Assembly: GCF_030406045.1 (NCBI RefSeq)
Contig: NZ_CP128988.1
Location: forward strand, 1,275,438 to 1,339,437
DNA from: Thiohalobacter sp. IOR34
GTDB lineage: Bacteria; Pseudomonadota; Gammaproteobacteria; Thiohalobacterales; Thiohalobacteraceae
DNA: 64,000 nucleotides
Direction: 5' to 3'
A program made the position numbers and the translations under genes. The notes beneath the pieces are model-generated. The model was given only the letters and a program-made list of their open reading frames with translations, was not told where the DNA came from and did no database searches. This document shows positions 1-64,000 of the stretch, one piece after another. Numbering within the stretch: position 1 is the stretch's first letter; the number at the start of each line of letters is the position of its first letter.

Positions 1-971
1 CGTGCAGCATGTGGATTGTGACAGTCCTGGCATTCCGCGTGTCGATTGCTGACGATGGTGCCTTCTCCTGCATCATGAACGCCGGTATAGGAGTAAATTG
101 GGTGTGCAGAATACTTGCTGAACTGCGACATGATATCTTTACTGGCGACATTGCCGTTATGGCAGGCAGAGCAGTTGTCCTCTTCGGCCTGGTGCTTGAG
201 TAGCAAGGTGCTGCTACCTGCCGAGTGTGGTCGATGGCAGTTCAGGCAGGCATTGTCACTGACTGTTTGCCAATCGGTGTCGGACCAGGGGTCCGGGGGG
301 ATGCCATTCCAGTCCGCATTCGAAAGGCTGTGTGACGCCTGCAGCCAGCCGTGCTTGATATGACAGGTGGTACAAAGTCTGGATGCGCGGTTGGGCATGA
401 CCAGGAACTTGCCAAAGCTGTCATTGTGCGGATCATGACAGCTCGTGCACTGCAATTGTCCGCTTTTGTCGAGGCGCACCGTACCTGTCAGTTGGCCGGG
501 GTCGACGAGCTCGCCTTGCTGTGCTGCGAGTGACGCGGAGTAGACGAATGAAACAGGGTGGTCGTCAGAGAGATCCGTGCCAAGTCTGGTTGCGCCAGGC
601 GGCATGGTGGTCACCCCTCCCGACATGCTGATCTCATTGCTCTGGCTGATTATCTTGCCGAGGGCAATGGTTCCGTCATGGCAACTCAGGCAAAGAATCG
701 AGGCGCCAGTCGGCTGGCCCGGTTGGGCGACAGCAGTCGAACTGGAGTAGGGTATGTACAATGCCGCCGATTGTTCACGGTTCCAGAGTGGAGCTGCAGA
801 GGAGGCATTGTGCGGGGTATGACAGAAGATGCAGATTCTGGATTCCTGGTCCGATTTGATGGTCCCGGGTCCAGAAACTGAAAGGTTATGTTTGGTACTG
901 GCGATGCCTGCAACTGCCGGCATGACCGCAAGCATCTGAAAGAGCAGGGAGAACAGCCAGCGCACCCTCAT
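1..971 (-). CDS. Multihaem c-type cytochrome, at least 7 CxxCH motifs (partial, runs off left edge)
   Basis: Reading the minus strand from the ATG at 971 gives 323 codons with no stop before the window edge. Residues 1-22 look like a Sec signal peptide, so the protein should be exported. Haem-binding CxxCH motifs are visible at about residues 47, 94, 175, 200, 242, 267 and 314. Several are of the paired type, such as CHTPHN and CHDPHN. The first four motifs and their spacers (APLWN, CLSCHDG, DHPVSF) match the tetrahaem cytochrome at 5588-6292, so the two are paralogues and this one is extended. Its ATG overlaps the stop of the upstream NHL gene in an ATGA junction, so translation is probably coupled. 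Role inferred: periplasmic or surface electron carrier. The C terminus is unseen. Confidence 0.85.
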   Translation of the reverse strand, partial: MRVRWLFSLLFQMLAVMPAVAGIASTKHNLSVSGPGTIKSDQESRICIFCHTPHNASSAAPLWNREQSAALYIPYSSSTAVAQPGQPTGASILCLSCHDGTIALGKIISQSNEISMSGGVTTMPPGATRLGTDLSDDHPVSFVYSASLAAQQGELVDPGQLTGTVRLDKSGQLQCTSCHDPHNDSFGKFLVMPNRASRLCTTCHIKHGWLQASHSLSNADWNGIPPDPWSDTDWQTVSDNACLNCHRPHSAGSSTLLLKHQAEEDNCSACHNGNVASKDIMSQFSKYSAHPIYSYTGVHDAGEGTIVSNRHAECQDCHNPHAA

Positions 972-2014
972 GACTGCCCCCCCGAATAACGGAACATCTG
1001 TACGCGCTGATTATGTGAGTCAGTGATGTAGATGGTGTCGTCCGAGCTGATAAATATCCCGGTAGGCAGCCAGAATTGCCCAGGAGCTTGTCCCTGATCG
1101 CCGATGAACAGGAGAAGAGCACCCTGCTCATCGAAGATCTGGAATGCATGAAACATGGCATCGACGACATAGATATGGCCAGCGCTATCGGTTGCCAGGC
1201 CCTTGGGTCGTGAAAACGCGCCCGCCACGTCACCTGCCCTGCCAAAACTGCCGAGATAGCTTCCCTGCAGGTCGAATGTCTGGATCCGGTAATTCAGTGA
1301 ATCCGTCACCCGGACCAGGCCATGCGCATCGATCGAGATGTGTGTCGGGTAATTGAATTCCGAAGCACCGGTGCCGCGCCTGCCGAAGCTTCCAAGATAG
1401 CGGCCATTGGTGGAAAAGATCCTCACGCAATGCGAGGCTGCATCCACGATATATAGGTTGTCTGACAGAGGGTCGATTGCAACCCCGGTTGGTTGTTCCA
1501 GCTCAGACTCGAGTTGCATCCTCTTCAGGACCTTTTCCCCTTTGGCAAGAGAAAACACTGCACCTAGGGCAGAGTCCGTCACATAGACGGTGCCATCTTC
1601 TGCGATCGCGATGCCTACGGGTGATGGAAGTGGCTGCCGCTTTTTACGCTGGAGAAATGTATACTGACCTGTGGCAAGGTCAAAACGATGTATGCCGCGT
1701 GCACCGGGATCGGTAACAAGAAGCAGATTGCCGTGATCAGCGCTGGCAACCGCCATGGGGCGAATCAGCCTGTTCTCGGACACACCTCCCAGCCAGTCGC
1801 CAAGATGTTGCCAGAAAGACTTTTTGATACCGAGATCTGCAGGTGTTCTGAAGCTGCCAAGATAACTGATGTAGGCCGGTGCCGGAGCTGGTGGCCAGGC
1901 GATTTCCTGCTCCGAGCCGATGGTCGTTGTCTGGATGCTGCAGGCGGCAATAAACAGCGCTGCTGCTGCAGCTACCAGGCGGAGAAGAAACGGTTTCTGG
2001 ATGGCGACAGGCAT
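968..2014 (-). CDS. NHL-repeat (six-bladed beta-propeller) lipoprotein
   Basis: The 348-residue product starts with a lipoprotein-type signal (hydrophobic stretch ending IAAC near residue 23), which suggests membrane anchoring on the periplasmic or outer face. The rest consists of NHL-type blades, with repeated patterns such as GIAIAEDGTVYVTDS, GVAIDPLSDNLYIVDA and GLATDSAGHIYVVDA. I chose the ATG at 2014 because it gives the signal peptide directly and overlaps the stop of the beta-barrel gene by one base (TGATG). Its own stop overlaps the start of the multihaem cytochrome. NHL propellers usually act as protein- or ligand-binding scaffolds. Beside a barrel and cytochromes it may help assemble or cap an electron-transfer complex; that is inference. 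It is a paralogue of the protein at 4381-5517. Confidence 0.85.
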   Translation of the reverse strand: MPVAIQKPFLLRLVAAAAALFIAACSIQTTTIGSEQEIAWPPAPAPAYISYLGSFRTPADLGIKKSFWQHLGDWLGGVSENRLIRPMAVASADHGNLLLVTDPGARGIHRFDLATGQYTFLQRKKRQPLPSPVGIAIAEDGTVYVTDSALGAVFSLAKGEKVLKRMQLESELEQPTGVAIDPLSDNLYIVDAASHCVRIFSTNGRYLGSFGRRGTGASEFNYPTHISIDAHGLVRVTDSLNYRIQTFDLQGSYLGSFGRAGDVAGAFSRPKGLATDSAGHIYVVDAMFHAFQIFDEQGALLLFIGDQGQAPGQFWLPTGIFISSDDTIYITDSHNQRVQMFRYSGGQS

Positions 2015-3912
2015 CAGAAGTTCCGCCTCAGATAGGCCATGATCTTGGCCTGCTTCTGTTCGACCGCACCTTGCTGGCTGAGGATGCTCTCGGCACGGAG
2101 CTGGAAAGCCAGTCTGCGGAAGTGCCATGACAAGCCGAGATAGGCGCCACGCCGTTTTCGTATCAGACTACCGCCCGTATCTTTCTGAAAATCGGCGTCC
2201 GCAGTAAGCAAGGTCCGAAACCAGGGGCGTGATGTCAGGCGCAGCATCAGCTGTGTGAGATCAGTATCTTCCTCTGTGTTACTGACATCTATAGTTTCGC
2301 GGCGAGCCGTGATGCGCAGCCGGGTGACGAGCGGCAGGCTGAGCTCGACATACCCTATCAGGCTGTTCCGTGTGTAGGGGGAAATATCCTCCTGGTGGTC
2401 CTCGAATTCTGCATTGGCGCCCGCGAGCCAGCCGCCCTGAAAAGGGTATTCAACCCGGGCCCCGACCAGCATGCTTCGTGTCGAATTGACGGGGATGCTG
2501 CTCACACCAGCAGAGAGATTCTGATTCAGATCTCGATAACGGACATAGAATTCATAGAATCTGGAGATCCTCAATTGAACCGAATAGTTCTGGGCAAGGG
2601 TATTCAGATTGAAACTGCCACCCGTCTGGTAGTCGTAGTCGACCAGTACGGTTTCGCCGTCAATGATGTTGCCACCGATCAGTCGTTCGATCTCGGTTCG
2701 CGAGCCTACGGTTCGGATCCTGTAATCGAGATCCTTGATGAAGGTCTGGGTCTTGGCCTGATTTCTGACGATGATCGTGTTTTCTTCCACGAACTCATGT
2801 TGCAAGGCAACAGGCGCCGTACCGGAGAGGGTCAGTGGCTCGTCGAAGACCTGGATTTGACTGGTTTTGCTGCGCTGCCCGGATCTGTCATAGAGGATGC
2901 TTGCGCCGAGCCTCAGGTCAGCTCTGCCAAGCCTCAAGTCGTAGCCGATATTTCCCCGCGAACCACGTAGCGTGCGATTGAATCCCGTTGTGTCCTGTTG
3001 TTCCTTCTCACCATGGATGTCCAGATTGCCACGCAGCCCATCGACAGACATGTAGTTGACGCCGGCAACGAGAAACTGATTTCTGGTATCGATGTCCGAC
3101 CGTTGGTTGTTCGTCAGTCGGTACTGATAAAAACTGCCTACCTCCCTGCTGTGTTGCCAGCGCATATCAAAGTTGTAACGCAGGTCGTCGATATCCGTCG
3201 CAGGGTCGTTCTGCAGCCTGGATGTCTGCTGGCTGAGGGTGAGTAGCTGGGTGACGTTGATCTTGTCGTTTTCGCCAAATGCATTGCGGGCGCTGATATC
3301 GATGGTGCGGCTTCGGGTATTGTTTTTCTGTATGGGGAGACCAAGACTGCCGCTCTTGGAATCGACTTCGATATCGAGATAGGAAACCTGGATATGATCG
3401 TTCCCATTATAAGATTTGAATGCGCGAAGGGTGAGCTGATCCGTTATGTCATTGATGCTGGTGTCGATGCCTTGGCCGCGGTTTTCATAATGTAGTGTGC
3501 CCAGATAGAGCAGCACTGGAGAAATGCTTTCGAGCAGGCTCGCCTGAAATCCATAGCGGATGTTCTCGACCAGAAACCTGCCAGATAGGCTGGTGGAAAC
3601 GGATGGGTTGCTACGGTTGTAGAACAGACTGAATGGATAGGGTTTCCGTTTCAGGAAACTCAGGCGCGCATTCAGATTATAAAGCGATTCATTGCTGTTG
3701 TTGGAGCCCTGGTTCGTCGAAAAATCCTGCTGCACGAACAGCAGGCCACCACCCAGATCCATGTCGAGCAGATTCGGGTGATAGACATAGCTGTGCGTCA
3801 ATACATTGATTTCTTCCTCGAACGTAGGCCTCGTCTGGTAACTCGTGTTTCCAAGCGCATCGGTTTGCCGGTATTCATCGTATATAGCGTAATTCCGCCT
3901 TGCCTTCGACAT
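2014..3912 (-). CDS. Outer-membrane beta-barrel protein (porin-like), 5' end probably frameshifted
   Basis: The 632 residues have alternating polar/apolar strands, many Tyr, Arg and Asn, and an aromatic C-terminal residue (LRRNF), all typical of a large outer-membrane barrel. I could not assign a named family. As read, the protein starts at the ATG at 3912 without a signal peptide. An overlapping frame (3875-4078) encodes a clear signal peptide and then runs into the same region, which suggests a small indel near 3880-3887. Downstream it is joined by a one-base overlap to the NHL lipoprotein and then the multihaem cytochrome. That order recalls porin-cytochrome conduits (MtrAB- or Omb/Oma-like), but homology to those porins is not shown. 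The alternative is an unrelated surface barrel. Confidence 0.75.
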   Translation of the reverse strand: MSKARRNYAIYDEYRQTDALGNTSYQTRPTFEEEINVLTHSYVYHPNLLDMDLGGGLLFVQQDFSTNQGSNNSNESLYNLNARLSFLKRKPYPFSLFYNRSNPSVSTSLSGRFLVENIRYGFQASLLESISPVLLYLGTLHYENRGQGIDTSINDITDQLTLRAFKSYNGNDHIQVSYLDIEVDSKSGSLGLPIQKNNTRSRTIDISARNAFGENDKINVTQLLTLSQQTSRLQNDPATDIDDLRYNFDMRWQHSREVGSFYQYRLTNNQRSDIDTRNQFLVAGVNYMSVDGLRGNLDIHGEKEQQDTTGFNRTLRGSRGNIGYDLRLGRADLRLGASILYDRSGQRSKTSQIQVFDEPLTLSGTAPVALQHEFVEENTIIVRNQAKTQTFIKDLDYRIRTVGSRTEIERLIGGNIIDGETVLVDYDYQTGGSFNLNTLAQNYSVQLRISRFYEFYVRYRDLNQNLSAGVSSIPVNSTRSMLVGARVEYPFQGGWLAGANAEFEDHQEDISPYTRNSLIGYVELSLPLVTRLRITARRETIDVSNTEEDTDLTQLMLRLTSRPWFRTLLTADADFQKDTGGSLIRKRRGAYLGLSWHFRRLAFQLRAESILSQQGAVEQKQAKIMAYLRRNF

Positions 3913-4078
3913 CGGTCAGCTGATATGCACGGATGTCGCTGGTACGAGCATGGCTTGCTTGATTGCTCAACATGATACACAGGCCACATAGGCAAGCTAA
4001 GACTAAGGAAACACCGTCTCTACAGCAGATTCTGGCGCAACGGGTCAGGCTGCCTGCACGCCCAAATTCTCTTCCCAT
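3875..4078 (-). pseudogene. Signal-peptide-encoding fragment of the beta-barrel gene in another frame
   Basis: This short frame encodes a basic N terminus, a hydrophobic core (VSLVLACLCGLCIML) and a likely cleavage site SHA. It is followed by RTSDIRAYQLTDVEGKAELRY and then stops. The last part overlaps the start of the barrel frame, where the same bases read NYAIYDEYRQ. Adding one TA unit, or deleting one base, in the TATATA run at about 3880-3887 would join ELRY to the barrel sequence YDEYRQ. The simplest reading is one gene of about 690 codons broken by an indel. It could be a sequencing error, a recent mutation or repeat-slippage phase variation. An alternative start at 4126 is also open. 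Confidence 0.6.
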
Positions 4079-4126
4079 CTGTCCCGGGAAAAGGTCTTGG
4101 CATGCAGCAGAGGTAGCCAGAAACAT

Positions 4127-4380
4127 CGTTACTCATTTCAGTAATAGGTTGAATCAATCCAGGTTCTGTCAACACGATCCCAATGCGTTCTGCTGGGGCC
4201 CACTTTTCGCCCGGCAAGACAGAATGAGCGAATGGTAATGCCACTGAGCGGGGAAACAGTCCCAGCCCTGCGCTTTGCTCGTCGTTCACTTGGCTTCACC
4301 AGACTGCACTCCTCGCGCTTCGGTTGGCACTTCCTCAGGCACAGCACAGCCTATTGGTAGCCTGTCAACAGGCCCTGGTC
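4127..4380. other. Intergenic spacer upstream of the barrel operon
   Basis: This is the gap between the second NHL gene and the beta-barrel operon. I see no convincing ORF, RNA or strong terminator hairpin. It should hold the promoter of the barrel-NHL-cytochrome operon if that is transcribed separately from the genes upstream. Confidence 0.3.
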
Positions 4381-5517
4381 TCAATCCCGTTTTGGTGGCG
4401 CCGAGCTGTAGTCCATGCCTGACATCTTGCCAAAACCGAACGCAGTAACCTTGTTTATTCCGAACTGGCTGGAGACCAGTATCACATACTCAAGATTGAA
4501 ATCTGGTGCGGCATATCTGCGGAAATATTCGACATTGTCATAGTCGATGTAAATATCCGCCGGGAGGTTGATATTGCCGGTTTTGTCGCCTGCTTCACCA
4601 AAGAAGAGAAGCGGGGTTCCATCCTTGTCGAAGATCTGCACGTTCTCGAATGCAGCATCTACGACATAAAGTCGTTCGCGGCGGTCAACGGCGATACCTT
4701 TCGGTCTGGCAAAGTGTCCGACGGCATCACCTATGCCGCCATAGGTGCGGATATATTTACCCTCCAGAGTGAACTTCTGTACTCTGAAATTTCCGCTATC
4801 GCTCACATAGATGGAACGGCCATCAGGGCTCAAAGCAAGATTGGTCGGTTGAAACAGCTGCCCTTCCTTGGATCCAGCACTGCCAAAGGAGAACAGCTCA
4901 TCGCCTGTCGATCTGTCGAGAACATGCACCCTGTGATGGTAGAGGTCGGTGACATACAGGCGATCACCGGCGATCAAACAGTCGATCGGCTTGAATTCCT
5001 CGGGTGTCCCGAATGCCTTGACGTATTTGTCATCACGGCTGTAGACCAGAATCTGGTTGCGTCCCGTGTCCGTGATGTATTTGGTGCCGTCTGCAGCGAT
5101 ACTGATGTTGATCGGCTTCTTCATGCTGCCGTTGCCAAAGCCTTGGATGAAATCTGTGCGGCGATTTTTCAGATCATAGATGCCATAGCCATTGCCGCGA
5201 ATATCGACCACATAGATCTTGCCATCGTACAGCGCAACGCCGTAGGGCTTGCGCACCAGATGGCCCTGCATGGACTCCTTCCCGAACAGGAAATCCTTGA
5301 GTCCGCTGGCATCGGCAACAAGGTCGCCCTGGGTCGAAAAACGTGCCAGATACTGAATGCGAGGCGGGTTGGGCAGGGGCGGAAAGAATAGCTTTGCCTC
5401 CTCCGGGGTTCTGGTTGGAGTGGCGCAGCCTGCTGTAAGGAGAAGCAGAAGCAAGGCGATCATCGGCCAGCCGGGAATTGAGGCGCCTGTCAGCTTGTTT
5501 TGTTTCGACTGCTTCAT
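4381..5517 (-). CDS. NHL-repeat lipoprotein, paralogue of 968-2014
   Basis: The 378-residue product has a classic lipoprotein signal (long Leu run ending LTAGC near residue 31), then a conserved entry segment (PPLPNPPRIQYLARF). A set of NHL blades follows, for example GVALYDGKIYVVDIRGN, NISIAADGTKYITDTGRN and GIAVDRRERLYVVDAAFEN. The C-terminal blade continues to about residue 360 and includes FGINKVTAFGFGK. It lies 70 bp downstream of the tetrahaem cytochrome in the same direction, so the pair forms a cytochrome-NHL unit. The same unit is repeated further downstream. A GC-rich stem-loop lies in the gap between them. Enzymatic function is unlikely; a scaffold or partner-binding role for the cytochrome is inferred. 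Confidence 0.85.
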   Translation of the reverse strand: MKQSKQNKLTGASIPGWPMIALLLLLLTAGCATPTRTPEEAKLFFPPLPNPPRIQYLARFSTQGDLVADASGLKDFLFGKESMQGHLVRKPYGVALYDGKIYVVDIRGNGYGIYDLKNRRTDFIQGFGNGSMKKPINISIAADGTKYITDTGRNQILVYSRDDKYVKAFGTPEEFKPIDCLIAGDRLYVTDLYHHRVHVLDRSTGDELFSFGSAGSKEGQLFQPTNLALSPDGRSIYVSDSGNFRVQKFTLEGKYIRTYGGIGDAVGHFARPKGIAVDRRERLYVVDAAFENVQIFDKDGTPLLFFGEAGDKTGNINLPADIYIDYDNVEYFRRYAAPDFNLEYVILVSSQFGINKVTAFGFGKMSGMDYSSAPPKRD

Positions 5518-5551
5518 GACCCTGAGTGACTGTCATCCAAGGTTGGTATCG

Positions 5552-5579
5552 GCCCCCACCGGCAGAAGCCGGCGGGGGC
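5552..5579 (-). terminator. GC-rich stem-loop between cytochrome and NHL genes
   Basis: The bases GCCCCCACCGGC and GCCGGCGGGGGC form a near-perfect 12-bp stem around a 4-base loop. No T-run follows on the minus strand. It is therefore more likely an attenuator or mRNA-stabilising hairpin setting the cytochrome/NHL ratio than a full terminator. Confidence 0.4.
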
Positions 5580-5587
5580 ATGGCGGC

Positions 5588-6292
5588 TTACTTGTTGTGG
5601 CAGGTCAGGCAGATCTTGCTTTTCGCCTTGCTGACCTTCAAGAACGGCTCGCCGTCGGTGCCGGGTGCCACAAAATTGTTATGCACGTCGTGGCAGGAAG
5701 AACATTGCACCTTGTTCGAAGGAAGCATGAGGTCGGCCACGGTGCCGCTTCTCGTCTTGTCTCCATTCTCGCCGATGATCACGCTCTTGGCCGTCGGGTC
5801 GTGCAGGCCGGGGTCCGTGGTGGCGAGCGCCGCATCGTAGGTTATGGAGATCGGGTGGTCATTGGTCAGATCCCCGTTCTTGCCGACGGCAGCAGTCGCG
5901 CTGCTCATCACGAAGGTGCCAGTATTGCCGCCAAAGCTGTCGATGGCGGTGGCACCGTCATGGCAGGAGAGACACAGTTTCGAGGTGCCGGTAGGTTGGG
6001 CATCCTGGGCCGCATCGAGCGTGGGGCTGCTGTACATGGTGAAGTTGGTCTGGGTGACCGTGTGATTCCAGAGCGGCGCTGTCGTCACGGATGTGTCTGA
6101 GTTGTGGGGGGTGTGGCAGACGACGCAGATCTGGCCGAGTGAGAAGCCGCTTGCCGAGAAATCATGATCGGTGCCAACGATGGTTCCGCTGAGCGCCGGT
6201 CCTGCTGCCACTCCCAATGTGATCGCCAGGGCACTGGCGATTGATACGGATGCCCTTCTTGCGGACCTGGTATTGCAGGTTATATTTTTCAT
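5588..6292 (-). CDS. Tetrahaem c-type cytochrome, paired CxxCH type
   Basis: The 234-residue product has an N-terminal Sec signal peptide (cleavage near ALSG, residue 36) and four CxxCH haem motifs: CVVCHTPHN, CLSCHDG, CSSCHDVHN and a C-terminal CLTCHNK. The DHPISITYDAALA segment between motifs two and three matches the longer cytochrome at 1-971, so the two share an ancestor. A strong Shine-Dalgarno (GGAGGA) lies just upstream of the ATG at 6292. It is the first gene of the minus-strand redox cluster. Role inferred: periplasmic electron carrier feeding or draining the barrel/NHL/multihaem assembly. The electron donor and acceptor cannot be read from sequence. Confidence 0.9.
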   Translation of the reverse strand: MKNITCNTRSARRASVSIASALAITLGVAAGPALSGTIVGTDHDFSASGFSLGQICVVCHTPHNSDTSVTTAPLWNHTVTQTNFTMYSSPTLDAAQDAQPTGTSKLCLSCHDGATAIDSFGGNTGTFVMSSATAAVGKNGDLTNDHPISITYDAALATTDPGLHDPTAKSVIIGENGDKTRSGTVADLMLPSNKVQCSSCHDVHNNFVAPGTDGEPFLKVSKAKSKICLTCHNK

Positions 6293-6870
6293 TTCGATTT
6301 CCTCCGAACTGCGCGTATTTGATGCGGAGGAGTCAGGCTCGACCGCCTACTACGCTTGGGTTGTATACATCGATATCTCGCTTTCTCCTTTGCTTGTTGA
6401 TGTCATAAGCCTTTCCGGTCTGGAAGAAGCAGTCGCAATTCGGTTTCCAATGGATGTCTTCACTGCTCCTTGTGTCAGAGTAAGACATATAAGTGTTTTA
6501 GAGGGCAATGATACAGATCAACAACTGACTTGTTGTGACATCTGGGTGCATGCACCCGGATATTAACGCTGTTGCTTCACCACTTGCTGATACAAGCTGG
6601 CGAAGCAGTGCTCGTTCTTGATCCCGCCCATTGGCTATTCCCGTAACGGCATGCACGTCTCCACTTGAGGGGTTATATCTTTTTGAAAAAAAACCAAGTT
6701 GAGAATTCTGCTCGGTTATGGGCGGGGGCTGCGGGCAGCACTTCAGTATATTCTTATGCGCGGTTATTGATCCGGCAACCAAGCCAAGACGCCAAGAGTG
6801 CTTCATGAATTCAATAAATAGAAAATTGGCGTTGTTGGCGCCTGGGTGGCCATGTCGATTGATCGGTTCC
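6293..6870. other. Long intergenic region upstream of the cytochrome cluster
   Basis: Nearly 580 bp without a believable gene. The only sizeable frame on the minus strand starts inside the neighbouring repeat and lacks coding character. The part nearest 6292 should carry the promoter and ribosome-binding site of the cytochrome cluster. The composition is less GC-rich than the flanking genes. No tRNA or clear hairpin seen. Confidence 0.4.
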
Positions 6871-6871
6871 A

Positions 6872-7010
6872 GCCCGCATATTGCATCAGGACCCTGGACG
6901 ATGGCGTGGCTGGACCCGCCGAAGATCGCGGCCTGGAGGCCGCTTCTACGGGGCATGGCGGCACAATCTGTTGCAGGAACGGCCTCCAGGCCGCGATTGG
7001 CGTGGTGTTA
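6872..7010. repeat. Composite repeat: MITE-A-like end plus a REP palindrome pair
   Basis: It begins with CCCGCATATTGCATCAGGAC, a variant of the MITE-A terminus seen elsewhere. It continues with the two facing REP palindromes GCGGCCTGGAGGCCGC and CGGCCTCCAGGCCGCG, separated by a spacer containing GGGGCATGGCGGCAC. The same arrangement recurs near 23280, 25080, 25380, 25690, 31500 and 42170. It lies just after the mtfA stop codon. Confidence 0.75.
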
Positions 7011-7018
7011 ACAGATTC

Positions 7019-7831
7019 CTAGCAGCCTGGCTGGCGTGGGGTTGCATCCGCCTGGCGGCGGTTCAGGGTGTCCTGGCGGAAGTAGCTTTGCAACTGCAGG
7101 TAGACGGCAGGGCAGTGTTCATGCAGAACCCATGGCGCGGTGAAGAAGTACTCACAGAGCACGGCAAAGAATTCCGCCGGGTCGGTTGCCGCATAGGGGT
7201 TGATCCACGCCGGGTGATGGTGCTGCAGTTGCCTGAGCAGGGTGTTATAGGCCTCGCTCAGGGCGCGACTCCAGGCCTCGACCGGCATCTCCGGGTGCAG
7301 TGGCGGCATGCCATTGGCGCGGCCATTGCCCATGTCCAGCTTGTGGGCGAACTCGTGGATGACAACGTTGCGACCCGGCTGCAGACAGTGGCTGTCCCGC
7401 TCGACATCTTCCCAGGAAAGGATCACCGGCCCCCGCGACCAGGATTCGCCGCTGAGGATGTTCGCCTCCTGGTGCACCAGGCCTGCGTCGTCCGCGGTCT
7501 GTCGCTCGACGCGGAAGGCGCCGGGATAGATCACGATCTCGATCCAGCCGTCGAAGGCGTCCAGTCCAAGATTGAGGATCTGCAGACAGGCCTGGGCCGC
7601 GACGGTAAGGCGCATCGCCTGGTTGACCTCCAGGCCCTGGACACCGGTGAAGGCCTTCTTGTGCAGGAACAGCGTCACCAGTTTGCGCAGCCGCGCCCGC
7701 TCCACGGCGCCGAGGTCATGCAGCAGCGGCAGGCTTTTCGTGGTTTCATGCCAGGCGCCATCCGCAATCGGATGGTCACGGAGGATCTTCAGGGTGTGAT
7801 AGCGGCGGAAGAATTTCATGCTCAGGGACAT
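7019..7831 (-). CDS. mtfA: MtfA-like zinc metallopeptidase (M90)
   Basis: The 270-residue protein has the zinc-binding HEFAH motif at residues 159-163 followed by KLDMGNG, and the ADPAEFFAVLCEYFF segment that supplies further conserved acidic residues. The family is a cytosolic aminopeptidase. In E. coli MtfA binds the repressor Mlc and so affects sugar-PTS control; whether that partner exists here is unknown. Length fits the family. The ATG at 7831 gives MSLSMKFF, and the second Met (7819) is an equally possible start. It is monocistronic, with a REP pair immediately downstream and a tRNA gene upstream. Confidence 0.9.
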   Translation of the reverse strand: MSLSMKFFRRYHTLKILRDHPIADGAWHETTKSLPLLHDLGAVERARLRKLVTLFLHKKAFTGVQGLEVNQAMRLTVAAQACLQILNLGLDAFDGWIEIVIYPGAFRVERQTADDAGLVHQEANILSGESWSRGPVILSWEDVERDSHCLQPGRNVVIHEFAHKLDMGNGRANGMPPLHPEMPVEAWSRALSEAYNTLLRQLQHHHPAWINPYAATDPAEFFAVLCEYFFTAPWVLHEHCPAVYLQLQSYFRQDTLNRRQADATPRQPGC

Positions 7832-8060
7832 ATTACCCGTGACTTGACTGCCTGGGATCCCGGGCCTCGACAGGGGGCAGCACCCCTGGTGATGACTATA
7901 AGACTGTCACGCCCTTTTTCGCGTCGGTTCCCCGCCACGGGGTACTGGAAATGTGGTACTGGAGGAGGGTGACATCGGGGTGAAACCCCAAGGAAAGCAC
8001 GGCATGGCACCCTTACGGGCTGGATAACTTTCTTCCATGTGCGCTCAAGCTATTGAAAAA

Positions 8061-8135
8061 TGGTGGGCGGTACTGGGATTGAACCAGTGACCCCTGCCGT
8101 GTGAAGGCAGTGCTCTCCCGCTGAGCTAACCGCCC
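8061..8135 (-). tRNA. tRNA-Val (anticodon CAC)
   Basis: The minus strand reads GGGCGGT as the 5' acceptor strand and ACCGCCCACCA at the 3' end, with an encoded CCA. The anticodon stem CTGCC/GGCAG encloses the loop TTCACAC, giving CAC, which reads valine GUG. The T-arm GGTTCAATCC is normal. Length 75 bases. Confidence 0.95.
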
Positions 8136-8187
8136 GCGCCTCGGCCGTGACGAGGAAGGGTGATTCTAGTGAGCCGCGCTGGGCGGG

Positions 8188-10428
8188 TCAAGGGAGGGGA
8201 CTGTGCGCGTTCACCGGGCTGTCGACGAGCGGTGCCGGGCGGCCGAAGAGGTAGCCTTGGCCGTGGCTGAAGCGGACGCGGCGGGCGATGTCCAGGGTGG
8301 TGGCATCCTCGATGCCTTCCGCAACTAGCCGGTAACCGGCGTCGGCGATCATCTCGGCGAGTTGGCCGATCATGGTTTGCTGGCGTCCACCCTTGGACAG
8401 CTGGCGGATCATGCTGATGTCGAATTTGACGATATCGACCGGCATATGTGCCAGGTAGCGAAGCGACGAGTAGCCGCTGCCGAAATCGTCGAGCGCGATC
8501 TCGAAGCCGAGCTTGCGTGCCTCGTCGAGTGCCTGGGTGGCGGCCTTGAGCTGGGTGATGAGGGTCGTTTCGGTGATTTCCAGCACCAGCCTGTACTCAT
8601 TGGCCAGCAGGGCCAGGGGTGCCAGGGCCTTGAGGGTGGAGGGGTGGCAGATGCTGTTGCCGGAGAGATTGATGGATACCCCGGTGCCCGCCGGCAGGCG
8701 GCCGTTGTGCAGGTCGGTGCGGATCGCTGCCAGCACCGCGATGTCGAATTCGAGGGCCAAGCGGCGGGCCTCGACCAGAGGCAGGAAGCTGCCGGGGTTG
8801 AATAGCTCGCCGTTCTGGCGGATGCGGACCAGCGCCTCGTAGTAGTCGACGCTCAGGTCTTCCAGGCGGACGATCGGCTGGTAGTGCATTTCGATGCCGC
8901 TGCCATCGCGGATGGCGGAGTAGACAGCGTTGATAAGGCGGTTCGAGAACAGGGTGTCGGTGCCCTCGCGCATGGCCTCGCAATAGACCTGCACCGGGTC
9001 GGCGTTGGGGCGCTTGGCCCGGTACATGGCGATGTCGGCCCGGCCCTGCAGTTCGGAGAGGCTGGTGCCGTCATCACCGTCGGCCAGGGCGATACCGACG
9101 CTGATGCGCACCGGCTCCATGATGCCGAGCCCGGAAAAGTCCTCTTCCCCGATGTGTTTGATGCAGCGCCTGGCTACCTCCTGGGCGCAGTCGCGGTTGC
9201 AGTTGAGTAGGATGGTGGCAAACTCGTCGCCGCCGATGCGGTAGAGGCGATCACCTTGGCGCAGGCCATTGAGGATGCTCCTGGCCAGCCGCTGGATGAC
9301 CTGGTCGCCGGTCTGGTGACCGTAGCTGTCGTTGATGGCCTTGAAGTGGTCGCAGTCGAAGAGAATGAAGGCGATTTCCAGGCGTTGTCCGTTGAGTGTC
9401 GACCGGATCTCCGTCCAGTCATGGTCGAAGGCGCGGCGGTTGTAGGTGCCGGTCAGGGCATCGTGGTGCGCCATGTCCCACAGGGCGCGGTTTTTCTCGT
9501 CCAGGTTCTGGTGAACCTCCTGCAGCTGCTGCTGGTATTCATCGAGCGAGCTGCGCACTTTTTCCAGCTCAGCGATCGGCAGGCTGTTGTGGGACAGGGC
9601 CGTGGCTGCCACCGGGTTCGCCTTCATCTGGTCGATGATGCGTGACAGGCGGCGCAGAGGGAGGCCGAGCAGGGTGGCCAGCATGGCATAGAAGGCGAGC
9701 ACCAGAATGCCGATGATCAGCGACAGGCGGATCACGGACATTTCCATGATCTGTTGCAGGGAACCGTTCTCCGGGTTGTTGCGCACGCCGATATGGGTGT
9801 ATTCAGCCAGTCTGCTGAGTGCGATTCGCTGTCCGGCCGGCAGTTTGAAGCGCAGGCTGTCTTCGTCCAGGTAACGGAAATGGCTGTTGTCCAGCAGCAG
9901 CTTCGGCAAGTCGGCCTTGAGCCCGAGGTGGCCGAGGAGGTGTCGGCCGTCGTCCCCGGACACTGGTTCGAACAGGTAGAGATAGACGCCTTCGCCATCG
10001 CGCAGCAGATAGGCGTCTGGCGAGGCCTGCAGCCGGTGCGGTAGTTGGCTGTCGGCGACCTGGGCCAGTGCCTGCCGCTTGCTGTCGTAGACCTCGGCGG
10101 CGACGATGTGCGGCGGGAGGTTGCCGGGCTTGAGCAGGCGGTGACCGCGCCAGTAGGCATAGTAGAGCGGTTCCCGCAGCTGCTGCCTCAGCTCGTCCCA
10201 GGCGCCCAGCTGCCGGGCATCGTGCCGCAGCCGTTGTTCGCTCTGACGCAGCAGTCGGCGGAATTCCTGCTGCGCGGCCGCCTTCTCGACCGCCTCGATC
10301 TCGCGCCGGGCCTCGTCCAGTTGCTGTAGCGTCAGCCAGCCAAGCACGCAGAACAGCGTCAGGGTGAGGACCACAAAGATGCCGGTATAGGCGGAAAGGG
10401 GCAGGGGGCGTGAGAGGGGCCGGAACAT
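8188..10428 (-). CDS. Membrane-bound GGDEF-EAL c-di-GMP cyclase/phosphodiesterase
   Basis: The 746-residue protein has a membrane segment at about 15-35, a periplasmic sensor region of about 195 residues, a second membrane segment near 232-254 and a HAMP-like linker. A GGDEF domain follows (GGDEF at 399-403, product-inhibition site RQGD at 390-393), then an EAL domain (EAL at 531-533). The EAL catalytic and metal residues all look intact: NLSGN, EITE, DDFGSGYS, VKFD, AEGIED and HGQGYLFG. Both synthesis and breakdown of cyclic di-GMP are therefore possible, with the periplasmic domain as input. The whole region upstream of its start is a MITE-like repeat, so the element may carry or have disrupted its promoter. 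Confidence 0.93.
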   Translation of the reverse strand: MFRPLSRPLPLSAYTGIFVVLTLTLFCVLGWLTLQQLDEARREIEAVEKAAAQQEFRRLLRQSEQRLRHDARQLGAWDELRQQLREPLYYAYWRGHRLLKPGNLPPHIVAAEVYDSKRQALAQVADSQLPHRLQASPDAYLLRDGEGVYLYLFEPVSGDDGRHLLGHLGLKADLPKLLLDNSHFRYLDEDSLRFKLPAGQRIALSRLAEYTHIGVRNNPENGSLQQIMEMSVIRLSLIIGILVLAFYAMLATLLGLPLRRLSRIIDQMKANPVAATALSHNSLPIAELEKVRSSLDEYQQQLQEVHQNLDEKNRALWDMAHHDALTGTYNRRAFDHDWTEIRSTLNGQRLEIAFILFDCDHFKAINDSYGHQTGDQVIQRLARSILNGLRQGDRLYRIGGDEFATILLNCNRDCAQEVARRCIKHIGEEDFSGLGIMEPVRISVGIALADGDDGTSLSELQGRADIAMYRAKRPNADPVQVYCEAMREGTDTLFSNRLINAVYSAIRDGSGIEMHYQPIVRLEDLSVDYYEALVRIRQNGELFNPGSFLPLVEARRLALEFDIAVLAAIRTDLHNGRLPAGTGVSINLSGNSICHPSTLKALAPLALLANEYRLVLEITETTLITQLKAATQALDEARKLGFEIALDDFGSGYSSLRYLAHMPVDIVKFDISMIRQLSKGGRQQTMIGQLAEMIADAGYRLVAEGIEDATTLDIARRVRFSHGQGYLFGRPAPLVDSPVNAHSPLP

Positions 10429-10445
10429 GGGGCGTGGAACAGCGC

Positions 10446-10700
10446 TAGCTGCCCGGATATTGCACCAGGGATTCGATGCTCAGGGCGGAGCTGGCAAAGC
10501 AGCCTGGCCGATCGTCCGCGGAAGCATGGCCGTAGCCAGGGTTCAAGGGCGATCGGCCAGGATGCGCAGCCGGATGCGTTCTGAGATCGAACAGGCACAA
10601 ACCGTACCCCGCTATGAGGAGCCATTTGCGAGCCTCCCGGCCTTGGATGTCAGTCTGCATTCCGATCATGCGGGCCGCCTTGGCGCAAAATCCGGGCTAG
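10446..10700. mobile_element. MITE-A element (about 255 bp, no transposase)
   Basis: The left end TAGCTGCCCGGATATTGCAC and right end GCGCAAAATCCGGGCTA are imperfect inverted repeats next to TA dinucleotides. The interior is non-coding and matches the copy at 46914-47167. It fills the entire gap between two minus-strand genes. Its right end supplies the stop codon of the hydrolase gene at 10697. Confidence 0.75.
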
Positions 10701-11572
10701 CGGGCACGCCCTTGCAACAGGACCTCGATCCGGTCCAGCAGGTCGAACTCGTGTTCGGCATCGAAGAAGTGGTCGGCCCCGTCAATGATCGACAGACTGA
10801 CGCCCTGTTCGGCCAGCGCCTTCTTCCAGGCCTCGTTCATGCGGCTGTCGGCACTGCCGATCACCACCTCCACCGGTACCTGCAGCCCGGCCAGGGTCTG
10901 CAGCACCCGGGCCTTGTCCCAGGCATAGTAGCTCAGCGCCTGCGCGGCCGTGCTGACGTATTCCTTGCAGTAGGCGAGCCGGAAGGGGTGCAGAGCGGTG
11001 TCGCCAGCGGCTTGCAACTGTTCGGCGCGCAGCCGGTCATGGCTCTTGCCGCCCCCCTGGAACAGGCTGGTGTCCTGGCCGAAATAGGTAAGACTGATGA
11101 GGATGGCCTTCTTTACCTCCGGTCGGGGCTGACGCAGATAGGCTATCTCCATGATGCTGCCGCTGCTGTGTCCGATGAGGACCACCTGGCTGTGGCCATG
11201 CTGGACCAGCCAGTCGACCCAGAAGCCGATCTCGGCCACGGCCTCGTCCAGGCTGTGGTTCTGTATCGCCTCGCAGGGCAGGCTGCGGCGCCGCCCGTCG
11301 ATACCCAGGCTGAGGGTGGGTCTGAAGACCGGATAGCCGAGTTCCTGCAGGGAGTCTGACAGGCGCTGAACGGTTGGAAACTCGTGGGTCTGCAGGAAAC
11401 CATGCAGCAGCAGCACGGCCGGCCTGCCCGCGCTGCCCGGCTGGTAGTCGGCCCGGACCTTGAGGCCGTTCGGCAGCGTTTCCAGGAGAGGCGTGGCGCC
11501 GGCATTCAGCGCCAGGAGCAGGGCAAGACAGCCCGACAGCAGCCCGAAGAATAGGTGGCGTTCCTGCATCAT
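10697..11572 (-). CDS. Exported alpha/beta-hydrolase (esterase/lipase-like)
   Basis: The 291-residue product has an N-terminal hydrophobic export signal (LLSGCLALLLALNAGA). The alpha/beta-hydrolase fold shows the oxyanion segment VLLLHGFLQT, the nucleophile elbow GHSSG near residue 146, and a C-terminal catalytic His in GADHFFDAEHEFD. Substrate is not predictable. The stop codon lies inside the end of an adjacent MITE-like element, so the last residues may have been altered by insertion. No operon partner is evident; the upstream flank (11573-11725) is a spacer. The fold is confident, the function generic. Confidence 0.8.
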   Translation of the reverse strand: MMQERHLFFGLLSGCLALLLALNAGATPLLETLPNGLKVRADYQPGSAGRPAVLLLHGFLQTHEFPTVQRLSDSLQELGYPVFRPTLSLGIDGRRRSLPCEAIQNHSLDEAVAEIGFWVDWLVQHGHSQVVLIGHSSGSIMEIAYLRQPRPEVKKAILISLTYFGQDTSLFQGGGKSHDRLRAEQLQAAGDTALHPFRLAYCKEYVSTAAQALSYYAWDKARVLQTLAGLQVPVEVVIGSADSRMNEAWKKALAEQGVSLSIIDGADHFFDAEHEFDLLDRIEVLLQGRAR

Positions 11573-11725
11573 GTGTCGCTCCCTCGTTGCGGCACCATTT
11601 CAGGGCCGGCAACCGATGGTCCCTCCTTCCCGGGAGGGAAATCCCTATTCATACTATACGACGAGGGATGAATTTACTTTAGCAGCCCGTGGAGGGTGGG
11701 CAATGCCTGTCCCCGCGGTCAGTTA

Positions 11726-11988
11726 CTAAGACAAACGATAACAAAGCCTCATTCAGAGCTTGCCAGGCGCCCCGGATCAAGGCGTGCCCCGCAGGGAATG
11801 GCCCGCCCTTGCCAAGGGGCACAACGCAGAGCCGGGGCGCCTGGCAAGCTCCCTGCGGGCGGGCCTCTGGACGGCCATCCGCAACGTTGCAATGGCTTGA
11901 CAGGGAATCACCCTGCCGGCGCCATTGCGCCTTGCGGGCTGATCGACCAGAGACCCGCTGAATGAGGCTTTGTTATCGTTTGTCTTAG
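11726..11988. mobile_element. MITE-B: 263-bp element with perfect 31-bp terminal inverted repeats and TA flanks
   Basis: The left terminus starts CTAAGACAAACGATAACAAA and the right terminus is its exact reverse complement over 31 bases (11726-11756 and 11958-11988). Both ends are flanked by TA, the target duplication of IS630/Tc1-mariner elements. A nested inverted repeat (GCTTGCCAGGCGCCCCGG and its complement) sits in the left half. No transposase is encoded. It looks recent because the termini are identical. Confidence 0.85.
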
Positions 11989-12182
11989 TAGCCGCGCGCT
12001 GCGCTGCTGAAGCTCTTCCTCCATATGCCGCGAGGCTGACGTATCTTTGACGTCCGCAGCCATGGGGTTTCCGCCTGCGGCTGCTTGCGCCGGGGTTGCC
12101 TGGCGGGCGATCTGCACTGACGGCGCCGCCGGGCATTTGCTAGAATGCTCCTCCCCATCCAGCCGAGGCCGCATCCACAGCC

Positions 12183-13592
12183 ATGACCGTACGCACCCGT
12201 TTCGCCCCCAGCCCGACCGGTTACCTGCACATCGGTGGCGCCCGCACGGCGCTGTTCTCCTGGCTCTATGCCCGCAAGCATGGCGGCAGCTTCATCTTGC
12301 GCATCGAGGATACCGACCTGGAACGCTCCACCGCCGAATCGGTCAACGCCATCCTCGAAGGCATGACCTGGCTGGGGCTGGAGTACGACGAGGGTCCCTT
12401 CTACCAGACCCACCGCTTCGACCGCTACAAGGTCATCATCGACCAGTTGCTGGAAACCGGCCATGCCTACAAGTGCTATTGCAGCAAGGAGAGGATCGAG
12501 GCGCTGCGCGAGGAGCAGATGGCGCGCAAGGAGAAACCGCGCTATGACGGACACTGCCGGGCCGGTGTCGAACCGCCGTCGCCCGATGCGCCCTATGTGA
12601 TCCGCTTCCGCAACCCCACCGAGGGCGAGGTGGTGGTCGACGACCTGATCCGCGGCCGGGTGGTATTCCAGAACAGCGAGCTGGACGACCTCATCATCCA
12701 GCGCAGCGACGGCTCGCCGACCTACAACCTGACCGTGGTGGTGGACGACTCCGACATGGACATCACCCATGTCATCCGCGGTGACGACCACCTCAACAAT
12801 ACCCCCCGGCAGATCAACATCCTGCGCGCCCTGGGCGCCGAACCACCGGTCTACGCCCATGTGCCGATGATTCTCGGCCCGGACGGCAAGCGGCTCTCCA
12901 AGCGCCATGGTGCGGTCAGCGTCATGCAGTACCGCGAGGAAGGTTACCTCCCGGAGGCGCTGCTCAACTACCTGGTGCGGCTCGGCTGGTCGCACGGCGA
13001 CCAGGAGATCTTCAGCATCGACGAGATGGTCGAGCTGTTCGATCTGCCGGACGTCAACAAGGCCGCCTCGACCTTCAACCCGGACAAGCTGGTCTGGCTC
13101 AACCAGCAGTACATCAAGAACAGCCCGCCGGAGCATGTCGCCCGGCACCTCAGCCACCACCTCGGCCGCCTGAACATCGACCCCGCCCCGGAGCCGGATC
13201 TGGTGGAGGTGGTCAAGGCGCAGCAGGAGCGGGCCAGGACCCTGGTGGAGATGGCCGAGAACAGTGTCTTTTTCTACCGCGACATCGAGGAGTTCGACGA
13301 GAAAGCGGCGAAGAAGAACCTCAAGCCGGCGACCCGCGAGCCGCTGGCCCTGCTTCGCGAGCGTCTGGCGGCGCTGGAGGAGTGGGCCCCCGGGCCCATC
13401 CATCAGGCGGTGCAGGAGACGGCCGAGGCGCTGGATCTCAAGCTGGGCAAGGTGGCCCAGCCGCTGCGGGTCGCGGTCTCCGGCGGCCCGGTCTCGCCTC
13501 CCATCGACGTCACCGTCTGGCTGGTCGGGCGGGAACGGACCCTGGCCCGTATCGACCGTGCCCTGGCCTGGATCGACGCGCGCAGCGACTGA
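12183..13592 (+). CDS. gltX: Glutamyl-tRNA synthetase
   Basis: The 469-residue class I synthetase charges tRNA-Glu in the cytoplasm. The HIGH-type signature is [19 protein letters not shown] at the N terminus and the KMSKS-type loop is KRLSKRHGA near residue 240, followed by the anticodon-binding helical domain. Length is normal for bacterial GltX. The zinc-type segment (CYCSKE...HCRAG) near residues 98-123 is present. The ATG at 12183 follows a short upstream region bordered by the MITE-B element. A cognate tRNA-Glu lies at 22178. Confidence 0.97.
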
Positions 13593-13637
13593 TCTCCCCA
13601 CCCCTTGTTTTTTGCCCGGCTGCGACCCACATATTAG

Positions 13638-13778
13638 CAGGCTGTTGAAAAAGTCTCTGGCGAGTGCGAGACAAGGCAAAAAATGGCGAAAAAGCGCAGT
13701 TTACATGGCCGTAAATGAGCATTTTGAGCCATTTTTCAACGCCGTATCCTGCCGTCAGAGGGTTTTTTCAACAGCCTG
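13638..13778. mobile_element. Small inverted-repeat element (MITE-C, about 141 bp)
   Basis: It starts CAGGCTGTTGAAAAA and ends TTTTTTCAACAGCCTG, an inverted pair of about 15 bases around a non-coding interior. The T-run at the right end could let it act as a terminator after gltX. Termini of this kind are common in proteobacterial IS remnants. Copy number outside this window is unknown. Confidence 0.6.
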
Positions 13779-13872
13779 TCAGGTCAGTTCCCCACTGGCC
13801 AAGGGCAGGTTTATCGACCGATAGCCAACCTGTCAGGCCTGAATGTCATGCCGCAACAAGGAGATGCATGCA

Positions 13873-14310
13873 ATGACGAGAACCATGGTACTGGTCGCCG
13901 AAGGCAGCCGGGCGAAGCTCTATCTGGCCGAGGCCAAGGCGGCACCGCTGCGCGAGATCGCCGATTTCGTCAATCCCGAGGGGCGCCTGCACGAGGGCGA
14001 CCTGGTGAGCGACGATCCCGGTCGCGACGGGGGTGGCGGCGGTTTCGGGCCGCATGTGCTCGACGAGGAGGTGCCGGCCACCGAGGAGGTGCAGATCGTT
14101 TTTGCCAGGCAACTCGCCGAACGGCTGGAGGAGGAGCGGCTCAAGGACAGCTTCGACGAGCTGGTGCTGGTTGCGGCACCGCATTTCCTCGGTCTGCTGC
14201 GTAACAAGCTGACCCCGGAGCTGGCCCAGCGCGTGGTCGAGGAGATCGACAAGGATCTGGTTCGGATGCCGGCCGACGAACTGCGGGCGGAGATCTCCGT
14301 TCTGCTCTGA
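13873..14310 (+). CDS. Host attachment protein family (eRF1-like fold)
   Basis: The 145-residue product (MTRTMVLVAEGSRAKLYLAE onward) matches the bacterial 'host attachment protein' family first described in plant-associated bacteria. Members resemble the baeRF archaeo-eukaryotic release-factor fold. The Gly-rich loop DPGRDGGGGGFG and the segment ELVLVAAPHFLGLLRNKL are typical. I prefer the ATG at 13873, which follows AAGGAG, over the upstream in-frame ATG at 13843. It lies 60 bp upstream of hsp20 in the same direction, so the two may be co-expressed under stress. The molecular function is unsettled. Confidence 0.8.
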   Translation: MTRTMVLVAEGSRAKLYLAEAKAAPLREIADFVNPEGRLHEGDLVSDDPGRDGGGGGFGPHVLDEEVPATEEVQIVFARQLAERLEEERLKDSFDELVLVAAPHFLGLLRNKLTPELAQRVVEEIDKDLVRMPADELRAEISVLL

Positions 14311-14370
14311 TTGGCCGCAGTCGTGTGTGCGGACGCCAGGCGTGTCCGCCTCAACAAGGAGGGCAAGATC

Positions 14371-14874
14371 ATGAGCAAAGAGAACACTACACCCACTGTC
14401 ACCGAGAAACAGGCCGGACAGCTCCGGCCGCGGACCTTGCCGGGTCCCTTTGCCGAGATGGAACGCATGTTCGAACTCTTCAACCGAGGCGGTCTGCTGC
14501 CGTCACGCTGGGAGTGGCCGAGCTGGGCCGAGATGCCGGCCGTGTACAGCGGTCCCGGACCGAAGGTCGACATCATCGACCGGGAAGACGAGATCCTGCT
14601 GCGTGCCGAACTTCCGGGCGTTGACAAGAAGGATATCGACATCTCGGTCAACGAGGACAGCGTGACCCTCAAGGGCAGCACCAAACTGGAACACAAGGAA
14701 GAGAAGGGGGACTATGTCCGTTCGGAGATTGCCCAGGGCAGCTTCAGCCGCACCCTGACCCTGCCGGCGTCGGTCGACCCCGACAAGGCCAAGGCCAGCT
14801 TCAAGGACGGCATCCTGGAACTGACCTTGCCCAAGCAGGCCCGTTCGAAGCGCAAGACCATCAAGGTCGAGTGA
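14371..14874 (+). CDS. Hsp20 small heat-shock protein
   Basis: The 167-residue protein carries an alpha-crystallin domain: VDIIDREDEILLRAELPGVDKKDIDISVNEDSVTL, then YVRSEIAQGSFSRTLTLP and the C-terminal GILELTLPK (the LTLP stretch serves as the conserved I/L-x-I/L-type tail). It should act as an ATP-independent holdase that forms oligomers. The ATG at 14371 follows the Shine-Dalgarno AAGGAGGG. It is the second gene after the host-attachment protein and is followed directly by a tandem repeat array. Confidence 0.93.
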   Translation: MSKENTTPTVTEKQAGQLRPRTLPGPFAEMERMFELFNRGGLLPSRWEWPSWAEMPAVYSGPGPKVDIIDREDEILLRAELPGVDKKDIDISVNEDSVTLKGSTKLEHKEEKGDYVRSEIAQGSFSRTLTLPASVDPDKAKASFKDGILELTLPKQARSKRKTIKVE

Positions 14875-14984
14875 GCGTCTGCACGCTACGGCCGCCCGGC
14901 GCATGGCGGGACTGGCGCCGCCATGCGCCGTCCATCGGGTCTGATGCGCGTGCACAGCCTGAGCTGGCCTCCATGCGAGGCCAT

Positions 14985-15610
14985 CGCGGCGTGGACGCCG
15001 CCCCCACAGCGAAGCGTACCGCCATGCCCCCTGTAGGAGCGGCCTCCAGGCCGCGATCGGGGCAGGGGACGGCACCCGCCGGCCGGATCATCGCCACCGC
15101 CCCCACAGCGAAGCGTACCGCCATGCCCCTGTAGGAGCGGCCTCCAGGCCGCGATCGGGGCAGGGGACGGCACCCGCCGGCCGGATCATCGCCACCGCCC
15201 CCACAGCGAAGCGTACCGCCATGCCCTGTAGGAGCGGCCTCCAGGCCGCGATCGGGACAGGGGACGGCACCCGCCGGCCCGGATCATCGCCACCGCCCCC
15301 ACAGCGAAGCGTACCGCCATGCCCCCTGTAGGAGCGGCCTCCAGGCCGCGATCGGGACGACAGGGAACGGCACCCACCCGCCGCCTCGCCGGCCATCGCG
15401 GCCTGGACGCCGCCCCCGCAGCGAAGCGTGCCGCCATGCCCCTGTAGGAGCGGCCTCCAGGCCGCGATCGGGGCAGGGGACGGCACCCGCCGGCCGGATC
15501 ATCGCCGCCACCCCGGCCATCGCGGCGTGGACGCCGCCCCCGCAGCGAAGCGTACCGCCATGCCCTGTAGGAGCGGCCTCCAGGCCGCGATCGGGATAGA
15601 CGTGCGGGGT
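14985..15610. repeat. Tandem array of six REP-bearing units (98-124 bp each)
   Basis: The marker CAGCGAAGCG recurs at 15007, 15106, 15204, 15302, 15419 and 15543. Each unit holds CAGCGAAGCGTACCGCCATG, then TAGGAGCGGCCTCC, AGGCCGCGATCGGG and a spacer with GGCACCCGCCGGCC. Units two to four are 98-99 bp apart and nearly identical; the last two have insertions. There are no unique spacers, so it is not a CRISPR array. It fills the gap between hsp20 and the polX stop codon. Confidence 0.85.
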
Positions 15611-15669
15611 GCAGGCCCGCCATGGTGTCATCCGTCATTCCCGGATCACGCAGGCCGCGGTCTCCCCTC

Positions 15670-17397
15670 TCAACCGCGCACCTTCTTCAGCAGCCGCCGC
15701 AGCTGCGCCAGGCTGCGGGTGTTGAGCACGTCCTTCTTCTCCAGCCAGCCGCGCCGCGCCTGGCCGACGCCGAAGCGCAGGTTGTCGAAGTCCTGCACGC
15801 TGTGCGCATCCGAATTGATACTGACCAGCACCCCTTCCTCGCGGGCCATCTGGCAGTGGGTGTCGAGCAGATCCAGCCGCTCCGGGTGGGCGTTGAGTTC
15901 CAGGTAGCAGCCGCGCTGGCGGGCGTGGTGGATGACGCGGTTCATGTCGACGTCATAGGGCGCGCGGCGCTCGATCAGCCTGCCGCTGGGGTGGGCGAGC
16001 AGTGTGAAGTAGGGATTGTCCATGGCGCGCAGGATGCGTCGCGTCTGTTTTGCCCGGGACAGGTCGAACTTGCTGTGCACCGCGCCGATCACCAGGTCGA
16101 GGCGGGCCAGTACCGCGTCCGGCATGTCCAGGCTGCCATCCTCCAGGATATCCACCTCGATGCCCTTGAGCAGGGTGATGCCCCCGAGCTTTTCGTTCAG
16201 CTCGTCGATGGCCTCGATCTGCTGTAGCAGCCGCCGGCTGTCCAGGCCGCGGGCCACGGTGAGGCGCTTGGAGTGTTCGGTGATGGCCAGGTATTCGAAC
16301 CCATGGTCACGGGCCGCTTCGGCCATCTGCCGGATCGAGGCATGGCCGTCACTGGCGCGGCTGTGGCAGTGCAGGTCGCCGCGCAGATCGCCGAGTTCGA
16401 CCAGCTTCGGCAGCAGCCCGGCGCGTGCCGCCTCGATCTCGCCACGGTTCTCGCGCAGCTCGGGGGGGATGAAGGGCAGGCCGATGGCCCGGAACATGGA
16501 CGGCTCGGTGTCGCCGGCGACCCGACGTCGTCCCCGCCAGGCCCCGTATTCGTTGAACTTCAGCCCCCGCTTCTGGGCGAGGCGGCGTACTGCGATGTTG
16601 TGTGCCCGGCTGCCGGTGAAGTAGTAGAGCGCCGCGCCGTAGCTCTCGGCGGGGACCACCCGCAGGTCGACCTGCAGGCCCGAGCGCAGCAGCACGGTGG
16701 CGCGGGTAGGTCCCTGGGAGAGCACGTTCTCCACCTCGTCGTACTCGGTGAAGGCGCGGGTCACGGCCTCGCCGTCCTCGGCGATGGCCAGGATGTCGAG
16801 GTCGCCGACCGTCTCCTTGGCGCGTCGGTAGCTGCCCGCCACCTCGGCCTGTTCCACGCCGGGCAGGGCGCGCAGATAGGCGAGCAGCGGTTCGGCATAC
16901 TGGGCGGCGACCGCCAGCTTGAAGCGCCGGCTGCTGTCGGCATGGGCGGCCAGGGTCTCGAGGATGCGTGCCTCGGTCTTGGCGCCAAAGCCCGGCAGCT
17001 CGCGGATGCGGCCGTCGCGGGCGGCGCGCTCCAGTTGTTCAAGGGTGTGGATGTCCAGATCGTGATACAGGGCATGGACCCGCTTGGGGCCAAGGCCGGG
17101 GATGCGCAGCAGTTCGGAGAGATCGGGCGGCAGGCGTTTCTGCAGCTTCTCCAGCGCCCGGCAGCGGCCGGTCTCGATGATTTCAGCGATCTTGGCCGCC
17201 AGGTCCTTGCCGATACCCGGCAGCCGGGTCAGGTCCTCGCCGGCCTCGCGCAGCAGGCGCACGTCCTGACCCAGTTCGCGCAGGGTGCGGGAGGCGTTGC
17301 GGTAGGCGCGGATGCGGAACGGGTTGGCGCCCTCGATCTCCAGCAGGTCTGCGATCTGGTCGAAGATGCGGGCGATGTCTTCGTTGTGGACAGGCAT
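15670..17397 (-). CDS. polX: Family X DNA polymerase with PHP domain
   Basis: The 575-residue protein has an N-terminal helix-hairpin-helix region (LPGIGKDLAAKI, IPGLGPKRVHAL, LPGFGAKTEARI), the polymerase X nucleotidyl-transfer core (GSYRRAKETVGDLDIL with the metal-binding DLD, then LQVDLRVV) and a C-terminal PHP domain (GDLHCHSRASDGH, ITEHSK, GAVHSKF, LELNAHPERLDLLD, SINSDAH). Bacterial PolX fills gaps in base-excision repair, and its PHP domain gives 3'-5' exonuclease activity. The ATG at 17397 is the first Met in register with the family start. It is the third gene of an archease-rtcB-polX group, only 8 bp after rtcB. Confidence 0.95.
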   Translation of the reverse strand: MPVHNEDIARIFDQIADLLEIEGANPFRIRAYRNASRTLRELGQDVRLLREAGEDLTRLPGIGKDLAAKIAEIIETGRCRALEKLQKRLPPDLSELLRIPGLGPKRVHALYHDLDIHTLEQLERAARDGRIRELPGFGAKTEARILETLAAHADSSRRFKLAVAAQYAEPLLAYLRALPGVEQAEVAGSYRRAKETVGDLDILAIAEDGEAVTRAFTEYDEVENVLSQGPTRATVLLRSGLQVDLRVVPAESYGAALYYFTGSRAHNIAVRRLAQKRGLKFNEYGAWRGRRRVAGDTEPSMFRAIGLPFIPPELRENRGEIEAARAGLLPKLVELGDLRGDLHCHSRASDGHASIRQMAEAARDHGFEYLAITEHSKRLTVARGLDSRRLLQQIEAIDELNEKLGGITLLKGIEVDILEDGSLDMPDAVLARLDLVIGAVHSKFDLSRAKQTRRILRAMDNPYFTLLAHPSGRLIERRAPYDVDMNRVIHHARQRGCYLELNAHPERLDLLDTHCQMAREEGVLVSINSDAHSVQDFDNLRFGVGQARRGWLEKKDVLNTRSLAQLRRLLKKVRG

Positions 17398-17405
17398 CGT
17401 CTTCT

Positions 17406-18836
17406 TCAGCCCTTGATGCAGATCAGCGGTTTCAGCCGGGCCACCTTGCGTGCCAGGCCGGCGCGCTCGGCGACCTCGACCACCGCGCTCACGTCCTTGT
17501 AGGCCCCGGGGGCCTCTTCCGCCACGCCGCGCATCGTCTGGCTGCGAATCAGGATGCCGCGCTGGGCGAGGTCGTCGATCAGCCTGCCGCCGCGCCAGCG
17601 CTTGCGGGCCTGGGTGCGGCTCATGGCGCGGCCGGCGCCATGGCAGGCCGAGGCGAAGCCGGGGGCGCCGGGTGCACTCATCCCGGCCAGGATCCAGGAT
17701 GCCGTGCCCATCGAGCCGCCGATCAGCACCGGCTGACCGGTCTCCGCGAAGGCCGCAGGCAGCTCGGGATGACCTGGCCCGAAGGCGCGGGTGGCGCCCT
17801 TGCGATGCACGAACAGGCGCCGCTCGACGCCGTCGACCACATGGGTCTCCTCCTTGCAGGTGTTGTGCGAGACGTCGTAGAGCAGATCCAGCGGCAGGTC
17901 CTCGATCACCCGCCACACGGCATGCCGGGTGAGATGGGTGAGGATCTGGCGGTTGGCCAGGGCGCAGTTGATGCCGGCGCGCATCGCGCCCAGGTAGGCG
18001 CGGCCGAGATCGGATTCCAGGGGCGCGCAGGCCAGCTCGCGGTCCGGCAGCTCGATGCCGTGGTCCGCCGCGGCCAGCGCCATGCGCCGCAGGTAGTCGG
18101 TGCCGATCTGGTGGCCCAGGCCGCGCGAGCCGCAGTGGATGCTGATCACGATGTCGCCTTGGCGCAGGCCGAAGACGTTGGCGGTGGCCGGGTGATAGAT
18201 CTGCTCGATCTCCTGCACTTCCAGGTAGTGGTTGCCGGAGCCGAGGGTGCCCATCTCGTCGCGCTGGCGGTGCTTGGCCTGGCTCGAGACCTCATCCGGC
18301 AGGGCGCCGGCCATGCGGCCCTTCTCCTCGGTATGTTCCAGATCATCTTCACTGCCATAGCCGCGCGCCACGGCCCATTGCGCGCCGCCCTCGAGCATGG
18401 CGTCCATCTCCCGCTCGTTGAGACGCAGGTGGCCGGTGCTGCCGACACCGGCGGGAATGGCCGTGAACAGGCTGTCGGCCAGACGCTCCTCCAGGCCCTC
18501 CAGCGCCGTGCGTGGCAGGCCGGTGGTCAGGGTGCGCACGCCGCAGGAGATGTCGAAGCCGACGCCGCCGGCAGAGATCACGCCGCCCGCGGCGGGATCG
18601 AAGGCGGCCACGCCACCGATCGGGAAGCCATAGCCCCAGTGGGCGTCGGGCATGGCATAGGCGGCCTGTACGATGCCGGGCAGGGCAGCGACATTGGCGA
18701 GCTGTTCACCAACCTTGTCGTCCATCTCGGCGAGCAGTTCGCTGTCGGCGAAGATCACGCCCGGCACCTGCATGGCGCCGCTCGCTTCGAGCTGCCACTC
18801 GACGTCGGAGACCCTGGTGAAGCGTTTGGAATCCAT
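17406..18836 (-). CDS. rtcB: RtcB RNA ligase
   Basis: The 476-residue protein matches the GTP-dependent ligase that joins 2',3'-cyclic phosphate (3'-phosphate) to 5'-OH RNA ends. Signatures include MPDAHWGYGFPIGGVAAFD, GGVGFDISCGVRTL, GSGNHYLEVQ, HCGSRGLGHQIG, DVSHNTCKEE and SACHGAGRAMSR. The last contains the His that is guanylylated. The active-site metal ligands appear intact. It lies 19 bp downstream of the archease gene, its known activator, and upstream of polX. In bacteria it repairs cleaved tRNA and rRNA, so it may counter RNase toxins such as those in the CRISPR region; that link is inference. Confidence 0.96.
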   Translation of the reverse strand: MDSKRFTRVSDVEWQLEASGAMQVPGVIFADSELLAEMDDKVGEQLANVAALPGIVQAAYAMPDAHWGYGFPIGGVAAFDPAAGGVISAGGVGFDISCGVRTLTTGLPRTALEGLEERLADSLFTAIPAGVGSTGHLRLNEREMDAMLEGGAQWAVARGYGSEDDLEHTEEKGRMAGALPDEVSSQAKHRQRDEMGTLGSGNHYLEVQEIEQIYHPATANVFGLRQGDIVISIHCGSRGLGHQIGTDYLRRMALAAADHGIELPDRELACAPLESDLGRAYLGAMRAGINCALANRQILTHLTRHAVWRVIEDLPLDLLYDVSHNTCKEETHVVDGVERRLFVHRKGATRAFGPGHPELPAAFAETGQPVLIGGSMGTASWILAGMSAPGAPGFASACHGAGRAMSRTQARKRWRGGRLIDDLAQRGILIRSQTMRGVAEEAPGAYKDVSAVVEVAERAGLARKVARLKPLICIKG

Positions 18837-18855
18837 GCTCGGCTTCGTGCCTCCG

Positions 18856-19305
18856 TCAGACGTCTACCACGCACTGCGCCAGCCAGCGCCCGTCGGCCTG
18901 CTGGTCGACCTTCAGCTCGGTCAGGGTGGCGCCCTTGATCTCCACCGCCGGCCGATGTCGGCCGGGATCGACCGTCTCGCCCAGTGCCACGCCCCGCAGA
19001 TGCTCGCCGTCGATCGCCACCCGGAAGTCGCCGAACAGCATGTGTCGCGTGGCCATTTCGTAGATCAGTGCGTTCAGCCAGTCGAGCAGCAGGAAGTCGA
19101 GTGTCGGCGCCTGGCAACGGATGTTCACGGTATCCCTGGCCTGTACCGCCGCGGGTGATGTGACCACGGCGGTCAGGGCCAGCGCGGCGGACTCGAAGGC
19201 TTGAGCCGGCGTGTCGCCGTAGCCGCGTACCCCGATGTCCGCGCCGTGGGCAAAATGCTCCCAGCGGCGTCCTTCCGCAGCAGGCCCGGACTCAATCATG
19301 TCCAT
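18856..19305 (-). CDS. Archease (RtcB activator)
   Basis: The 149-residue protein starts with the family signature WEHFAHGADIGVRGYGDT. It continues with DFLLLDWLNALIYEM and the C-terminal Asp-rich end (QCVVDV) that helps coordinate metal in RtcB. Archease promotes RtcB guanylylation and multiple turnover. Its position directly before rtcB supports the assignment. The divergent gene at 19410 leaves a gap of about 100 bp that should hold promoters for both directions. Confidence 0.92.
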   Translation of the reverse strand: MDMIESGPAAEGRRWEHFAHGADIGVRGYGDTPAQAFESAALALTAVVTSPAAVQARDTVNIRCQAPTLDFLLLDWLNALIYEMATRHMLFGDFRVAIDGEHLRGVALGETVDPGRHRPAVEIKGATLTELKVDQQADGRWLAQCVVDV

Positions 19306-19409
19306 CTCCCGGTGGAATGCCCCCTTGCCTGCCGACCCTTGTTACCATAACTTCAACTATAGCGCCTCCTCTGCGGCGCGTCAGGCCGGCAGGCCGATGG
19401 GAAAAAACA

Positions 19410-21812
19410 ATGACAGCAGACAGCACGATTCCTCCCGAGGCGCTCAGCTACCGCTGCGACGCCAGTCGCTTCGCTTTCGAGACCACGGACGAGCTCGAGT
19501 CCTTCGATGGCGTCATCGGACAGCCGCGCGCGCTGGAAGCGATCCGCTTCGGTATCGGCATCCGGAACGAGGGTTACAACATCTTCGTGCTCGGGCGCCA
19601 CGGCAGTGGCAAGCACAGCGCCGTGCGTCAGTTGCTGGCGCAGGAGGCGGGTGAGACCCGGCTCTCGGACTGGTGTTACGTCAACAACTTCGACGATCCG
19701 ACCCGGCCGCGCCTGTTGCGACTTCCGGCCGGCATGGGGGCGCGGCTTGCGGCGGACATGGACAGTCTGGTCGACGAGCTGCAGATCGCCATCCCGGCGC
19801 TGTTCGAGGGCGAGGATTACCAGCGCCGTCTGCAGGCCATCAACCAGGAATTCGAACAGCGCCAGCAGGCGGCCTTCGCCGCGCTGCAGGAGAAGACCGA
19901 GGCCAACGACATCCGCCTGTTCCAGCAGCCGGGGGAGTTTACCTTTGCCGCCGTGCGTGACGGCAAGGTGCTGACGCCCGATGCCTTCGCCAGGCTGCCG
20001 AAGGAAGAACAGCAACGCATCGAGGCGGTGATCGCCGAGCTGCAGGCGGAACTGGAGGAACTGCTGCGCCAGCGCATTCCCCAGTGGCAGCGCGAACGCC
20101 GGCGGCGGATCCGCCAGCTCAATGACGAGGTGGCCCGCCAGGCCGTGGGCCGGCTGCTGGAGGCATTGCGGGACAGCTACCGCGAGTTTCCGGAGACCCT
20201 GGCCTATCTGGAGGCAGTGGAGGCCGACCTGGTGAACAACATCGGCCTGTTCCGCGAGGCGGGCGAGGAAGGCGCGGGCCAGGGCGCGGCGGGGCCGTTC
20301 GAACGCTATGCCGTGAATCTGCTGATCGACAACGGCGGCGCCAGCGGTCCGCCCCTCGTCTACGAGGACAACCCCACCCATCCACGCCTCATGGGCCGCG
20401 CCGAGTACCTCGCACAGTTCGGCGCGCTGCTCACCGATTTCACCCTCATCAAACCCGGCGCCCTGCATCGCGCCAATGGCGGCTATCTGCTGCTCGATGC
20501 GCGCAAGGTGCTCGAACAGCCCTTCAGCTGGCAGGCGCTGAAGCGCGCCCTGTTCGCGCGCCAGTTGCGTATCGAGTCGCTGGTCCAGGCGGTGAGTCCG
20601 ATCAGCACTGTTACCCTGGAACCGGATCCGATGCCGCTCGACGTCAAGGTGGTGCTGCTTGGCGACCGGCTGCTGTACTACCTGCTCTGCGACCTGGACC
20701 CGGAGTTCAGCGAGCTGTTCAAGGTGGCGGCGGATTTCGATGACGTCATCGAGCGCAGTGCCGAGAACGAGGCCCTCTATGCCCGGGTGCTGGCCACCCT
20801 GGTGCGCAAGGCCGGCCTGCGCCATCTGCGCCGCGACGCGGTGGCGGCGGTGATCGAGCGCGCCGCCCGGCTGGCGGCGGAGGAGGCCAAGCTCTCCACC
20901 CACATGCGCAGCATTGCCGACCTGCTGGCCGAGGCCAACCATTGGGCCGGAGAGCGCGACAGCCTGTGGATCGAGGCGGCGGACGTGCAGCGTGCGGTCG
21001 AGGCCCGGCGCCATCGCCTGGACCGCTACCGGGAACGGCTCTATGAGGAGATCGGCCGCGGCGTGCTGCGCATCGATACCCGCGGCGAGGTGATCGGCCA
21101 GGTCAATGGCCTGACCGTGATCGAGGGCGGCGACTACGCCTTCGGCGTGCCGACGCGGATCACTGCCACCACCCGGCTCGGCGAGGGCGAGGTGATCGAC
21201 ATCGAGCGAGAGGTCGATCTCGCCGGCCCGGTGCATTCCAAGGGGGTGTTCATCCTCTCCAGTTTCCTCGCGGCGCGTTATTCGGCCAACTATCCACTGT
21301 CGCTGGCTGCCAGCCTGACCTTCGAACAGTCCTATGGCGGGGTGGAAGGCGACAGCGCCTCACTGGCTGAACTCTGCGCCCTGCTGTCGTCCCTGGCCAG
21401 TGTCCCGGTCCGCCAGGGCTGGGCGCTGACCGGCTCGGTCGACCAGCTCGGTCAGGTGCAGGCCGTCGGCGGCGTCAACGAGAAGATCGAGGGCTTCTTT
21501 GCCATCTGCCAGCGGCGCGGGCTGGATGGCAGTGAGGGGGTGATCATCCCGCGGATCAATCTCGAACACCTGATGCTGGATGCCGAGGTGCGCGAGGCGG
21601 TGGCAGAGGGGCGCTTTGCCGTGCACGCCGTGGAGCACGTCGATCAGGCGATGCAGCTGCTCACCGGCATGGCGGCGGGTGAGGCGGATGCCGAGGGCAA
21701 CTTTCCCGACGACAGTCTCAACGGCCGCGTCCAGCAGCGGCTGATGAGCCTGGCCAATATCCGCCATGCCTTTGCCGGGCATGACGCGGCGGGCCACGAG
21801 CGGCGGGGCTGA
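19410..21812 (+). CDS. Lon-like AAA+ ATP-dependent protease (LonB/COG1067 type)
   Basis: The 800-residue protein has a Walker A motif in an N-terminal AAA region (LGRHGSGKHSAVRQLL), a long helical insert at about 130-270, further AAA elements and a C-terminal Lon-type protease domain. The catalytic dyad fits Ser649 (EGDSASLAE) and Lys692 (GGVNEKIEG). The substrate is unknown; family members degrade misfolded or regulatory proteins. I chose the ATG at 19410, where family similarity begins, over upstream in-frame starts such as 19317. It is followed by tRNA-Ala and diverges from archease. Confidence 0.9.
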   Translation: MTADSTIPPEALSYRCDASRFAFETTDELESFDGVIGQPRALEAIRFGIGIRNEGYNIFVLGRHGSGKHSAVRQLLAQEAGETRLSDWCYVNNFDDPTRPRLLRLPAGMGARLAADMDSLVDELQIAIPALFEGEDYQRRLQAINQEFEQRQQAAFAALQEKTEANDIRLFQQPGEFTFAAVRDGKVLTPDAFARLPKEEQQRIEAVIAELQAELEELLRQRIPQWQRERRRRIRQLNDEVARQAVGRLLEALRDSYREFPETLAYLEAVEADLVNNIGLFREAGEEGAGQGAAGPFERYAVNLLIDNGGASGPPLVYEDNPTHPRLMGRAEYLAQFGALLTDFTLIKPGALHRANGGYLLLDARKVLEQPFSWQALKRALFARQLRIESLVQAVSPISTVTLEPDPMPLDVKVVLLGDRLLYYLLCDLDPEFSELFKVAADFDDVIERSAENEALYARVLATLVRKAGLRHLRRDAVAAVIERAARLAAEEAKLSTHMRSIADLLAEANHWAGERDSLWIEAADVQRAVEARRHRLDRYRERLYEEIGRGVLRIDTRGEVIGQVNGLTVIEGGDYAFGVPTRITATTRLGEGEVIDIEREVDLAGPVHSKGVFILSSFLAARYSANYPLSLAASLTFEQSYGGVEGDSASLAELCALLSSLASVPVRQGWALTGSVDQLGQVQAVGGVNEKIEGFFAICQRRGLDGSEGVIIPRINLEHLMLDAEVREAVAEGRFAVHAVEHVDQAMQLLTGMAAGEADAEGNFPDDSLNGRVQQRLMSLANIRHAFAGHDAAGHERRG

Positions 21813-21875
21813 AATCCACGGCCGGCAGTATTGACAGCCGCAGGGGCTTGGCGTAAAGTTCGCGCTTCGCTTTTC

Positions 21876-21951
21876 GGGGCTATAGCTCAGCTGGGAGAGC
21901 GCCTGCATGGCATGCAGGAGGTCGGCGGTTCGATCCCGCCTAGCTCCACCA
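21876..21951 (+). tRNA. tRNA-Ala (anticodon GGC)
   Basis: The acceptor strands GGGGCTA and TAGCTCC pair, followed by discriminator A and an encoded CCA. The D-arm TAGCTCAGCTGGGAGAGC is normal. The anticodon stem CCTGC/GCAGG encloses ATGGCAT, giving GGC (reads GCC/GCU). The T-loop is GGTTCGATCC. Length 76 bases. Confidence 0.96.
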
Positions 21952-21977
21952 GATACCGAAAAGGTTCCGCATCCGTG

Positions 21978-22172
21978 ATGCACCGCTTGGGCCGATACGC
22001 CGTGGTCTTCGGCATCCTCCTGACCGCAGCCGGCCTGATCGGTGGCTTCACAGCCATGTTCCAGGATGCGGACGCCCTGGCCGTCAACCTGCTGATGCTG
22101 GTGCCGCTGGGGTTTGCAGCCTTGCTGACCGGTGTGGTCACCACCCAGTTCAGCAGACCGAGTGACGAGTAG
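21978..22172 (+). CDS. Small two-helix membrane protein between two tRNA genes
   Basis: The 64-residue product starts MHRLGRYAVVFG and has two hydrophobic segments (about 7-25 and 35-55), giving a helical hairpin inner-membrane protein with a short polar tail. I do not recognise a family. The ATG lies 26 bp after the end of tRNA-Ala and the stop lies 5 bp before tRNA-Glu. The ORF must therefore be transcribed with the tRNAs and released by tRNA processing. No strong Shine-Dalgarno is visible; a GTG one codon upstream is possible. Confidence 0.6.
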   Translation: MHRLGRYAVVFGILLTAAGLIGGFTAMFQDADALAVNLLMLVPLGFAALLTGVVTTQFSRPSDE

Positions 22173-22177
22173 TGAAC

Positions 22178-22253
22178 GTCCCCTTCGTCTAGAGGCCTAG
22201 GACACCGCCCTTTCACGGCGGCGACAGGGGTTCGACTCCCCTAGGGGACGCCA
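22178..22253 (+). tRNA. tRNA-Glu (anticodon TTC)
   Basis: The acceptor strands GTCCCCT and AGGGGAC pair, followed by discriminator G and an encoded CCA. The anticodon stem CCGCC/GGCGG encloses CTTTCAC, giving TTC (reads GAA/GAG). The T-arm is AGGGGTTCGACTCCCCT. Length 76 bases. A terminator follows 6 bp later. Confidence 0.96.
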
Positions 22254-22258
22254 ATTCC

Positions 22259-22297
22259 AAAAAAGGGTTTACCCGCATGGCGGTAAACCCTTTTTTG
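22259..22297 (+). terminator. Rho-independent terminator after the tRNA-Ala/tRNA-Glu transcript
   Basis: AAAAGGGTTTACC and GGTAAACCCTTTTTT form a strong stem around CGCATGGC and end in six T residues. It sits immediately downstream of tRNA-Glu and closes that transcription unit. Confidence 0.9.
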
Positions 22298-22368
22298 TGT
22301 GTCCGGGCCAGAGCACGACCGCTGAAGCGGTCTGCCTCCCCGGCATCGCGTCTCCGGTCGACACTAGC

Positions 22369-22899
22369 ATGAGCGAATCACCGACCCTCACCCTTGCCAT
22401 TCCCCTCGATCGCCTGGATCGTTTCTGCCGACGGCTTCTGGAACGTTCCCGTGACATCGCCCATACCCAGGATGCCCTGGCCAGCCTCCAGGCCCTGGTG
22501 GTCAATTTCGCGGCGGCAACGGACGAACCGGTGTACCGACAGGCCGAGGCCCTGCTGGCGGCCCATACCGAAACGGCACGTCAGCGGCTGCTTGAGCTGC
22601 GTGCCCGGCAACTGCTGCAGGTCATCCTCGACCAGGACCTGCAGGCGCTGACGGCCCTGCATCTGCCCCTGTCACGCAGCGGTTTCCAGACGGTCGCGGA
22701 ACAGGCGCTGGCGGAGCTGGACGCAGGGCAGTACAGGCTGACCCTGGACTGGGCAAGCGCCTGGCTGACGGATGCGCGGCGCCGTGCCGAGGCGGCCAGC
22801 GGTTTCCCTGACGCCCTGGACTTCAAATCTGCCGGCGTGCGCATCGAGACCTTTCAGGCCATGGCCGATCTTTGTCTGGCCCTGGAGCGCGGCCGTTGA
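22369..22899 (+). CDS. Hypothetical helical protein, 176 residues
   Basis: No family recognised. The sequence from MSESPTLTLAIPLDRLDRFC onward is rich in Leu, Ala, Glu and Arg with almost no Gly or Pro in the core, so it should be largely alpha-helical and cytosolic. Third-position GC bias is strong, as in neighbouring real genes, which supports coding. An in-frame ATG at 22297 would start within the terminator, so the 22369 ATG is preferred. It is followed 55 bp later by ycgL, so the two may be co-transcribed. Confidence 0.6.
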   Translation: MSESPTLTLAIPLDRLDRFCRRLLERSRDIAHTQDALASLQALVVNFAAATDEPVYRQAEALLAAHTETARQRLLELRARQLLQVILDQDLQALTALHLPLSRSGFQTVAEQALAELDAGQYRLTLDWASAWLTDARRRAEAASGFPDALDFKSAGVRIETFQAMADLCLALERGR

Positions 22900-22954
22900 G
22901 CGGTCTGAGCGCAGCGGTGTACACTGCGCCACCGCATATTCTGAGGTGAGATAC

Positions 22955-23200
22955 ATGCCCTGTGCCATCTACAAGGGGCCTCGCAAGGCCGATACCTACC
23001 TCTATGTCGAGCAGGAGGGGGACTTCGAGCGGGTGCCGGCAGCCCTGCTGGAACTGCTGGGGCCGCTGCAACTGGTGATGACCCTGGATCTGGACGAGCG
23101 GCAGCAACTGGCCCTGGCGGACATCGAGGAGGTCCGCCGCCAGCTCAGGGAACAGGGCTATTACCTGCAGATGCCGCCCGAGGAGGGCCTGCCGGTCTAG
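22955..23200 (+). CDS. ycgL: YcgL domain protein
   Basis: The 81-residue product begins MPCAIYKGPRKADTYLYVE and contains the YcgL-fold signatures LLGPLQLVMTLDL and VRRQLREQGYYLQMPP near the C terminus. The family is common in gammaproteobacteria and small. It has been linked to RNA handling near rnd in some genomes, but its role is not firmly known. The ATG at 22955 follows GAGGTGAG, a good ribosome-binding site. The longer in-frame ORF upstream overlaps the preceding gene and is not supported. Confidence 0.88.
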   Translation: MPCAIYKGPRKADTYLYVEQEGDFERVPAALLELLGPLQLVMTLDLDERQQLALADIEEVRRQLREQGYYLQMPPEEGLPV

Positions 23201-23358
23201 CCCGGATATTGCACCAAGGATTCGATTGCTGACAAAGCAGGCTGACCGGTCGCCCGCCGAAGCATAGCCGTAGCCATCGGGGATCGCGGCCTGGAGGCCG
23301 CTCCTACGGGGCATGGCGGCACCCTGGCAGGAGCGGCCTCCAGGCCGCGATTGGCGTC
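23201..23358. repeat. MITE-A left-end fragment followed by a REP palindrome pair
   Basis: It begins CCCGGATATTGCACCAAGGA and matches about 70 bp of the MITE-A left half, then breaks into the paired REP unit (GCGGCCTGGAGGCCGC, spacer GGGGCATGGCGGCACC, CGGCCTCCAGGCCGCG). It lies between the convergent genes ycgL and the CBS-domain gene and may act as a bidirectional termination region. Confidence 0.7.
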
Positions 23359-23360
23359 CG

Positions 23361-23954
23361 TCAGGAGGCGAGAACGGCGTTCACCTCGGCGAAGCTGTTG
23401 GCAACCTCGGTGGTCTCGATGGGGGTGCCGAGCTGCTTGCTGATCTGGGTGCTCGAGAACAGGCCGCGCACCCGCTGCCGTCCCTGACCGTCCCGATCGA
23501 CGACCAGGGCGTGCTGCCGGCCACAGCGCTGCAGGGTGGCGACGATGTCGCCGACGCGGGAGCGGGCAACGTCCTGCATCTCCAGCACGTCGAGCTTGTC
23601 CTGCGGGGTCATGATGTCACGCAGGTAGATGTCCTCGCGCTTGCCGCCGACCTCCTGCAGGTACTGCATCGGGCGTTCCCCCTGCAGGTCGGTGGTGGTC
23701 ACCACGCCGATGATGGCATTGTACTGGTCGGTGACGAACAGCAGGCGCACGCCGGTGGCGATCATCCGCTGGTTGGCGGCGCCGAGGGTGGCGCAGGGGC
23801 CCATGGTGATGGCCGCGACCTTGCTGAAGTCGGTCATGACGTCGGTAGCCGGGTGGTCCAGCGTGACGTTCTCCGGAAGGCGCTGTGGCGGGCGGTGGTA
23901 GGTGACGCCTGCATCGAGAGTGCGAGGGTTGAGTGTGTTGTATTTATCTGTCAT
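23361..23954 (-). CDS. Two-CBS-domain protein
   Basis: The 197-residue cytosolic protein consists mainly of a CBS pair. The first repeat spans about residues 40-100 (GPCATLGAANQRMIATGVRLLFVTD, GVVTTTDL) and the second about 110-180 (DIMTPQDKL, VGDIVATLQRCGRQHALVVD, VRGLFSSTQI). CBS pairs bind adenosine nucleotides and act as regulatory modules. This one stands alone with no attached enzyme, so it probably controls another protein in trans. It is monocistronic, with a REP unit just after its stop codon. Confidence 0.85.
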   Translation of the reverse strand: MTDKYNTLNPRTLDAGVTYHRPPQRLPENVTLDHPATDVMTDFSKVAAITMGPCATLGAANQRMIATGVRLLFVTDQYNAIIGVVTTTDLQGERPMQYLQEVGGKREDIYLRDIMTPQDKLDVLEMQDVARSRVGDIVATLQRCGRQHALVVDRDGQGRQRVRGLFSSTQISKQLGTPIETTEVANSFAEVNAVLAS

Positions 23955-24209
23955 GGCATCCTCCTGCCATCCTGCTGTGATCTGGACACTATCTTTGATA
24001 GAACAAAATCCGCCCGCCTGCGCGCTAAATATTTTTCGGAGGCGATCAAGTTTTTGAATGAGTCCAATTCCATTCTTTGTGCATGGTTATTGGCGCGGCA
24101 TATTCAGTTGTCGGGTCAATGATGGGGCGGATCAATAAGTCCCTGAACCAGCGATGGAATCGCTGCCGATGTCAGGCATGCCGGGGTTCCTGCTGAGGGA
24201 GTTCGATGC

Positions 24210-24971
24210 GTGGAACTGATCGATACCCACTGTCATATTGATGATATCCGCTTCGCTGCCGATCGCGACGAAGTCCTGGCACGGGCCCGTCGGCTGGGGG
24301 TGAAGCGGTTGATCGTGCCCGGGGTCACGGCGGATGGCTGGGCAGGCATCGCGGCGCTCTGTGACGCTCAGCCGGGGCTTTACCCGGCCTATGGCCTGCA
24401 TCCGCTGTTTGTGACCGAAGCCGCCGATGTGAAGCGGCTGGAACACTGGCTCGCCGGGCATCCGGCGGTGGCGGTGGGAGAGATCGGTCTCGATTTCCAT
24501 CCCCCGGGGGCAGATCGCCGCTTGCAGCAGAGGCTGTTCGAGGCTCAACTGGTGGTTGCCAGGGAAGCGGGCCTGCCGGTGGTGCTGCACGTGCGCAAGG
24601 CCCACGAGGAGGTATTGCGCAGTCTGCGTCGCAGCGGGGTGCGCGGCGGCACCGCCCATGCCTTCAACGGCAGCCTGCAGCAGGCGCAGCGCTACCTCGA
24701 TCTGGGCTTCAAGCTGGGCTTTGGTGGCATGCTCACCTACGAGCGCTCGCGCCGGCTGCGTGCCCTGGCCCGCGAGCTGCCCGCCGAGGCCCTGGTGCTG
24801 GAGACCGATGCCCCCGATCTCACGGTGGCCGCACACCGCGGGGAACGCAACAGTCCGGAGTACCTGCCGGACTGCCTGCAGGCGCTGGCCGAGGTGCGTG
24901 ACGAGCCAGCGGAGGCGCTGGCGGCCCAGACCACGCGCAATGCCCTGGAGGTGTTTGCCCTGGAGGGGTGA
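24210..24971 (+). CDS. TatD-family metal-dependent deoxyribonuclease/hydrolase
   Basis: The 253-residue protein has the family's metal ligands: DTHCHIDD at the N terminus, GEIGLDFHP near residue 91, VVLHVRKAHEE, GTAHAFNG and the final ETDAPDL. TatD enzymes are cytosolic 3'-5' exonucleases/deoxyribonucleases used in DNA repair and degradation. The start is GTG at 24210 because the good Shine-Dalgarno GAGGGAG lies 8 bp upstream and the nearby ATG at 24206 is out of frame. It is followed by a repeat region of nearly 1 kb. Confidence 0.92.
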   Translation: MELIDTHCHIDDIRFAADRDEVLARARRLGVKRLIVPGVTADGWAGIAALCDAQPGLYPAYGLHPLFVTEAADVKRLEHWLAGHPAVAVGEIGLDFHPPGADRRLQQRLFEAQLVVAREAGLPVVLHVRKAHEEVLRSLRRSGVRGGTAHAFNGSLQQAQRYLDLGFKLGFGGMLTYERSRRLRALARELPAEALVLETDAPDLTVAAHRGERNSPEYLPDCLQALAEVRDEPAEALAAQTTRNALEVFALEG

Positions 24972-24999
24972 GCGGGTCAACCCGGATACCCGCCGCGCC

Positions 25000-25022
25000 G
25001 CCTTGGTGCAATATCCGGGCTG
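25000..25022. repeat. Isolated MITE-A right terminus
   Basis: GCCTTGGTGCAATATCCGGG followed by CTG is the right-hand MITE-A end without its partner. It lies 30 bp after tatD and 17 bp before the tandem 298-bp repeats. Confidence 0.6.
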
Positions 25023-25038
25023 GCGGTTATCAAGCGAT

Positions 25039-25942
25039 GCTGCATATTGCATCAGGCCCCCGGATGATGGTGTGGCCGGACCCGCCGGGGATCGCGGCCT
25101 GGAGGCCGCTCCTGCGGGGCATGGCGGCACATGGTAGGAGCGGCCTCCAGGCCGCGATTGGCGCGGAGTCGACAGGCCCGAGTCTGCCGGACCTGGGACT
25201 GAGCTACTGCGCGGGCGGGAGAACGGCGCGAACCCCCCGATTTCCCGTTGCGTAGTGCCCACGATGCGTCTCGAAATCGTGAAGATTCGTACTCCCACCC
25301 TGCCCGCTACGATCGCCCAACTCCGACAGGCTGTTAGCTGCATATTGCATCAGGCCCCCGGATGATGGCGTGGCCGGACCCGCCGGGGATCGCGGCCTGG
25401 AGGCCGCTCCTGCGGGGCATGGCGGCACATGGTAGGAGCGGCCTCCAGGCCGCGATTGGCGCGGAGTCGACAGGCCCGAGTCTGCCGGACCTGGGACTGA
25501 GCTACTGCGCGGGCGGGAGAACGGCGCGAACCCCCCGATTTCCCGTTGCGTAGTGCCCACGATGCGTCTCGAAATCGTGAAGATTCGTTCTCCCACCCTG
25601 CCCGCTACGATCGCCCAACTCCGACAGGCTGTTAGCTGCATATTGCATCGGGACCCCGGATGATGGCGTGGCCGGACCCGCCGGGGATCGTGGCCTGGAG
25701 GCCGCTCCTACGGGGCATGGCGGCACATGGTAGGAGCGGCCTCCAGGCCGCGATTGGCGCGGTGTCGACAGGCCCAGGAGTCTGTCGGACCTGGGACTGA
25801 TCTACTGCGCGGGCGGGAGAACGGCGCGAATCTCCCCGATTTCCCGTTGCGTAGTGCCCACGATGCGCCTCGGAATCGTGAGGATTCGTTCTCGTTCTCT
25901 CACCCTGCCCGCTACGATCGCCCAGGTCCGACCGGCTGTTAG
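25039..25942. repeat. Three tandem copies of a 298-bp composite repeat
   Basis: Units start at 25039, 25337 and 25635 with GCTGCATATTGCATC. Each contains a REP palindrome pair and then a second, REP-free module (GAGCTACTGCGCGGGCGGGA, GATTTCCCGTTGCGTAGTGC, GCTACGATCGCCCA, ending CTCCGACAGGCTGTTAG). Copies one and two are almost identical; copy three differs by substitutions and a short insertion. The second module is found again, inverted, at 31116-31280. No credible gene is encoded; the frames across it are repeat artefacts. Confidence 0.88.
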
Positions 25943-26015
25943 GCAGGCTTTGCGCTATACTGGGTCTTCCGTACGAGCAGCGAGAGAGCCGCCCCTTCAG
26001 GGTACGAGTTCATCG

Positions 26016-26681
26016 ATGGATTTTCCTGCCGGTCTGCTTCCCACCTGGCTGCTTCTCAGCAGTGATCTGCTGTTCGTGGCCCTGTTGCTGCTGGCCCTGC
26101 TGCGCGCCCCCTGGCAGCGCCTGACCGAGAATGCCTTTTCCAATCTGCTGTTCGCCAGCTGCGTCGGCCTGCTGCTGTTGTGGAATCTGCGTGCCGGGGT
26201 CCAGCCCGGTGTCAATTTCCACCTCCTGGGAGTGACCTCGCTGACCCTGATGGTCGGCTGGGCAGCGGCCTTTCTCGGTGTTGCCCTGGTGACGCTCGGC
26301 ACCACCCTGAACGGTCATGGGGCCCTGGAGACCTATGCCCTCAACAGCCTGATCATGGGTGGCCTGCCGGTGTTGGTGACCTGGCAGTTGCTCGGCCTGG
26401 CACGACGACGCCTGCCCTACAACTTCTTCGTCTATGTCTATGTCAACGCCTTTCTGGCCGCAGGGCTGGGCATCGTCACCGTCGGTTTCGCCACGGCCGC
26501 CGTCCTCTGGCTGGCCGGGGTACACAGTTTCGCCTGGCTGGGCCAGCAGTACCTGGCCTATTTCCCGCTGATGTTCTTTTCGGAGGCGGTGATGAACGGC
26601 ATGCTGATGACCATGATGGTCGCCCTGCGGCCGGCCTGGGTGTGCAGCTTCGACGATGAACTCTATCTCGATGGCAAGTGA
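26016..26681 (+). CDS. Integral membrane protein, ECF-type ABC permease-like (COG3235)
   Basis: The 221-residue protein is hydrophobic, with about six membrane helices. It contains NSLIMGGLPVLVTWQLL and the C-terminal FFSEAVMNGMLMTMMVALRPAWVCSFDDELYL, typical of the family annotated as 'energy-coupling factor ABC transporter permease' and related to CbiM. It would sit in the inner membrane and may take part in metal or cofactor uptake. No ATPase or CbiN/CbiQ partner is next to it, so transport activity is uncertain. The ATG at 26016 is the first Met after the repeat region. The thioredoxin gene follows within a few bases. Confidence 0.8.
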   Translation: MDFPAGLLPTWLLLSSDLLFVALLLLALLRAPWQRLTENAFSNLLFASCVGLLLLWNLRAGVQPGVNFHLLGVTSLTLMVGWAAAFLGVALVTLGTTLNGHGALETYALNSLIMGGLPVLVTWQLLGLARRRLPYNFFVYVYVNAFLAAGLGIVTVGFATAAVLWLAGVHSFAWLGQQYLAYFPLMFFSEAVMNGMLMTMMVALRPAWVCSFDDELYLDGK

Positions 26682-26685
26682 ATGG

Positions 26686-27063
26686 ATGGGACGGATGAAA
26701 GCAAAGGGTGATACGGACCGGATCTACGCGGTTTCCGTCGCTGACTTCGAGACGCGGGTGCTGGATGTCTCGCATCGGCAGCCGGTGCTGGTCGATTTCT
26801 GGGCTGAATGGTGTTCGCCCTGCCTGGTCATCGCCCCGGTGCTGGAGCGGGTGATCGACGGCTTCGGAGGTAGCGTGCTGCTGGCCAAGGTGGAGGTCGA
26901 CGAGGGCGAGAACATGAAGCTCGCCGGTCGCTACCGGGTGCGTGGTTTTCCGACCCTGATCCTGTTCGAGGCGGGGCAGGAGCAGGCACGCTTCAGCAGC
27001 GCCCGGCCGCAGCATTACATCCGCGAGTTCATCGAGCAGCACAGCCGCCTGTTGTCGGTGTGA
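26686..27063 (+). CDS. Thioredoxin-fold protein with WCSPC active site
   Basis: The 125-residue cytosolic protein has the thioredoxin core FWAEWCSPCLVIAPVLERV, the cis-Pro loop RVRGFPTLILFEAG and the usual helices. The active site is WCSPC, not the canonical WCGPC, which shifts redox properties in related proteins. It starts 4 bp after the stop of the membrane protein gene, so the pair is probably one operon. ATG codons at 26686 and 26695 are both usable. Likely a disulfide reductase or a thioredoxin-like chaperone. Confidence 0.88.
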   Translation: MGRMKAKGDTDRIYAVSVADFETRVLDVSHRQPVLVDFWAEWCSPCLVIAPVLERVIDGFGGSVLLAKVEVDEGENMKLAGRYRVRGFPTLILFEAGQEQARFSSARPQHYIREFIEQHSRLLSV

Positions 27064-27203
27064 CCGGATATTTTCTGACGCTATTCAAAGACTTTACCCA
27101 AGGTGCCTGGCCCTGCTAGTATGGTAGGCGAATCCCCGGTTCCCAGTGGGGGAGTAGCCATCCGGGCGGATAATAACAACGCTTGACGGCAGGGCCTGGA
27201 GAG

Positions 27204-28874
27204 ATGCCTCGGATCATCACAGTCACCAGTGGCAAGGGCGGGGTTGGCAAGACCCAGCTGAGTGTCAATCTGGCTCATGAATTCGCCCGCCGTGGCCAGA
27301 AGGCTTGCCTGTTCGATGCCGATCTCGGTCTCGCCAATGCCAACATCCTGCTCGACATCCGCCCCGAGCGCACCCTGGAAGACGTCATCGAGGGCCGCTG
27401 TGGCCTGGCCGACATCATCGTCCGGCCGCTGCCCGGGCTGGACGTCGTGCCGGGCAGCTCCGGGATCGAGAAGATGGCCAATCTGGCCCCCTTTGCGCTG
27501 GCCGAGCTGCGCGAGCAGTTCGACGTCCTCGACCAGTACGACGTCCTGATCTTCGATACTTCCTCCGGCGTCGGCCGCAGCGTCCTGCAGCTGGCCCTGG
27601 CCTCGCCCGAGGTGCTGCTGGTGATGACCCCCGAGCCGACTTCGCTCACCGACGCCTATGCCCTGCTCAAGCTGCTGCGCCAGAACGACTACGGCGGCCA
27701 GCTGCGGGTGGTGGTCAATGCCGCGCGGAGCAGCGAGACCGCCAGCCACACCTTCCAGAAGTTCCGCGAGGTGGCGCGTGTCTATCTGCGTCTGGAACTG
27801 GAACTGCTGGCCAGCATCCCCTATGACGCCCAGGTACAGGCCTCGGTACGGGAACAACAGCCGATCACCCTTGCCCATCCGGAGGCCGCCGCCACCCGGG
27901 CCATCGTCCGCCTCGCCGACAGCCTGCTGGCCGCCGAATCGCCGCTGCAGTTGGCGCTGTCCGAATTCTGGTGGCGCTACAGCAATGCCGGTGGGGAACG
28001 GCCGGGCCCGCGTGAAGCGCCCACGGCGCCCGCGCCGCGTCGGCCTGAGGCGGCCGACGCAGCGAGCCGTGAGGCGCAACTGGAGACCAAGCTCGATCTG
28101 CTGCTCGCCGAGATGCAGTCGATGAAGGCCGAACTGGCCCAGCTCAAGGCGGTCGAAGCGCCACGGTCGGCGACGGAGGAGCCGGCGCAACGACAGCAGC
28201 CGCCGGGGAAGATCGAGCGGCGTGGCGGGGTGCAGGTGCCTGGCCACTCGCGTGCCCTGCGCGGCGACCGCCGTCCGACCCCGATCGACAGCCTGGCCTT
28301 GCGCTGTGTCGTCGGCCGTCTGCTGGTCGGAGTCATGCAGGCCAGCGATGGCAGCCAGCCGGTGCAGATCGATTCCGGCACCGAGGTCCTGGCGGTGGAC
28401 AACCCCTACAACCTCCTGCCCGGCCGTTATTCCTCCATTGCCCTCGGCTTCAGCGGCATCGACCACCCCGACGACTTCGTCGAAGAGGTCTTCACGAGCT
28501 GTGCCATCACCGGCTGCAAGGTACACACTCTGGGTTCCAACAAGCGCTATTGGCCGACCCGCGACCGCGACGGTTGCCTGCTGCTCGACGAGTCAGCGGC
28601 CGAGGGAGGACGGATCAGGATCTATCTGCCGATCGGTCAGCCGGCATTCGAGGGCGTGTCTTCCGAGCAACAGCCCCGGGCCCGACTCAGTCCCGAGCCG
28701 GCGCAGGAATTCGACTGGCGGCGGCGCTATGCCGATCGCCTGCAGGCCCTGCCGGCGGAGGAGGCCGGGGGCAGTCGCTATTATGAACTCCAGCGTGAAG
28801 GCCGGCCGCCGGTGATCTTCGTGCAGAATCCATCCACCGAGGAGAAGGATTCGCGCGAGGCCGGTCTCTGCTGA
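27204..28874 (+). CDS. FlhG/MinD-like ATPase with a long unrecognised C-terminal domain
   Basis: The 556-residue protein starts with a deviant Walker A (SGKGGVGKTQ, residues 9-18), then DADLGLANANILLD and VLIFDTSSGVG, matching the FlhG/FleN branch of the MinD/ParA ATPases. The ATPase part ends near residue 265. It is followed by a Pro/Ala-rich linker with a predicted coiled coil (about 290-320). The C-terminal domain of about 200 residues (LALRCVVGRLLVGV, SGTEVLAVDNPYNLLPGRY, SCAITGCKVHTLG) is one I do not recognise. FlhG normally sets polar flagellum number beside flagellar genes; none are nearby. The ATG at 27204 follows GGAGAG. A role in placing or regulating a cellular structure is inference. 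Confidence 0.8.
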   Translation: MPRIITVTSGKGGVGKTQLSVNLAHEFARRGQKACLFDADLGLANANILLDIRPERTLEDVIEGRCGLADIIVRPLPGLDVVPGSSGIEKMANLAPFALAELREQFDVLDQYDVLIFDTSSGVGRSVLQLALASPEVLLVMTPEPTSLTDAYALLKLLRQNDYGGQLRVVVNAARSSETASHTFQKFREVARVYLRLELELLASIPYDAQVQASVREQQPITLAHPEAAATRAIVRLADSLLAAESPLQLALSEFWWRYSNAGGERPGPREAPTAPAPRRPEAADAASREAQLETKLDLLLAEMQSMKAELAQLKAVEAPRSATEEPAQRQQPPGKIERRGGVQVPGHSRALRGDRRPTPIDSLALRCVVGRLLVGVMQASDGSQPVQIDSGTEVLAVDNPYNLLPGRYSSIALGFSGIDHPDDFVEEVFTSCAITGCKVHTLGSNKRYWPTRDRDGCLLLDESAAEGGRIRIYLPIGQPAFEGVSSEQQPRARLSPEPAQEFDWRRRYADRLQALPAEEAGGSRYYELQREGRPPVIFVQNPSTEEKDSREAGLC

Positions 28875-28984
28875 GGGCTGTCGGCGGCCGCCCAGCTCAC
28901 GACGTTAACCGCCACCCCGGCGTTCTGCGGAGAAGCAAATATCAACCCGGCAACTATTAACCCGGCAACTGAATATGCCGTGTT

Positions 28985-29022
28985 AATAAAAAACGGCACG
29001 CCCGGGGGCGTGCCGTTTTCGC
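28985..29022. terminator. Bidirectional intrinsic terminator
   Basis: AAAAAACGGCACGCC and GGCGTGCCGTTTTC form a strong stem with A and T runs on both sides. It lies between the convergent FlhG-like and PPIase genes and can serve both. Confidence 0.85.
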
Positions 29023-29025
29023 GGT

Positions 29026-29826
29026 CTACTTGTTGATATCGATCTTGGCCTTGCTGCGCAGGCTGCCCAGGAACTCGTCGATGCGCTTGTTCTGCAGCAT
29101 CGACCGGATCTGCGGCTTGACCTCCTCATAGGACGGCGGCTGGGTGTCGCGCGAGTCCTCGAGCAGGATCACGTGCCAGCCGAACTGGGTCTGCACTGGC
29201 GTTTTGCTGTAGCTGCCCTTTTCCATCGAGGCCACGGCATCGGCGAAGGGCTTGACCATCTGTTCCGGTCCGAACCAGCCGAGGTCGCCGCCGTTCTTGC
29301 CGGTCGGGCCGGTGGACTTCTCCTTGGCCAGGCTGGCGAAGTCGGCGCCGCCGTCCAGGGCCTTGATGACGGCCTTGGCCTCGTCCTCGGTCTTGACCAG
29401 GATGTGGCGGGCGTGGAACTCCTTGCCACCCTGTTTGGCGACCAGGTTTTCATAGGCCGCCTTCATTTCGGCCTCGTCGACCGGATGCGCGCTGAGATAG
29501 TCGCGCATGTTCTTGCTGACCAGGACGCTGCGGCGATGCCACTTGAGTTCGCGCACCACCTCGGGCTGCTGGTCGACCTTCTTTCTCTCGGCATCCTGGG
29601 TGACCAGTTCGATATCGATCAGCTCCTTCAGGGCCTGTTCACGGCTGGGCGCCTTGCCGGCGCCCTGATGGCGGTGGCTGCGCTGGGCCTGGTAGGCGCG
29701 CAGCATCTCTTCAGTGATCGGTTTGCCGTTGACGGTGGCCAGTACCTCGGTGTCGCTGGCCAGGGCAGGACTGCCGGCGGTGGTGAGTGCTGCGCCGAGC
29801 AGCAGGGTGGCGAATAGGGATCGCAT
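29026..29826 (-). CDS. Periplasmic PpiC/SurA-type peptidyl-prolyl isomerase
   Basis: The 266-residue protein has a Sec signal peptide (MRSLFATLLLGAALTTAGSP, cleavage near ALA), an N-terminal SurA-like helical chaperone region with VNGKPITEEML, and one parvulin domain: FHARHILVKTEDEAKAVI, GGDLGWFGPEQMVKPFADAV, QTQFGWHVILLED. It should help fold outer-membrane or periplasmic proteins. The ATG at 29826 starts the signal peptide; the upstream in-frame extension is unlikely. It is the last gene of a yciB-yciI-bolA-ppiC block, an order seen in other gammaproteobacteria. Confidence 0.92.
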   Translation of the reverse strand: MRSLFATLLLGAALTTAGSPALASDTEVLATVNGKPITEEMLRAYQAQRSHRHQGAGKAPSREQALKELIDIELVTQDAERKKVDQQPEVVRELKWHRRSVLVSKNMRDYLSAHPVDEAEMKAAYENLVAKQGGKEFHARHILVKTEDEAKAVIKALDGGADFASLAKEKSTGPTGKNGGDLGWFGPEQMVKPFADAVASMEKGSYSKTPVQTQFGWHVILLEDSRDTQPPSYEEVKPQIRSMLQNKRIDEFLGSLRSKAKIDINK

Positions 29827-29857
29827 AGTGGTTCCTTGTCGTGTGGGTGAGCGGATT

Positions 29858-30133
29858 TCAGGGTGCGGATTCGTCCGGTGTGCCGGCCTGGATGCTGAGC
29901 GCATGGATCTCGCTCTGCATGGCCTCGCCAAGGGCCTCGTAGACCATGCGGTGGCGCTGGATCAGGCTCTTGCCGGCGAAGGCCGGACTGACGATGTCGA
30001 CGATGAAATGCCCGCCGCCGCCTCGCGCACCCGCATGACCGGCATGCTTGGCCGAGTCGTCGCGGATCTCAAGCCGGATCGGGGCCAGGGCGGCGGTAAG
30101 GCGTTCGCGGATCAGGGTCACACGGTCGGTCAT
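29858..30133 (-). CDS. BolA family protein
   Basis: The 91-residue product has the BolA fold, with the core [30 protein letters not shown] and the C-terminal [12 protein letters not shown], including the conserved His of RHRMVY. BolA proteins partner with monothiol glutaredoxins to handle iron-sulfur clusters and affect morphology and stress response. The start ATG at 30133 overlaps the yciI stop as ATGA, so translation is coupled. It lies between yciI and the PPIase gene. Confidence 0.9.
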
Positions 30134-30432
30134 TTCGGAAATACCTTCTTGAACGGTTTGACGCTGACCTCGGCGTAGACGCCAGCGTCCTGATAGGGAT
30201 CGGCATCGGCCCAGGCGCGGGCCGCCTCCAGGGAATCGAATTCCGCCACCACCAGGCTGCCACTGAAACCGGCAGGGCCGGGGTCCTCGCTGTCGATCGC
30301 CGGATGCGGCCCGGCCAGCAGCAGCCGCCCTGCGGCCTGCAGTTCCTCCAGCCGGGCGAGATGGGCGGGGCGGGCGGCGAGGCGCTGTTCCAGGGTGCCG
30401 GGGTGGTCCCGGCTGATGATGGCGTACCACAT
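30130..30432 (-). CDS. YciI-like protein
   Basis: The 100-residue product ([20 protein letters not shown] onward) shows the YciI ferredoxin-like fold signatures: [44 protein letters not shown] and the C-terminal VSVKPFKKV. The conserved His and Asp pair that forms the proposed active site is present (HLARL; DADPY). The biochemical role of the family is unsettled. It sits 2 bp after yciB and overlaps bolA. Confidence 0.9.
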
Positions 30433-30434
30433 GC

Positions 30435-30989
30435 TCAGGATTTCTCTTCGCCACCCGCCTCGTCGTCGTCGAGGTAGCGGGCGATGAACACGCCCTGTCC
30501 GAGTACGAAGGCCAGGGTGATGCCCATGATGCCGAACAGCTTGAAGTTGACCCAGGTGTCCTCCGGGTAGTTGTAGGCGACGTACAGATTGACGATCCCC
30601 ATCAGCGCGAAGAACACCACCCAGGCCAGGTTGAGGCGGGTCCAGACGTGGCGCGGGGCGCTCAGTGCCTGGCTCATCATGCGTTCCGTGAAGGAACGTT
30701 GACCGATGAACTGGCTGCCGAGGAAGCCGATCGCGAACAGCCAGTAGGCGACAGTCGGCTTCCACTTGAAGAACACGGGGTCGTCGAAGATCAGGGTGGC
30801 GCCGCCGAACAGCACCACGATGGCCAGGACCACCAGATGCGAATTCTCGAAGCGCCGGTGCCTGAGCCAGAACAGGGCCACCTGGAGGATGGTGGCGGCC
30901 ACCGCCACGGCCGTGCCGACATAGAAGCCATACAGCTTGTAGGCGACGAAGAACAGCAGGACCGGAAAGAAGTCGAATAGGAATTTCAT
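30435..30989 (-). CDS. yciB: Inner-membrane-spanning protein YciB (septation protein A)
   Basis: The 184-residue protein has about five membrane helices and the family signatures [47 protein letters not shown] and [20 protein letters not shown]. YciB (IspZ) contributes to envelope integrity and septation and interacts with elongation and division proteins. It is the first gene of the four-gene block. The ATG at 30989 matches the conserved start; the longer in-frame ORF to 31073 is unsupported. Confidence 0.94.
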
Positions 30990-31115
30990 ATATGTCGTCG
31001 TTCGTCGCCGGCAGCGGTTCGCCGGCCCCTTGCCCCGCCTTCCCGGGGTTCCGGACTTTATCAGATCGTCCAAATAGTACCCGATTTCGACGCCGGAGGG
31101 GCAGGGGAAGTTCCC

Positions 31116-31310
31116 TGGCAGCCTGTCGGACTTAGGCGATCGTAGCGAGCAGGGTGGGAGAACGAGAACGAATCTTCACGATTTCGAGGCGCATAGCGGG
31201 CACTACGCAACGGGAAATCGGGGAGATTCGGGCCGCTCTCCCACCCGCGCAGTAGATCAGTCCTGAGTCCGACAGGCTGCTAGCCCGGATATTGCACCAA
31301 GGCGGCGCGC
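31116..31310. repeat. Inverted copy of the second module of the 298-bp repeat plus a MITE-A left end
   Basis: CCTGTCGGACTTAGGCGATC to GAGTCCGACAGGCTGCTAG is the reverse complement of the module in the 25039-25942 array. It is bounded by short inverted ends (CCTGTCGGAC/GTCCGACAGG). It runs straight into TAGCCCGGATATTGCACCAA, the MITE-A left terminus. Non-coding; upstream of yciB. Confidence 0.75.
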
Positions 31311-31394
31311 ATGATCGTAGTGCAGGCTGGAAATGGATCGGGAACTCGTAACCCGGCTTTTGTCTGTTCGATCGACTCCGGGCATTGCCCGCCG

Positions 31395-31640
31395 TGGATC
31401 CCCCAATCGCGGCCTGGAGGCCGCTCCTACAAAACAAGAGGTTCCGCCCTACCCCGTAGGAGCGGCGTCCACGCCGCGATTTTGGTGGCAACCCCCATCG
31501 CGGCCTGGAGGCCGCTCCTACGGGGCATGGCGGCACAATGTGTTGTCGTAGGAGCGGTCTCCAGGCCGCGATCAAGGCGCAAGGGGTACCGCGCCATCCT
31601 GCCACCCCGGCCCACGGAGCCTGCCTTGGTGCAATCTAGG
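31395..31640. repeat. Two REP palindrome pairs and a degraded MITE-A end
   Basis: Four palindromes are visible: GCGGCCTGGAGGCCGC (31410 and 31500 areas), a variant GCGGCGTCCACGCCGC near 31464, and GCGGTCTCCAGGCCGC near 31555. They form two facing pairs with spacers. CCTTGGTGCAATCTAGG at about 31623 looks like a decayed MITE-A right end. Non-coding spacer before the PHP phosphatase. Confidence 0.7.
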
Positions 31641-31718
31641 CATGGCCAGGGTGCGACTGTTGGCACCTCAGGGGTTCGCGGCAAGACCTGCCGCCGGGGG
31701 ATGCGGTAGAATGTCCGG

Positions 31719-32579
31719 ATGCCCGTCGAATACGATCTGCACAGCCATTCCCTCGCCTCGGACGGCACCCTGTCGCCGGCGGCCCTGGTGGCGCGCGCCG
31801 CCGCGGCCGGTGTCGAGGTGCTGGCCCTGACCGATCACGATACCACGGCCGGCGTGGCCGAGGCGCGCGCCGCCGCCATGGAGCAGGGCATCGAGCTGGT
31901 GGCGGGGGTGGAGATCTCGGTGACCTGGCGGCGACAGACGGTGCACATCGTCGGTCTGGGCGTGGATCCGGACGACGCCCGGCTGCAGAGCGGCCTGGCT
32001 GGGCTGTGCGAGTTCCGCGCTTGGCGTGCCGAGGAGATCGGACGGCGGCTGGAGAAGGCCGGCATCGCCGATGCCTGGGCCGGCGCCCGGCGCCACGCGC
32101 GCGGCGTGCTGATCAGCCGTACCCACTTTGCCCATTTCCTGGTCGAGGCGGGACATGCCAAATCGGTGCGTGATGTCTTCAAGCGTTATCTGGTGGCCAA
32201 CCGGCCGGGCCACGTCAGTGGCCAGTGGGCCGCCCTGGAGGATGCCGTCGCCTGGATCCGTGGTGCCGGCGGCCAGGCGGTGGTGGCCCATCCGGCACGC
32301 TACCGCCTGAGCGGCACCCGCCTGCGCCAGCTGCTGGGTGAGTTCCGGGAATGCGGCGGGGTTGCCCTGGAAGTGGTCTCCGGCAGCCATTCGACGGAGG
32401 AGATGCACCGCATGGCCGGCCTGGCGCGCAGCCTGGGCCTGCTGGCCTCGCGCGGCTCGGACTACCACGGGCCGGAGAACCCCTGGATCGAGCTGGGCCG
32501 GGTGCCGGCGCTGCCCACCGGCTGCGTCCCGGTGTGGAGCGACTGGCCCCAGGGCCTGCCGCTCGTGGTCAACCAGTGA
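31719..32579 (+). CDS. rnm: PHP-domain exonuclease/nucleoside-bisphosphate phosphatase (RNase AM, YciV)
   Basis: The 286-residue protein has a PHP domain with YDLHSHSLASDGTLSP at the N terminus, LALTDHDTTAGV, VAGVEISV, the central HARGVLISRTHFA, VVAHPARY and the C-terminal LASRGSDYHGP. All metal ligands look intact. The E. coli homologue (RnmA/YciV) trims 5' ends of rRNA and degrades nucleoside 3',5'-bisphosphates. It starts a plus-strand block with yciO, an M50 protease and trpS, a classical gammaproteobacterial order near trp loci. A REP region lies upstream. Confidence 0.92.
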   Translation: MPVEYDLHSHSLASDGTLSPAALVARAAAAGVEVLALTDHDTTAGVAEARAAAMEQGIELVAGVEISVTWRRQTVHIVGLGVDPDDARLQSGLAGLCEFRAWRAEEIGRRLEKAGIADAWAGARRHARGVLISRTHFAHFLVEAGHAKSVRDVFKRYLVANRPGHVSGQWAALEDAVAWIRGAGGQAVVAHPARYRLSGTRLRQLLGEFRECGGVALEVVSGSHSTEEMHRMAGLARSLGLLASRGSDYHGPENPWIELGRVPALPTGCVPVWSDWPQGLPLVVNQ

Positions 32580-32608
32580 TGGGCTGCTGAGCCTGCGATA
32601 GGGACGTC

Positions 32609-33229
32609 ATGAGCCAGTTCTTCGAGATCCATCCGGACAATCCCCAGCCGCGGTTGATCCGCCGCGCCGTGGAGATTCTCCGCCAGGGGGAGGTGATCGC
32701 CTATCCGACCGATTCCAGCTATGCGCTCGGCTGCCTGATCGGCGACAAGGCGGCAATGGAGCGCATCCGCCGCATCCGCCAGCTGGACGACAAGCACAAC
32801 TTTACCCTGGTGTGCAGCGACCTGGGCCAGATCTCGACCTATGCCAAGGTCGACAACAGCGCCTTCCGCCTGCTCAAGGCCTTCACGCCCGGTCCCTATA
32901 CCTTCATCTTCAAGGCCACCCACGAGGTGCCGCGCCGTCTGCAACACGGCCGCCGCAAGACCATCGGCATCCGCATCCCCGATCATCCCATTGCCCAGGC
33001 GCTGGTCGCCGAGCTGGGCGAACCGCTGATGAGCAGCACCCTGATACTGCCGGGTGCCGAGCTGCCGGAGACCGATCCCTGGGAGATCCGCGAACGCCTG
33101 GAGCACGAGCTGGGGCTGGTCATCGCCGGTGGCAGCTGCAGCCCGGAACCGACCACCGTGGTGGACATGACCGAGGGCGTGCCCCGGATCCTGCGCGAGG
33201 GCCGCGGGCCGGTCGAGGGTCTGGTCTGA
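32609..33229 (+). CDS. yciO: YciO, Sua5/YrdC family
   Basis: The 206-residue product has the YrdC-type fold with GEVIAYPTDSSYALGC, RIRQLDDKHNFTLVCSDL, FTPGPYTFIFKATHEVP, IGIRIPDHPIAQALV and the C-terminal PTTVVDM. The Sua5/YrdC family makes threonylcarbamoyl-AMP for tRNA t6A modification. YciO is a paralogue with weak activity in E. coli, so the true role here is open. It begins 29 bp after rnm. Confidence 0.9.
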   Translation: MSQFFEIHPDNPQPRLIRRAVEILRQGEVIAYPTDSSYALGCLIGDKAAMERIRRIRQLDDKHNFTLVCSDLGQISTYAKVDNSAFRLLKAFTPGPYTFIFKATHEVPRRLQHGRRKTIGIRIPDHPIAQALVAELGEPLMSSTLILPGAELPETDPWEIRERLEHELGLVIAGGSCSPEPTTVVDMTEGVPRILREGRGPVEGLV

Positions 33230-33269
33230 TGCCGCAGGGAGGCGGGGGAAAAGCGGGTATACTGCGCCG

Positions 33270-33923
33270 ATGCACGGCCTGACGACCATACAGATGATCT
33301 CGGTGGCGGTACTGCCGCTGCTGTTTGCCATCACCGTCCACGAGGTGGCGCATGGCTGGGTGGCGCTGCAGTTCGGCGATCGTACGGCACAGCTGCTCGG
33401 CCGGCTGACCCTCAATCCGTTCAAGCACATCGATCCCGTCGGTACACTGCTGGTGCCCGCCGTGCTGCTGCTGCTCGGTGGCTTTGTCTTCGGCTGGGCC
33501 AAGCCGGTGCCGGTCGACTGGCGCAACCTGCGCAACCCCAAGCGCGACATGGCGATCGTCGCTGCCGCCGGGCCGCTGGCCAATCTCGCCATGGCCATCG
33601 GCTGGGCGCTGATCGCCAAGTTCGCCCTGTTGCTGGATGCCTCGCTGCCGCAAGCCGCCGTGCCACTGCTGCTGATGGGCAAGGTGGGCATCTACATCAA
33701 TATCATCCTGATGGTGCTCAATCTGCTGCCCCTGCCGCCGCTGGATGGCGGGCGCGTGCTGGTGGGGTTGCTGCCGCACCCCTATGCGGCCGCGGTGGCG
33801 CGCCTCGAACCCTATGGCTTCTTCATCCTGGTGGCCCTGCTGGCCACCGGAATCCTGGGTCAGATCCTCGGGCCACCGGTGGCGGCCCTGGAACGTCTGC
33901 TGTTCACGCTGGCCGGAATCTGA
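33270..33923 (+). CDS. Site-2 protease family M50 membrane metalloprotease
   Basis: The 217-residue integral membrane protein has the zinc motif HEVAHG in the first helix (near residue 24), the PVDWRNLRNPKRDMAIVAAAGPLANL region and the second zinc-binding element NLLPLPPLDGGRVL. About five membrane helices. It is the short type lacking PDZ domains. Substrate unknown; relatives cleave transmembrane anti-sigma factors or remnant signal peptides. It lies between yciO and trpS in the same direction. Confidence 0.92.
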   Translation: MHGLTTIQMISVAVLPLLFAITVHEVAHGWVALQFGDRTAQLLGRLTLNPFKHIDPVGTLLVPAVLLLLGGFVFGWAKPVPVDWRNLRNPKRDMAIVAAAGPLANLAMAIGWALIAKFALLLDASLPQAAVPLLLMGKVGIYINIILMVLNLLPLPPLDGGRVLVGLLPHPYAAAVARLEPYGFFILVALLATGILGQILGPPVAALERLLFTLAGI

Positions 33924-33978
33924 ACGCCATGCCAGCGCTTTTCCCTTTCCCTAGCTGTACTGTCACCCGGAGGATGAC

Positions 33979-35196
33979 GTGAACACCACGCTCCCGCAGA
34001 ACGGCCGTGTGCTCTCCGGCATGCGCCCCACCGGCCAGCTTCATCTCGGCCATTACCATGGCGTGTTGCAGAACTGGATCAAGCTGCAGCACGAATACGA
34101 CTGTTTCTTCTTCGTTGCCGACTGGCACGCCCTGACCACCCACTATGAGGACACCGGCGACATCACCGAGAGTGCCTGGGAGATGGTCATCGACTGGCTG
34201 GCGGCCGGCGTCAATCCCGGTGCTGCCCGCCTGTTCATCCAGTCGCGGGTGCCGGAACATGCCGAGCTGCACCTGCTGCTGTCGATGATCACGCCGCTCG
34301 GCTGGCTGGAGCGGGTGCCGACCTACAAGGATCAGCAGGAGAAGCTCAAGGAGAAGGATCTGGCCACTTACGGCTTTCTGGGCTACCCGCTGCTGCAGAG
34401 CGCCGACATCCTCATCTATCGGGCCACCGGGGTGCCGGTCGGCGAGGACCAGGTGGCGCACGTCGAGCTGACCCGAGAGGTGGCGCGGCGCTTCAATCAT
34501 CTCTACGGCCGCGAGCCCGACTTCGAGGCCAGGGCCGAGGAGGCGGTGAAGAAGATGGGCAAGAAGAACGCCAGGCTCTACCGCGAGCTGCGCCGCAAGT
34601 ACCAGGAGCAGGGCGACCACGAGGCGCTGGAGGTGGCACGGGCCCTGCTGGCGGAACAGCAGAACCTGTCGCTGGGCGACCGCGAGCGGCTGTTCGGCTA
34701 CCTGGAGGGGGCGGGCCGTATCATCCTCCCCGAGCCCCAGGCGCTGCTCACCCCGGCGGCGAAGATGCCCGGGCTGGACGGGCAGAAGATGTCCAAGTCC
34801 TACGGCAACACCATCTCGCTGCGCGAGGATCCGGACAGCATCAGCCGCAAGCTGAAGACCATGCCCACCGACCCGGCACGGGTCCGGCGCAACGATCCCG
34901 GCGACCCGGACAAGTGCCCGGTGTGGCAGCTGCACCAGGTCTATTCCGATCAGCAGACCCGCGACTGGGTGCGCGAGGGCTGCACCAGCGCCGGCATCGG
35001 TTGCCTGGACTGCAAGCAGCCGATCATCGATGCGGTTCAGGCCGAGCTGGCGCCGATCCGCGAGCGGGCCCTGGAATTCAGCCAGAACCGGGGGGCGGTG
35101 CGCAGCATCATCGACGAGGGCTGCGAGGAGGCGCGCGCCATCGCGCGTGATACCTTACATGAGGTTCGTTCTGCAATGGGCTTGAATTATAACTAA
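33979..35196 (+). CDS. trpS: Tryptophanyl-tRNA synthetase
   Basis: The 405-residue class I enzyme has the HIGH-type GMRPTGQLHLGHYHGVLQNW, the Trp-recognition region GYPLLQSADILIY, and KMSKS in LDGQKMSKSYGNTISL near residue 270. An insert with KKMGKKNARLYRELRRKYQEQ makes it the longer gammaproteobacterial type. The start is GTG at 33979, preceded by GGAGGA. Cytosolic, essential. Confidence 0.96.
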   Translation: MNTTLPQNGRVLSGMRPTGQLHLGHYHGVLQNWIKLQHEYDCFFFVADWHALTTHYEDTGDITESAWEMVIDWLAAGVNPGAARLFIQSRVPEHAELHLLLSMITPLGWLERVPTYKDQQEKLKEKDLATYGFLGYPLLQSADILIYRATGVPVGEDQVAHVELTREVARRFNHLYGREPDFEARAEEAVKKMGKKNARLYRELRRKYQEQGDHEALEVARALLAEQQNLSLGDRERLFGYLEGAGRIILPEPQALLTPAAKMPGLDGQKMSKSYGNTISLREDPDSISRKLKTMPTDPARVRRNDPGDPDKCPVWQLHQVYSDQQTRDWVREGCTSAGIGCLDCKQPIIDAVQAELAPIRERALEFSQNRGAVRSIIDEGCEEARAIARDTLHEVRSAMGLNYN

Positions 35197-35293
35197 AAAA
35201 ATATCCGCCCAATCTATCGGCAGCCGCCTGGCATTTTAGGGTAGAATGGTCCGATCCTAACGATATGAACCCCGTACCCGGCCACCAGCCCAG

Positions 35294-36172
35294 ATGAGCG
35301 ACAACGAAACCCCGGCCGGCACCAGCGAGACGGTGCCGCAGCAGGTCGAGATGCCCTTTGCCATCGTCCAGGGCGAGGCGGTCATGGCCCTGCCCCAGGA
35401 TCTCTATATCCCGCCGGATGCCCTGGAGATCTTTCTCGAGGCCTTCGAGGGGCCGCTCGACCTGCTGCTCTACCTCATCAGGCGCCAGAACCTGGATGTG
35501 CTGGACATCCCGGTCGCCGAGATCACCCGCCAGTACATGGAGTACATCGGCCTGATGCAGGAGATCCAGCTGGAGGTGGCGGCCGAGTATCTGGTGATGG
35601 CCGCCATGCTGGCCGAGATCAAGTCGCGCATGCTGCTGCCACGCCCGGTGGAGGCCGATGCCGACGAGGAAGATCCCCGGGCCGAACTGGTTCGCCGCCT
35701 GCAGGAATACGAGCGCTACAAGCAGGCGGCCGAGGACATCGATCAGCTGCCGCGCCTGCAGCGTGACCTCTACCCGGCCTCGGCCGAGCCGCCGGCGAGG
35801 GAACAGGCGCGCAAGGTGCCGGATGTCGATCTGCGCGAGATCCTGCTCGCCTTCCAGGACATCATGCGCCGCGCGGAGATGTTCTCCCATCACCACGTCC
35901 AGCTGGAGGCCCTGTCGGTGCGCGAGCGGATGTCGGCGGTGCTGGAGGCGGTCACGGCCGACCGCTTCGTCGAGTTCACCAGCCTGTTCAAGGCCGAGGA
36001 AGGGCGCATGGGCGTGGTGGTCACCTTCCTCGCCATACTCGAACTGATCAAGGAATCCCTGTTGGAGATCATCCAGGCCGAGCCCTTCGCCGCGCTCCAC
36101 GTCAAGGCCGCCGGTGGCGACGGCACGGCGCGGCTGCCCACGGACGACGCGCCCGAGGCCGCGGAGGCCTGA
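35294..36172 (+). CDS. scpA: Segregation and condensation protein A
   Basis: The 292-residue kleisin begins, after a short variable region, with the signature FEGPLDLLLYLIRRQNLDVLDIPVAEIT. It continues with ADEEDPRAELVRRLQEYERYKQAAEDI, and the C-terminal winged helix (VVVTFLAILELIKESLLEI) contacts SMC. ScpA bridges the SMC heads with ScpB to organise the chromosome. scpB follows 28 bp downstream. The ATG at 35294 is the first Met after a 97-bp spacer from trpS that could hold a promoter. Confidence 0.95.
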   Translation: MSDNETPAGTSETVPQQVEMPFAIVQGEAVMALPQDLYIPPDALEIFLEAFEGPLDLLLYLIRRQNLDVLDIPVAEITRQYMEYIGLMQEIQLEVAAEYLVMAAMLAEIKSRMLLPRPVEADADEEDPRAELVRRLQEYERYKQAAEDIDQLPRLQRDLYPASAEPPAREQARKVPDVDLREILLAFQDIMRRAEMFSHHHVQLEALSVRERMSAVLEAVTADRFVEFTSLFKAEEGRMGVVVTFLAILELIKESLLEIIQAEPFAALHVKAAGGDGTARLPTDDAPEAAEA

Positions 36173-36200
36173 GCCGACACATCTGCAAACCACGACTGCC

Positions 36201-36935
36201 ATGACCGACATCTCCCTGAAGAACATCATCGAGGCGGCGCTGCTCGCCGCCGGCCGGCCCCTGACCCTGGACCAGTTGCGCGCCCTGTTCGACCTGCACG
36301 AGCAGCCGGACAAGGCCGAACTGCGCGAGGTGCTGCAGGCGTTGCAGGCCGACTACGCGGGGCGAGGCCTGGAGTTGAAGGAGGTCGCCAGCGGTTATCG
36401 GGTCCAGGTGCGCGAGGCCCTCTCGCCCTGGGTGTCGCGGCTCTGGGAGGAAAAGCCGCCCAAGTACTCGCGCGCATTGCTCGAGACCCTGGCCCTGATC
36501 GCCTACCGCCAGCCCATCACCCGGGGCGAGATCGAGGACATCCGTGGCGTCAGCGTCAGCTCCTCGATCATGAAGACCCTGCTGGAGCGCGACTGGGTGC
36601 GGGTGGTCGGTCACCGCGACGTGCCGGGACGGCCAGCGATGTATGCCACCACCCGGGAATTCCTCGACTACTTCAATCTCAAGTCGCTGGACGACCTGCC
36701 GACCCTGGCCGAACTGCGCGACATCGACAGCATCAATGCCGAACTCGACCTGGGGCCGCCGGACGGTGCGCCACAGGTGGCGCGCATTGCCCTGGCCGGC
36801 GACCCGGAGGCCATCGACCTGCAGGCCGTGCCGGACGACACCGACATCGACGCCGCTGAGGCGGGCGATGTCGAGGCCGGACCGGCGGCGGGCGGAGACT
36901 CCCTGTCCGAGGCGCCCAGCGGGCCGCTGCACTGA
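36201..36935 (+). CDS. scpB: Segregation and condensation protein B
   Basis: The 244-residue protein has two winged-helix domains with [65 protein letters not shown] and the [18 protein letters not shown] end. An acidic, disordered tail of about 60 residues follows. ScpB dimers bind ScpA in the SMC complex. The ATG at 36201 matches the family start; the in-frame upstream extension overlaps scpA and is rejected. The rluB gene lies 23 bp downstream. Confidence 0.95.
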
Positions 36936-36958
36936 GCCCCCTGGACGCATCCGCTTCG

Positions 36959-37774
36959 ATGAGTGAACGCTTGCAAAAGGTGCTGGCCCGCTGGGGGCTG
37001 GGCTCGCGGCGTGAGATCGAGGGCTGGATCCGAGAGGGGCGCATCCGCGTCAACGGCAAGCCGGCCGAACTGGGCACCTGCCTCGATGAGAGCGACCGGG
37101 TCGAGATCGACGGCAAGCCGTTGCGCCGCCCGCGCCTGTTCAGGCCGCGCTGCCGGGTGCTGCTCTACCACAAGCCGGTCGGCGAGGTCTGCACCCGCAA
37201 GGATCCGGAAGGCCGGCCGACGGTCTTCGACCGCCTGCCGGTGCTGAAGACCGGCCGCTGGATCAACGTCGGCCGGCTGGACGTCAATACCGCCGGCCTG
37301 CTGCTGTTGACCACCGACGGTGAACTGGCCAACCGGCTGATGCATCCCTCCTCGGAGATCGAGCGCGAATATGCGGTGCGGGTATTTGGCGAGGTCCCGC
37401 CCGAGATCATCGAGCGCCTGCAGAAGGGCGTCGAGCTGGAGGACGGCACGGCGCGCTTCACCAGTATCCGCGATGCCGGTGGGCAGGGCATGAACCACTG
37501 GTATCACGTGGTCCTCAAGGAGGGCCGCAACCGCGAGGTGCGGCGCCTGTGGGAATCCCAGGGTATCCCGGTGAGCCGGCTGATCCGGGTCCGCTACGGG
37601 CCCATCGAGCTGGACCGGGCGATTCGTCCCGGGCGCTGGGAGGAACTGGACGACGCCAGCCTCAATCGCCTGCGGGCCGCGGTCGGCCTGGCGCCGCAGA
37701 AGCCGGCCCGCAACTCGCCGGCGAGGCGCGCCAAGTACCGGCCGGGCGGCAGGCGGCCCCGCGCCCGGCGGTGA
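36959..37774 (+). CDS. rluB: 23S rRNA pseudouridine synthase RluB-type
   Basis: The 271-residue enzyme has an N-terminal S4 RNA-binding domain ([20 protein letters not shown]), then the catalytic motif [20 protein letters not shown] with its Asp. Conserved [14 protein letters not shown] and [23 protein letters not shown] follow, and the tail is very basic and Arg/Pro-rich ([17 protein letters not shown]). It should make Psi2605 in 23S rRNA. Clustering with scpAB is conserved in many proteobacteria. Its stop overlaps the GTG start of the next gene. Confidence 0.94.
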
Positions 37775-38430
37775 CTGCGCTGCGGCTGCCGGCCCGGCGC
37801 CTGCGCTCGGTCCACGACCGCCTGCTGCGGGCCTACGGTTCCCAGCACTGGTGGCCGGCCGACAGCCCCTTCGAGGTGATGGTCGGCGCCATCCTCACCC
37901 AGAACACGGCCTGGAGCAACGTCGAGCGGGCCATCGCCAATCTCCGCCGCCAGCGCTGTCTGGGCCCGCGCGCCATTCTCGCCGCCGACCCGGCCGAACT
38001 GGCAGACTGGTTGCGCCCCTCCGGCTATTTCAACGTCAAGGCACGGCGCTTGCGCGACTTCTGCGCCTGGTACCAGGCGGCCGGTGGTCTGCGGCGGCTG
38101 CGCGCCCTGGATACCCAGGTTCTGCGCGAGGCGCTGCTCTCGGTGAAGGGGGTGGGGCCGGAAACCGCCGATGACATGCTGCTCTATGCCTTCGAGCGGC
38201 CGGTGTTCGTCATCGATGCCTATACCCGGCGGCTTTTTTTCCGGCTGGGACTGCTGGAATCGGCCAAGCTCGGATACGAGCCTCTGCGTCATGCCGTGGA
38301 GCGGGCCCTGGGTGAGGACGTGTCACTGTTCAACGAATTTCACGCGCTGATCGTGCGCCATGCCAAGGAACACTGCCGGGCGCGGCCGGTCTGCACCGGC
38401 TGCCCGCTGGCAAGGGGCTGCAGAGGGTAG
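37771..38430 (+). CDS. Endonuclease III-like HhH-GPD DNA glycosylase with 4Fe-4S cluster
   Basis: The 219-residue protein has the HhH-GPD fold: [22 protein letters not shown], the hairpin [20 protein letters not shown], catalytic-type Asp in [10 protein letters not shown], and the cluster ligands [16 protein letters not shown] (C-x6-C-x2-C-x5-C). The Lys of the GRKTA motif used by bifunctional endonuclease III is Glu here (GPETA), so it is probably a monofunctional glycosylase. It resembles the COG2231 branch related to 3-methyladenine glycosylases; the exact lesion is unknown. The start is GTG at 37771, overlapping the rluB stop as GTGA. Confidence 0.88.
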
Positions 38431-38452
38431 GAGCGGCCTCCAGGCCGCGAAA
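38427..38452. repeat. Single REP palindrome at the 3' end of the glycosylase gene
   Basis: GTAGGAGCGGCCTCCAGGCC followed by GCGA. The glycosylase stop codon (TAG) is the first TAG of the repeat, so the gene ends inside the element. It lies between convergent genes. Confidence 0.7.
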
Positions 38453-38486
38453 AATGTTGCGACCGAACCCCCCATGGGGTGGAAGA

Positions 38487-39359
38487 TCAGTCGTCGGCGC
38501 TGACCACCTGGTTGCGGCCACCGGTCTTGGCGGCATAGAGGGCGCTGTCGGCGCGCTCGAAGAGGGTCTCGGCCGACTGTCCCTGGTGCAGGGCCGCGAC
38601 CCCCGCGCTGATGGTCAGCTCGATCCGTTCCCCGTCACAGATGCACTCCATGTTCTGTACCCGACGGCGGATGCGGTCGGCCAGCAGGTGGGCCCCTTTC
38701 TGGGCGGTATTGCGCAGCAGCAAAACGAACTCCTCGCCGCCGTAGCGGAACAGGCTGTCGCTGCTGCGGGCACAGCGCTGGGCGGCCTCGACCACCTGCT
38801 TGATGGCGCAGTCGCCACGGCTGTGGCCGTAGCTGTCGTTGATCGACTTGAAGTGATCGATATCGAGAATGATCAATGCCAGCGGCGTGCCATGACGTTC
38901 GCTCAGGCTGACCTCGCTGCGCAGGGCCTCGTCCAGCGCGGCGCGGTTGCAGATGCCGGTCAGCGGATCCTTCTGGGCCAGGGACAGGGCATCGCGGTAG
39001 AGCAGGGCATTGCGCAGCGGGTAGAGCAGGCTGCACAGCAAGTTCTCCAGCTGGCGGATCTCCTCGCCGGAGAAACTGCGCCGGCGGCGGAAGCTCAGCT
39101 GGCCGAGAGGGATCTCCTCCAGCGTCAGGTCATAGCTGGCGATGTGCCGGGCACGCTCGCCGAACTTGGCCGCCGGCTGGCCGCGGTCATCGATGTATTC
39201 CATGCCACCGAGCGGTATCCACTGGGAGACGGCCTCATAGAAGAGCTGCAGCAGGCCGTTCAGACTCAGCGTGGTCTGAAGCCGCTGGGTGATATGCAGC
39301 GCGGCGTCCGTCTCCGGCTCGGGATGAAGCAGAAGCTGATTCGGTTTGGGTGCGCCCAT
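38487..39359 (-). CDS. Cytosolic diguanylate cyclase (GGDEF domain)
   Basis: The 290-residue protein has an N-terminal GAF-like region of about 125 residues (LNGLLQLFYEAVSQWIPLGGMEYID) and a C-terminal GGDEF domain. The domain contains DPLTGICNRAALDEAL, DIDHFKSINDSYGH and the active motif RYGGEEF. The product-inhibition site RSSD lies five residues before GGEEF. It should make cyclic di-GMP under control of the N-terminal sensor. No membrane segment. Transcribed toward the glycosylase gene; the long AT-richer region upstream should carry its promoter. Confidence 0.93.
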   Translation of the reverse strand: MGAPKPNQLLLHPEPETDAALHITQRLQTTLSLNGLLQLFYEAVSQWIPLGGMEYIDDRGQPAAKFGERARHIASYDLTLEEIPLGQLSFRRRRSFSGEEIRQLENLLCSLLYPLRNALLYRDALSLAQKDPLTGICNRAALDEALRSEVSLSERHGTPLALIILDIDHFKSINDSYGHSRGDCAIKQVVEAAQRCARSSDSLFRYGGEEFVLLLRNTAQKGAHLLADRIRRRVQNMECICDGERIELTISAGVAALHQGQSAETLFERADSALYAAKTGGRNQVVSADD

Positions 39360-39742
39360 GGTTTCTTTTCTCCGGCGTCGCGGCTACTGGGCCGTCGTCT
39401 GTATGTGTGTGGCAATTCCGTGGCCTGAACTCACGGCTATTCACTATGCGAATTGCATGCCATTTTGTGCTATTTCAACAATATCACGATAAAACAACAA
39501 GATATTTTTATTAAATGGGGGCGTGACGAAAAAATGTCAAGGAATTGACATTCTGGCGTTCCGCGATTGGCCGCCGTCCTCGGGCCATTTCCGGCAGGCA
39601 AATGAGCGATTCTCCCTGCCTGTCATTATTGTTTAATAAAATCAATGCGATATGAAAAGTTGAGGATGCCTGTCAGGCTTGATCGGCAAGGCTTTCGATG
39701 CGAGCATGGATCCCTGAGTCAGGGTAACGAGGGGTCGGGACG
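39360..39742. promoter_or_regulatory. Divergent AT-rich promoter region with an inverted repeat
   Basis: This 383-bp gap separates the diguanylate cyclase from the thioredoxin-like gene, which are divergently transcribed. It is clearly richer in A and T than the genes. AATGTCAA-GGAA-TTGACATT at 39533-39552 is a perfect 8-bp inverted repeat and a candidate operator. The TTGACA in it could be a -35 element, but I see no matching -10 at the right distance. Confidence 0.4.
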
Positions 39743-40789
39743 ATGCGTCTGATCATCATCATTGCAGTCGGTCTGCTGACGCTGGGGCGGCCGATGTTCG
39801 CCGCTGCGGATGCCGCGCCGGCAGAAGAGACCCTCGCCGAGGGCATGGTCAATCCGGGGTTTCACGAGCAGCCCGAGTGGTTCAAGCAGTCCTTTCTCGA
39901 TATCCGCGAGGACGTGGACGAGGCGAGCGCGGCGGGTAGGCGGGTGCTGCTGTATTTCTATCAGGATGGTTGTCCCTACTGCAAGAAGCTGCTGGAGACC
40001 AACTTTGCCCTGCGCGAGATCGTCGACAAGACTCGCAACAACTTCGATGTCATCGCCATCAACATCTGGGGTGATCGCGAGGTGACCGATCTCCAGGGGC
40101 GCCCCACCACCGAGAAGCGTTTTGCCGAACAGCTCAAGGTGATGTTCACGCCCAGCCTGCTGTTTCTCGACGAGCAGGGTCGGGTGGTGCTGCGACTGAA
40201 CGGCTATTACCCGCCGGAACAGTTTGCCGCGGCGCTGGACTACGTGGCCGGCCGCCACGAGAAGGCGCAGACCATGCGCGCCTTTTTCGCTGCACGTGCT
40301 CCGGCCAAGGCCAGTGGCCGGCTGCATCGTGAACCGGGTTTCCTGCAGCCGCCCTACGACTTCCGGACAGGGCGTCGCGAGCGGCCGCTGCTGGTGATGT
40401 TCGAGCAGAAGGTCTGCCCCCCCTGCGACGAGCTGCATCAGGACATCCTGCAGCGGCCGGAGAGCCGCAAGCTGCTGTCCCGCTTCGATGTGGCATTGCT
40501 CGACATCCGTGGCCAGGCAGCGTTGGTGACGCCGAGCGGTGAACGGCTCGGCGAGGCCGAATGGGCCCGGCGGCTCAAGGTGCAGTATGTTCCGACGCTG
40601 GTGTTCTTCGATACCGCCGGCCGGGAGGTGTTCCGCACCGAGGCCTACCTCAAGGCGTTCCACCTGCAGTCGGCCATGGACTATGTCGCCTCCGGCGCCT
40701 ACCTTGACCAGCCGAATTTCCAGCGTTTCATCCAGTCCCGCGCCGATGCACTGGAAGCGCAGGGGGTGCATGTCGATCTGATGAAGTGA
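39743..40789 (+). CDS. Exported tandem thioredoxin-fold protein (SoxW-like)
   Basis: The 348-residue product has a Sec signal peptide (cleavage near AAADA, residue 23) and two thioredoxin-like domains. The first carries YFYQDGCPYCKKLL with Cys77 and Cys80; the second carries FEQKVCPPCDELH with Cys225 and Cys228. Each is followed by a cis-Pro segment (FTPSLLFLDEQG, VPTLVFFDTAG) and a shared AxDYVA-type helix, so the protein arose by internal duplication. It resembles SoxW and related periplasmic reductases of sulfur oxidisers, and may keep cytochrome or sulfur-carrier thiols reduced; that is inference. The ATG at 39743 starts the signal peptide. Confidence 0.85.
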   Translation: MRLIIIIAVGLLTLGRPMFAAADAAPAEETLAEGMVNPGFHEQPEWFKQSFLDIREDVDEASAAGRRVLLYFYQDGCPYCKKLLETNFALREIVDKTRNNFDVIAINIWGDREVTDLQGRPTTEKRFAEQLKVMFTPSLLFLDEQGRVVLRLNGYYPPEQFAAALDYVAGRHEKAQTMRAFFAARAPAKASGRLHREPGFLQPPYDFRTGRRERPLLVMFEQKVCPPCDELHQDILQRPESRKLLSRFDVALLDIRGQAALVTPSGERLGEAEWARRLKVQYVPTLVFFDTAGREVFRTEAYLKAFHLQSAMDYVASGAYLDQPNFQRFIQSRADALEAQGVHVDLMK

Positions 40790-40796
40790 GGTAGGA

Positions 40797-40957
40797 GTCA
40801 GAAGCCAGAATCCAGAAGCCAGAATCCAGAAGCCAGAAGCCAGAAGCCAGAAGCCAGAAGCCAGAAGCCAGAAGCCAGAAGCCAGAAGCCAGAAGCCAGA
40901 AGCCAGAAGCCAGAAGCCAGAAGCCAGAAGCCAGAAGCCAGAAGCCAGAAGCCAGAA
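40797..40957. repeat. 7-bp minisatellite (AGAAGCC, about 23 units)
   Basis: The heptamer AGAAGCC repeats head to tail. The first units carry variants (AGAATCC), and the rest are perfect for about 110 bp. It starts 8 bp after the thioredoxin-like gene and leads into the 135-bp tandem repeats. A tract like this is prone to slippage, so its length should vary between strains. Confidence 0.95.
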
Positions 40958-40963
40958 GATGGT

Positions 40964-41345
40964 AGGAGCGGCCTCCAGGCCGCGATGCGGCGGTAGCGCC
41001 GCTGCTGACCCCTTGAATCCTGGCCGGCGCGGTTCCCCGCCCTGCGCGGAGCCGGTGAAATCGCCGTGTCAGAATTCAGGAGTCAGAAGATGCGGGGAAG
41101 GAGCGGCCTCCCGGCCGCGATGCGGCGGTAGCGCCGCTGCTGACCCCTTGAATCCAGGCCAGCGCGACTACCCACCCTGCGCGGAGTCAGTGAAATCGCC
41201 GTGTCAGGATTCAGGAGTCAGAAGATGCGGGGTAGGAGCGATCGCCAGGTCGCGATGCGGCGCGTAGCGGCGCTGGTGCCCCCCTGAATCCAGGTCAGCG
41301 CGCTTCCCCGCCCTGTGCGGAGCCGGTGAAATCGCTGCGGCTGAA
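40964..41345. repeat. Three tandem 135-bp units: REP palindrome plus copied SDR gene tail
   Basis: Units start with AGGAGCGG at 40964, 41099 and 41234. Each has a REP-type palindrome, GATGCGGCGGTAGCGCCGCT, then a segment whose reverse complement reads DFTGSAQGGE, the C terminus of the SDR at 41295-42074. The third unit overlaps the real end of that gene. The first two are therefore duplicated fragments of the gene's 3' end joined to a REP element. Confidence 0.8.
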
Positions 41346-42074
41346 GCGTTGGCCGGTGACGCCGCGGCTGTCGGGGCCGAGCAGGTAGAGCAGGGGGTCG
41401 ACGACGTCTTCCGGTCGTGGCAGCTGACTGCTGTCTTCGGCCGGGAAGGCCTGCAGTCGCAGCCGGGTGTGTGCCGGCCCCGGGTCGTAGCTGTTGACCC
41501 GGATCGGGGTGTTGGTCTCCAGCTCGCTGGCCAGGGTCTCCATGAGGTTTTCCAGTCCCGCCTTGGCGGCACCGTAGGCACCCCAGTAGGCGCGGGCCTC
41601 GCGGCCCACGGCATCGGACATGAAGACCAGGCTGGGATCTTCGGCCTTCATCAGCAAGCCCAGGCAGGCGCGGCTCAGCATGAAGGGGGCATTGAGGTTG
41701 ACCTGTACCACCTTCTGCCAGTGTTCTGGGTCGTAGTGGCCGATCGGTGCCAGGTAGCCGAGCAGGGCGGCGTTGTGCAGCAGGCCGTCGAGGCGACCGA
41801 ATTCCCGCTCCAGGGTGATGGCCAGTCCCTCGTATGCCTCGGGGGTGGCGCTTTCCAGATCGAGTGGAAACAGCGCCGGCTGGGGGGCACCCATTTGCTC
41901 GATCTCGTCGTAGACGGCCTCCAGCCGGCTCTGGGTCTTGCCCAGCAGGATCACCGTCGTGCCGTGCCTGGCCAGGGCGAGGGCGGTGGCGCGGCCGATG
42001 CCGGCACCGGCGCCGGTGACGAGAATGATGCGGTCCCTGAACAGGTCCGCTGCGGGTTGCCAGTCTGTCTTCAT
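41295..42074 (-). CDS. Short-chain dehydrogenase/reductase, YciK type
   Basis: The 259-residue Rossmann-fold enzyme has ILVTGAGAGIGRATALALAR (nucleotide binding, Gly-rich), LHNAALLG and the catalytic YGAAKAG (Tyr and Lys). The N-terminal WQPAADLFRDRIILVTG is typical of YciK-like oxidoreductases. Substrate unknown. The ATG at 42074 is preferred because the upstream in-frame codons come from a REP repeat. The last residues overlap the third unit of a tandem repeat. In related genomes yciK follows ubiG and gph; here other genes and repeats lie between. Confidence 0.88.
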   Translation of the reverse strand: MKTDWQPAADLFRDRIILVTGAGAGIGRATALALARHGTTVILLGKTQSRLEAVYDEIEQMGAPQPALFPLDLESATPEAYEGLAITLEREFGRLDGLLHNAALLGYLAPIGHYDPEHWQKVVQVNLNAPFMLSRACLGLLMKAEDPSLVFMSDAVGREARAYWGAYGAAKAGLENLMETLASELETNTPIRVNSYDPGPAHTRLRLQAFPAEDSSQLPRPEDVVDPLLYLLGPDSRGVTGQRFSRSDFTGSAQGGEAR

Positions 42075-42109
42075 GCCTGTGTCGTCAGGTTGCGTGGGAA
42101 AGACGGGAT

Positions 42110-42334
42110 TATACCCGAATATTGCATCAGGACCCCGGATGATGGCGTGGCTGGACCCGCTGGTGATCGCGGCCTGGAGGCCGCTCCTACGGGGCATGGC
42201 GGCACCCTGGTAGGAGCGGCCTCCAGGCCGCGATTGGCGTGGTATTAACAGGCCCTAGCCCGGATATTGCACCCAGGATGCGCAGCCCGATTCGGTCTGA
42301 CATCGAATCCTTGATGCAATATGCGGGTCATACT
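42110..42334. repeat. REP pair followed by a 75-bp mini MITE-A
   Basis: CCGAATATTGCATCAGGACC, then the usual facing REP palindromes (42166-42245). Next is a very short MITE-A at 42258-42332, with AGCCCGGATATTGCACCCAG at one end and CCTTGATGCAATATGCGGGT at the other. The mini element keeps the inner motif GATGCGCAGCCCGATTCGGT, so it looks like an internal deletion of the 250-bp form. Confidence 0.75.
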
Positions 42335-42391
42335 GCACTGCGGAACAGTTGTCCAGGAATTCGGAACGGCAGGGGCGGGACTCAGAACCCT

Positions 42392-43726
42392 TCATGTCTC
42401 GGGGACCAGCGGCGCAATCCGGTTGGCGCAGTGGAAACCGCTCGCCACCGCGCCCTCCAGGGTCGCCGGCAGGCCGGTGGCCGTGAAGTCGCCGGCCAGC
42501 CACAGCCCGGGCACGCCGGTCTCGGCCCGCGGGCGCAGCCGTTCGACGTCGACCTGGCTGAGAAAGGTGGCCCGCTTTTCGCGGATCAGCAGCCGTTCAC
42601 CGGGTGCGGGCCAGTGCGGAAAGAGCCTGGCCAGTTCGTCGATCACCGTCTGGGCAAGCGCCTCGCCCTGCATCTCCATGTGTCGCCCCGCGCCGCTGAT
42701 CACCACGGCCATCAGCCCCGGCTGTCCACAGACTCGGCGATCGAAGACCCACTGGCCGAGGCCGTCGAGTATCCCCAGCATGGGAAGGTTCAGCCGCGTG
42801 TCCGGCGGGTAGCGGAGATAGAGGGTGCTGATCGGGGCCTGCGGCAGGCGGGCAAGCTGTTCGCTGATGCTGCGGAAGGCGGCATGCGGGCTCAGCAGCC
42901 GGCGGCAGAGGGTGGGGTTGACGGCGAGGATCAGCTGCCGGGCGGTCAGGCTGCCGCCCGGCCAGAGAACCCGGTGGCCGTCGCTGCCGGGCTCGATGGC
43001 CTGGACCCGGTGACCGAGCAGCACCCGGCCGCCCTGCCGTTCGATGTACTCAAGGGCGGGGGTCGGCAGCAGCGTGCCGAGATCCGTCTTCGGGATCAGC
43101 AGGTCCGAGGCGTCGCGCTGGCCGCCCAGACTGTCCCTCAGCACGCGCAGGAAGAGGTGCGCCGATGCCTGGTCCAAGGGGGTGTTGAGGGCCGCCAGGC
43201 AGAGTGGTTCCCAGAGTCGCCTCAGCAGGCGTCCCGTCTGACGTTCGCTGAGCAACAGGGCCTGGGCGCTGATGTCGCGCCGCTGGCGGATGTGGCCACG
43301 GCGCAGGCGGCTGGCGAAGCGCAGCAGATGGAGCCGTTCCAGCGGGGACAGGCCGCCGGCCCCGAGGATGCCGGTGAGCAGGTGCAGCGGTGCCGGCAGG
43401 CGGGATGCCTGCAGGCGCAGGCTGCCGCCATTGAGGGAGCGCAGCCGCAACTGCAACGGCTGGCGGTCCAGCACCTGGTCCGGATCGATCCCGAGGATCG
43501 CCAGCAGGGCGAGCAGATGTCGGCAGGCGCCGAGCAGGAGATGCTGGCCGTTGTCGACGCGCAGTTCGCCGAAAGGCACGCAACGCGCGCGGCCGCCGAG
43601 CTGGCGTCCCGCCTCCAGCAGGGTGACGCGTCTGCCGCGCTGGCTGAGCAGAACCGCGGCGCTGAGCCCGGCCCATCCGCCGCCGACGATGAGTACCTCG
43701 CCGTCAGGTAGAGCGGCCGGCTTCAT
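42392..43726 (-). CDS. hpnE: Hydroxysqualene dehydroxylase
   Basis: The 444-residue FAD-dependent enzyme starts with VLIVGGGWAGLSAAVLLSQRG and then LEAGRQLGGRAR, the dinucleotide-binding and GG motifs of the amine-oxidase/phytoene desaturase-like family. It ends with GLWLAGDFTATGLPATLEGAVASGF, the C-terminal FAD site. HpnE reduces hydroxysqualene to squalene, the third step of the HpnCDE route to hopanoid precursors. The ATG at 43726 overlaps the hpnD stop as ATGA. A longer in-frame ORF running through hpnD is not real. No squalene-hopene cyclase gene is in the window. Confidence 0.92.
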   Translation of the reverse strand: MKPAALPDGEVLIVGGGWAGLSAAVLLSQRGRRVTLLEAGRQLGGRARCVPFGELRVDNGQHLLLGACRHLLALLAILGIDPDQVLDRQPLQLRLRSLNGGSLRLQASRLPAPLHLLTGILGAGGLSPLERLHLLRFASRLRRGHIRQRRDISAQALLLSERQTGRLLRRLWEPLCLAALNTPLDQASAHLFLRVLRDSLGGQRDASDLLIPKTDLGTLLPTPALEYIERQGGRVLLGHRVQAIEPGSDGHRVLWPGGSLTARQLILAVNPTLCRRLLSPHAAFRSISEQLARLPQAPISTLYLRYPPDTRLNLPMLGILDGLGQWVFDRRVCGQPGLMAVVISGAGRHMEMQGEALAQTVIDELARLFPHWPAPGERLLIREKRATFLSQVDVERLRPRAETGVPGLWLAGDFTATGLPATLEGAVASGFHCANRIAPLVPET

Positions 43727-44607
43727 CGCTGGCGCCCATCCGGCGCCAGCCGGGCCAGGCGCCGGGCGCGGCGGGTCTCGCCGCGGGCGGTGCGCCAGGC
43801 GATCCACAGCTTGCGCAGCGGGGTGAGGGCGATGCGCTGTTCCAGTACGCGAAATCCGTCGCGGGCGATCTCCTCCAGGGTGGCGCGGTAGATGGCGGCC
43901 ATGATCAGGCCGCTGCGATGCCGGTAGCGGTCTGCCTCCGGCAGCAGGGCCAGGGCCCGCCGGTAGTAGTCTTCGGCGCGCTGATACTGGTGCTGCATCA
44001 GCTCGATGAAGGCCGGCGTGGTCTGGAAGGCGAGCAGGCTGCGGGGATCGACGCCGAAGCGTTCCAGCTCGTCCTGGGGTAGATAGATGCGGCCGCGTGC
44101 CGCGTCCTCGCGCACGTCGCGGATGATGTTGGTGAGCTGCAGGGCGGTGCCGAGTTCGGTGGCATAACGCAGCGTGTCGCGCTGGCTGTAGCCGAAGATC
44201 TCGGCGCTGAGCAGACCGACCACGCCGGCCGAGCGGTAGCAGTACAGGGCCAGTTCCTTGAAGGAGGCATAGCGGTGCCGCTCCAGGTCCATCTGCATGC
44301 CGTCGATGATCTCCTCGAAGTATTCTCGCGGCAGGTTGAAACGTTCCAGACGCTGCTGCAGGGCGCGGCCGATGGGGTGCTGCGGGCTGCCGTCGAAGAC
44401 CCGCCCGATCTCCTCCCGCCACCAGTCCAGCTTGCGTCGGGCAACGGACGGCTCGCGGCAGTCGTCGACGGTATCGTCCACTTCGCGGCAGAAGGCATAG
44501 AGGGCGATGATGGCGCCCCGTTCCTCGGCCGGCAGGAAGCGGAAACTGTAGTAGAAGCTGGAGCCGCTGGCGGCGGCGCGCTGCTGGCAGTACTGGTCGG
44601 GGGTCAT
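43723..44607 (-). CDS. hpnD: Presqualene diphosphate synthase
   Basis: The 294-residue trans-isoprenyl synthase has the two Asp-rich regions of the squalene/phytoene synthase family, AFCREVDDTVDD and ALQLTNIIRDVREDAARGRIYLP, plus GYSQRDTLRYATELGTAL. HpnD condenses two farnesyl diphosphates to presqualene diphosphate. It is upstream of hpnE with an ATGA overlap and 72 bp downstream of hpnC, confirming the HpnCDE pathway. The C terminus is strongly basic. Confidence 0.93.
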   Translation of the reverse strand: MTPDQYCQQRAAASGSSFYYSFRFLPAEERGAIIALYAFCREVDDTVDDCREPSVARRKLDWWREEIGRVFDGSPQHPIGRALQQRLERFNLPREYFEEIIDGMQMDLERHRYASFKELALYCYRSAGVVGLLSAEIFGYSQRDTLRYATELGTALQLTNIIRDVREDAARGRIYLPQDELERFGVDPRSLLAFQTTPAFIELMQHQYQRAEDYYRRALALLPEADRYRHRSGLIMAAIYRATLEEIARDGFRVLEQRIALTPLRKLWIAWRTARGETRRARRLARLAPDGRQR

Positions 44608-44679
44608 GCGGCGGCGCTGGTTGAAGGGGGGCTCAAGGATAAAGGATTTTCCGTGGCTGCGCGATCCGGCCGGCCGTCC

Positions 44680-45534
44680 TCAGCGACGCGCCGGCAGGGC
44701 GTGCCAGGCGAGGCTCAGCCAATCGCGGCGCGACAGTCGCGGCCGCGCGAAGGGCGGGGTGGCCGGATCCAGCAGGCGCTGCAGGATGCGGTCGGCAGCG
44801 AGCACGGTGAGGCGGATCTGGATGCCCAGCCGGCCGCCGAGCTGGTTGCCGAGCGGGGCGCCCGAGTGCAGCAGCCGGCGGGTACGCTCGGCCTGGAACT
44901 GCAGCAGGCGGCGCAGAGCCGGGCTGTCGCGGCGCTCGCGCAGCTGGGCCTCGGTGACGCCGAATTCGGCCAGTTCATCCTGGGGCAGATAGAGGCGGTC
45001 GTTCTCGTCCAGATCCTGGCCGAGATCCTGCAGCATGTTGGTCAGCTGCAGGGCGCTGCAGATGGCATCGGAGTAGCCGACCTGCTGCGGCAGGAAGTTG
45101 TCGCTGAGCAGCAGCACCAGGCGGCCGACAGGGTTGGCGGAGCGCCGGCAATAGTCGAGCAGCTCGGCAAAGTCGGTATAGCGTGACTGGCGCAGATCCT
45201 GGCGGAAGGCATCGAGCAGATCGGTGAAGGGGTCGAGCGGCAGCTGGTGACTGCGGATGCAGTCGCCGAGGGCGACGAACAGCGGGTCGTCCAGCGTCTG
45301 CCCCCGTGAGCAGGCCTCGAGCGCGGCCTGCAGGGCATCCAGTGCGGCGAGTCGTTCCGCAACCGGCGCATCCCCCTCGTCGGCCAGATCGTCGGCGCGG
45401 CGGGCAAAGGCGTAGATCGCCGCCAGGGGGCGGCGCAGGCCGGGTGGCAGGAGCAGGGAGGCGACCGGGAAGTTCTCGTAGTGGCGGCGCGCCAGTTGCT
45501 GGCAGTGGCGATAGGCGGCGTCGATTGTGGACAT
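44680..45534 (-). CDS. hpnC: Hydroxysqualene synthase
   Basis: The 284-residue protein is a paralogue of HpnD with the family signatures HYENFPVASLLLPPGLRRPLAAIYAFARRADDLADEG and ALQLTNMLQDLGQDLDENDRLYLP. HpnC converts presqualene diphosphate to hydroxysqualene. The gene begins 3 bp after the rmuC stop, so it is co-transcribed with rmuC. It precedes hpnD and hpnE in pathway order. Confidence 0.92.
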   Translation of the reverse strand: MSTIDAAYRHCQQLARRHYENFPVASLLLPPGLRRPLAAIYAFARRADDLADEGDAPVAERLAALDALQAALEACSRGQTLDDPLFVALGDCIRSHQLPLDPFTDLLDAFRQDLRQSRYTDFAELLDYCRRSANPVGRLVLLLSDNFLPQQVGYSDAICSALQLTNMLQDLGQDLDENDRLYLPQDELAEFGVTEAQLRERRDSPALRRLLQFQAERTRRLLHSGAPLGNQLGGRLGIQIRLTVLAADRILQRLLDPATPPFARPRLSRRDWLSLAWHALPARR

Positions 45535-45537
45535 GTC

Positions 45538-46818
45538 TCAGTCGCTGTCCGCCAGCGGCGGCTCGACCTGCCGCGGTGCCCGTTCGATCTGCTCCGGCCG
45601 CTTGCCGTCCTTGCCGGCGGCGATGCCCATGTCGACGAACTTGCGGGCCCCCGGCAGCACCCGGCTGTCGAAGGAACCGACCGCCTTGTTGAAGGCGTTG
45701 ACGCTGCTGTCGAGACTCTTGCCGAGCTTGGCCAGGTGTTCGGAGAACACCCCGAGCCGCTGGTAGAGTTCCTCGCCCAGCTCGCGGATCCGCTCGGCGT
45801 TCTCGGCCAGCGCCACCTGTCGCCAGCCATAGGCCACGGCGCGCAGCAGGGCGACCAGGCTGGTCGGCGTGGCCAGCACCACCTTGCTGGCCAGGGCGTC
45901 CTCCAGCAGTTGGGGGTCGATGTCCAGCGCGGCGCTGAGAAACTGGTCGCCGGGGATGAACAGCACCACGAAGTCCGGGGTGTTGGGCAGGCGTTCCCAG
46001 TAGGCCTTGGCCGAGAGTTCCCGTACCCGTTCGCGCACCTTGCGTGCGTGGCGCTGAAGCTGGGCGCCGCGTTCGCTGTCATCGCCGGCTTCGATGGCGC
46101 TGAGGTAGGCATCCAGCGGGGTCTTGGCATCGACCACGATCTCGCGTCCGTCGGGCATGCGCACGATCATGTCCGGACGCAGGATGCCCTCCTCGCCGCT
46201 CAGCTGCTGCTGTTCGTAGAAGTCGCAGTGCTCGACCATGCCGGCCAGTTCCACCAGCCGCTTGAGGGTCAGCTCGCCCCACTGGCCACGCACCTCGGGG
46301 CGGCGCAGGGCCTGGACCAGGTTGCGCGTTTCGGCATGCAGCAGGCGGTGCGACTCGGCCATGGTCTCGATGTGCTTGGTCAATGAGCCGAAGGCCTCCT
46401 TGCGCTCGTTTTCCATGCGCCGTACCTGCTGCTCGGTCCGTTCCAGTGCCTCGCGGATGGGTTTGACCAGGTTCTCCACCGCCTTCTCCCGCTGGCCGAG
46501 TTCCTGCTGCGCCTCGCTCTGGAAGCGTTTCAGGTTTTCCTGGGCCAGTTTGAGGAATTCACTGCTGTTGTGCTTCAGCGCCTCGCTGGCCAGGGCGCTG
46601 AAGGTGTCGTTCAGCTGGTCGCGTGCCTGGCTGAAGGCCTGCATGCGTTCCTCGGCGGTGCGGCGCTCCGCCTCCAGCTCGGCCTTGAGCCGGATTTGTT
46701 CCGCCTGCAGAGCGTGCAGCCGCGGGCTGGTCCGCAGGTAGACGATCAGGCCACCCGCCAGCAGGCCGAGCAGTCCGGTGACGAGCAGCAGGAGGATCTG
46801 GGATTCAGGCATGGGCAT
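45538..46818 (-). CDS. rmuC: DNA recombination protein RmuC
   Basis: The 426-residue protein has an N-terminal membrane segment (ILLLLVTGLLGLLAGGLIVYL), a long coiled coil (about 35-150) and the C-terminal RmuC domain with RGQWGELTLKRLVELAGM, DMIVRMPDGREIVVDAKTPLDAYL and DFVVLFIPGDQFLSAAL. The domain has a PD-(D/E)XK-like nuclease core (VVDAKTPL). RmuC suppresses inversion at short inverted repeats, which is notable in a genome so rich in them. The ATG at 46818 starts the membrane helix. It is followed by hpnC at 3 bp. Confidence 0.92.
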   Translation of the reverse strand: MPMPESQILLLLVTGLLGLLAGGLIVYLRTSPRLHALQAEQIRLKAELEAERRTAEERMQAFSQARDQLNDTFSALASEALKHNSSEFLKLAQENLKRFQSEAQQELGQREKAVENLVKPIREALERTEQQVRRMENERKEAFGSLTKHIETMAESHRLLHAETRNLVQALRRPEVRGQWGELTLKRLVELAGMVEHCDFYEQQQLSGEEGILRPDMIVRMPDGREIVVDAKTPLDAYLSAIEAGDDSERGAQLQRHARKVRERVRELSAKAYWERLPNTPDFVVLFIPGDQFLSAALDIDPQLLEDALASKVVLATPTSLVALLRAVAYGWRQVALAENAERIRELGEELYQRLGVFSEHLAKLGKSLDSSVNAFNKAVGSFDSRVLPGARKFVDMGIAAGKDGKRPEQIERAPRQVEPPLADSD

Positions 46819-46913
46819 ATGGTAGCACCATGAATGGCTGTGAAATCCACGAAAGAGGATATGCCGCCTGACGGGGCGGAATAGCCGGCGCCTCCGCACG
46901 TCCTTGCCTCGCC

Positions 46914-47167
46914 TAGCCCGCATATTGCACCAAGGATTCGATGCCGAGGGCGAATCCGGCAAAGCAGCTTGGGCGATCGGCCGAAAAAGCATGGCCGTCG
47001 CCATGGTTCGAGGGGGATCGCTCAAGATGCGCAGCCCGATTCGGCCTGACATCGAATAGGCACAAAGTGTATCCCGCCACGACGGCCTATTTGCGAGCCT
47101 CCTGGCCTTGTATACCAGCCTGCCCCCCGATCATGCAAACCGCCTTGGTGCAATATGCGGGCTAGAA
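46914..47167. mobile_element. MITE-A element, best-preserved copy (about 254 bp)
   Basis: TAGCCCGCATATTGCACCAA at the left and TTGGTGCAATATGCGGGCTA at the right are perfect inverted repeats, and the inverted match extends two bases further inward. TA sits at each outer end. The interior (GCAGCTTGGGCGATCGGCCG, GATGCGCAGCCCGATTCGGC, CAGCCTGCCCCCCGATCATG) is non-coding and matches 10446-10700. It separates rmuC from gph. A single REP palindrome follows at once (47169-47192). Confidence 0.85.
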
Positions 47168-47284
47168 TCGCGGCCTGGAGGCCGCTCCTACTGGCGGCCA
47201 GCGGCCACGCCACGATTGTCAGGCCGTTTCCATTCGAGGGCAGGCGAGGCCTGTCATCTTCCGGCTTCTGGGAGATCTTCGTGG

Positions 47285-47962
47285 CTATGGGCCCACTACC
47301 CAATCCCGGATCTCGTCCGGCTTCGCCACCAGTCCATCGGCGCCCCAGGATCGGGGGTCGTCATCGGGGCCAAGGTAGCCGAACAGCGCGACCAGGGTGT
47401 GCACGCCGGCGTTCCTGCCCGAGCGGATGTCGCGTTCGGCGTCGCCGATGTAGAGGCAGTTGGCCGGCGCGGCGCCGGTCTCGCGACAGGCGTAGAGAAT
47501 GGGGGCGGGGTGGGGCTTGCGTTCGGCCAGGGTGTCGCCGCTGACGACCACGGCGGCGCGCGCCAGCAGACCCAGTTGTTGCAGCAGGGGTTCGGTCAGC
47601 CAGGACGGCTTGTTGGTGACCACCCCCCAGCGAATGCCCCGGGCCTCCAGTTCGTCCAGCAGGCGTTCCATGCCGGGGAAGGGGCGGGTGTGGCGGGCGA
47701 GGTTTTCCCGGTAGACGTCCAGCAGCCGCTGGCGTCGTGCCGCAAAGCGGGGATGTTCCGGCTCGCACTCGAAGCCATGGCGGATCAGGGCGATGCTGCC
47801 GTGGGAGACGGCCGGGCGGATGCGTTCCAGGGGCAGGGCCTGCAGGCCTTCCTCCTCGCGGACGTGGTTCAGCGCCCAGACGAGGTCGGGGGCGGTGTCG
47901 AGCAGGGTGCCGTCGAGGTCGAACAGCACGCTGCGGATCGGCGGCCGGGTGGAAACGGGCAT
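47285..47962 (-). CDS. gph: Phosphoglycolate phosphatase-like HAD hydrolase
   Basis: The 225-residue HAD enzyme has motif I VLFDLDGTLLDTAPDL, motif II VVTNKP, motif III Lys in LAERKPHPAPIL and motif IV YIGDAERDIRSGR. The cap domain is of the Gph type. It hydrolyses 2-phosphoglycolate from DNA 3'-end repair or photorespiration-like metabolism; the same family includes pyrophosphatases and UMP-type phosphatases. The ATG at 47962 lies 8 bp after the ubiG stop; an in-frame ATG at 47986 would overlap ubiG. The ubiG-gph pairing is conserved in gammaproteobacteria. Confidence 0.92.
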   Translation of the reverse strand: MPVSTRPPIRSVLFDLDGTLLDTAPDLVWALNHVREEEGLQALPLERIRPAVSHGSIALIRHGFECEPEHPRFAARRQRLLDVYRENLARHTRPFPGMERLLDELEARGIRWGVVTNKPSWLTEPLLQQLGLLARAAVVVSGDTLAERKPHPAPILYACRETGAAPANCLYIGDAERDIRSGRNAGVHTLVALFGYLGPDDDPRSWGADGLVAKPDEIRDWVVGP

Positions 47963-47970
47963 CGGCGGCC

Positions 47971-48678
47971 TCAGTCGCGCTGGCAACTGACCAGATAGTT
48001 GACGTCGGCGTTCTCGCTGAGGCTGTAGTGGCCGGTCAGGGGGTTGTAGCTCATGCCGCTGATGTCATCGATGTGCAGGCCGGCCTGCCGGGCCCAGGTG
48101 TCCAGTTCCGAGGGACGGATGAACTTGCGGTAGTCGTGGGTGCCCTTGGGCAGCAGCCGCAGCAGGTATTCGGCGCCGATGATGGCGAACAGATAGGACT
48201 TGGGGTTGCGGTTCAGGGTTGAGAAGAAGACGTGTCCCTGCGGCTTCACCAGGGTGGCACAGGCGCGGATCACCGAGGCCGGATCCGGTACGTGTTCCAG
48301 CATCTCCAGGCAGGTGACGACGTCGAAGGCGGCGGGTGCCTCCTCGGCCATGCGTTCCGCGGTGGTCTGCCGGTAGTCGACCTTGAGACCGGATTCGTAC
48401 AGGTGCAGGCGGGCGACGGACAGCGGCGCCTCGCCCATGTCGATGCCGGTCACCTCGGCGCCCAGCCGGGCCATGCCCTCGGAGAGGATGCCGCCGCCAC
48501 AGCCGACGTCGAGCACCTTCTTGCCGGCCAGGGGAACCCGCGAGTTGATGTAGTCCAGGCGCAGGGGGTTGATGTCGTGCAGCGGCTTGAACTCGCTGTC
48601 CGGATCCCACCAGCGGGAGGCGAGTTCCTCGAACTTGGCGATCTCGGCGGCGTCGACGTTGGGCTTGGCTTCGTTCAT
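47971..48678 (-). CDS. ubiG: Ubiquinone biosynthesis O-methyltransferase
   Basis: The 235-residue SAM-dependent enzyme has the UbiG N-terminal [30 protein letters not shown], the SAM motif [33 protein letters not shown] and [23 protein letters not shown], the family's membrane-contact region. It carries out both O-methylations in ubiquinone synthesis. It lies 20 bp after mtaD and 8 bp before gph in one operon. Confidence 0.96.
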
Positions 48679-48698
48679 GGGGCAAGCATACTACGGCA

Positions 48699-50036
48699 TC
48701 AGGGCCGGGAACCATCCGGATCGGTGGCCGCGATCCGTGTCTGCCAGTGCAGCGCGCGGTCGCGGATGCTGGTCTCGTCGAGGCTGGTGAGGCGACCTTC
48801 CTTGAGCAGGTGGCGACCGCCAACCCAGACGTCGCTCACCTGGTGGCGGCCGCTGGCATAGACCAGTTGGGAGACCGGGTGGTAGCAGGGCGAGGTTTCC
48901 AGCCGACCGAGGTCGACGGCACAGAGATCGGCCCACTTGCCAGGCCTGAGCGAACCGGTCTCCTCACCCAGGCCCAGGGCCCGCGCGCCGTTCAGGGTGG
49001 CCATGCGCAGCACCTGGTGGGCGGGCAGGGCGCTGGCGTCAGCGGCCACCGCCTTGCCGAGCAGGGCCGCGCTGCGCATTTCGCCGAACAGGTCCAGATC
49101 GTTGTTGCTGGCCGCGCCGTCGGTGCCGAGAGCCACCTCGATGCCGGCCTCCAGCAGCCGCTGCACCGGACAGAAGCCGCTGGCCAGCTTGAGATTGGAC
49201 TCGGGACAGTGGACCACCCGGATGCCGGTGGCGGCGGCATGCTCGATCTCCTCATCCTGCAGCTGGGTCATGTGCACGGCGGTCAGGGCCGGCGAGAGCA
49301 GGCCGAGATCGTCGAGCCGCTGCAGCGGCCGCCGGCCATGCTGTTGCAGCGACTGGTGCACCTCGTCCCGGGTCTCGTGCACATGCATGTGGATGGGGAT
49401 GTCCAGCTCGTCGGCCAGCACCCGCAGGCGCTGCAGCGGGCCGTCCGAGACGGTGTAGGGCGCGTGCGGGGCGAAGGCGGTGTGGATCAGCGGGTCGTTG
49501 CGGTATTCGTCGTGCAGCACCAGGCCCTTGTCCAGGTAATCGTCCGGACCGGCTGCATAGGCGGTGGGGAAATCGATGAGGATGAGGCCGACACAGGTGC
49601 GCATGCCGGCCGCCGCGGCGACCCTGGCCGTGACCTCGGGAAAGAAATACATGTCGTTGAAGCAGGTGATGCCACCGCGCAGCATCTCTGCGATTGCCAG
49701 CTGGCTGCCGTCGTGAATGAACTCCTCGTTGATCCAGCGCTGTTCGGCCGGCCAGATATGCTCGTTGAGCCAGGTCATCAGCGGCAGGTCGTCGGCCAGG
49801 CCGCGCAGCAGCGACATGGCGGCATGGGTATGGGCATTGACCAGGCCAGGGATCAGGGCGTGCTGTGGCAGCTCGATCCGGGTCTCGGCACGATAGCGCT
49901 CGCTGGCCGTCCCGGCCGGCAGGACGTCCAGGATCCGCCCCTCGTCGATGGCGAGGGCATGCTCCTCCAGGACCCGGTGGTCCGGCTCCACGGGGATGAT
50001 CCAGCGGGCCTTGATCAGGGTGTCGATCGCTTGCAT
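48699..50036 (-). CDS. mtaD: 5-methylthioadenosine/S-adenosylhomocysteine deaminase-type amidohydrolase (TRZ/ATZ family)
   Basis: The 445-residue amidohydrolase has metal ligands in LIPGLVNAHTHAAMSLLRG, HMHVHETRDEV and TAVHMTQL, and catalytic residues in VVHCPESNLKLASGFCP and VALGTDGAASNNDLDLFGEM. The family deaminates methylthioadenosine or S-adenosylhomocysteine, which would clear by-products of SAM enzymes such as the adjacent UbiG. The mtaD-ubiG-gph order supports that link. It diverges from the CRISPR locus; the 50037-50179 gap should contain both promoters. Confidence 0.9.
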   Translation of the reverse strand: MQAIDTLIKARWIIPVEPDHRVLEEHALAIDEGRILDVLPAGTASERYRAETRIELPQHALIPGLVNAHTHAAMSLLRGLADDLPLMTWLNEHIWPAEQRWINEEFIHDGSQLAIAEMLRGGITCFNDMYFFPEVTARVAAAAGMRTCVGLILIDFPTAYAAGPDDYLDKGLVLHDEYRNDPLIHTAFAPHAPYTVSDGPLQRLRVLADELDIPIHMHVHETRDEVHQSLQQHGRRPLQRLDDLGLLSPALTAVHMTQLQDEEIEHAAATGIRVVHCPESNLKLASGFCPVQRLLEAGIEVALGTDGAASNNDLDLFGEMRSAALLGKAVAADASALPAHQVLRMATLNGARALGLGEETGSLRPGKWADLCAVDLGRLETSPCYHPVSQLVYASGRHQVSDVWVGGRHLLKEGRLTSLDETSIRDRALHWQTRIAATDPDGSRP

Positions 50037-50179
50037 CGGCAGGGCTCGGGTATTTCGAATTCCGCAGTATAACGAAGTCGGGAGCGATTGCGTAAGCAGA
50101 CTTTCGGCTTTGTCGGATCAATAAATCCGCAAGCTTGCCAAAGCAGTGGCGATTGGTGGAATATGATGAAATCGTGGTA

Positions 50180-51334
50180 ATGGAGAATGCCACGTCGATA
50201 ATAAAACCAATGTGGGAAATATTCGGCAGCGGGGGCGCCGTGGAGGGAGGATGCGGGATTAAGGATATTCCACCGATAGCGATCGGACGCTATCGTTTCG
50301 TCTTTCGTGCACTTGACCAGATCACCTTTCCCGCATACGCAGGCTCCGCCTGGCGCGGCGTGTTCGGTCATGGACTGAGAAAGACTCTCTGCGTGACCGG
50401 TCGGCGCGACTGCGCCGGATGCCAGCTTCTGCACGGTTGCGCCTACGCCTACCTGTTCGAAACGCCGCCGCCCAGGAATGCGGCCAAGCTGAGCCGCTAC
50501 ACGGCCGCGCCCCATCCCTTCATACTCGAACCGCCACCCGACGACTCGAATGGGGTCGAGGCGGGCAGTACCTTCGAGCTGAGCTGCGTGCTCGTGGGGC
50601 GCGCCAATGCGCACCTGGCCTATATCATCCAGGGGTTGCGGATGGCGGGGCAGCGGGGCATCGGCCGGGGCAACGCGCGTTTCATTGTCGAGGCGGTCGA
50701 TTGCGAAGCGGCGCCCGGCAACGGCGAATGGCGCAGGATCCTTGACAAAGGCAACCCCATACTTGCTCCTTTTGAAGCGCCGACTCTGTCGCCTCCCGCC
50801 GGGATCCCGGGAGTGCTGCAACTCGAATTTCTCACGCCGCTGCGGCTCAAGCGTGACGGCAGGCTGGTAACGCCGGAGTGCTTCGAATTCCACGACCTGT
50901 TACGCAACCTCCTGCGCCGCCTCTCGCTGCTTTCCTACTTTCATACCAATGATCCCTGGGAACTCGATTTCGCCGGTTTGAACAAGGCCTCCCGGGAGGT
51001 TGTGCTGGCCGGCAGGCGGCTGGAATGGCGCGAATGGACGCGCTATTCCTCCCGGCAGGGGACCACCATGAAAATGGGCGGGCTGGTTGGCAAGATCAGG
51101 CTCGCCGGCGAAGACATTGTCCCATTCTGGCCATTTCTGTGGTTCGGGCAATGGGTCCATGCGGGCAAAGGCACCAGCATGGGCCTGGGGTGGTACCGGA
51201 TCGCCGCAAGCTTGCCGGATGAGGGAAGGCGGGCTGATGGAACGACAATGACCGCCGGGGAGGTCGCCCGGACGGTGGCCAGGGAGGTCAGGGATGGCCG
51301 CCCCGCGTCATGCGGAGAAGGAATGGAAGAATGA
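50180..51334 (+). CDS. cas6: CRISPR RAMP endoribonuclease Cas6
   Basis: The product (384 residues from the ATG at 50180) matches the Cas6-type pre-crRNA processing RAMP family. It has the N-terminal IGRYRFVFRALDQITFPAYAGSAWRGVFGHGLR, a Cys-rich insert (CVTGRRDCAGCQLLHGC), and the C-terminal Gly-rich loop HAGKGTSMGLGWYRI. It would cut the CRISPR repeat to release crRNA. The catalytic residues are not obvious. The frame is open from a TTG at 50135, and ATGs at 50180 and 50210 are both possible; no strong Shine-Dalgarno decides. Its stop overlaps the next gene as ATGA. It is the first gene of the locus and is separated from cmr genes by the CARF gene. Confidence 0.88.
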   Translation: MENATSIIKPMWEIFGSGGAVEGGCGIKDIPPIAIGRYRFVFRALDQITFPAYAGSAWRGVFGHGLRKTLCVTGRRDCAGCQLLHGCAYAYLFETPPPRNAAKLSRYTAAPHPFILEPPPDDSNGVEAGSTFELSCVLVGRANAHLAYIIQGLRMAGQRGIGRGNARFIVEAVDCEAAPGNGEWRRILDKGNPILAPFEAPTLSPPAGIPGVLQLEFLTPLRLKRDGRLVTPECFEFHDLLRNLLRRLSLLSYFHTNDPWELDFAGLNKASREVVLAGRRLEWREWTRYSSRQGTTMKMGGLVGKIRLAGEDIVPFWPFLWFGQWVHAGKGTSMGLGWYRIAASLPDEGRRADGTTMTAGEVARTVAREVRDGRPASCGEGMEE

Positions 51335-52473
51335 CGAACAACAGATCCCGGCCAAGTGACTTTCCGAGGCGCATCCTGCTGGCAGTGACCGGGCTGTCAC
51401 CCCAGGTCGTCACCGAAACCCTCTATGCCCTGATAAAGAAAGCCCCGCGGTTTGTGCCGACCGAAATCCATCTCATCACCACGGCGGAAGGCGCCGAGCG
51501 CGCGCGGCTTTCCCTGTTGCACGAAGAGACCGGCTGGTTCCATCGCCTGTGCGCCGATTATGAACTGTCCGGTGTCAGTTTCGGGGAAGAATGCATCCAT
51601 GTCATCCAGGATCCCGCTGGTGGCGCGCTCAGCGACATTCGCACACCGGAGGAAAACGAACGCACGGCGGACCAGATCGTTGAACAGGTTCAGAAGCTCA
51701 CATCCGACGAACGAAGCGCCCTGCACGCATCCATTGCCGGCGGCAGAAAAACCATGGGATTCTACCTTGGCTATGCCATGTCGCTCTATGGCCGGCCGCA
51801 GGACCGGCTCTCCCACGTGCTGGTCTCGGCGCCCTTCGAATCTCATCCGGATTTTTTCTATCCGACGCCGGAAAGCAGGATCATCTATACGCCCGGACCC
51901 GACAGCAAGCCCCTGGACACGCACATGGCGGAGGTCACGCTGGCGGAAATACCTTATGTCCGCCTGCGCCATGGCCTGGACGAGCGGCTGACGGACGGGA
52001 AAACGAGCTTCAGCGAGGCGGTCGCCAGCGCCCAGGCCGCTGTCGGCCCCGTCCGGCTGGTCATCGATCTGGAGGGGAAGAGGATCGAGGCCGGAGGCAA
52101 GGTTCTCCACCTGCCCCCCACACAGCTTGCTTTCCTGAGCTGGCTGGCACGGCGCAAGGCCGAAGGACACGGCCCGGTACGTTGCCCATGTGACGGTGCG
52201 CCAGAGCCCAATTACGCCAAAGAATATGTGCGTGAATACGAAGAAATCGCAGACCCGCAGGCAACCGGCACCGCCACAGGCCTGAAAGAAGGCATGAGCA
52301 AGAATTTTTTCGAACAGACCCAGTCCCGTCTGCATAGGGAGTTAAAGAAGGTGCTGGGGCCAGCCGGCCGTTTTGCCTATGGTGTAATTTCCGAGGGAAA
52401 GCCCAAACGCTACGAACTGGCCGTGGGGCGGGAAGACATTGAGTGGGGGATGATCAGGCAGGATGACTGTTGA
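51331..52473 (+). CDS. CARF-domain protein of the NE0113 (TIGR02584) type, putative ring nuclease/regulator
   Basis: The 380-residue protein starts RRILLAVTGLSPQVVTETLYAL, the hallmark of the NE0113 CRISPR-associated family. It carries the CARF-like nucleotide-binding segment SIAGGRKTMGFYLGYAMSLYG near residues 139-159. The C-terminal half (residues 260-375) includes a winged-helix-like part (FEQTQSRLHRELKKVLGP). I see no HEPN motif (R-x4-6-H), so it is not an RNase of the Csm6 type. Database names link the family to ring nucleases that degrade cyclic oligoadenylate. A transcriptional role is an alternative. Its ATG overlaps the cas6 stop (ATGA). A lone MITE-A end follows 5 bp after its stop. 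Confidence 0.82.
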   Translation: MTNNRSRPSDFPRRILLAVTGLSPQVVTETLYALIKKAPRFVPTEIHLITTAEGAERARLSLLHEETGWFHRLCADYELSGVSFGEECIHVIQDPAGGALSDIRTPEENERTADQIVEQVQKLTSDERSALHASIAGGRKTMGFYLGYAMSLYGRPQDRLSHVLVSAPFESHPDFFYPTPESRIIYTPGPDSKPLDTHMAEVTLAEIPYVRLRHGLDERLTDGKTSFSEAVASAQAAVGPVRLVIDLEGKRIEAGGKVLHLPPTQLAFLSWLARRKAEGHGPVRCPCDGAPEPNYAKEYVREYEEIADPQATGTATGLKEGMSKNFFEQTQSRLHRELKKVLGPAGRFAYGVISEGKPKRYELAVGREDIEWGMIRQDDC

Positions 52474-52477
52474 AGTG

Positions 52478-52497
52478 GTGCAATATCCGGGCTAGAG
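52478..52497. repeat. Lone MITE-A right terminus inside the cas operon
   Basis: GTGGTGCAATATCCGGGCTA matches the right-hand MITE-A end. It lies just after the CARF gene; no partner end is visible within 300 bp. It separates cas6 and its partner from the cmr genes and may be the scar of an insertion or a rearrangement boundary. Confidence 0.6.
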
Positions 52498-52592
52498 AAG
52501 GGAGCGGCAAGCTTGCAAAACTCCCTGGAGGCTTGGAGAGGCTGGCAGAATACCTGTGATAAAGCTTTTGAAGCATCAACGGAAAAAGGGAA

Positions 52593-53078
52593 GTGGATAT
52601 GCCGTTTCGGTGGCTGCTAAAACTATTGGGGCGTGAAAGAAAAGAGCCGGTTTCTGGCGGCCGGGCACTTTTCGATGGCCTTGAGCCGGACTTGCCCGAT
52701 TTCCTGCATGCAAGGCGCGAGATCGTCTTCGAGACACCGGAAATGCATGGCTTTCTGGTGCGCAATGTGCCAACGATTGCGGAAGGACTGTTTGGGCGCC
52801 AATCGGTTCCAGATGAGTTTCGCATCACCTTCCCTTACGCGCTGGTGGTTCTCGATATGGATACCCTTCAACCGCGCAAGATCGTTGCCCTGGAGAAGGG
52901 GGGCATGGGTAACCTTTTTCTTTGTCTGTACGCAGGTGATGCCCACATGAATCTGGGAAATGGCAGCGACCTCCTGGATCGTAATGCCTTCCTTGAACGA
53001 GCGCTCACTTTGGTATCTTTGGAGAAAAGCAGGCAAACATCAAGGTCGATGGGATTATCCCGGCAGAGGTGCGAATAG
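52593..53078 (+). CDS. Unknown protein of the type III-B locus, 161 residues
   Basis: No family recognised. The product (GTG at 52593, or ATG two codons later with AAGGGA upstream) starts MPFRWLLKLLGRERKEPVSG and then has an alpha/beta-looking core (ARREIVFETPEMHGFLVRN, ITFPYALVVLDMDTLQPRK, GGMGNLFLCLYAGDAHMNLG). It has no signal peptide and no Cys or His cluster. Codon use is less GC-biased than in the cmr genes, which hints at a different origin. It sits in the cas operon, 41 bp before cmr1. It could be an accessory factor or an anti-phage effector. It is not a shadow of another frame. Confidence 0.6.
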   Translation: MDMPFRWLLKLLGRERKEPVSGGRALFDGLEPDLPDFLHARREIVFETPEMHGFLVRNVPTIAEGLFGRQSVPDEFRITFPYALVVLDMDTLQPRKIVALEKGGMGNLFLCLYAGDAHMNLGNGSDLLDRNAFLERALTLVSLEKSRQTSRSMGLSRQRCE

Positions 53079-53118
53079 CGATGATGTTGATAAATTCCTA
53101 GTGAAGGGAGAAGGCTTC

Positions 53119-54087
53119 ATGGGCTACACGAAACGCGAATTGAGGGTGGGCTTTCTCACCCCGGCTTTTCTGGGCAACGCAGAACAATCGGGTCAGTGGC
53201 GCACACCGCCCTTCAAGCACCTGCTGCGCGAGTGGTGGCGGGTGGCGTGGGCGGCGAAAAACGATCCGGCGAACTGGAAAAAAATGCGTGAGGTCGAAGC
53301 CCCGCTTTTTGGCCATGCCTGGTGGAAAGGTGACAAGGACAAAAATGGAAGGTCGGTCAGCGTGCGCAAGAGCAGGGTGTTGCTGCGCATCGCCCCCTGG
53401 GACCGGGGTTCCATGAACGCAATGCCCGTCACCAAACCGGCGGCGGAACGCGCGCCGCAAAGCGCCAAGTACCTGGCTTATGGTCCTGAGGGTGAACTCA
53501 ATGAGAAGCCTGCCATTTCCGAAGGGATTCATTCGGAACTGCAACTGGCCTGGCCGGACGGTATGGCGGGTACCGAACATCTGGAAGAGACAATGAAACT
53601 CATCCAGGCCTTCGGGACGCTTGGCGGGCGCTCGCGCAATGGCTGGGGTTCCCTCTGGCTGGACGAGATAGAAGGACTGCCAGACGTCAACGTTTTCACC
53701 AGACCCTGGAAGGACTGTCTGGCGCTCGAGTGGGCGCATGCCATCGGCAGGGATGAGACAGCCCCCCTGATCTGGACGACCGGAGAACCCGTCAGAGAAT
53801 GGACCGCCGTCATCGAATCCCTGGCGGCCATTCGCAAGGCCGTCAATGCCGCGATGGATGGCGGAGCCCGAAAAGTCCTCAACCAACCCGTGGCCGGCCG
53901 GGGCGGGCGCGTGCCCAGCAGTCTTCGCTTCAAGGTGCGGAGAGTACAGGGCGGGCTCCAGGGCGTGATCTTTCACATGCCCTGCACCCCGCCAGACCTG
54001 GCAAGACATTCCCGAAAAAACGTTTTGGACGCCTGGCAGCAAACCCACGAACTGCTGGACGGGCAGTTCAGGAGGAGTTCGGTGTGA
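53119..54087 (+). CDS. cmr1: Type III-B CRISPR protein Cmr1 (Cas7-like RAMP)
   Basis: The 322-residue protein starts YTKRELRVGFLTPAFLGNAEQSGQWRTPPFKHLLREWWR, the typical Cmr1 beginning. It has the Gly-rich segments AFGTLGGRSRNGWGSL and PVAGRGGRVPSSLRFKV of the RAMP fold. Cmr1 binds the 3' end of the crRNA-target duplex in the Cmr complex. The ATG at 53119 follows GAAGGGAGAAGG. Its last 20 bases overlap the 3' end of the oppositely oriented vapC, so the two genes converge tail to tail. Confidence 0.85.
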   Translation: MGYTKRELRVGFLTPAFLGNAEQSGQWRTPPFKHLLREWWRVAWAAKNDPANWKKMREVEAPLFGHAWWKGDKDKNGRSVSVRKSRVLLRIAPWDRGSMNAMPVTKPAAERAPQSAKYLAYGPEGELNEKPAISEGIHSELQLAWPDGMAGTEHLEETMKLIQAFGTLGGRSRNGWGSLWLDEIEGLPDVNVFTRPWKDCLALEWAHAIGRDETAPLIWTTGEPVREWTAVIESLAAIRKAVNAAMDGGARKVLNQPVAGRGGRVPSSLRFKVRRVQGGLQGVIFHMPCTPPDLARHSRKNVLDAWQQTHELLDGQFRRSSV

Positions 54088-54472
54088 TCAGATTCAGACG
54101 GGATTCAACACCAGCGATGACCAGAAAGTCCCGATCCTGTGTCAGCAACGGCACGCGGTGCTCCACCGCCGCGGCGGCGATCAGGCAGTCGTGCGGGCTG
54201 CGGATGGTGATCCCCCGCCAGCGGCAGCGGGCGTACAGTTCGCCGGCGGCGAGATGGGTCTCCAGGGTCACCGGCAGGCAGGGCAAGTCAGAAAAACGTT
54301 GCCGGAGGATGGCCAGTTCCCGTTCTCCGCGGGCGCCATGGAGCAGCTCCTGGACGATGACAGGCAGCAACCGGGCCAGCCCCTTGTCGAGCCAAGTGTC
54401 CAGTTTTTCGGTGGCTGGCGTCCGGTGCTGTTTCAGCCAGTCGATCCACACGCAACTGTCAATCAGGTACAC
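54068..54472 (-). CDS. vapC: VapC-type PIN-domain toxin
   Basis: The 134-residue PIN-domain RNase has the acidic active-site set: Asp5 ([12 protein letters not shown]), Glu42 (VIVQELLHG), Asp95 ([11 protein letters not shown]) and Asp113/115 (TQDRDFLV). VapC enzymes cut tRNA or rRNA when not bound by VapB. The gene is antisense to the cas operon. Its start overlaps the vapB stop by about 14 bp, and its stop region overlaps the end of cmr1. Confidence 0.93.
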
Positions 54473-54680
54473 GGCTGCGGGTGGCGTGGCGCTCGGCGAT
54501 GACGTCGTAGTCCGGGTCGATCAGGTTCATGCCTTTCAACTCCTTCAGCCTGCGCTGCCGGTTGCGCATGACCAGGTCGCGCAGCGCCATCTCCACCACC
54601 TCGCGCTTGGTCCGGGCACCGGTGGCGGCCATGGCCTCGGCCATCAATTCATCATCGATCACGATATTCGTCCGCATCAT
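54459..54680 (-). CDS. vapB: VapB-type antitoxin
   Basis: The 73-residue product starts [21 protein letters not shown] and has a ribbon-helix-helix DNA-binding N terminus with [19 protein letters not shown], then a C-terminal part that should wrap the toxin. The ATG pair at 54680/54677 is preceded by a perfect CAGGAGG. A -10-like TACAAT lies on the minus strand at 54697-54702, between this gene and the cmr2 start, so vapBC probably has its own autorepressed promoter. VapB binding here could also affect transcription of cmr2. Confidence 0.9.
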
Positions 54681-54727
54681 ACACCTCCTGATGTGTATTG
54701 TAGCACCAACCCGCAGGGAGCACGCCC

Positions 54728-57628
54728 ATGAACGACGACAGACTCTGGCACACCAAGCTGGCGGCACGCCTGCACGATCCGGGCGAGAAGGCGCTGGTCC
54801 TGCTGCGCGATCCGGCCGGGCATGAGGGTGGCACGGTGCGCATTCTCAATGCCTGGCTGAATCCCGACCAGGCCGACGAACAGGCCGTCAAACGGGCCGA
54901 CTGGTGGGCCTCGGCCGCCGACCGCCCCCAATGGCCAAAGGATCAATGGGCGCAGGTGCGCTGGACGAACGATCCGGTCCTGATCCATCCGGTCAGTGGC
55001 GCCATCGTCGATCTGCGGGCGACAGGCCGATTGGCCGATACCAGCCTCGAAGACATCAAGGCCCGCAGCCTTGACCACTTCAAGGCACTGGCTGACGCGG
55101 CCGGGGGAGATGCCCGCAAGACCCTGCTGGCCTTCTGGCGCTTCGGCCCGGCACTGCGGGAAGAAGACGACCACGGCAGACTGGGCGCGCTGTGGGAGCA
55201 GCTTCCCGCCGATACCCGCGTGCCCGACCACTCCATCTGGGAGCATCTGGATCTGACTTCGGCCTTCGCGGGCGCGGCTGCCGCCGACGAAAAGGGCGAA
55301 GTGGCCCTGCTGGCCCTGGCCATCGGCCCGGTGCAGCCCTTCATCGAAGCCGCACGCAGCACCTCGGATCTCTGGGCCGGCTCGCACCTGCTCGCCCGGC
55401 TTGCCTGGGAGGCCATGAAACCCGTCTGCGAGGCCCTGGGACCGGATGCCATCCTGTTCCCGCGCCTGCGTGGCGTGCCGCAGGTCGATCTGTGGCTGCG
55501 CGAACAGGGCCTGACGGACGGGCTGTTCGCCGATGCGCCCTGGCAAAAGGGTGGCACCGACGCCAATCCCCTGTTCGCCGCGGCGCTGCCCAACCGCTTC
55601 GTCGCCGTGGTGCCGGCAGGGCAGGTACGCGAGCTGGCCGGACAGTGCGAGCGGGCGGCGCGCGAGTGGCTGCAGGGATTGGGAAAGACCGTCGTCGAAC
55701 GCCTGCTGGAAACCGCCGGCGAAAACCCCGACGACGAAACCCTCTACTGCTTTGGACAGATGCGCCGCCAGCTCGACGGCTTCCCCGAGGTGCACTGGGC
55801 CGCCGTGCCCTTCTCGCTGATCGCCACCGAAGGCAACAAGGCCAGTGATGTCCAGCCCGAACTGTCGGCGGCCATGGCGCCCTTCTTCGGGCAGGAGAAC
55901 GGCGGCTTTCTCGCCAGCCCCGCCTGGCAGGTGCTGAAGCAGGAAATCCAGCTCGAACAGGGCGTGCCCTTCTTCCGGCCCAACCCCGGCGTGCTCTATC
56001 CGGCCATCTTTGAACTGGCCGAGCGGGTGCTGGCCGCGGCCAAGTCGGTGCGCGCCTTCGGTCAGACGGACGAGCAGGGCTGGCGCTGCTCCCTCACCGG
56101 CGAGACGGAATGGCTCACCACCGACAAGGATCAATTGCACATTCCGCCGGGTAGCCGCAAGGACACGCTGTGGACGAAGGTGGCCGAGAAGAAGCCCTCC
56201 TGGGCCAAGAAAGGCGAACACCTGGGCGCGCTGCCGGCCATCAAGCGCCTCTGGCCCACGCTCTTTGCCGAGGAGGTGAGGGATGCCATCGGCAGGCCCA
56301 TCGGCCGCTTCGTCGTCTCCACCCACAGCATGGCGCTGGCCCATCAGCTCGACCAATGGCTGGAGCACGGCGGCCTGACCGCGGCGGGCTTCGCCGAAGC
56401 CGAGGTCGGCCGCGAGCGGGTCGCCTTGCCGCAGAGGATTCTGCTCCGGCATCGGAAGAGCAGCGGCTTCGAGCGCCTGATCGGCGATGCTGGCAAACTG
56501 CTGGCCCTGATGGAAGACGCCCAGGAATGTGACAGCGATACAGACGCCGAGCGACCGCGCCGGATCGTGCGCGAGACGCTGAAACAGAGTGTGCACGAGA
56601 AGCAAGGGCCGTCCTTCCGCCTGGAAACCTACTACGGCCTCTTGCTGATGGACGGCGACTACATGGGCGCCATCCTCTCCGGCGAGGACAAGCACACGCC
56701 CAGCTACCGGCAGAGCTTCCATCCCAATATCCATGATGGTTTCGACCAGCGGGCGCAAAACAACCCGAAGCTCGAGGCCTATGGAGATTGCAGGCGGGCC
56801 GTCTCGCCCGCGCGCCACATGGCCATATCTGGCGCGCTCAACGACTTCGCCCTCCACGTGGTGCCCCACGTCGTCCAGCGCGAATACCTGGGCCGGCTCA
56901 TCTATGCCGGCGGCGACGACGTGCTGGCCATGCTGCCGGTGGCCGATCTGCTGCCCGCCGCCGCCCGGCTGCGCGATGGCTGGTCGGGCATGGCCCGGTA
57001 CGGCAAAGTGAATGATAGCGACAGCCAGCAGAAAAAACTGTCATTGGACAAGGGCTATGCCTGGCTCGAGGGCCGGCTGCTACGCCTGATGGGCGAACAT
57101 GCCACGGCTTCCGCGGGGCTGGTGGTGGCCCACCACCAGACGCCACTCTCCAGGGTACTGCGTGAAGCGCGGGAGGCCGAGAAGACCGCCAAGGGCGTGG
57201 ATGGTAAGAACGCCTTTTGCCTGCGCATCCTCAAGCGTTCTGGCGGTGCGCTGGAAGTCGTGTTGAGGTGGAAGCAGATCGGCACCTTCAGAGAACTGGT
57301 CGACTTCCTGCGAAACCCCGACGTCTCCCGCCGGGCCGTCTATCACAGCGTGCAATGGCTGCGCGACCTGCCCGAGCCCGAGGGCGACGGCGCCATGCTG
57401 GCCGAACTTCTGGCTTACCAGTTTCAGCGTCAGGGCGGTGACAAAGCGCAGTCGCAGGATCTGGCGCACAAACTGACCGGCATGGCGCTCGACCAACCCG
57501 AAAACACGCGCCGCGCGTGGCTGGAAAACCTGCTCTCGGCCGCCGAGTTCCTCGCGCGCGAGACCCGCGCCACGCCGCTCGAAGTCTCCAAAACGGGACA
57601 GACAGAGGAAGGAGGAGAAGCCGCATGA
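54728..57628 (+). CDS. cmr2: Type III-B CRISPR protein Cmr2 (Cas10), cyclic oligoadenylate synthase
   Basis: The 966-residue large subunit starts [23 protein letters not shown], with an HD-type His16-Asp17. It has the Cmr2 signature [28 protein letters not shown] and the catalytic palm motif GGDD at 728-731 ([17 protein letters not shown]). Both are intact, so target-activated cyclic oligoadenylate synthesis should work and HD nuclease activity is possible. Its ATG lies 47 bp from the vapB start, and its upstream region is shared with the vapBC promoter. The Shine-Dalgarno is CAGGGAG. Its stop overlaps the cmr3 start as ATGA. Confidence 0.95.
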
Positions 57629-58764
57629 ACTGGCATGCCATCGAACCGCTGGACGTGCTCTTCCTGCGTGGCAACAAGCTGTTCGGCGATCCGGGCAGCT
57701 ACGGCGAGGCCCTGGTGCCGCCCTGGCCGTCGGTGGCCGCCGGCGCCATCCGCTCGGCTATCCTGGCCCGGGATGGTGTGGATTTCGGCGCCTTCGGCGA
57801 TGGCCAGGTGGCGCACGAGACCCTGGGCACACCGTCTGCGCCCGGTGCATTTCGCCTCACCGCTTTCCACCTGGCGCAATGGGCCGATGGCCGGTGGCAG
57901 GCCCTCCATGCCCCGGCCGCCGACTTGGTCATCGCCAAAACGGACGAAGACGGCATCACCGTTCACCGGCTGGAACCGCAGGCGGTGGCCAACGGCATCC
58001 AGGGCTCCATCCCCACCGGACAACTGCCCGTGATGGCTCAGCCCGAACGCGCCAAGCCCGATAGAGGCTGGTGGCTTACCGAGGCGGGTTATCGAATCTA
58101 TCTGGACGGGGGTACGCCGGAGCCGCCGGAAAAGGGCGAGAAGAAAAACCATCACATGATCCATTCGAACCGGCTCTGGCAGATGGACGAACGTGTGGGC
58201 GTGGGGCTGGACACCGCGCGCCGCCGCGCCGACGATGGCAAGCTGTTCACCGTGCAGGCCGTGGCCTTCCGGGTGGGGGTCGGCTTTCTCGCCGCCACCG
58301 AGGGCGATGCGCTTGGTGAAGAGACCCTGTTGCGCCTCGGCGGCGATGGCCGGGGCGCCACCCTGCGCGCCGTGGACCACCGCCCGCCCGAACCCGACCT
58401 GGAGGCCATCGCTTCCGCCGGACGCTGCCGCATCGTGCTCACCAGCCCCGGCATCTTCCCCGAGGGCTGGCGGCTGCCGGGCATGGACGGGGACGGCCGT
58501 TTCGAACTCGGCGGGGTGCGCGGGCGTGTCGTCTCGGCCTGCGTATCCCGCGCCGAGACCATGAGTGGCTGGGATCTTGCCGCCCGCCGGCCCAAGCCGG
58601 CGCAGCGTACGGCGCCCACCGGCAGCGTGTACTGGCTGGAAGACCTGAAAGCCTCGCCCGAGGCCCTTCGCAAGCTTGTGAACCACGGCCTGTGGCCGGA
58701 ACCGGGCTACGATTCCCAGCGCAGGGCCGAAGGTTTCAACCGCTTCACGTTTGCCACCTACTGA
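57625..58764 (+). CDS. cmr3: Type III-B CRISPR protein Cmr3 (Cas5-like RAMP)
   Basis: The 379-residue protein starts [20 protein letters not shown] and PPWPSVAAGAIRSAIL, the hallmarks of Cmr3. It has the Gly-rich HTGxG-equivalent region VGVGLDTARRRADDGKLFTVQAVAFR and a long C-terminal part with GIFPEGW. Cmr3 caps the crRNA 5' tag together with Cmr2. The start ATG overlaps the cmr2 stop (ATGA). Confidence 0.93.
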   Translation: MNWHAIEPLDVLFLRGNKLFGDPGSYGEALVPPWPSVAAGAIRSAILARDGVDFGAFGDGQVAHETLGTPSAPGAFRLTAFHLAQWADGRWQALHAPAADLVIAKTDEDGITVHRLEPQAVANGIQGSIPTGQLPVMAQPERAKPDRGWWLTEAGYRIYLDGGTPEPPEKGEKKNHHMIHSNRLWQMDERVGVGLDTARRRADDGKLFTVQAVAFRVGVGFLAATEGDALGEETLLRLGGDGRGATLRAVDHRPPEPDLEAIASAGRCRIVLTSPGIFPEGWRLPGMDGDGRFELGGVRGRVVSACVSRAETMSGWDLAARRPKPAQRTAPTGSVYWLEDLKASPEALRKLVNHGLWPEPGYDSQRRAEGFNRFTFATY

Positions 58765-59721
<957 letters not shown>

Positions 59722-59723
59722 AT

Positions 59724-60086
59724 ATGGCTCAGACACTGGAACAGAAACGGGCACAGCACGCCTGGCAGAAAGCCGGGGAAGGCGTTGCCAAATTCAACGA
59801 AGCCTACGTCAACGATGCCAAGGGCCTGTCGGCGCTGATCATGAATTCCGGCCTGATGCAGGTGATGGCCTTTCTCGAGGGCAAGGACGGACGCCACGCC
59901 TTCCTCGGCGGCCACCTGCGCGACTGGCTGCACGCACAGTGCGGCACGCCCATCGACTTCACGGAATTCATGGAACACCTGCAGCAGGCCAAACCGCAGG
60001 ACTACCGCAGCGTCCATGCCGAGGCCATGGCCTGGCTGCGCTGGCTGCGGCAGATGGCCCCGGCCGTCGAAAAGGGAGGCGCCTGA
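59724..60086 (+). CDS. cmr5: Type III-B CRISPR protein Cmr5 (Cas11)
   Basis: The 120-residue helical small subunit starts QTLEQKRAQHAWQKAGEGVAKFN and ends with EAMAWLRWLRQMAPAVEKGGA, matching the Cmr5 pattern. It forms the inner filament next to Cmr4. It begins 2 bp after cmr4 and ends 1 bp before cmr6. Confidence 0.93.
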   Translation: MAQTLEQKRAQHAWQKAGEGVAKFNEAYVNDAKGLSALIMNSGLMQVMAFLEGKDGRHAFLGGHLRDWLHAQCGTPIDFTEFMEHLQQAKPQDYRSVHAEAMAWLRWLRQMAPAVEKGGA

Positions 60087-60087
60087 G

Positions 60088-61209
60088 ATGCCCATCGCCG
60101 CCGTACCCGGATATCTGGGTCAGAATTTCGAAACCGCCTCGCCCGGCATGCGTTTCGGCATGTACTTCCGGGGCTGGAACCACCGTTTCGCTTTCGAGAA
60201 AGACAGGAAGCATGAAGCCGTCGAGACCGCCTGTGCGTTGAGCGTCCAGGACAAAAAGGCCCTGAACGCCATCCGCAAACGTCAGGACACCCTGCATGCC
60301 GCCCTGCCGGATGAACGGAAGTACCTGCTTGACGCCCGCAGCACCGCCCCCTTCGCCACCGGCCTGGGCAACGAACACCCGCTGGAAAACGGCTTCGCCT
60401 TTCTGTGGCCCTACGGCCTGCCGTACTTGCCGGGCAGCGGCGTCAAGGGCGTGCTGCGCCAGGCTGCGCGGGAACTGGCCGACGGCAACTGGGGCGAGAC
60501 GAAGGGCTGGACGGAGGCGGCCATCGAAATCCTGTTTGGCCCCGAGGACAGCAATGACGCCCGCCGTGGCGCCCTGAGCTTCTGGGACGTGATCCCGCAG
60601 ATCCGGGGCAACGCCCTGCAGGTGGAAGTGATGACCCCGCACCAGTCGCACTACTACCGCGGCGATGCCGCGCCCCACGACTCCGGCCAGCCGGTGCCCA
60701 TTTTCTTCCTCACCGTGCCGCCCGGCTCAGGCTTCACCTTCCACGTCATCGCCAACCCGGCCCTGGCGGGCGAGCTGGCCGGTTCCTGGCGCGAGCTGCT
60801 GCAGGCCGCCTTCGAACACGCCTTCGATTGGCTCGGTTTCGGCGCCAAAACGGCGGTTGGCTATGGGGCCATGCGTATCGATGAGGACGCGGAAGAACAA
60901 CGGCGTGAACACATGGTTGCTGCCCAGGAAAAGGCCCGGCTGGAGGCCATGAGCGAGGAAGAACGCCTCATCGACGCCGTGCGGCAGCAGTTGGAGGCCG
61001 ACCGGGCCGCCAACCGCAGGGAGCCCGGCGGCCCTCTCAACGAGCAGCGGCTACACCTCCTCGAGCAGGCACTGGAATGGCAGGATGGCCACTGGCGATG
61101 CCAGGCCGCGCAATTGCTGCGCGAGACCGCCCGCCACCTTCCTTGGTCCAAGAAGCGCAAGAAGGCCATCAACGAGCAACTCGCCCGACTGGAGGAAGCA
61201 TGTCCCTGA
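60088..61209 (+). CDS. cmr6: Type III-B CRISPR protein Cmr6 (Cas7-like RAMP)
   Basis: The 373-residue protein has the Cmr6 signatures GLGNEHPLENGFAFLWPYGLPYLPGSGVKGVLR, FGPEDSNDARRGALSFWDV, TPHQSHYY and AFDWLGFGAKTAVGYGAM, then a charged, partly coiled-coil tail of about 110 residues (QRREHMVAAQEKARLEAMSEEERLI) that is longer than in the shortest homologues. Cmr6 caps the 3' side of the Cmr4 filament. It follows cmr5 by 1 bp. Confidence 0.93.
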   Translation: MPIAAVPGYLGQNFETASPGMRFGMYFRGWNHRFAFEKDRKHEAVETACALSVQDKKALNAIRKRQDTLHAALPDERKYLLDARSTAPFATGLGNEHPLENGFAFLWPYGLPYLPGSGVKGVLRQAARELADGNWGETKGWTEAAIEILFGPEDSNDARRGALSFWDVIPQIRGNALQVEVMTPHQSHYYRGDAAPHDSGQPVPIFFLTVPPGSGFTFHVIANPALAGELAGSWRELLQAAFEHAFDWLGFGAKTAVGYGAMRIDEDAEEQRREHMVAAQEKARLEAMSEEERLIDAVRQQLEADRAANRREPGGPLNEQRLHLLEQALEWQDGHWRCQAAQLLRETARHLPWSKKRKKAINEQLARLEEACP

Positions 61210-61224
61210 CCTGCTGCGCTGGCC

Positions 61225-62760
61225 ATGTCTGAGTCATCACGACAGGGAGTACAGGGCGATACCGTGCTGGTCACCTTCCTCGGCACTGGCGACTACAGCC
61301 CGGTCGCCTACCGGATGGGCACACAGTCGGTGGAAACGGCCCACTTCGCTTATGCTGCCGCGACTTTCTACGAGGCCCGCCATGTCCGAGTGCTGGCAAC
61401 GCAAGAGGCCGAGGACCGCCACGGAGAGGGGATGCGGGCCGCCTTCGCCGGCCTGCCAGGCGTGTCACTGGAATTCCACGCCATCCCCAGCGGCAAGGAT
61501 ACCGACGAACTCTGGCGCATCTTCGACACGCTCATCGACAGCCTGCAGACAGACGGCCCGGTGATCCTCGACATCACCCACGGCTTTCGTACCCTGCCCT
61601 TCTTTTCCGCCGCCGCCATCGCCCACCTACGCGCCGTCGGCGATCTGTCCGAGGATTTCCGGGTGGTGTACGGTGCCTTCGATGCCAGTAAGGAGTCCGG
61701 CGTGGCCCCCGTCTGGGAGCTGACCGCCTTCCTCGACCTGCTCGACTGGGCGCACGGCGTGAGCGTATTTACCACCACCGGCCTGGCCGATCCGCTGCTG
61801 GCTGCCTTCCGCGCGCAGGACAGCAAACAGCGCCAGGCACTGGCCCGCGAAGGAGGGCGGAACTTTCCCCGGACCAATACCCTGGCCGGTGCCTTGGAAC
61901 GGTTCTCCAACGACTTTCTCACCCTCCGCATCGCCGCCATGGTCTGCGGCGATGGTCAGGAAAAACCTCGATCCAGCGCCCGGCAACTGCTCGACGCCAT
62001 CGAGGCTACTGGCAAGGAAGCCGGAGAGTTCCTGCCGGCCCTCAAGCCGTTGCTGCAACGCCTCACCAACTTGGCACGGGGACTCGAAGCCCCCTCGCTG
62101 CACGGCCCCGATGCCGACCAGGCCCTGGTGACACTGGCAAAACGGTATCTTGCACAAAAACGCTACGCCGAGGCGGCCGTTGTGGTGCGTGAGGCTTGGG
62201 TGTCACGTCATGCAACAAGTCCCGCCCAGACCAGTGCCGGCCGGGAAGGCTTCGACGAGGCCGGACGCAGGGCAGCGGAAGCCCGCTGGAACCGGGACTG
62301 TGCCGAGGCCCGCGCCGTTGCCAACGTGCGCAACGACATCGAACACGGCGGCTACCGCAAGCGCCCCCTGCCGGGCGACAGCATCCGCGACCAGGTGCGA
62401 ACACTGGTCGAAAACCTGGAGCAGACCGCCCGGGAACACCACACCCCGAAAAGCGCCGGGGATACCGTCGGCAAGACATGGTTCGTCAGCCGCCATCCCG
62501 GCGCGGTGGAATGGGCGCAGCGCCAGGGTATCGCCGTGGACAACATGGTTGATCACCTCGATCCGGAACAGGTGGAAGCAGGCGATACCGTCATCGGCAC
62601 CCTGCCGGTCCACTTGGCAGCCCGTATCTGCGAGCGAGGCGCCCGCTACTGGCACCTCACCCTGAACCTGACGGCAGACATGCGTGGCCGGGAACTGAGC
62701 GCCGACGATCTGGACGCCGCCGGCGCCCGGCTGGAAGCCTTCAATATCCGCAAGGACTAA
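61225..62760 (+). CDS. CARF-HEPN ribonuclease (Csx1/Csx2 type) fused to a C-terminal Csx16 domain
   Basis: The 511-residue protein has three parts. Residues about 12-180 are a CARF domain (VLVTFLGTGDYSPVAYRMG, VILDITHGFRTLPFFSAAA), typical of the TM1812/Csx2 group that binds cyclic oligoadenylate. Residues about 200-405 are a HEPN domain with the catalytic R-x4-H motif R369-H374 (NVRNDIEHGG). Residues 418-511 match the Csx16 (VVA1548, TIGR02620) family (WFVSRHPGAVEWAQRQGIAV, DHLDPEQVEAGDTVIGTLPV, RGARYWHLTL). Csx16 is otherwise usually a separate small protein, reported as a candidate ring nuclease. One chain would thus sense the messenger, cut RNA and remove the messenger. It lies 15 bp after cmr6. 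Confidence 0.88.
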   Translation: MSESSRQGVQGDTVLVTFLGTGDYSPVAYRMGTQSVETAHFAYAAATFYEARHVRVLATQEAEDRHGEGMRAAFAGLPGVSLEFHAIPSGKDTDELWRIFDTLIDSLQTDGPVILDITHGFRTLPFFSAAAIAHLRAVGDLSEDFRVVYGAFDASKESGVAPVWELTAFLDLLDWAHGVSVFTTTGLADPLLAAFRAQDSKQRQALAREGGRNFPRTNTLAGALERFSNDFLTLRIAAMVCGDGQEKPRSSARQLLDAIEATGKEAGEFLPALKPLLQRLTNLARGLEAPSLHGPDADQALVTLAKRYLAQKRYAEAAVVVREAWVSRHATSPAQTSAGREGFDEAGRRAAEARWNRDCAEARAVANVRNDIEHGGYRKRPLPGDSIRDQVRTLVENLEQTAREHHTPKSAGDTVGKTWFVSRHPGAVEWAQRQGIAVDNMVDHLDPEQVEAGDTVIGTLPVHLAARICERGARYWHLTLNLTADMRGRELSADDLDAAGARLEAFNIRKD

Positions 62761-62762
62761 AC

Positions 62763-63890
62763 ATGCACACCCACCTCTGCCTCGTCTCTGCCCAGCCGCT
62801 GCCCAACCTCGTGCCCCTGATCGATCCCACCCTTGACGTGAAACGGGCCGTGCTCGCCGTGACTACGGACATGACCGAGCGCGCCGACTGGTTGGAGGCG
62901 GTGCTGCGCCCGCGCGGCATTCGTGTCGAACGTCTGGAGCTGGGGGATGCCTGGGACTACGATCAGACCCAGAGCCGCATCCTTGAATGGCTCGAGCGGG
63001 AAGGGGGGGAAGGCATTGCCCTCAATGTCACCGGCGGCACCAAGCTCATGAGTATCGCCGCCTATGAAAGTTTCCGTGCCTATGACCTGCCGATATTCTA
63101 CGTCCACCCCGAACAGGACAGATTGATATGGATGAATCCGGATGATCGGGGATCCATTGATCTTGCCGACCGTGTGAAGCTCGAACCCTTTCTCCAGGCT
63201 CATGGCGCAGCGCTGCAATTGGAACCTAAACGCAACGTTCCCGAACCCGGGCGACTGGACCTGGCCGAAGAGATCGTACTTGGTCTGGACAAGTTCACCA
63301 GGATCCTGCCCAGGTTCAACTGGCTTGCCGTCGGAGCCGAGAAAACCCTGGTATCCAAGCCCCTGGAAAACGACCGGGGCGAACTGGCGGAGCTGATAGA
63401 TCTGTTCGAGGCGGCGGGTTGCCTCCGCCGCGCGAACGGCCGGCTGCGGTTCCCTGGTGAGAAGGAGCGATTCTTCGCAGCCGGCGGATGGTTGGAAATC
63501 CTCGTGTTCGATGCGGTACGGCGATTGCGCAAAGCTCGTCCGGGTATCCAGGATGTCGCTTATTCCATTCCGGTGGTGCGGGAGCAGCGGGGAAAACGCG
63601 TGCCCAACGAACTCGATGTGGCTTTTCTGTGCAACAACCGCTTGCATATCATCGAATGCAAGACACGCCAGTTCAAGGGAGAAGGCGAGGACAATGATAG
63701 CGCTCAGGCCCTGTACAAGCTGGATACGCTGCGCGACCTCATGGGTGGGCTACAGGCGCGAGCCATGCTGGTAAGCTACCAGGACTTGGAGCCGCATGAC
63801 CGGACCCGTGCCGCCGACCTCAATATTGCGGTATGTGCAGGCGCGCAGCTTCGAAACCTGCGCGCAAGTATCGGGGATTTCATGTCGTGA
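62763..63890 (+). CDS. Can2/Card1-type CARF nuclease (PD-(D/E)XK)
   Basis: The 375-residue protein has an N-terminal CARF domain (IALNVTGGTKLMSIAAYESF, residues 85-104) and a C-terminal restriction-endonuclease-like domain. In that domain Glu245 (GGWLEILVFDAV), Asp285 (NELDVAFLCNNRL) and Glu298/Lys300 (HIIECKTRQF) form the PD-(D/E)XK site. This is the DUF1887 family whose members Can2/Card1 nick nucleic acids when bound to cyclic tetra-adenylate. It begins 2 bp after the Csx1-Csx16 gene. Its stop overlaps a GTG in frame with the next ORF. Confidence 0.92.
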   Translation: MHTHLCLVSAQPLPNLVPLIDPTLDVKRAVLAVTTDMTERADWLEAVLRPRGIRVERLELGDAWDYDQTQSRILEWLEREGGEGIALNVTGGTKLMSIAAYESFRAYDLPIFYVHPEQDRLIWMNPDDRGSIDLADRVKLEPFLQAHGAALQLEPKRNVPEPGRLDLAEEIVLGLDKFTRILPRFNWLAVGAEKTLVSKPLENDRGELAELIDLFEAAGCLRRANGRLRFPGEKERFFAAGGWLEILVFDAVRRLRKARPGIQDVAYSIPVVREQRGKRVPNELDVAFLCNNRLHIIECKTRQFKGEGEDNDSAQALYKLDTLRDLMGGLQARAMLVSYQDLEPHDRTRAADLNIAVCAGAQLRNLRASIGDFMS

Positions 63891-63901
63891 ATAACTCTCG
63901 C

Positions 63902-64000
63902 ATGAAAAAAATCCTGGTTGACACAGAGCGGTATGCTGGCATCCCTTTTACGGGAATGGGGTGTTTCACTCGCTGGAGGAATGTTGCTGATCTAGGCCCC
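63902..64000 (+). CDS. Start of an unidentified gene (partial, runs off right edge)
   Basis: From the ATG at 63902 (or an in-frame GTG at 63887 overlapping the can2 stop) an open frame runs 33 codons to the window end: MKKILVDTERYAGIPFTGMG, then CFTRWRNVADLGP. The tight junction suggests it belongs to the same operon. Too short to assign; the frame could still end soon after the edge. Confidence 0.45.
   Translation, partial: MKKILVDTERYAGIPFTGMGCFTRWRNVADLGP

Follow-up and report, generated by a model that had tools for sequence, protein, structure and literature searches.

In Geobacter sulfurreducens, OmcS reportedly has a companion gene cluster for nanowire assembly. Even for Geobacter, the passage of electrons between extracellular cytochrome filaments and the cell interior is said to be poorly understood (PMC10553843). 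The Uet system occurs in Ca. Tenderia electrophaga, in Tenderiales and in some Gallionella (PMC10734462). It comprises the tetrahaem UetA, the peptidyl-prolyl isomerase UetB, the barrel UetC, the trihaem UetD, UetE and UetG, together with UetF, the NHL proteins UetH and UetI and the undecahaem UetJ, and in published models the set is treated as a porin-cytochrome complex (PMC10734462). PCC3 clusters, a further kind of conduit, belong to iron oxidisers (PMC5566968).

We have analyzed a stretch of 64,000 nucleotides from the genome of Thiohalobacter sp. IOR34 (the window), at the left end of which five genes lie on the minus strand. The list of open reading frames gives the order cytochrome A, NHL1, barrel, NHL2 and cytochrome J (Table 1), as the earlier note had described, and all the frames were found. 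That note had also claimed that the last three are coupled by overlaps of 1-4 bp. These are 1 nt (TGATG) for barrel and NHL2, and 4 nt (ATGA) for NHL2 and cytochrome J. The gap of ~300 bp between NHL1 and the barrel contains a dispersed genomic repeat. The window holds only the first half of the cluster. When read from the genome the gene run extends ~10 kb further, and the whole cluster is 16 kb with 12 genes. Its remainder has genes for 8-haem and 24-haem cytochromes, for a quinone-type cytochrome b module and for a third NHL protein. The repeat, this continuation and a frameshift within the barrel gene had been overlooked previously. An Rfam scan in and near the five genes returned only a tRNA and no regulatory RNA.

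Table 1. Features of the cluster within the window, with positions numbered from its first nucleotide.
Feature	Position	Strand	Basis or remark
Cytochrome J, in-window part; OmcE-like 4-haem N-domain plus 8-haem extension	1..971	-	ORF, genome read, alignments
NHL2, NHL-repeat beta-propeller lipoprotein (lipobox IAAC)	968..2014	-	PF01436 3.3e-26; N-terminus
Outer-membrane beta-barrel body, 632 aa, own frame without signal peptide	2014..3912	-	AlphaFold2, Foldseek
Barrel leader, signal peptide ...QASHARTSDIRAYQLTDVEGKAELRYI	3875..4126	-	Frame stops at 3875; other frame than barrel body
Dispersed ~260-bp MITE-like repeat copy	4158..4378		Between NHL1 and barrel
NHL1, NHL-repeat beta-propeller, probable lipoprotein (LTAGC)	4381..5517	-	ORF; PF01436 4.2e-19; N-terminus
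Cytochrome A, tetrahaem, OmcE family, with signal peptide at the N-terminus; putative subunit of an extracellular filament	5588..6292	-	ORF, phmmer, alignment

Cytochrome A is a protein of 234 aa with four CXXCH motifs, the number given in the earlier note. Using phmmer it matches OmcE (PDB 7TFS) over residues 14-234 of 234 with E = 1.4e-21, and 9YUQ over its full length with E = 1.3e-22; the matching chain of 9YUQ is present as 16 copies in its PDB entry. The identity between cytochrome A and OmcE is 36% over 198 aligned positions, a level also compatible with cytochrome A being a monomeric cytochrome. The ligand histidines of OmcE (31, 55, 58, 107, 149, 205, 208 and 230) are kept in 98-100% of 51 A proteins. 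On the basis of these alignments we assign cytochrome A to the OmcE family, a relationship that is newly recognised here, and we predict that it forms filaments. Membership of this filament family speaks for a system linked to nanowires rather than for a simple porin-cytochrome plug. The electron conduit proposed in the earlier note is upheld as an outer-membrane electron-transfer set, and a plug of the simple kind is unlikely.

Cytochrome J was truncated in the window, where seven of its motifs lie, and has now been completed from the genome. It runs ~745 bases to the left of the window (to G000:C1:1274693), and the whole protein has 571 aa with 11 CXXCH motifs and one conserved CXXXCH. The terminal CXXXCH is present in 80 of 81 J proteins, and the eight OmcE ligand histidines are kept in 99-100% of 74 J N-domains. 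Alignment of cytochrome A with the J N-domain gives 100% probability over 180 columns. The AlphaFold2 model of a J homologue has 7TFS, the OmcE nanowire, as its sole significant match in the PDB (Z = 8.4, 170 residues); with a pLDDT of 76 this model is of moderate quality only, and it carries no information on docking. Cytochrome J is one OmcE unit lengthened by eight haems, which is a new observation. For the C-terminal part the structure search leaves other families possible. A second-look alignment gave a weak resemblance to octahaem nitrite reductases and HAO at Z ~3. Were this meaningful, the system might act in the periplasm on a soluble substrate, as a terminal reductase or oxidase, with no extracellular electron exchange. 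We consider this very improbable; the Z value is at noise level, and the coupling of a barrel and two lipoproteins to cytochromes, together with the homology to OmcE, fits a role at the outer surface. Some long J frames (L028, L057, L072, L073 and L107) were considered as NHL2-J fusions. None matches an NHL model, and a hydrophobic stretch resembling a signal peptide precedes the J haems, so that the extra length is only upstream open frame.

The barrel was modelled with AlphaFold2 at a pLDDT of 91, and has 30 strands of at least 8 residues, providing the strand count that the earlier note had left to prediction. Among the Foldseek matches listed, the highest TM-score is that of MtrB (6R2Q chain B) at 0.46, with 451 residues superimposed at 6.7 A. 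The model thus suggests a barrel of roughly 30 strands with a shape nearest to that of MtrB, yet lying outside the MtrB family. Membership of MtrB/PioB was rejected, as there is no match to PF11854 in the barrel or anywhere in the genome. The barrel matches no Pfam family and no exporter family; a match to an unrelated family such as an exporter was among the outcomes that the earlier note had named as counting against a conduit. No solved relative was found by sequence up to E = 1, and no plasmid-borne homologues were found. The similarity of shape to MtrB, the combination of a barrel with multihaem cytochromes as in MtrCAB, and the published treatment of Uet noted above would all be consistent with a plain porin-cytochrome conduit. 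The barrel would then sheath one cytochrome, with A and J as periplasmic or surface partners, the NHL proteins as structural spacers and no filament. We regard this as unlikely. Cytochrome A is of the OmcE family and has the full set of ligands, including the N-terminal histidine, for which a role between subunits is expected, and no member of the MtrA or MtrB families is found.

PapC and FimD ushers are among the top listed Foldseek matches by E-value, but their TM-scores are only 0.24-0.32 compared with 0.46 for MtrB. The barrel carries a conserved small inserted domain at ~363-419, which might be compared with the plug of ushers, and it keeps close to a gene of filament type. The barrel could thus be chiefly an usher-like pore for export or assembly of the haem-loaded filament subunit, with the NHL proteins as assembly factors and electrons taking another route. 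Yet the cluster has no chaperone, and J and the 5-haem or 8-haem cytochromes are linked to the barrel as closely as A is. On balance an usher-like function seems quite improbable, and a role for the barrel in electron transfer is preferred.

As assembled, the barrel gene of this strain has a frameshift between leader and body at TATATA (3886-3881), a two-base deletion that parts the barrel from its signal peptide; the homologues are intact, with leader and body in a single frame. Programmed frameshifting, which would need +1 slippage at CGA_TGA, was rejected; loss of two bases in the TA run is simpler, and the homologues are in one frame. Unless this is an assembly error, the system may therefore be inactive in this strain. 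The GC content of the cluster is mostly 0.51-0.59 compared with 0.66, and the barrel is present in none of ten genomes of the same family. The cluster has probably been acquired horizontally. The locus might be a decaying island that has lost its function in this strain, given the split barrel without signal peptide, the deviant composition and the repeat element inserted in the cluster. This would be compatible with our main explanation for the intact relatives. We think it somewhat unlikely, as the remaining eleven genes have open frames and are conserved, and misassembly can produce an isolated indel within a run of TA.

The barrel, both NHL proteins, the OmcE-like protein and J are found together in more than 10 phyla. 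We examined 57 assessable J loci, each with at least 6 kb upstream, and found A near J in 54, NHL1 in 54, the barrel in 53 and NHL2 in 54, with all four partners in 47. Homologous sets of barrel, NHL proteins and cytochromes, whose absence from other genomes would have weakened the proposal in the earlier note, are therefore widespread. Counting from the barrel, J adjoins it in seven of the eight gammaproteobacterial genomes that have a convincing barrel. Loci outside the gammaproteobacteria often have a gene for a 5-haem cytochrome at the place occupied by the NHL1-barrel repeat. This gene, found next to the barrel in most other phyla, is missing in the gamma type, which counts against our main reading. 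The gene arrangement is not due to chance, as an identical order recurs over families and phyla.

Trihaem proteins are confined to the far half of the cluster, where the order of the inner-membrane module genes is conserved in relatives. The cytochrome b has two conserved HX13-14H pairs, and matches PF01292 above cut-off (2.6e-9) and TIGR01583 below its cut-off (1.7e-13). At one locus (L051) cytochrome b and the trihaem protein are fused, and eight other ORFs join this cytochrome b to multihaem cytochromes that carry as many as 11 haems. Fused forms of these families adjoin the module in Verrucomicrobia and Planctomycetes. Neither the NapC-like nor the 8-haem cytochrome has relatives in the PDB, and the sole PDB match of the 24-haem cytochrome is 63 residues to OmcE. 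The best scores in the cluster for the DmsE/MtrA decahaem family TIGR03508 were 48.7 and 90.6 bits, compared with a cut-off of 192.2.

The conserved block of barrel, cytochromes and NHL proteins, the link to the cytochrome b module and the MtrB-like shape of the barrel give good support to an outer-membrane electron-transfer set. Our main reading, to which we give a probability of about 0.6, is that this is a nanowire-linked outer-membrane electron conduit around an OmcE-type filament, comparable to the Uet system of Ca. Tenderia, and forming a complete path between the inner-membrane quinone pool and the exterior. The cytochrome b, an 8-haem membrane-anchored NapC-like cytochrome and a membrane-anchored trihaem protein could be the parts of a CbcL-like quinone oxidoreductase that is split among separate proteins. 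Transport over the periplasm would fall to the periplasmic 8-haem cytochrome and possibly to that with 24 haems. The large barrel would be the outer-membrane gate, with the NHL lipoproteins placed at its mouth. Cytochrome J may dock there as the terminal adaptor, joining a filament of stacked-haem cytochrome A to the gate. As to the direction of electron flow, uptake is slightly favoured, as the genome has RuBisCO, dsrA and cbb3 oxidases.

A more general proposal would be a machine found across phyla, in which J is the dedicated end-piece that plugs an OmcE-type nanowire into a barrel of ~30 strands, with two NHL propellers as its gate. We put this forward tentatively, as possible rather than probable. 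If true, the J/barrel machine would supply the link that has been missing between filaments of extracellular cytochromes and the interior of the cell. The conserved block names concrete candidates for anchor, gate and wire. J, with its 11 CXXCH and one CXXXCH, beside the barrel and NHL genes could also provide a marker set for electroactive potential in groups such as Planctomycetes, Verrucomicrobia, Nitrospirota and Bacteroidota.

Comparison with the known systems reveals both shared and distinct features. Like MtrCAB, MtoAB and PioAB the cluster has a large outer-membrane barrel and multihaem cytochromes, but the barrel is not MtrB_PioB (PF11854), there is no MtrA/DmsE above cut-off, and NHL lipoproteins are added. 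Compared by description, PCC3 (PMC5566968) shares a barrel, a cytochrome of very high haem content and an inner-membrane b-type cytochrome. However, PCC3 has periplasmic and extracellular cytochromes of ~20-35 haems, whereas here only one exceeds 20 (24 haems), and the OmcE-like protein and NHL proteins distinguish our cluster. As in CbcL-type quinone oxidoreductases, a multihaem c domain is paired with an FdnI/HydC-like cytochrome b, a likeness judged by family matches, but in IOR34 the module is split into three genes. Cytochrome A shares with the OmcE nanowire of G. sulfurreducens (PDB 7TFS) four haems, eight ligand histidines and a near-terminal C-terminal CXXCH; it differs in its identity of only 36%, in lying in a barrel-NHL-J cluster, and in that its filament is a predicted one. 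In Uet a barrel and two NHL proteins already occur together (PMC10734462), so the suggestion in the earlier note that NHL propellers by themselves might define an undescribed type of conduit is not upheld. No Tenderia sequences were among the loci returned by one contig scan, and Uet was compared by description. Common to both are a tetrahaem cytochrome, a barrel, two NHL proteins and an 11-CXXCH cytochrome. Among its 12 proteins the IOR34 cluster lacks a peptidyl-prolyl isomerase, a trihaem triplet beside the barrel and a UetF-like gene. It adds a co-directional quinone-type cytochrome b module, 8-haem and 24-haem cytochromes and a third NHL protein, and its J differs, again by description, from the undecahaem UetJ in having a conserved twelfth motif, CXXXCH.

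The five genes of the earlier note (cytochrome, NHL lipoprotein, barrel, NHL lipoprotein and cytochrome) are all present on the minus strand in the order reported. The short overlaps of the last three are also there, the barrel and NHL2 sharing one base and NHL2 and cytochrome J sharing four. The home genome is complete (2.96 Mb) and, judged by its genes, probably gammaproteobacterial; from it the cytochrome cut by the window edge, J, was completed as a protein of 571 aa with 11 CXXCH motifs and one CXXXCH. Leftward of the window seven more genes follow on the same strand, and the whole cluster has 62 c-type haem motifs in total. The PEP-CTERM protein encoded next to its left end is weakly similar to the flocculation protein PepA. 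The gap between NHL1 and the barrel holds one copy of a dispersed, MITE-like repeat of ~260 bp, which occurs at least 12 times in the genome (loci L002-L008), shows partial inverted repetition between its two ends and has no match in Rfam.

Features of the cluster in the home genome (L009 is the stretch reaching left of the window)
Feature	Position	Strand
Cytochrome A, 4-haem	window 5588-6292	minus
NHL1	window 4381-5517	minus
~260-bp repeat	window 4158-4378	
Barrel body	window 2014-3912	minus
NHL2	window 968-2014	minus
Cytochrome J	window 971 leftwards, past the edge	minus
8-haem cytochrome	L009:15604-16791	same as window genes
8-haem NapC-like cytochrome, C-terminal membrane helix	L009:14438-15559	same
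Cytochrome b561/FdnI-like protein	L009:13451-14395	same
Trihaem protein, membrane-anchored	L009:12244-13296	same
Third NHL protein	L009:11268-12299	same
24-haem cytochrome, 1003 aa	L009:8260-11271	same
Small trihaem cytochrome	L009:7584-8117	same
PEP-CTERM protein gene, next to the cluster	L009:6753-7430	

Cytochrome A is a member of the OmcE family. A phmmer search against all PDB chains gave two full-length relatives with E values of 1e-22 to 1e-21. One is 9YUQ, an entry with 16 matching chains, and the other is 7TFS, entitled 'Cryo-EM of the OmcE nanowires from Geobacter sulfurreducens'. Eight haem-ligand histidines, deduced as the four of the CXXCH motifs plus four other invariant ones, are 98-100% conserved in 51 A proteins from many phyla. 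In the published OmcE structure haems are reportedly ligated by histidines of adjacent subunits. Cytochrome A is single copy in the home genome, where its sole other match is J.

The N-terminal 206 residues of J match 7TFS (E=1.6e-30), and this part aligns with A over 180 columns with a probability of 100%. An AlphaFold2 model of a close homologue (65% identical; pLDDT 76) has 7TFS as its sole significant match among PDB structures (E=1.3e-6; Z 8.4, 3.9 A over 170 residues). In build, J is a single OmcE unit to which a tail of eight haems is added. The terminal CXXXCH is conserved in 80 of 81 J frames, which makes J probably a dodecahaem rather than an undecahaem cytochrome. In a Woeseiaceae genome (L109:9304-13771) the NHL2-J pair is tandemly duplicated. 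We read the cluster as a filament-linked conduit with J as adaptor, at a probability of about 0.6; the strongest form of this reading is tentative.

The barrel body has no match in Pfam, a sub-threshold match only in NCBIfam and no relative by sequence in the PDB. The earlier note had called for a strand count, and the AlphaFold2 model (39 homologues, pLDDT 91) has 30 strands of at least 8 residues, exceeding the 26 in the structure of MtrB. MtrB gave the top TM-score among the Foldseek matches listed, at 0.46; in a second structural alignment (451 residues, 6.7 A, Z 14.2) many other large barrels tie with it. The modeled shape is on these grounds that of a very large barrel, and family-model searches of the cluster proteins and genome did not place it in the MtrB family. 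The most conserved stretch, residues about 356-448, is a small inserted domain that in several homologues matches an NCBIfam phage tail-tube model below cut-off.

The barrel frame from 3912 lacks a signal peptide and is already closed two codons further upstream. A different frame, which stops at 3875, encodes a signal peptide with ...DVEGKAELRYI after it, and a homologue reads ...VEGNVAARYIYDDYRQ in one frame. The two frames join at a TATATA run (3886-3881). Barrel frames exceed 580 aa in 64 of 80 related loci, and among these loci just one other barrel is split at a point that is not near the end of a contig. The frameshift is either a genuine loss in the sequenced strain, or an assembly error; the cluster in that strain is possibly inactive.

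Cytochrome b has conserved histidine pairs H107/H121 and H225/H240. In L051 it forms one polypeptide with the trihaem protein, and in eight Verrucomicrobia/Planctomycete ORFs it is fused to a multihaem cytochrome, which carries 9-11 haems in the complete ORFs. These fusions support a putative inner-membrane module that is a physical quinone oxidoreductase in the style of CbcL. A diverged second NapC-like/cytochrome b/trihaem copy adjoins the outer-membrane genes in genomes G135 and G055 (L026:15483-18305; L033:9757-12669).

The search for homologous sets proposed earlier was successful. The barrel profile matched 11 of 369 sampled gammaproteobacterial genomes, including the home genome; setting aside two short weak matches leaves eight convincing others, with J adjoining in seven. 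The full gammaproteobacterial order is kept, as far as contigs reach, in G104, G077, G309, L035, L041, L042 and L094, and G055 has two cluster halves on opposite strands. A search from J found relatives encoded in 559 stretches of genome contigs. By record title the 80 best matches belong to Gammaproteobacteria, Nitrospirota, Nitrospinota, Planctomycetes, Verrucomicrobia, Bacteroidota, Ignavibacteria, KSB1, Calditrichota, Zixibacteria, Hydrogenedentes, Acidobacteria and Desulfobacterota. Among the 57 of these with at least 6 kb upstream, A is found in 54, NHL1 in 54, the barrel in 53, NHL2 in 54 and all four in 47, counts that reflect linkage and not prevalence since the loci were chosen by J similarity. 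A 5-haem cytochrome is present in 31 of the 49 non-gammaproteobacterial loci but none of the eight gammaproteobacterial ones, and is a candidate for a protein in or under the barrel. It has roughly 200 aa and lies between NHL1 and the barrel in most non-gammaproteobacterial loci (L040, L044, L049, L066, L075, L108 and others). Planctomycetes and Bacteroidota are among the groups in which a ~450-aa 15-haem cytochrome recurs next to the same outer-membrane module (L047, L050, L061, L066, L071, L087, L099, L104 and others). L029 and L059 (G293, bin408) are apparently from one genome, their contigs being almost equal in length; there the barrel and NHL2 lie together, and J is found at a separate site with the 8-haem and NapC-like genes.

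The home genome has two RuBisCO genes, dsrA and two ccoN, consistent with an autotrophic sulfur oxidizer. Most of the cluster (L009:7584-19001, window 1-6292) has a GC content of 0.51-0.59, compared with 0.66 around it and in the genome; the 24-haem and last trihaem genes are native-looking exceptions at 0.65-0.66. The pattern suggests that an island was acquired and became joined to cytochromes already resident in the genome. Given the low GC and the barrel's occurrence in 0 of 10 same-family genomes, horizontal acquisition is likely.

Three things only are claimed as new here: that A belongs with OmcE, that J is built as an OmcE unit plus a tail, and how widely the gene block is conserved. 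Parts of this may already be in literature beyond open-access papers. PCC3 (PMC5566968), OetABI (PMC10553843) and the Ext/Omc conduits (PMC6148476) differ from this cluster in composition. The nearest described set, likened by composition, is the Uet pathway of Ca. Tenderia (PMC10734462), comprising tetrahaem, barrel, two NHL and undecahaem proteins plus isomerase and trihaem proteins. While the isomerase and trihaem proteins of Uet are absent from this cluster, the two share the tetrahaem cytochrome, the barrel, two NHL proteins and a cytochrome with 11 CXXCH motifs.
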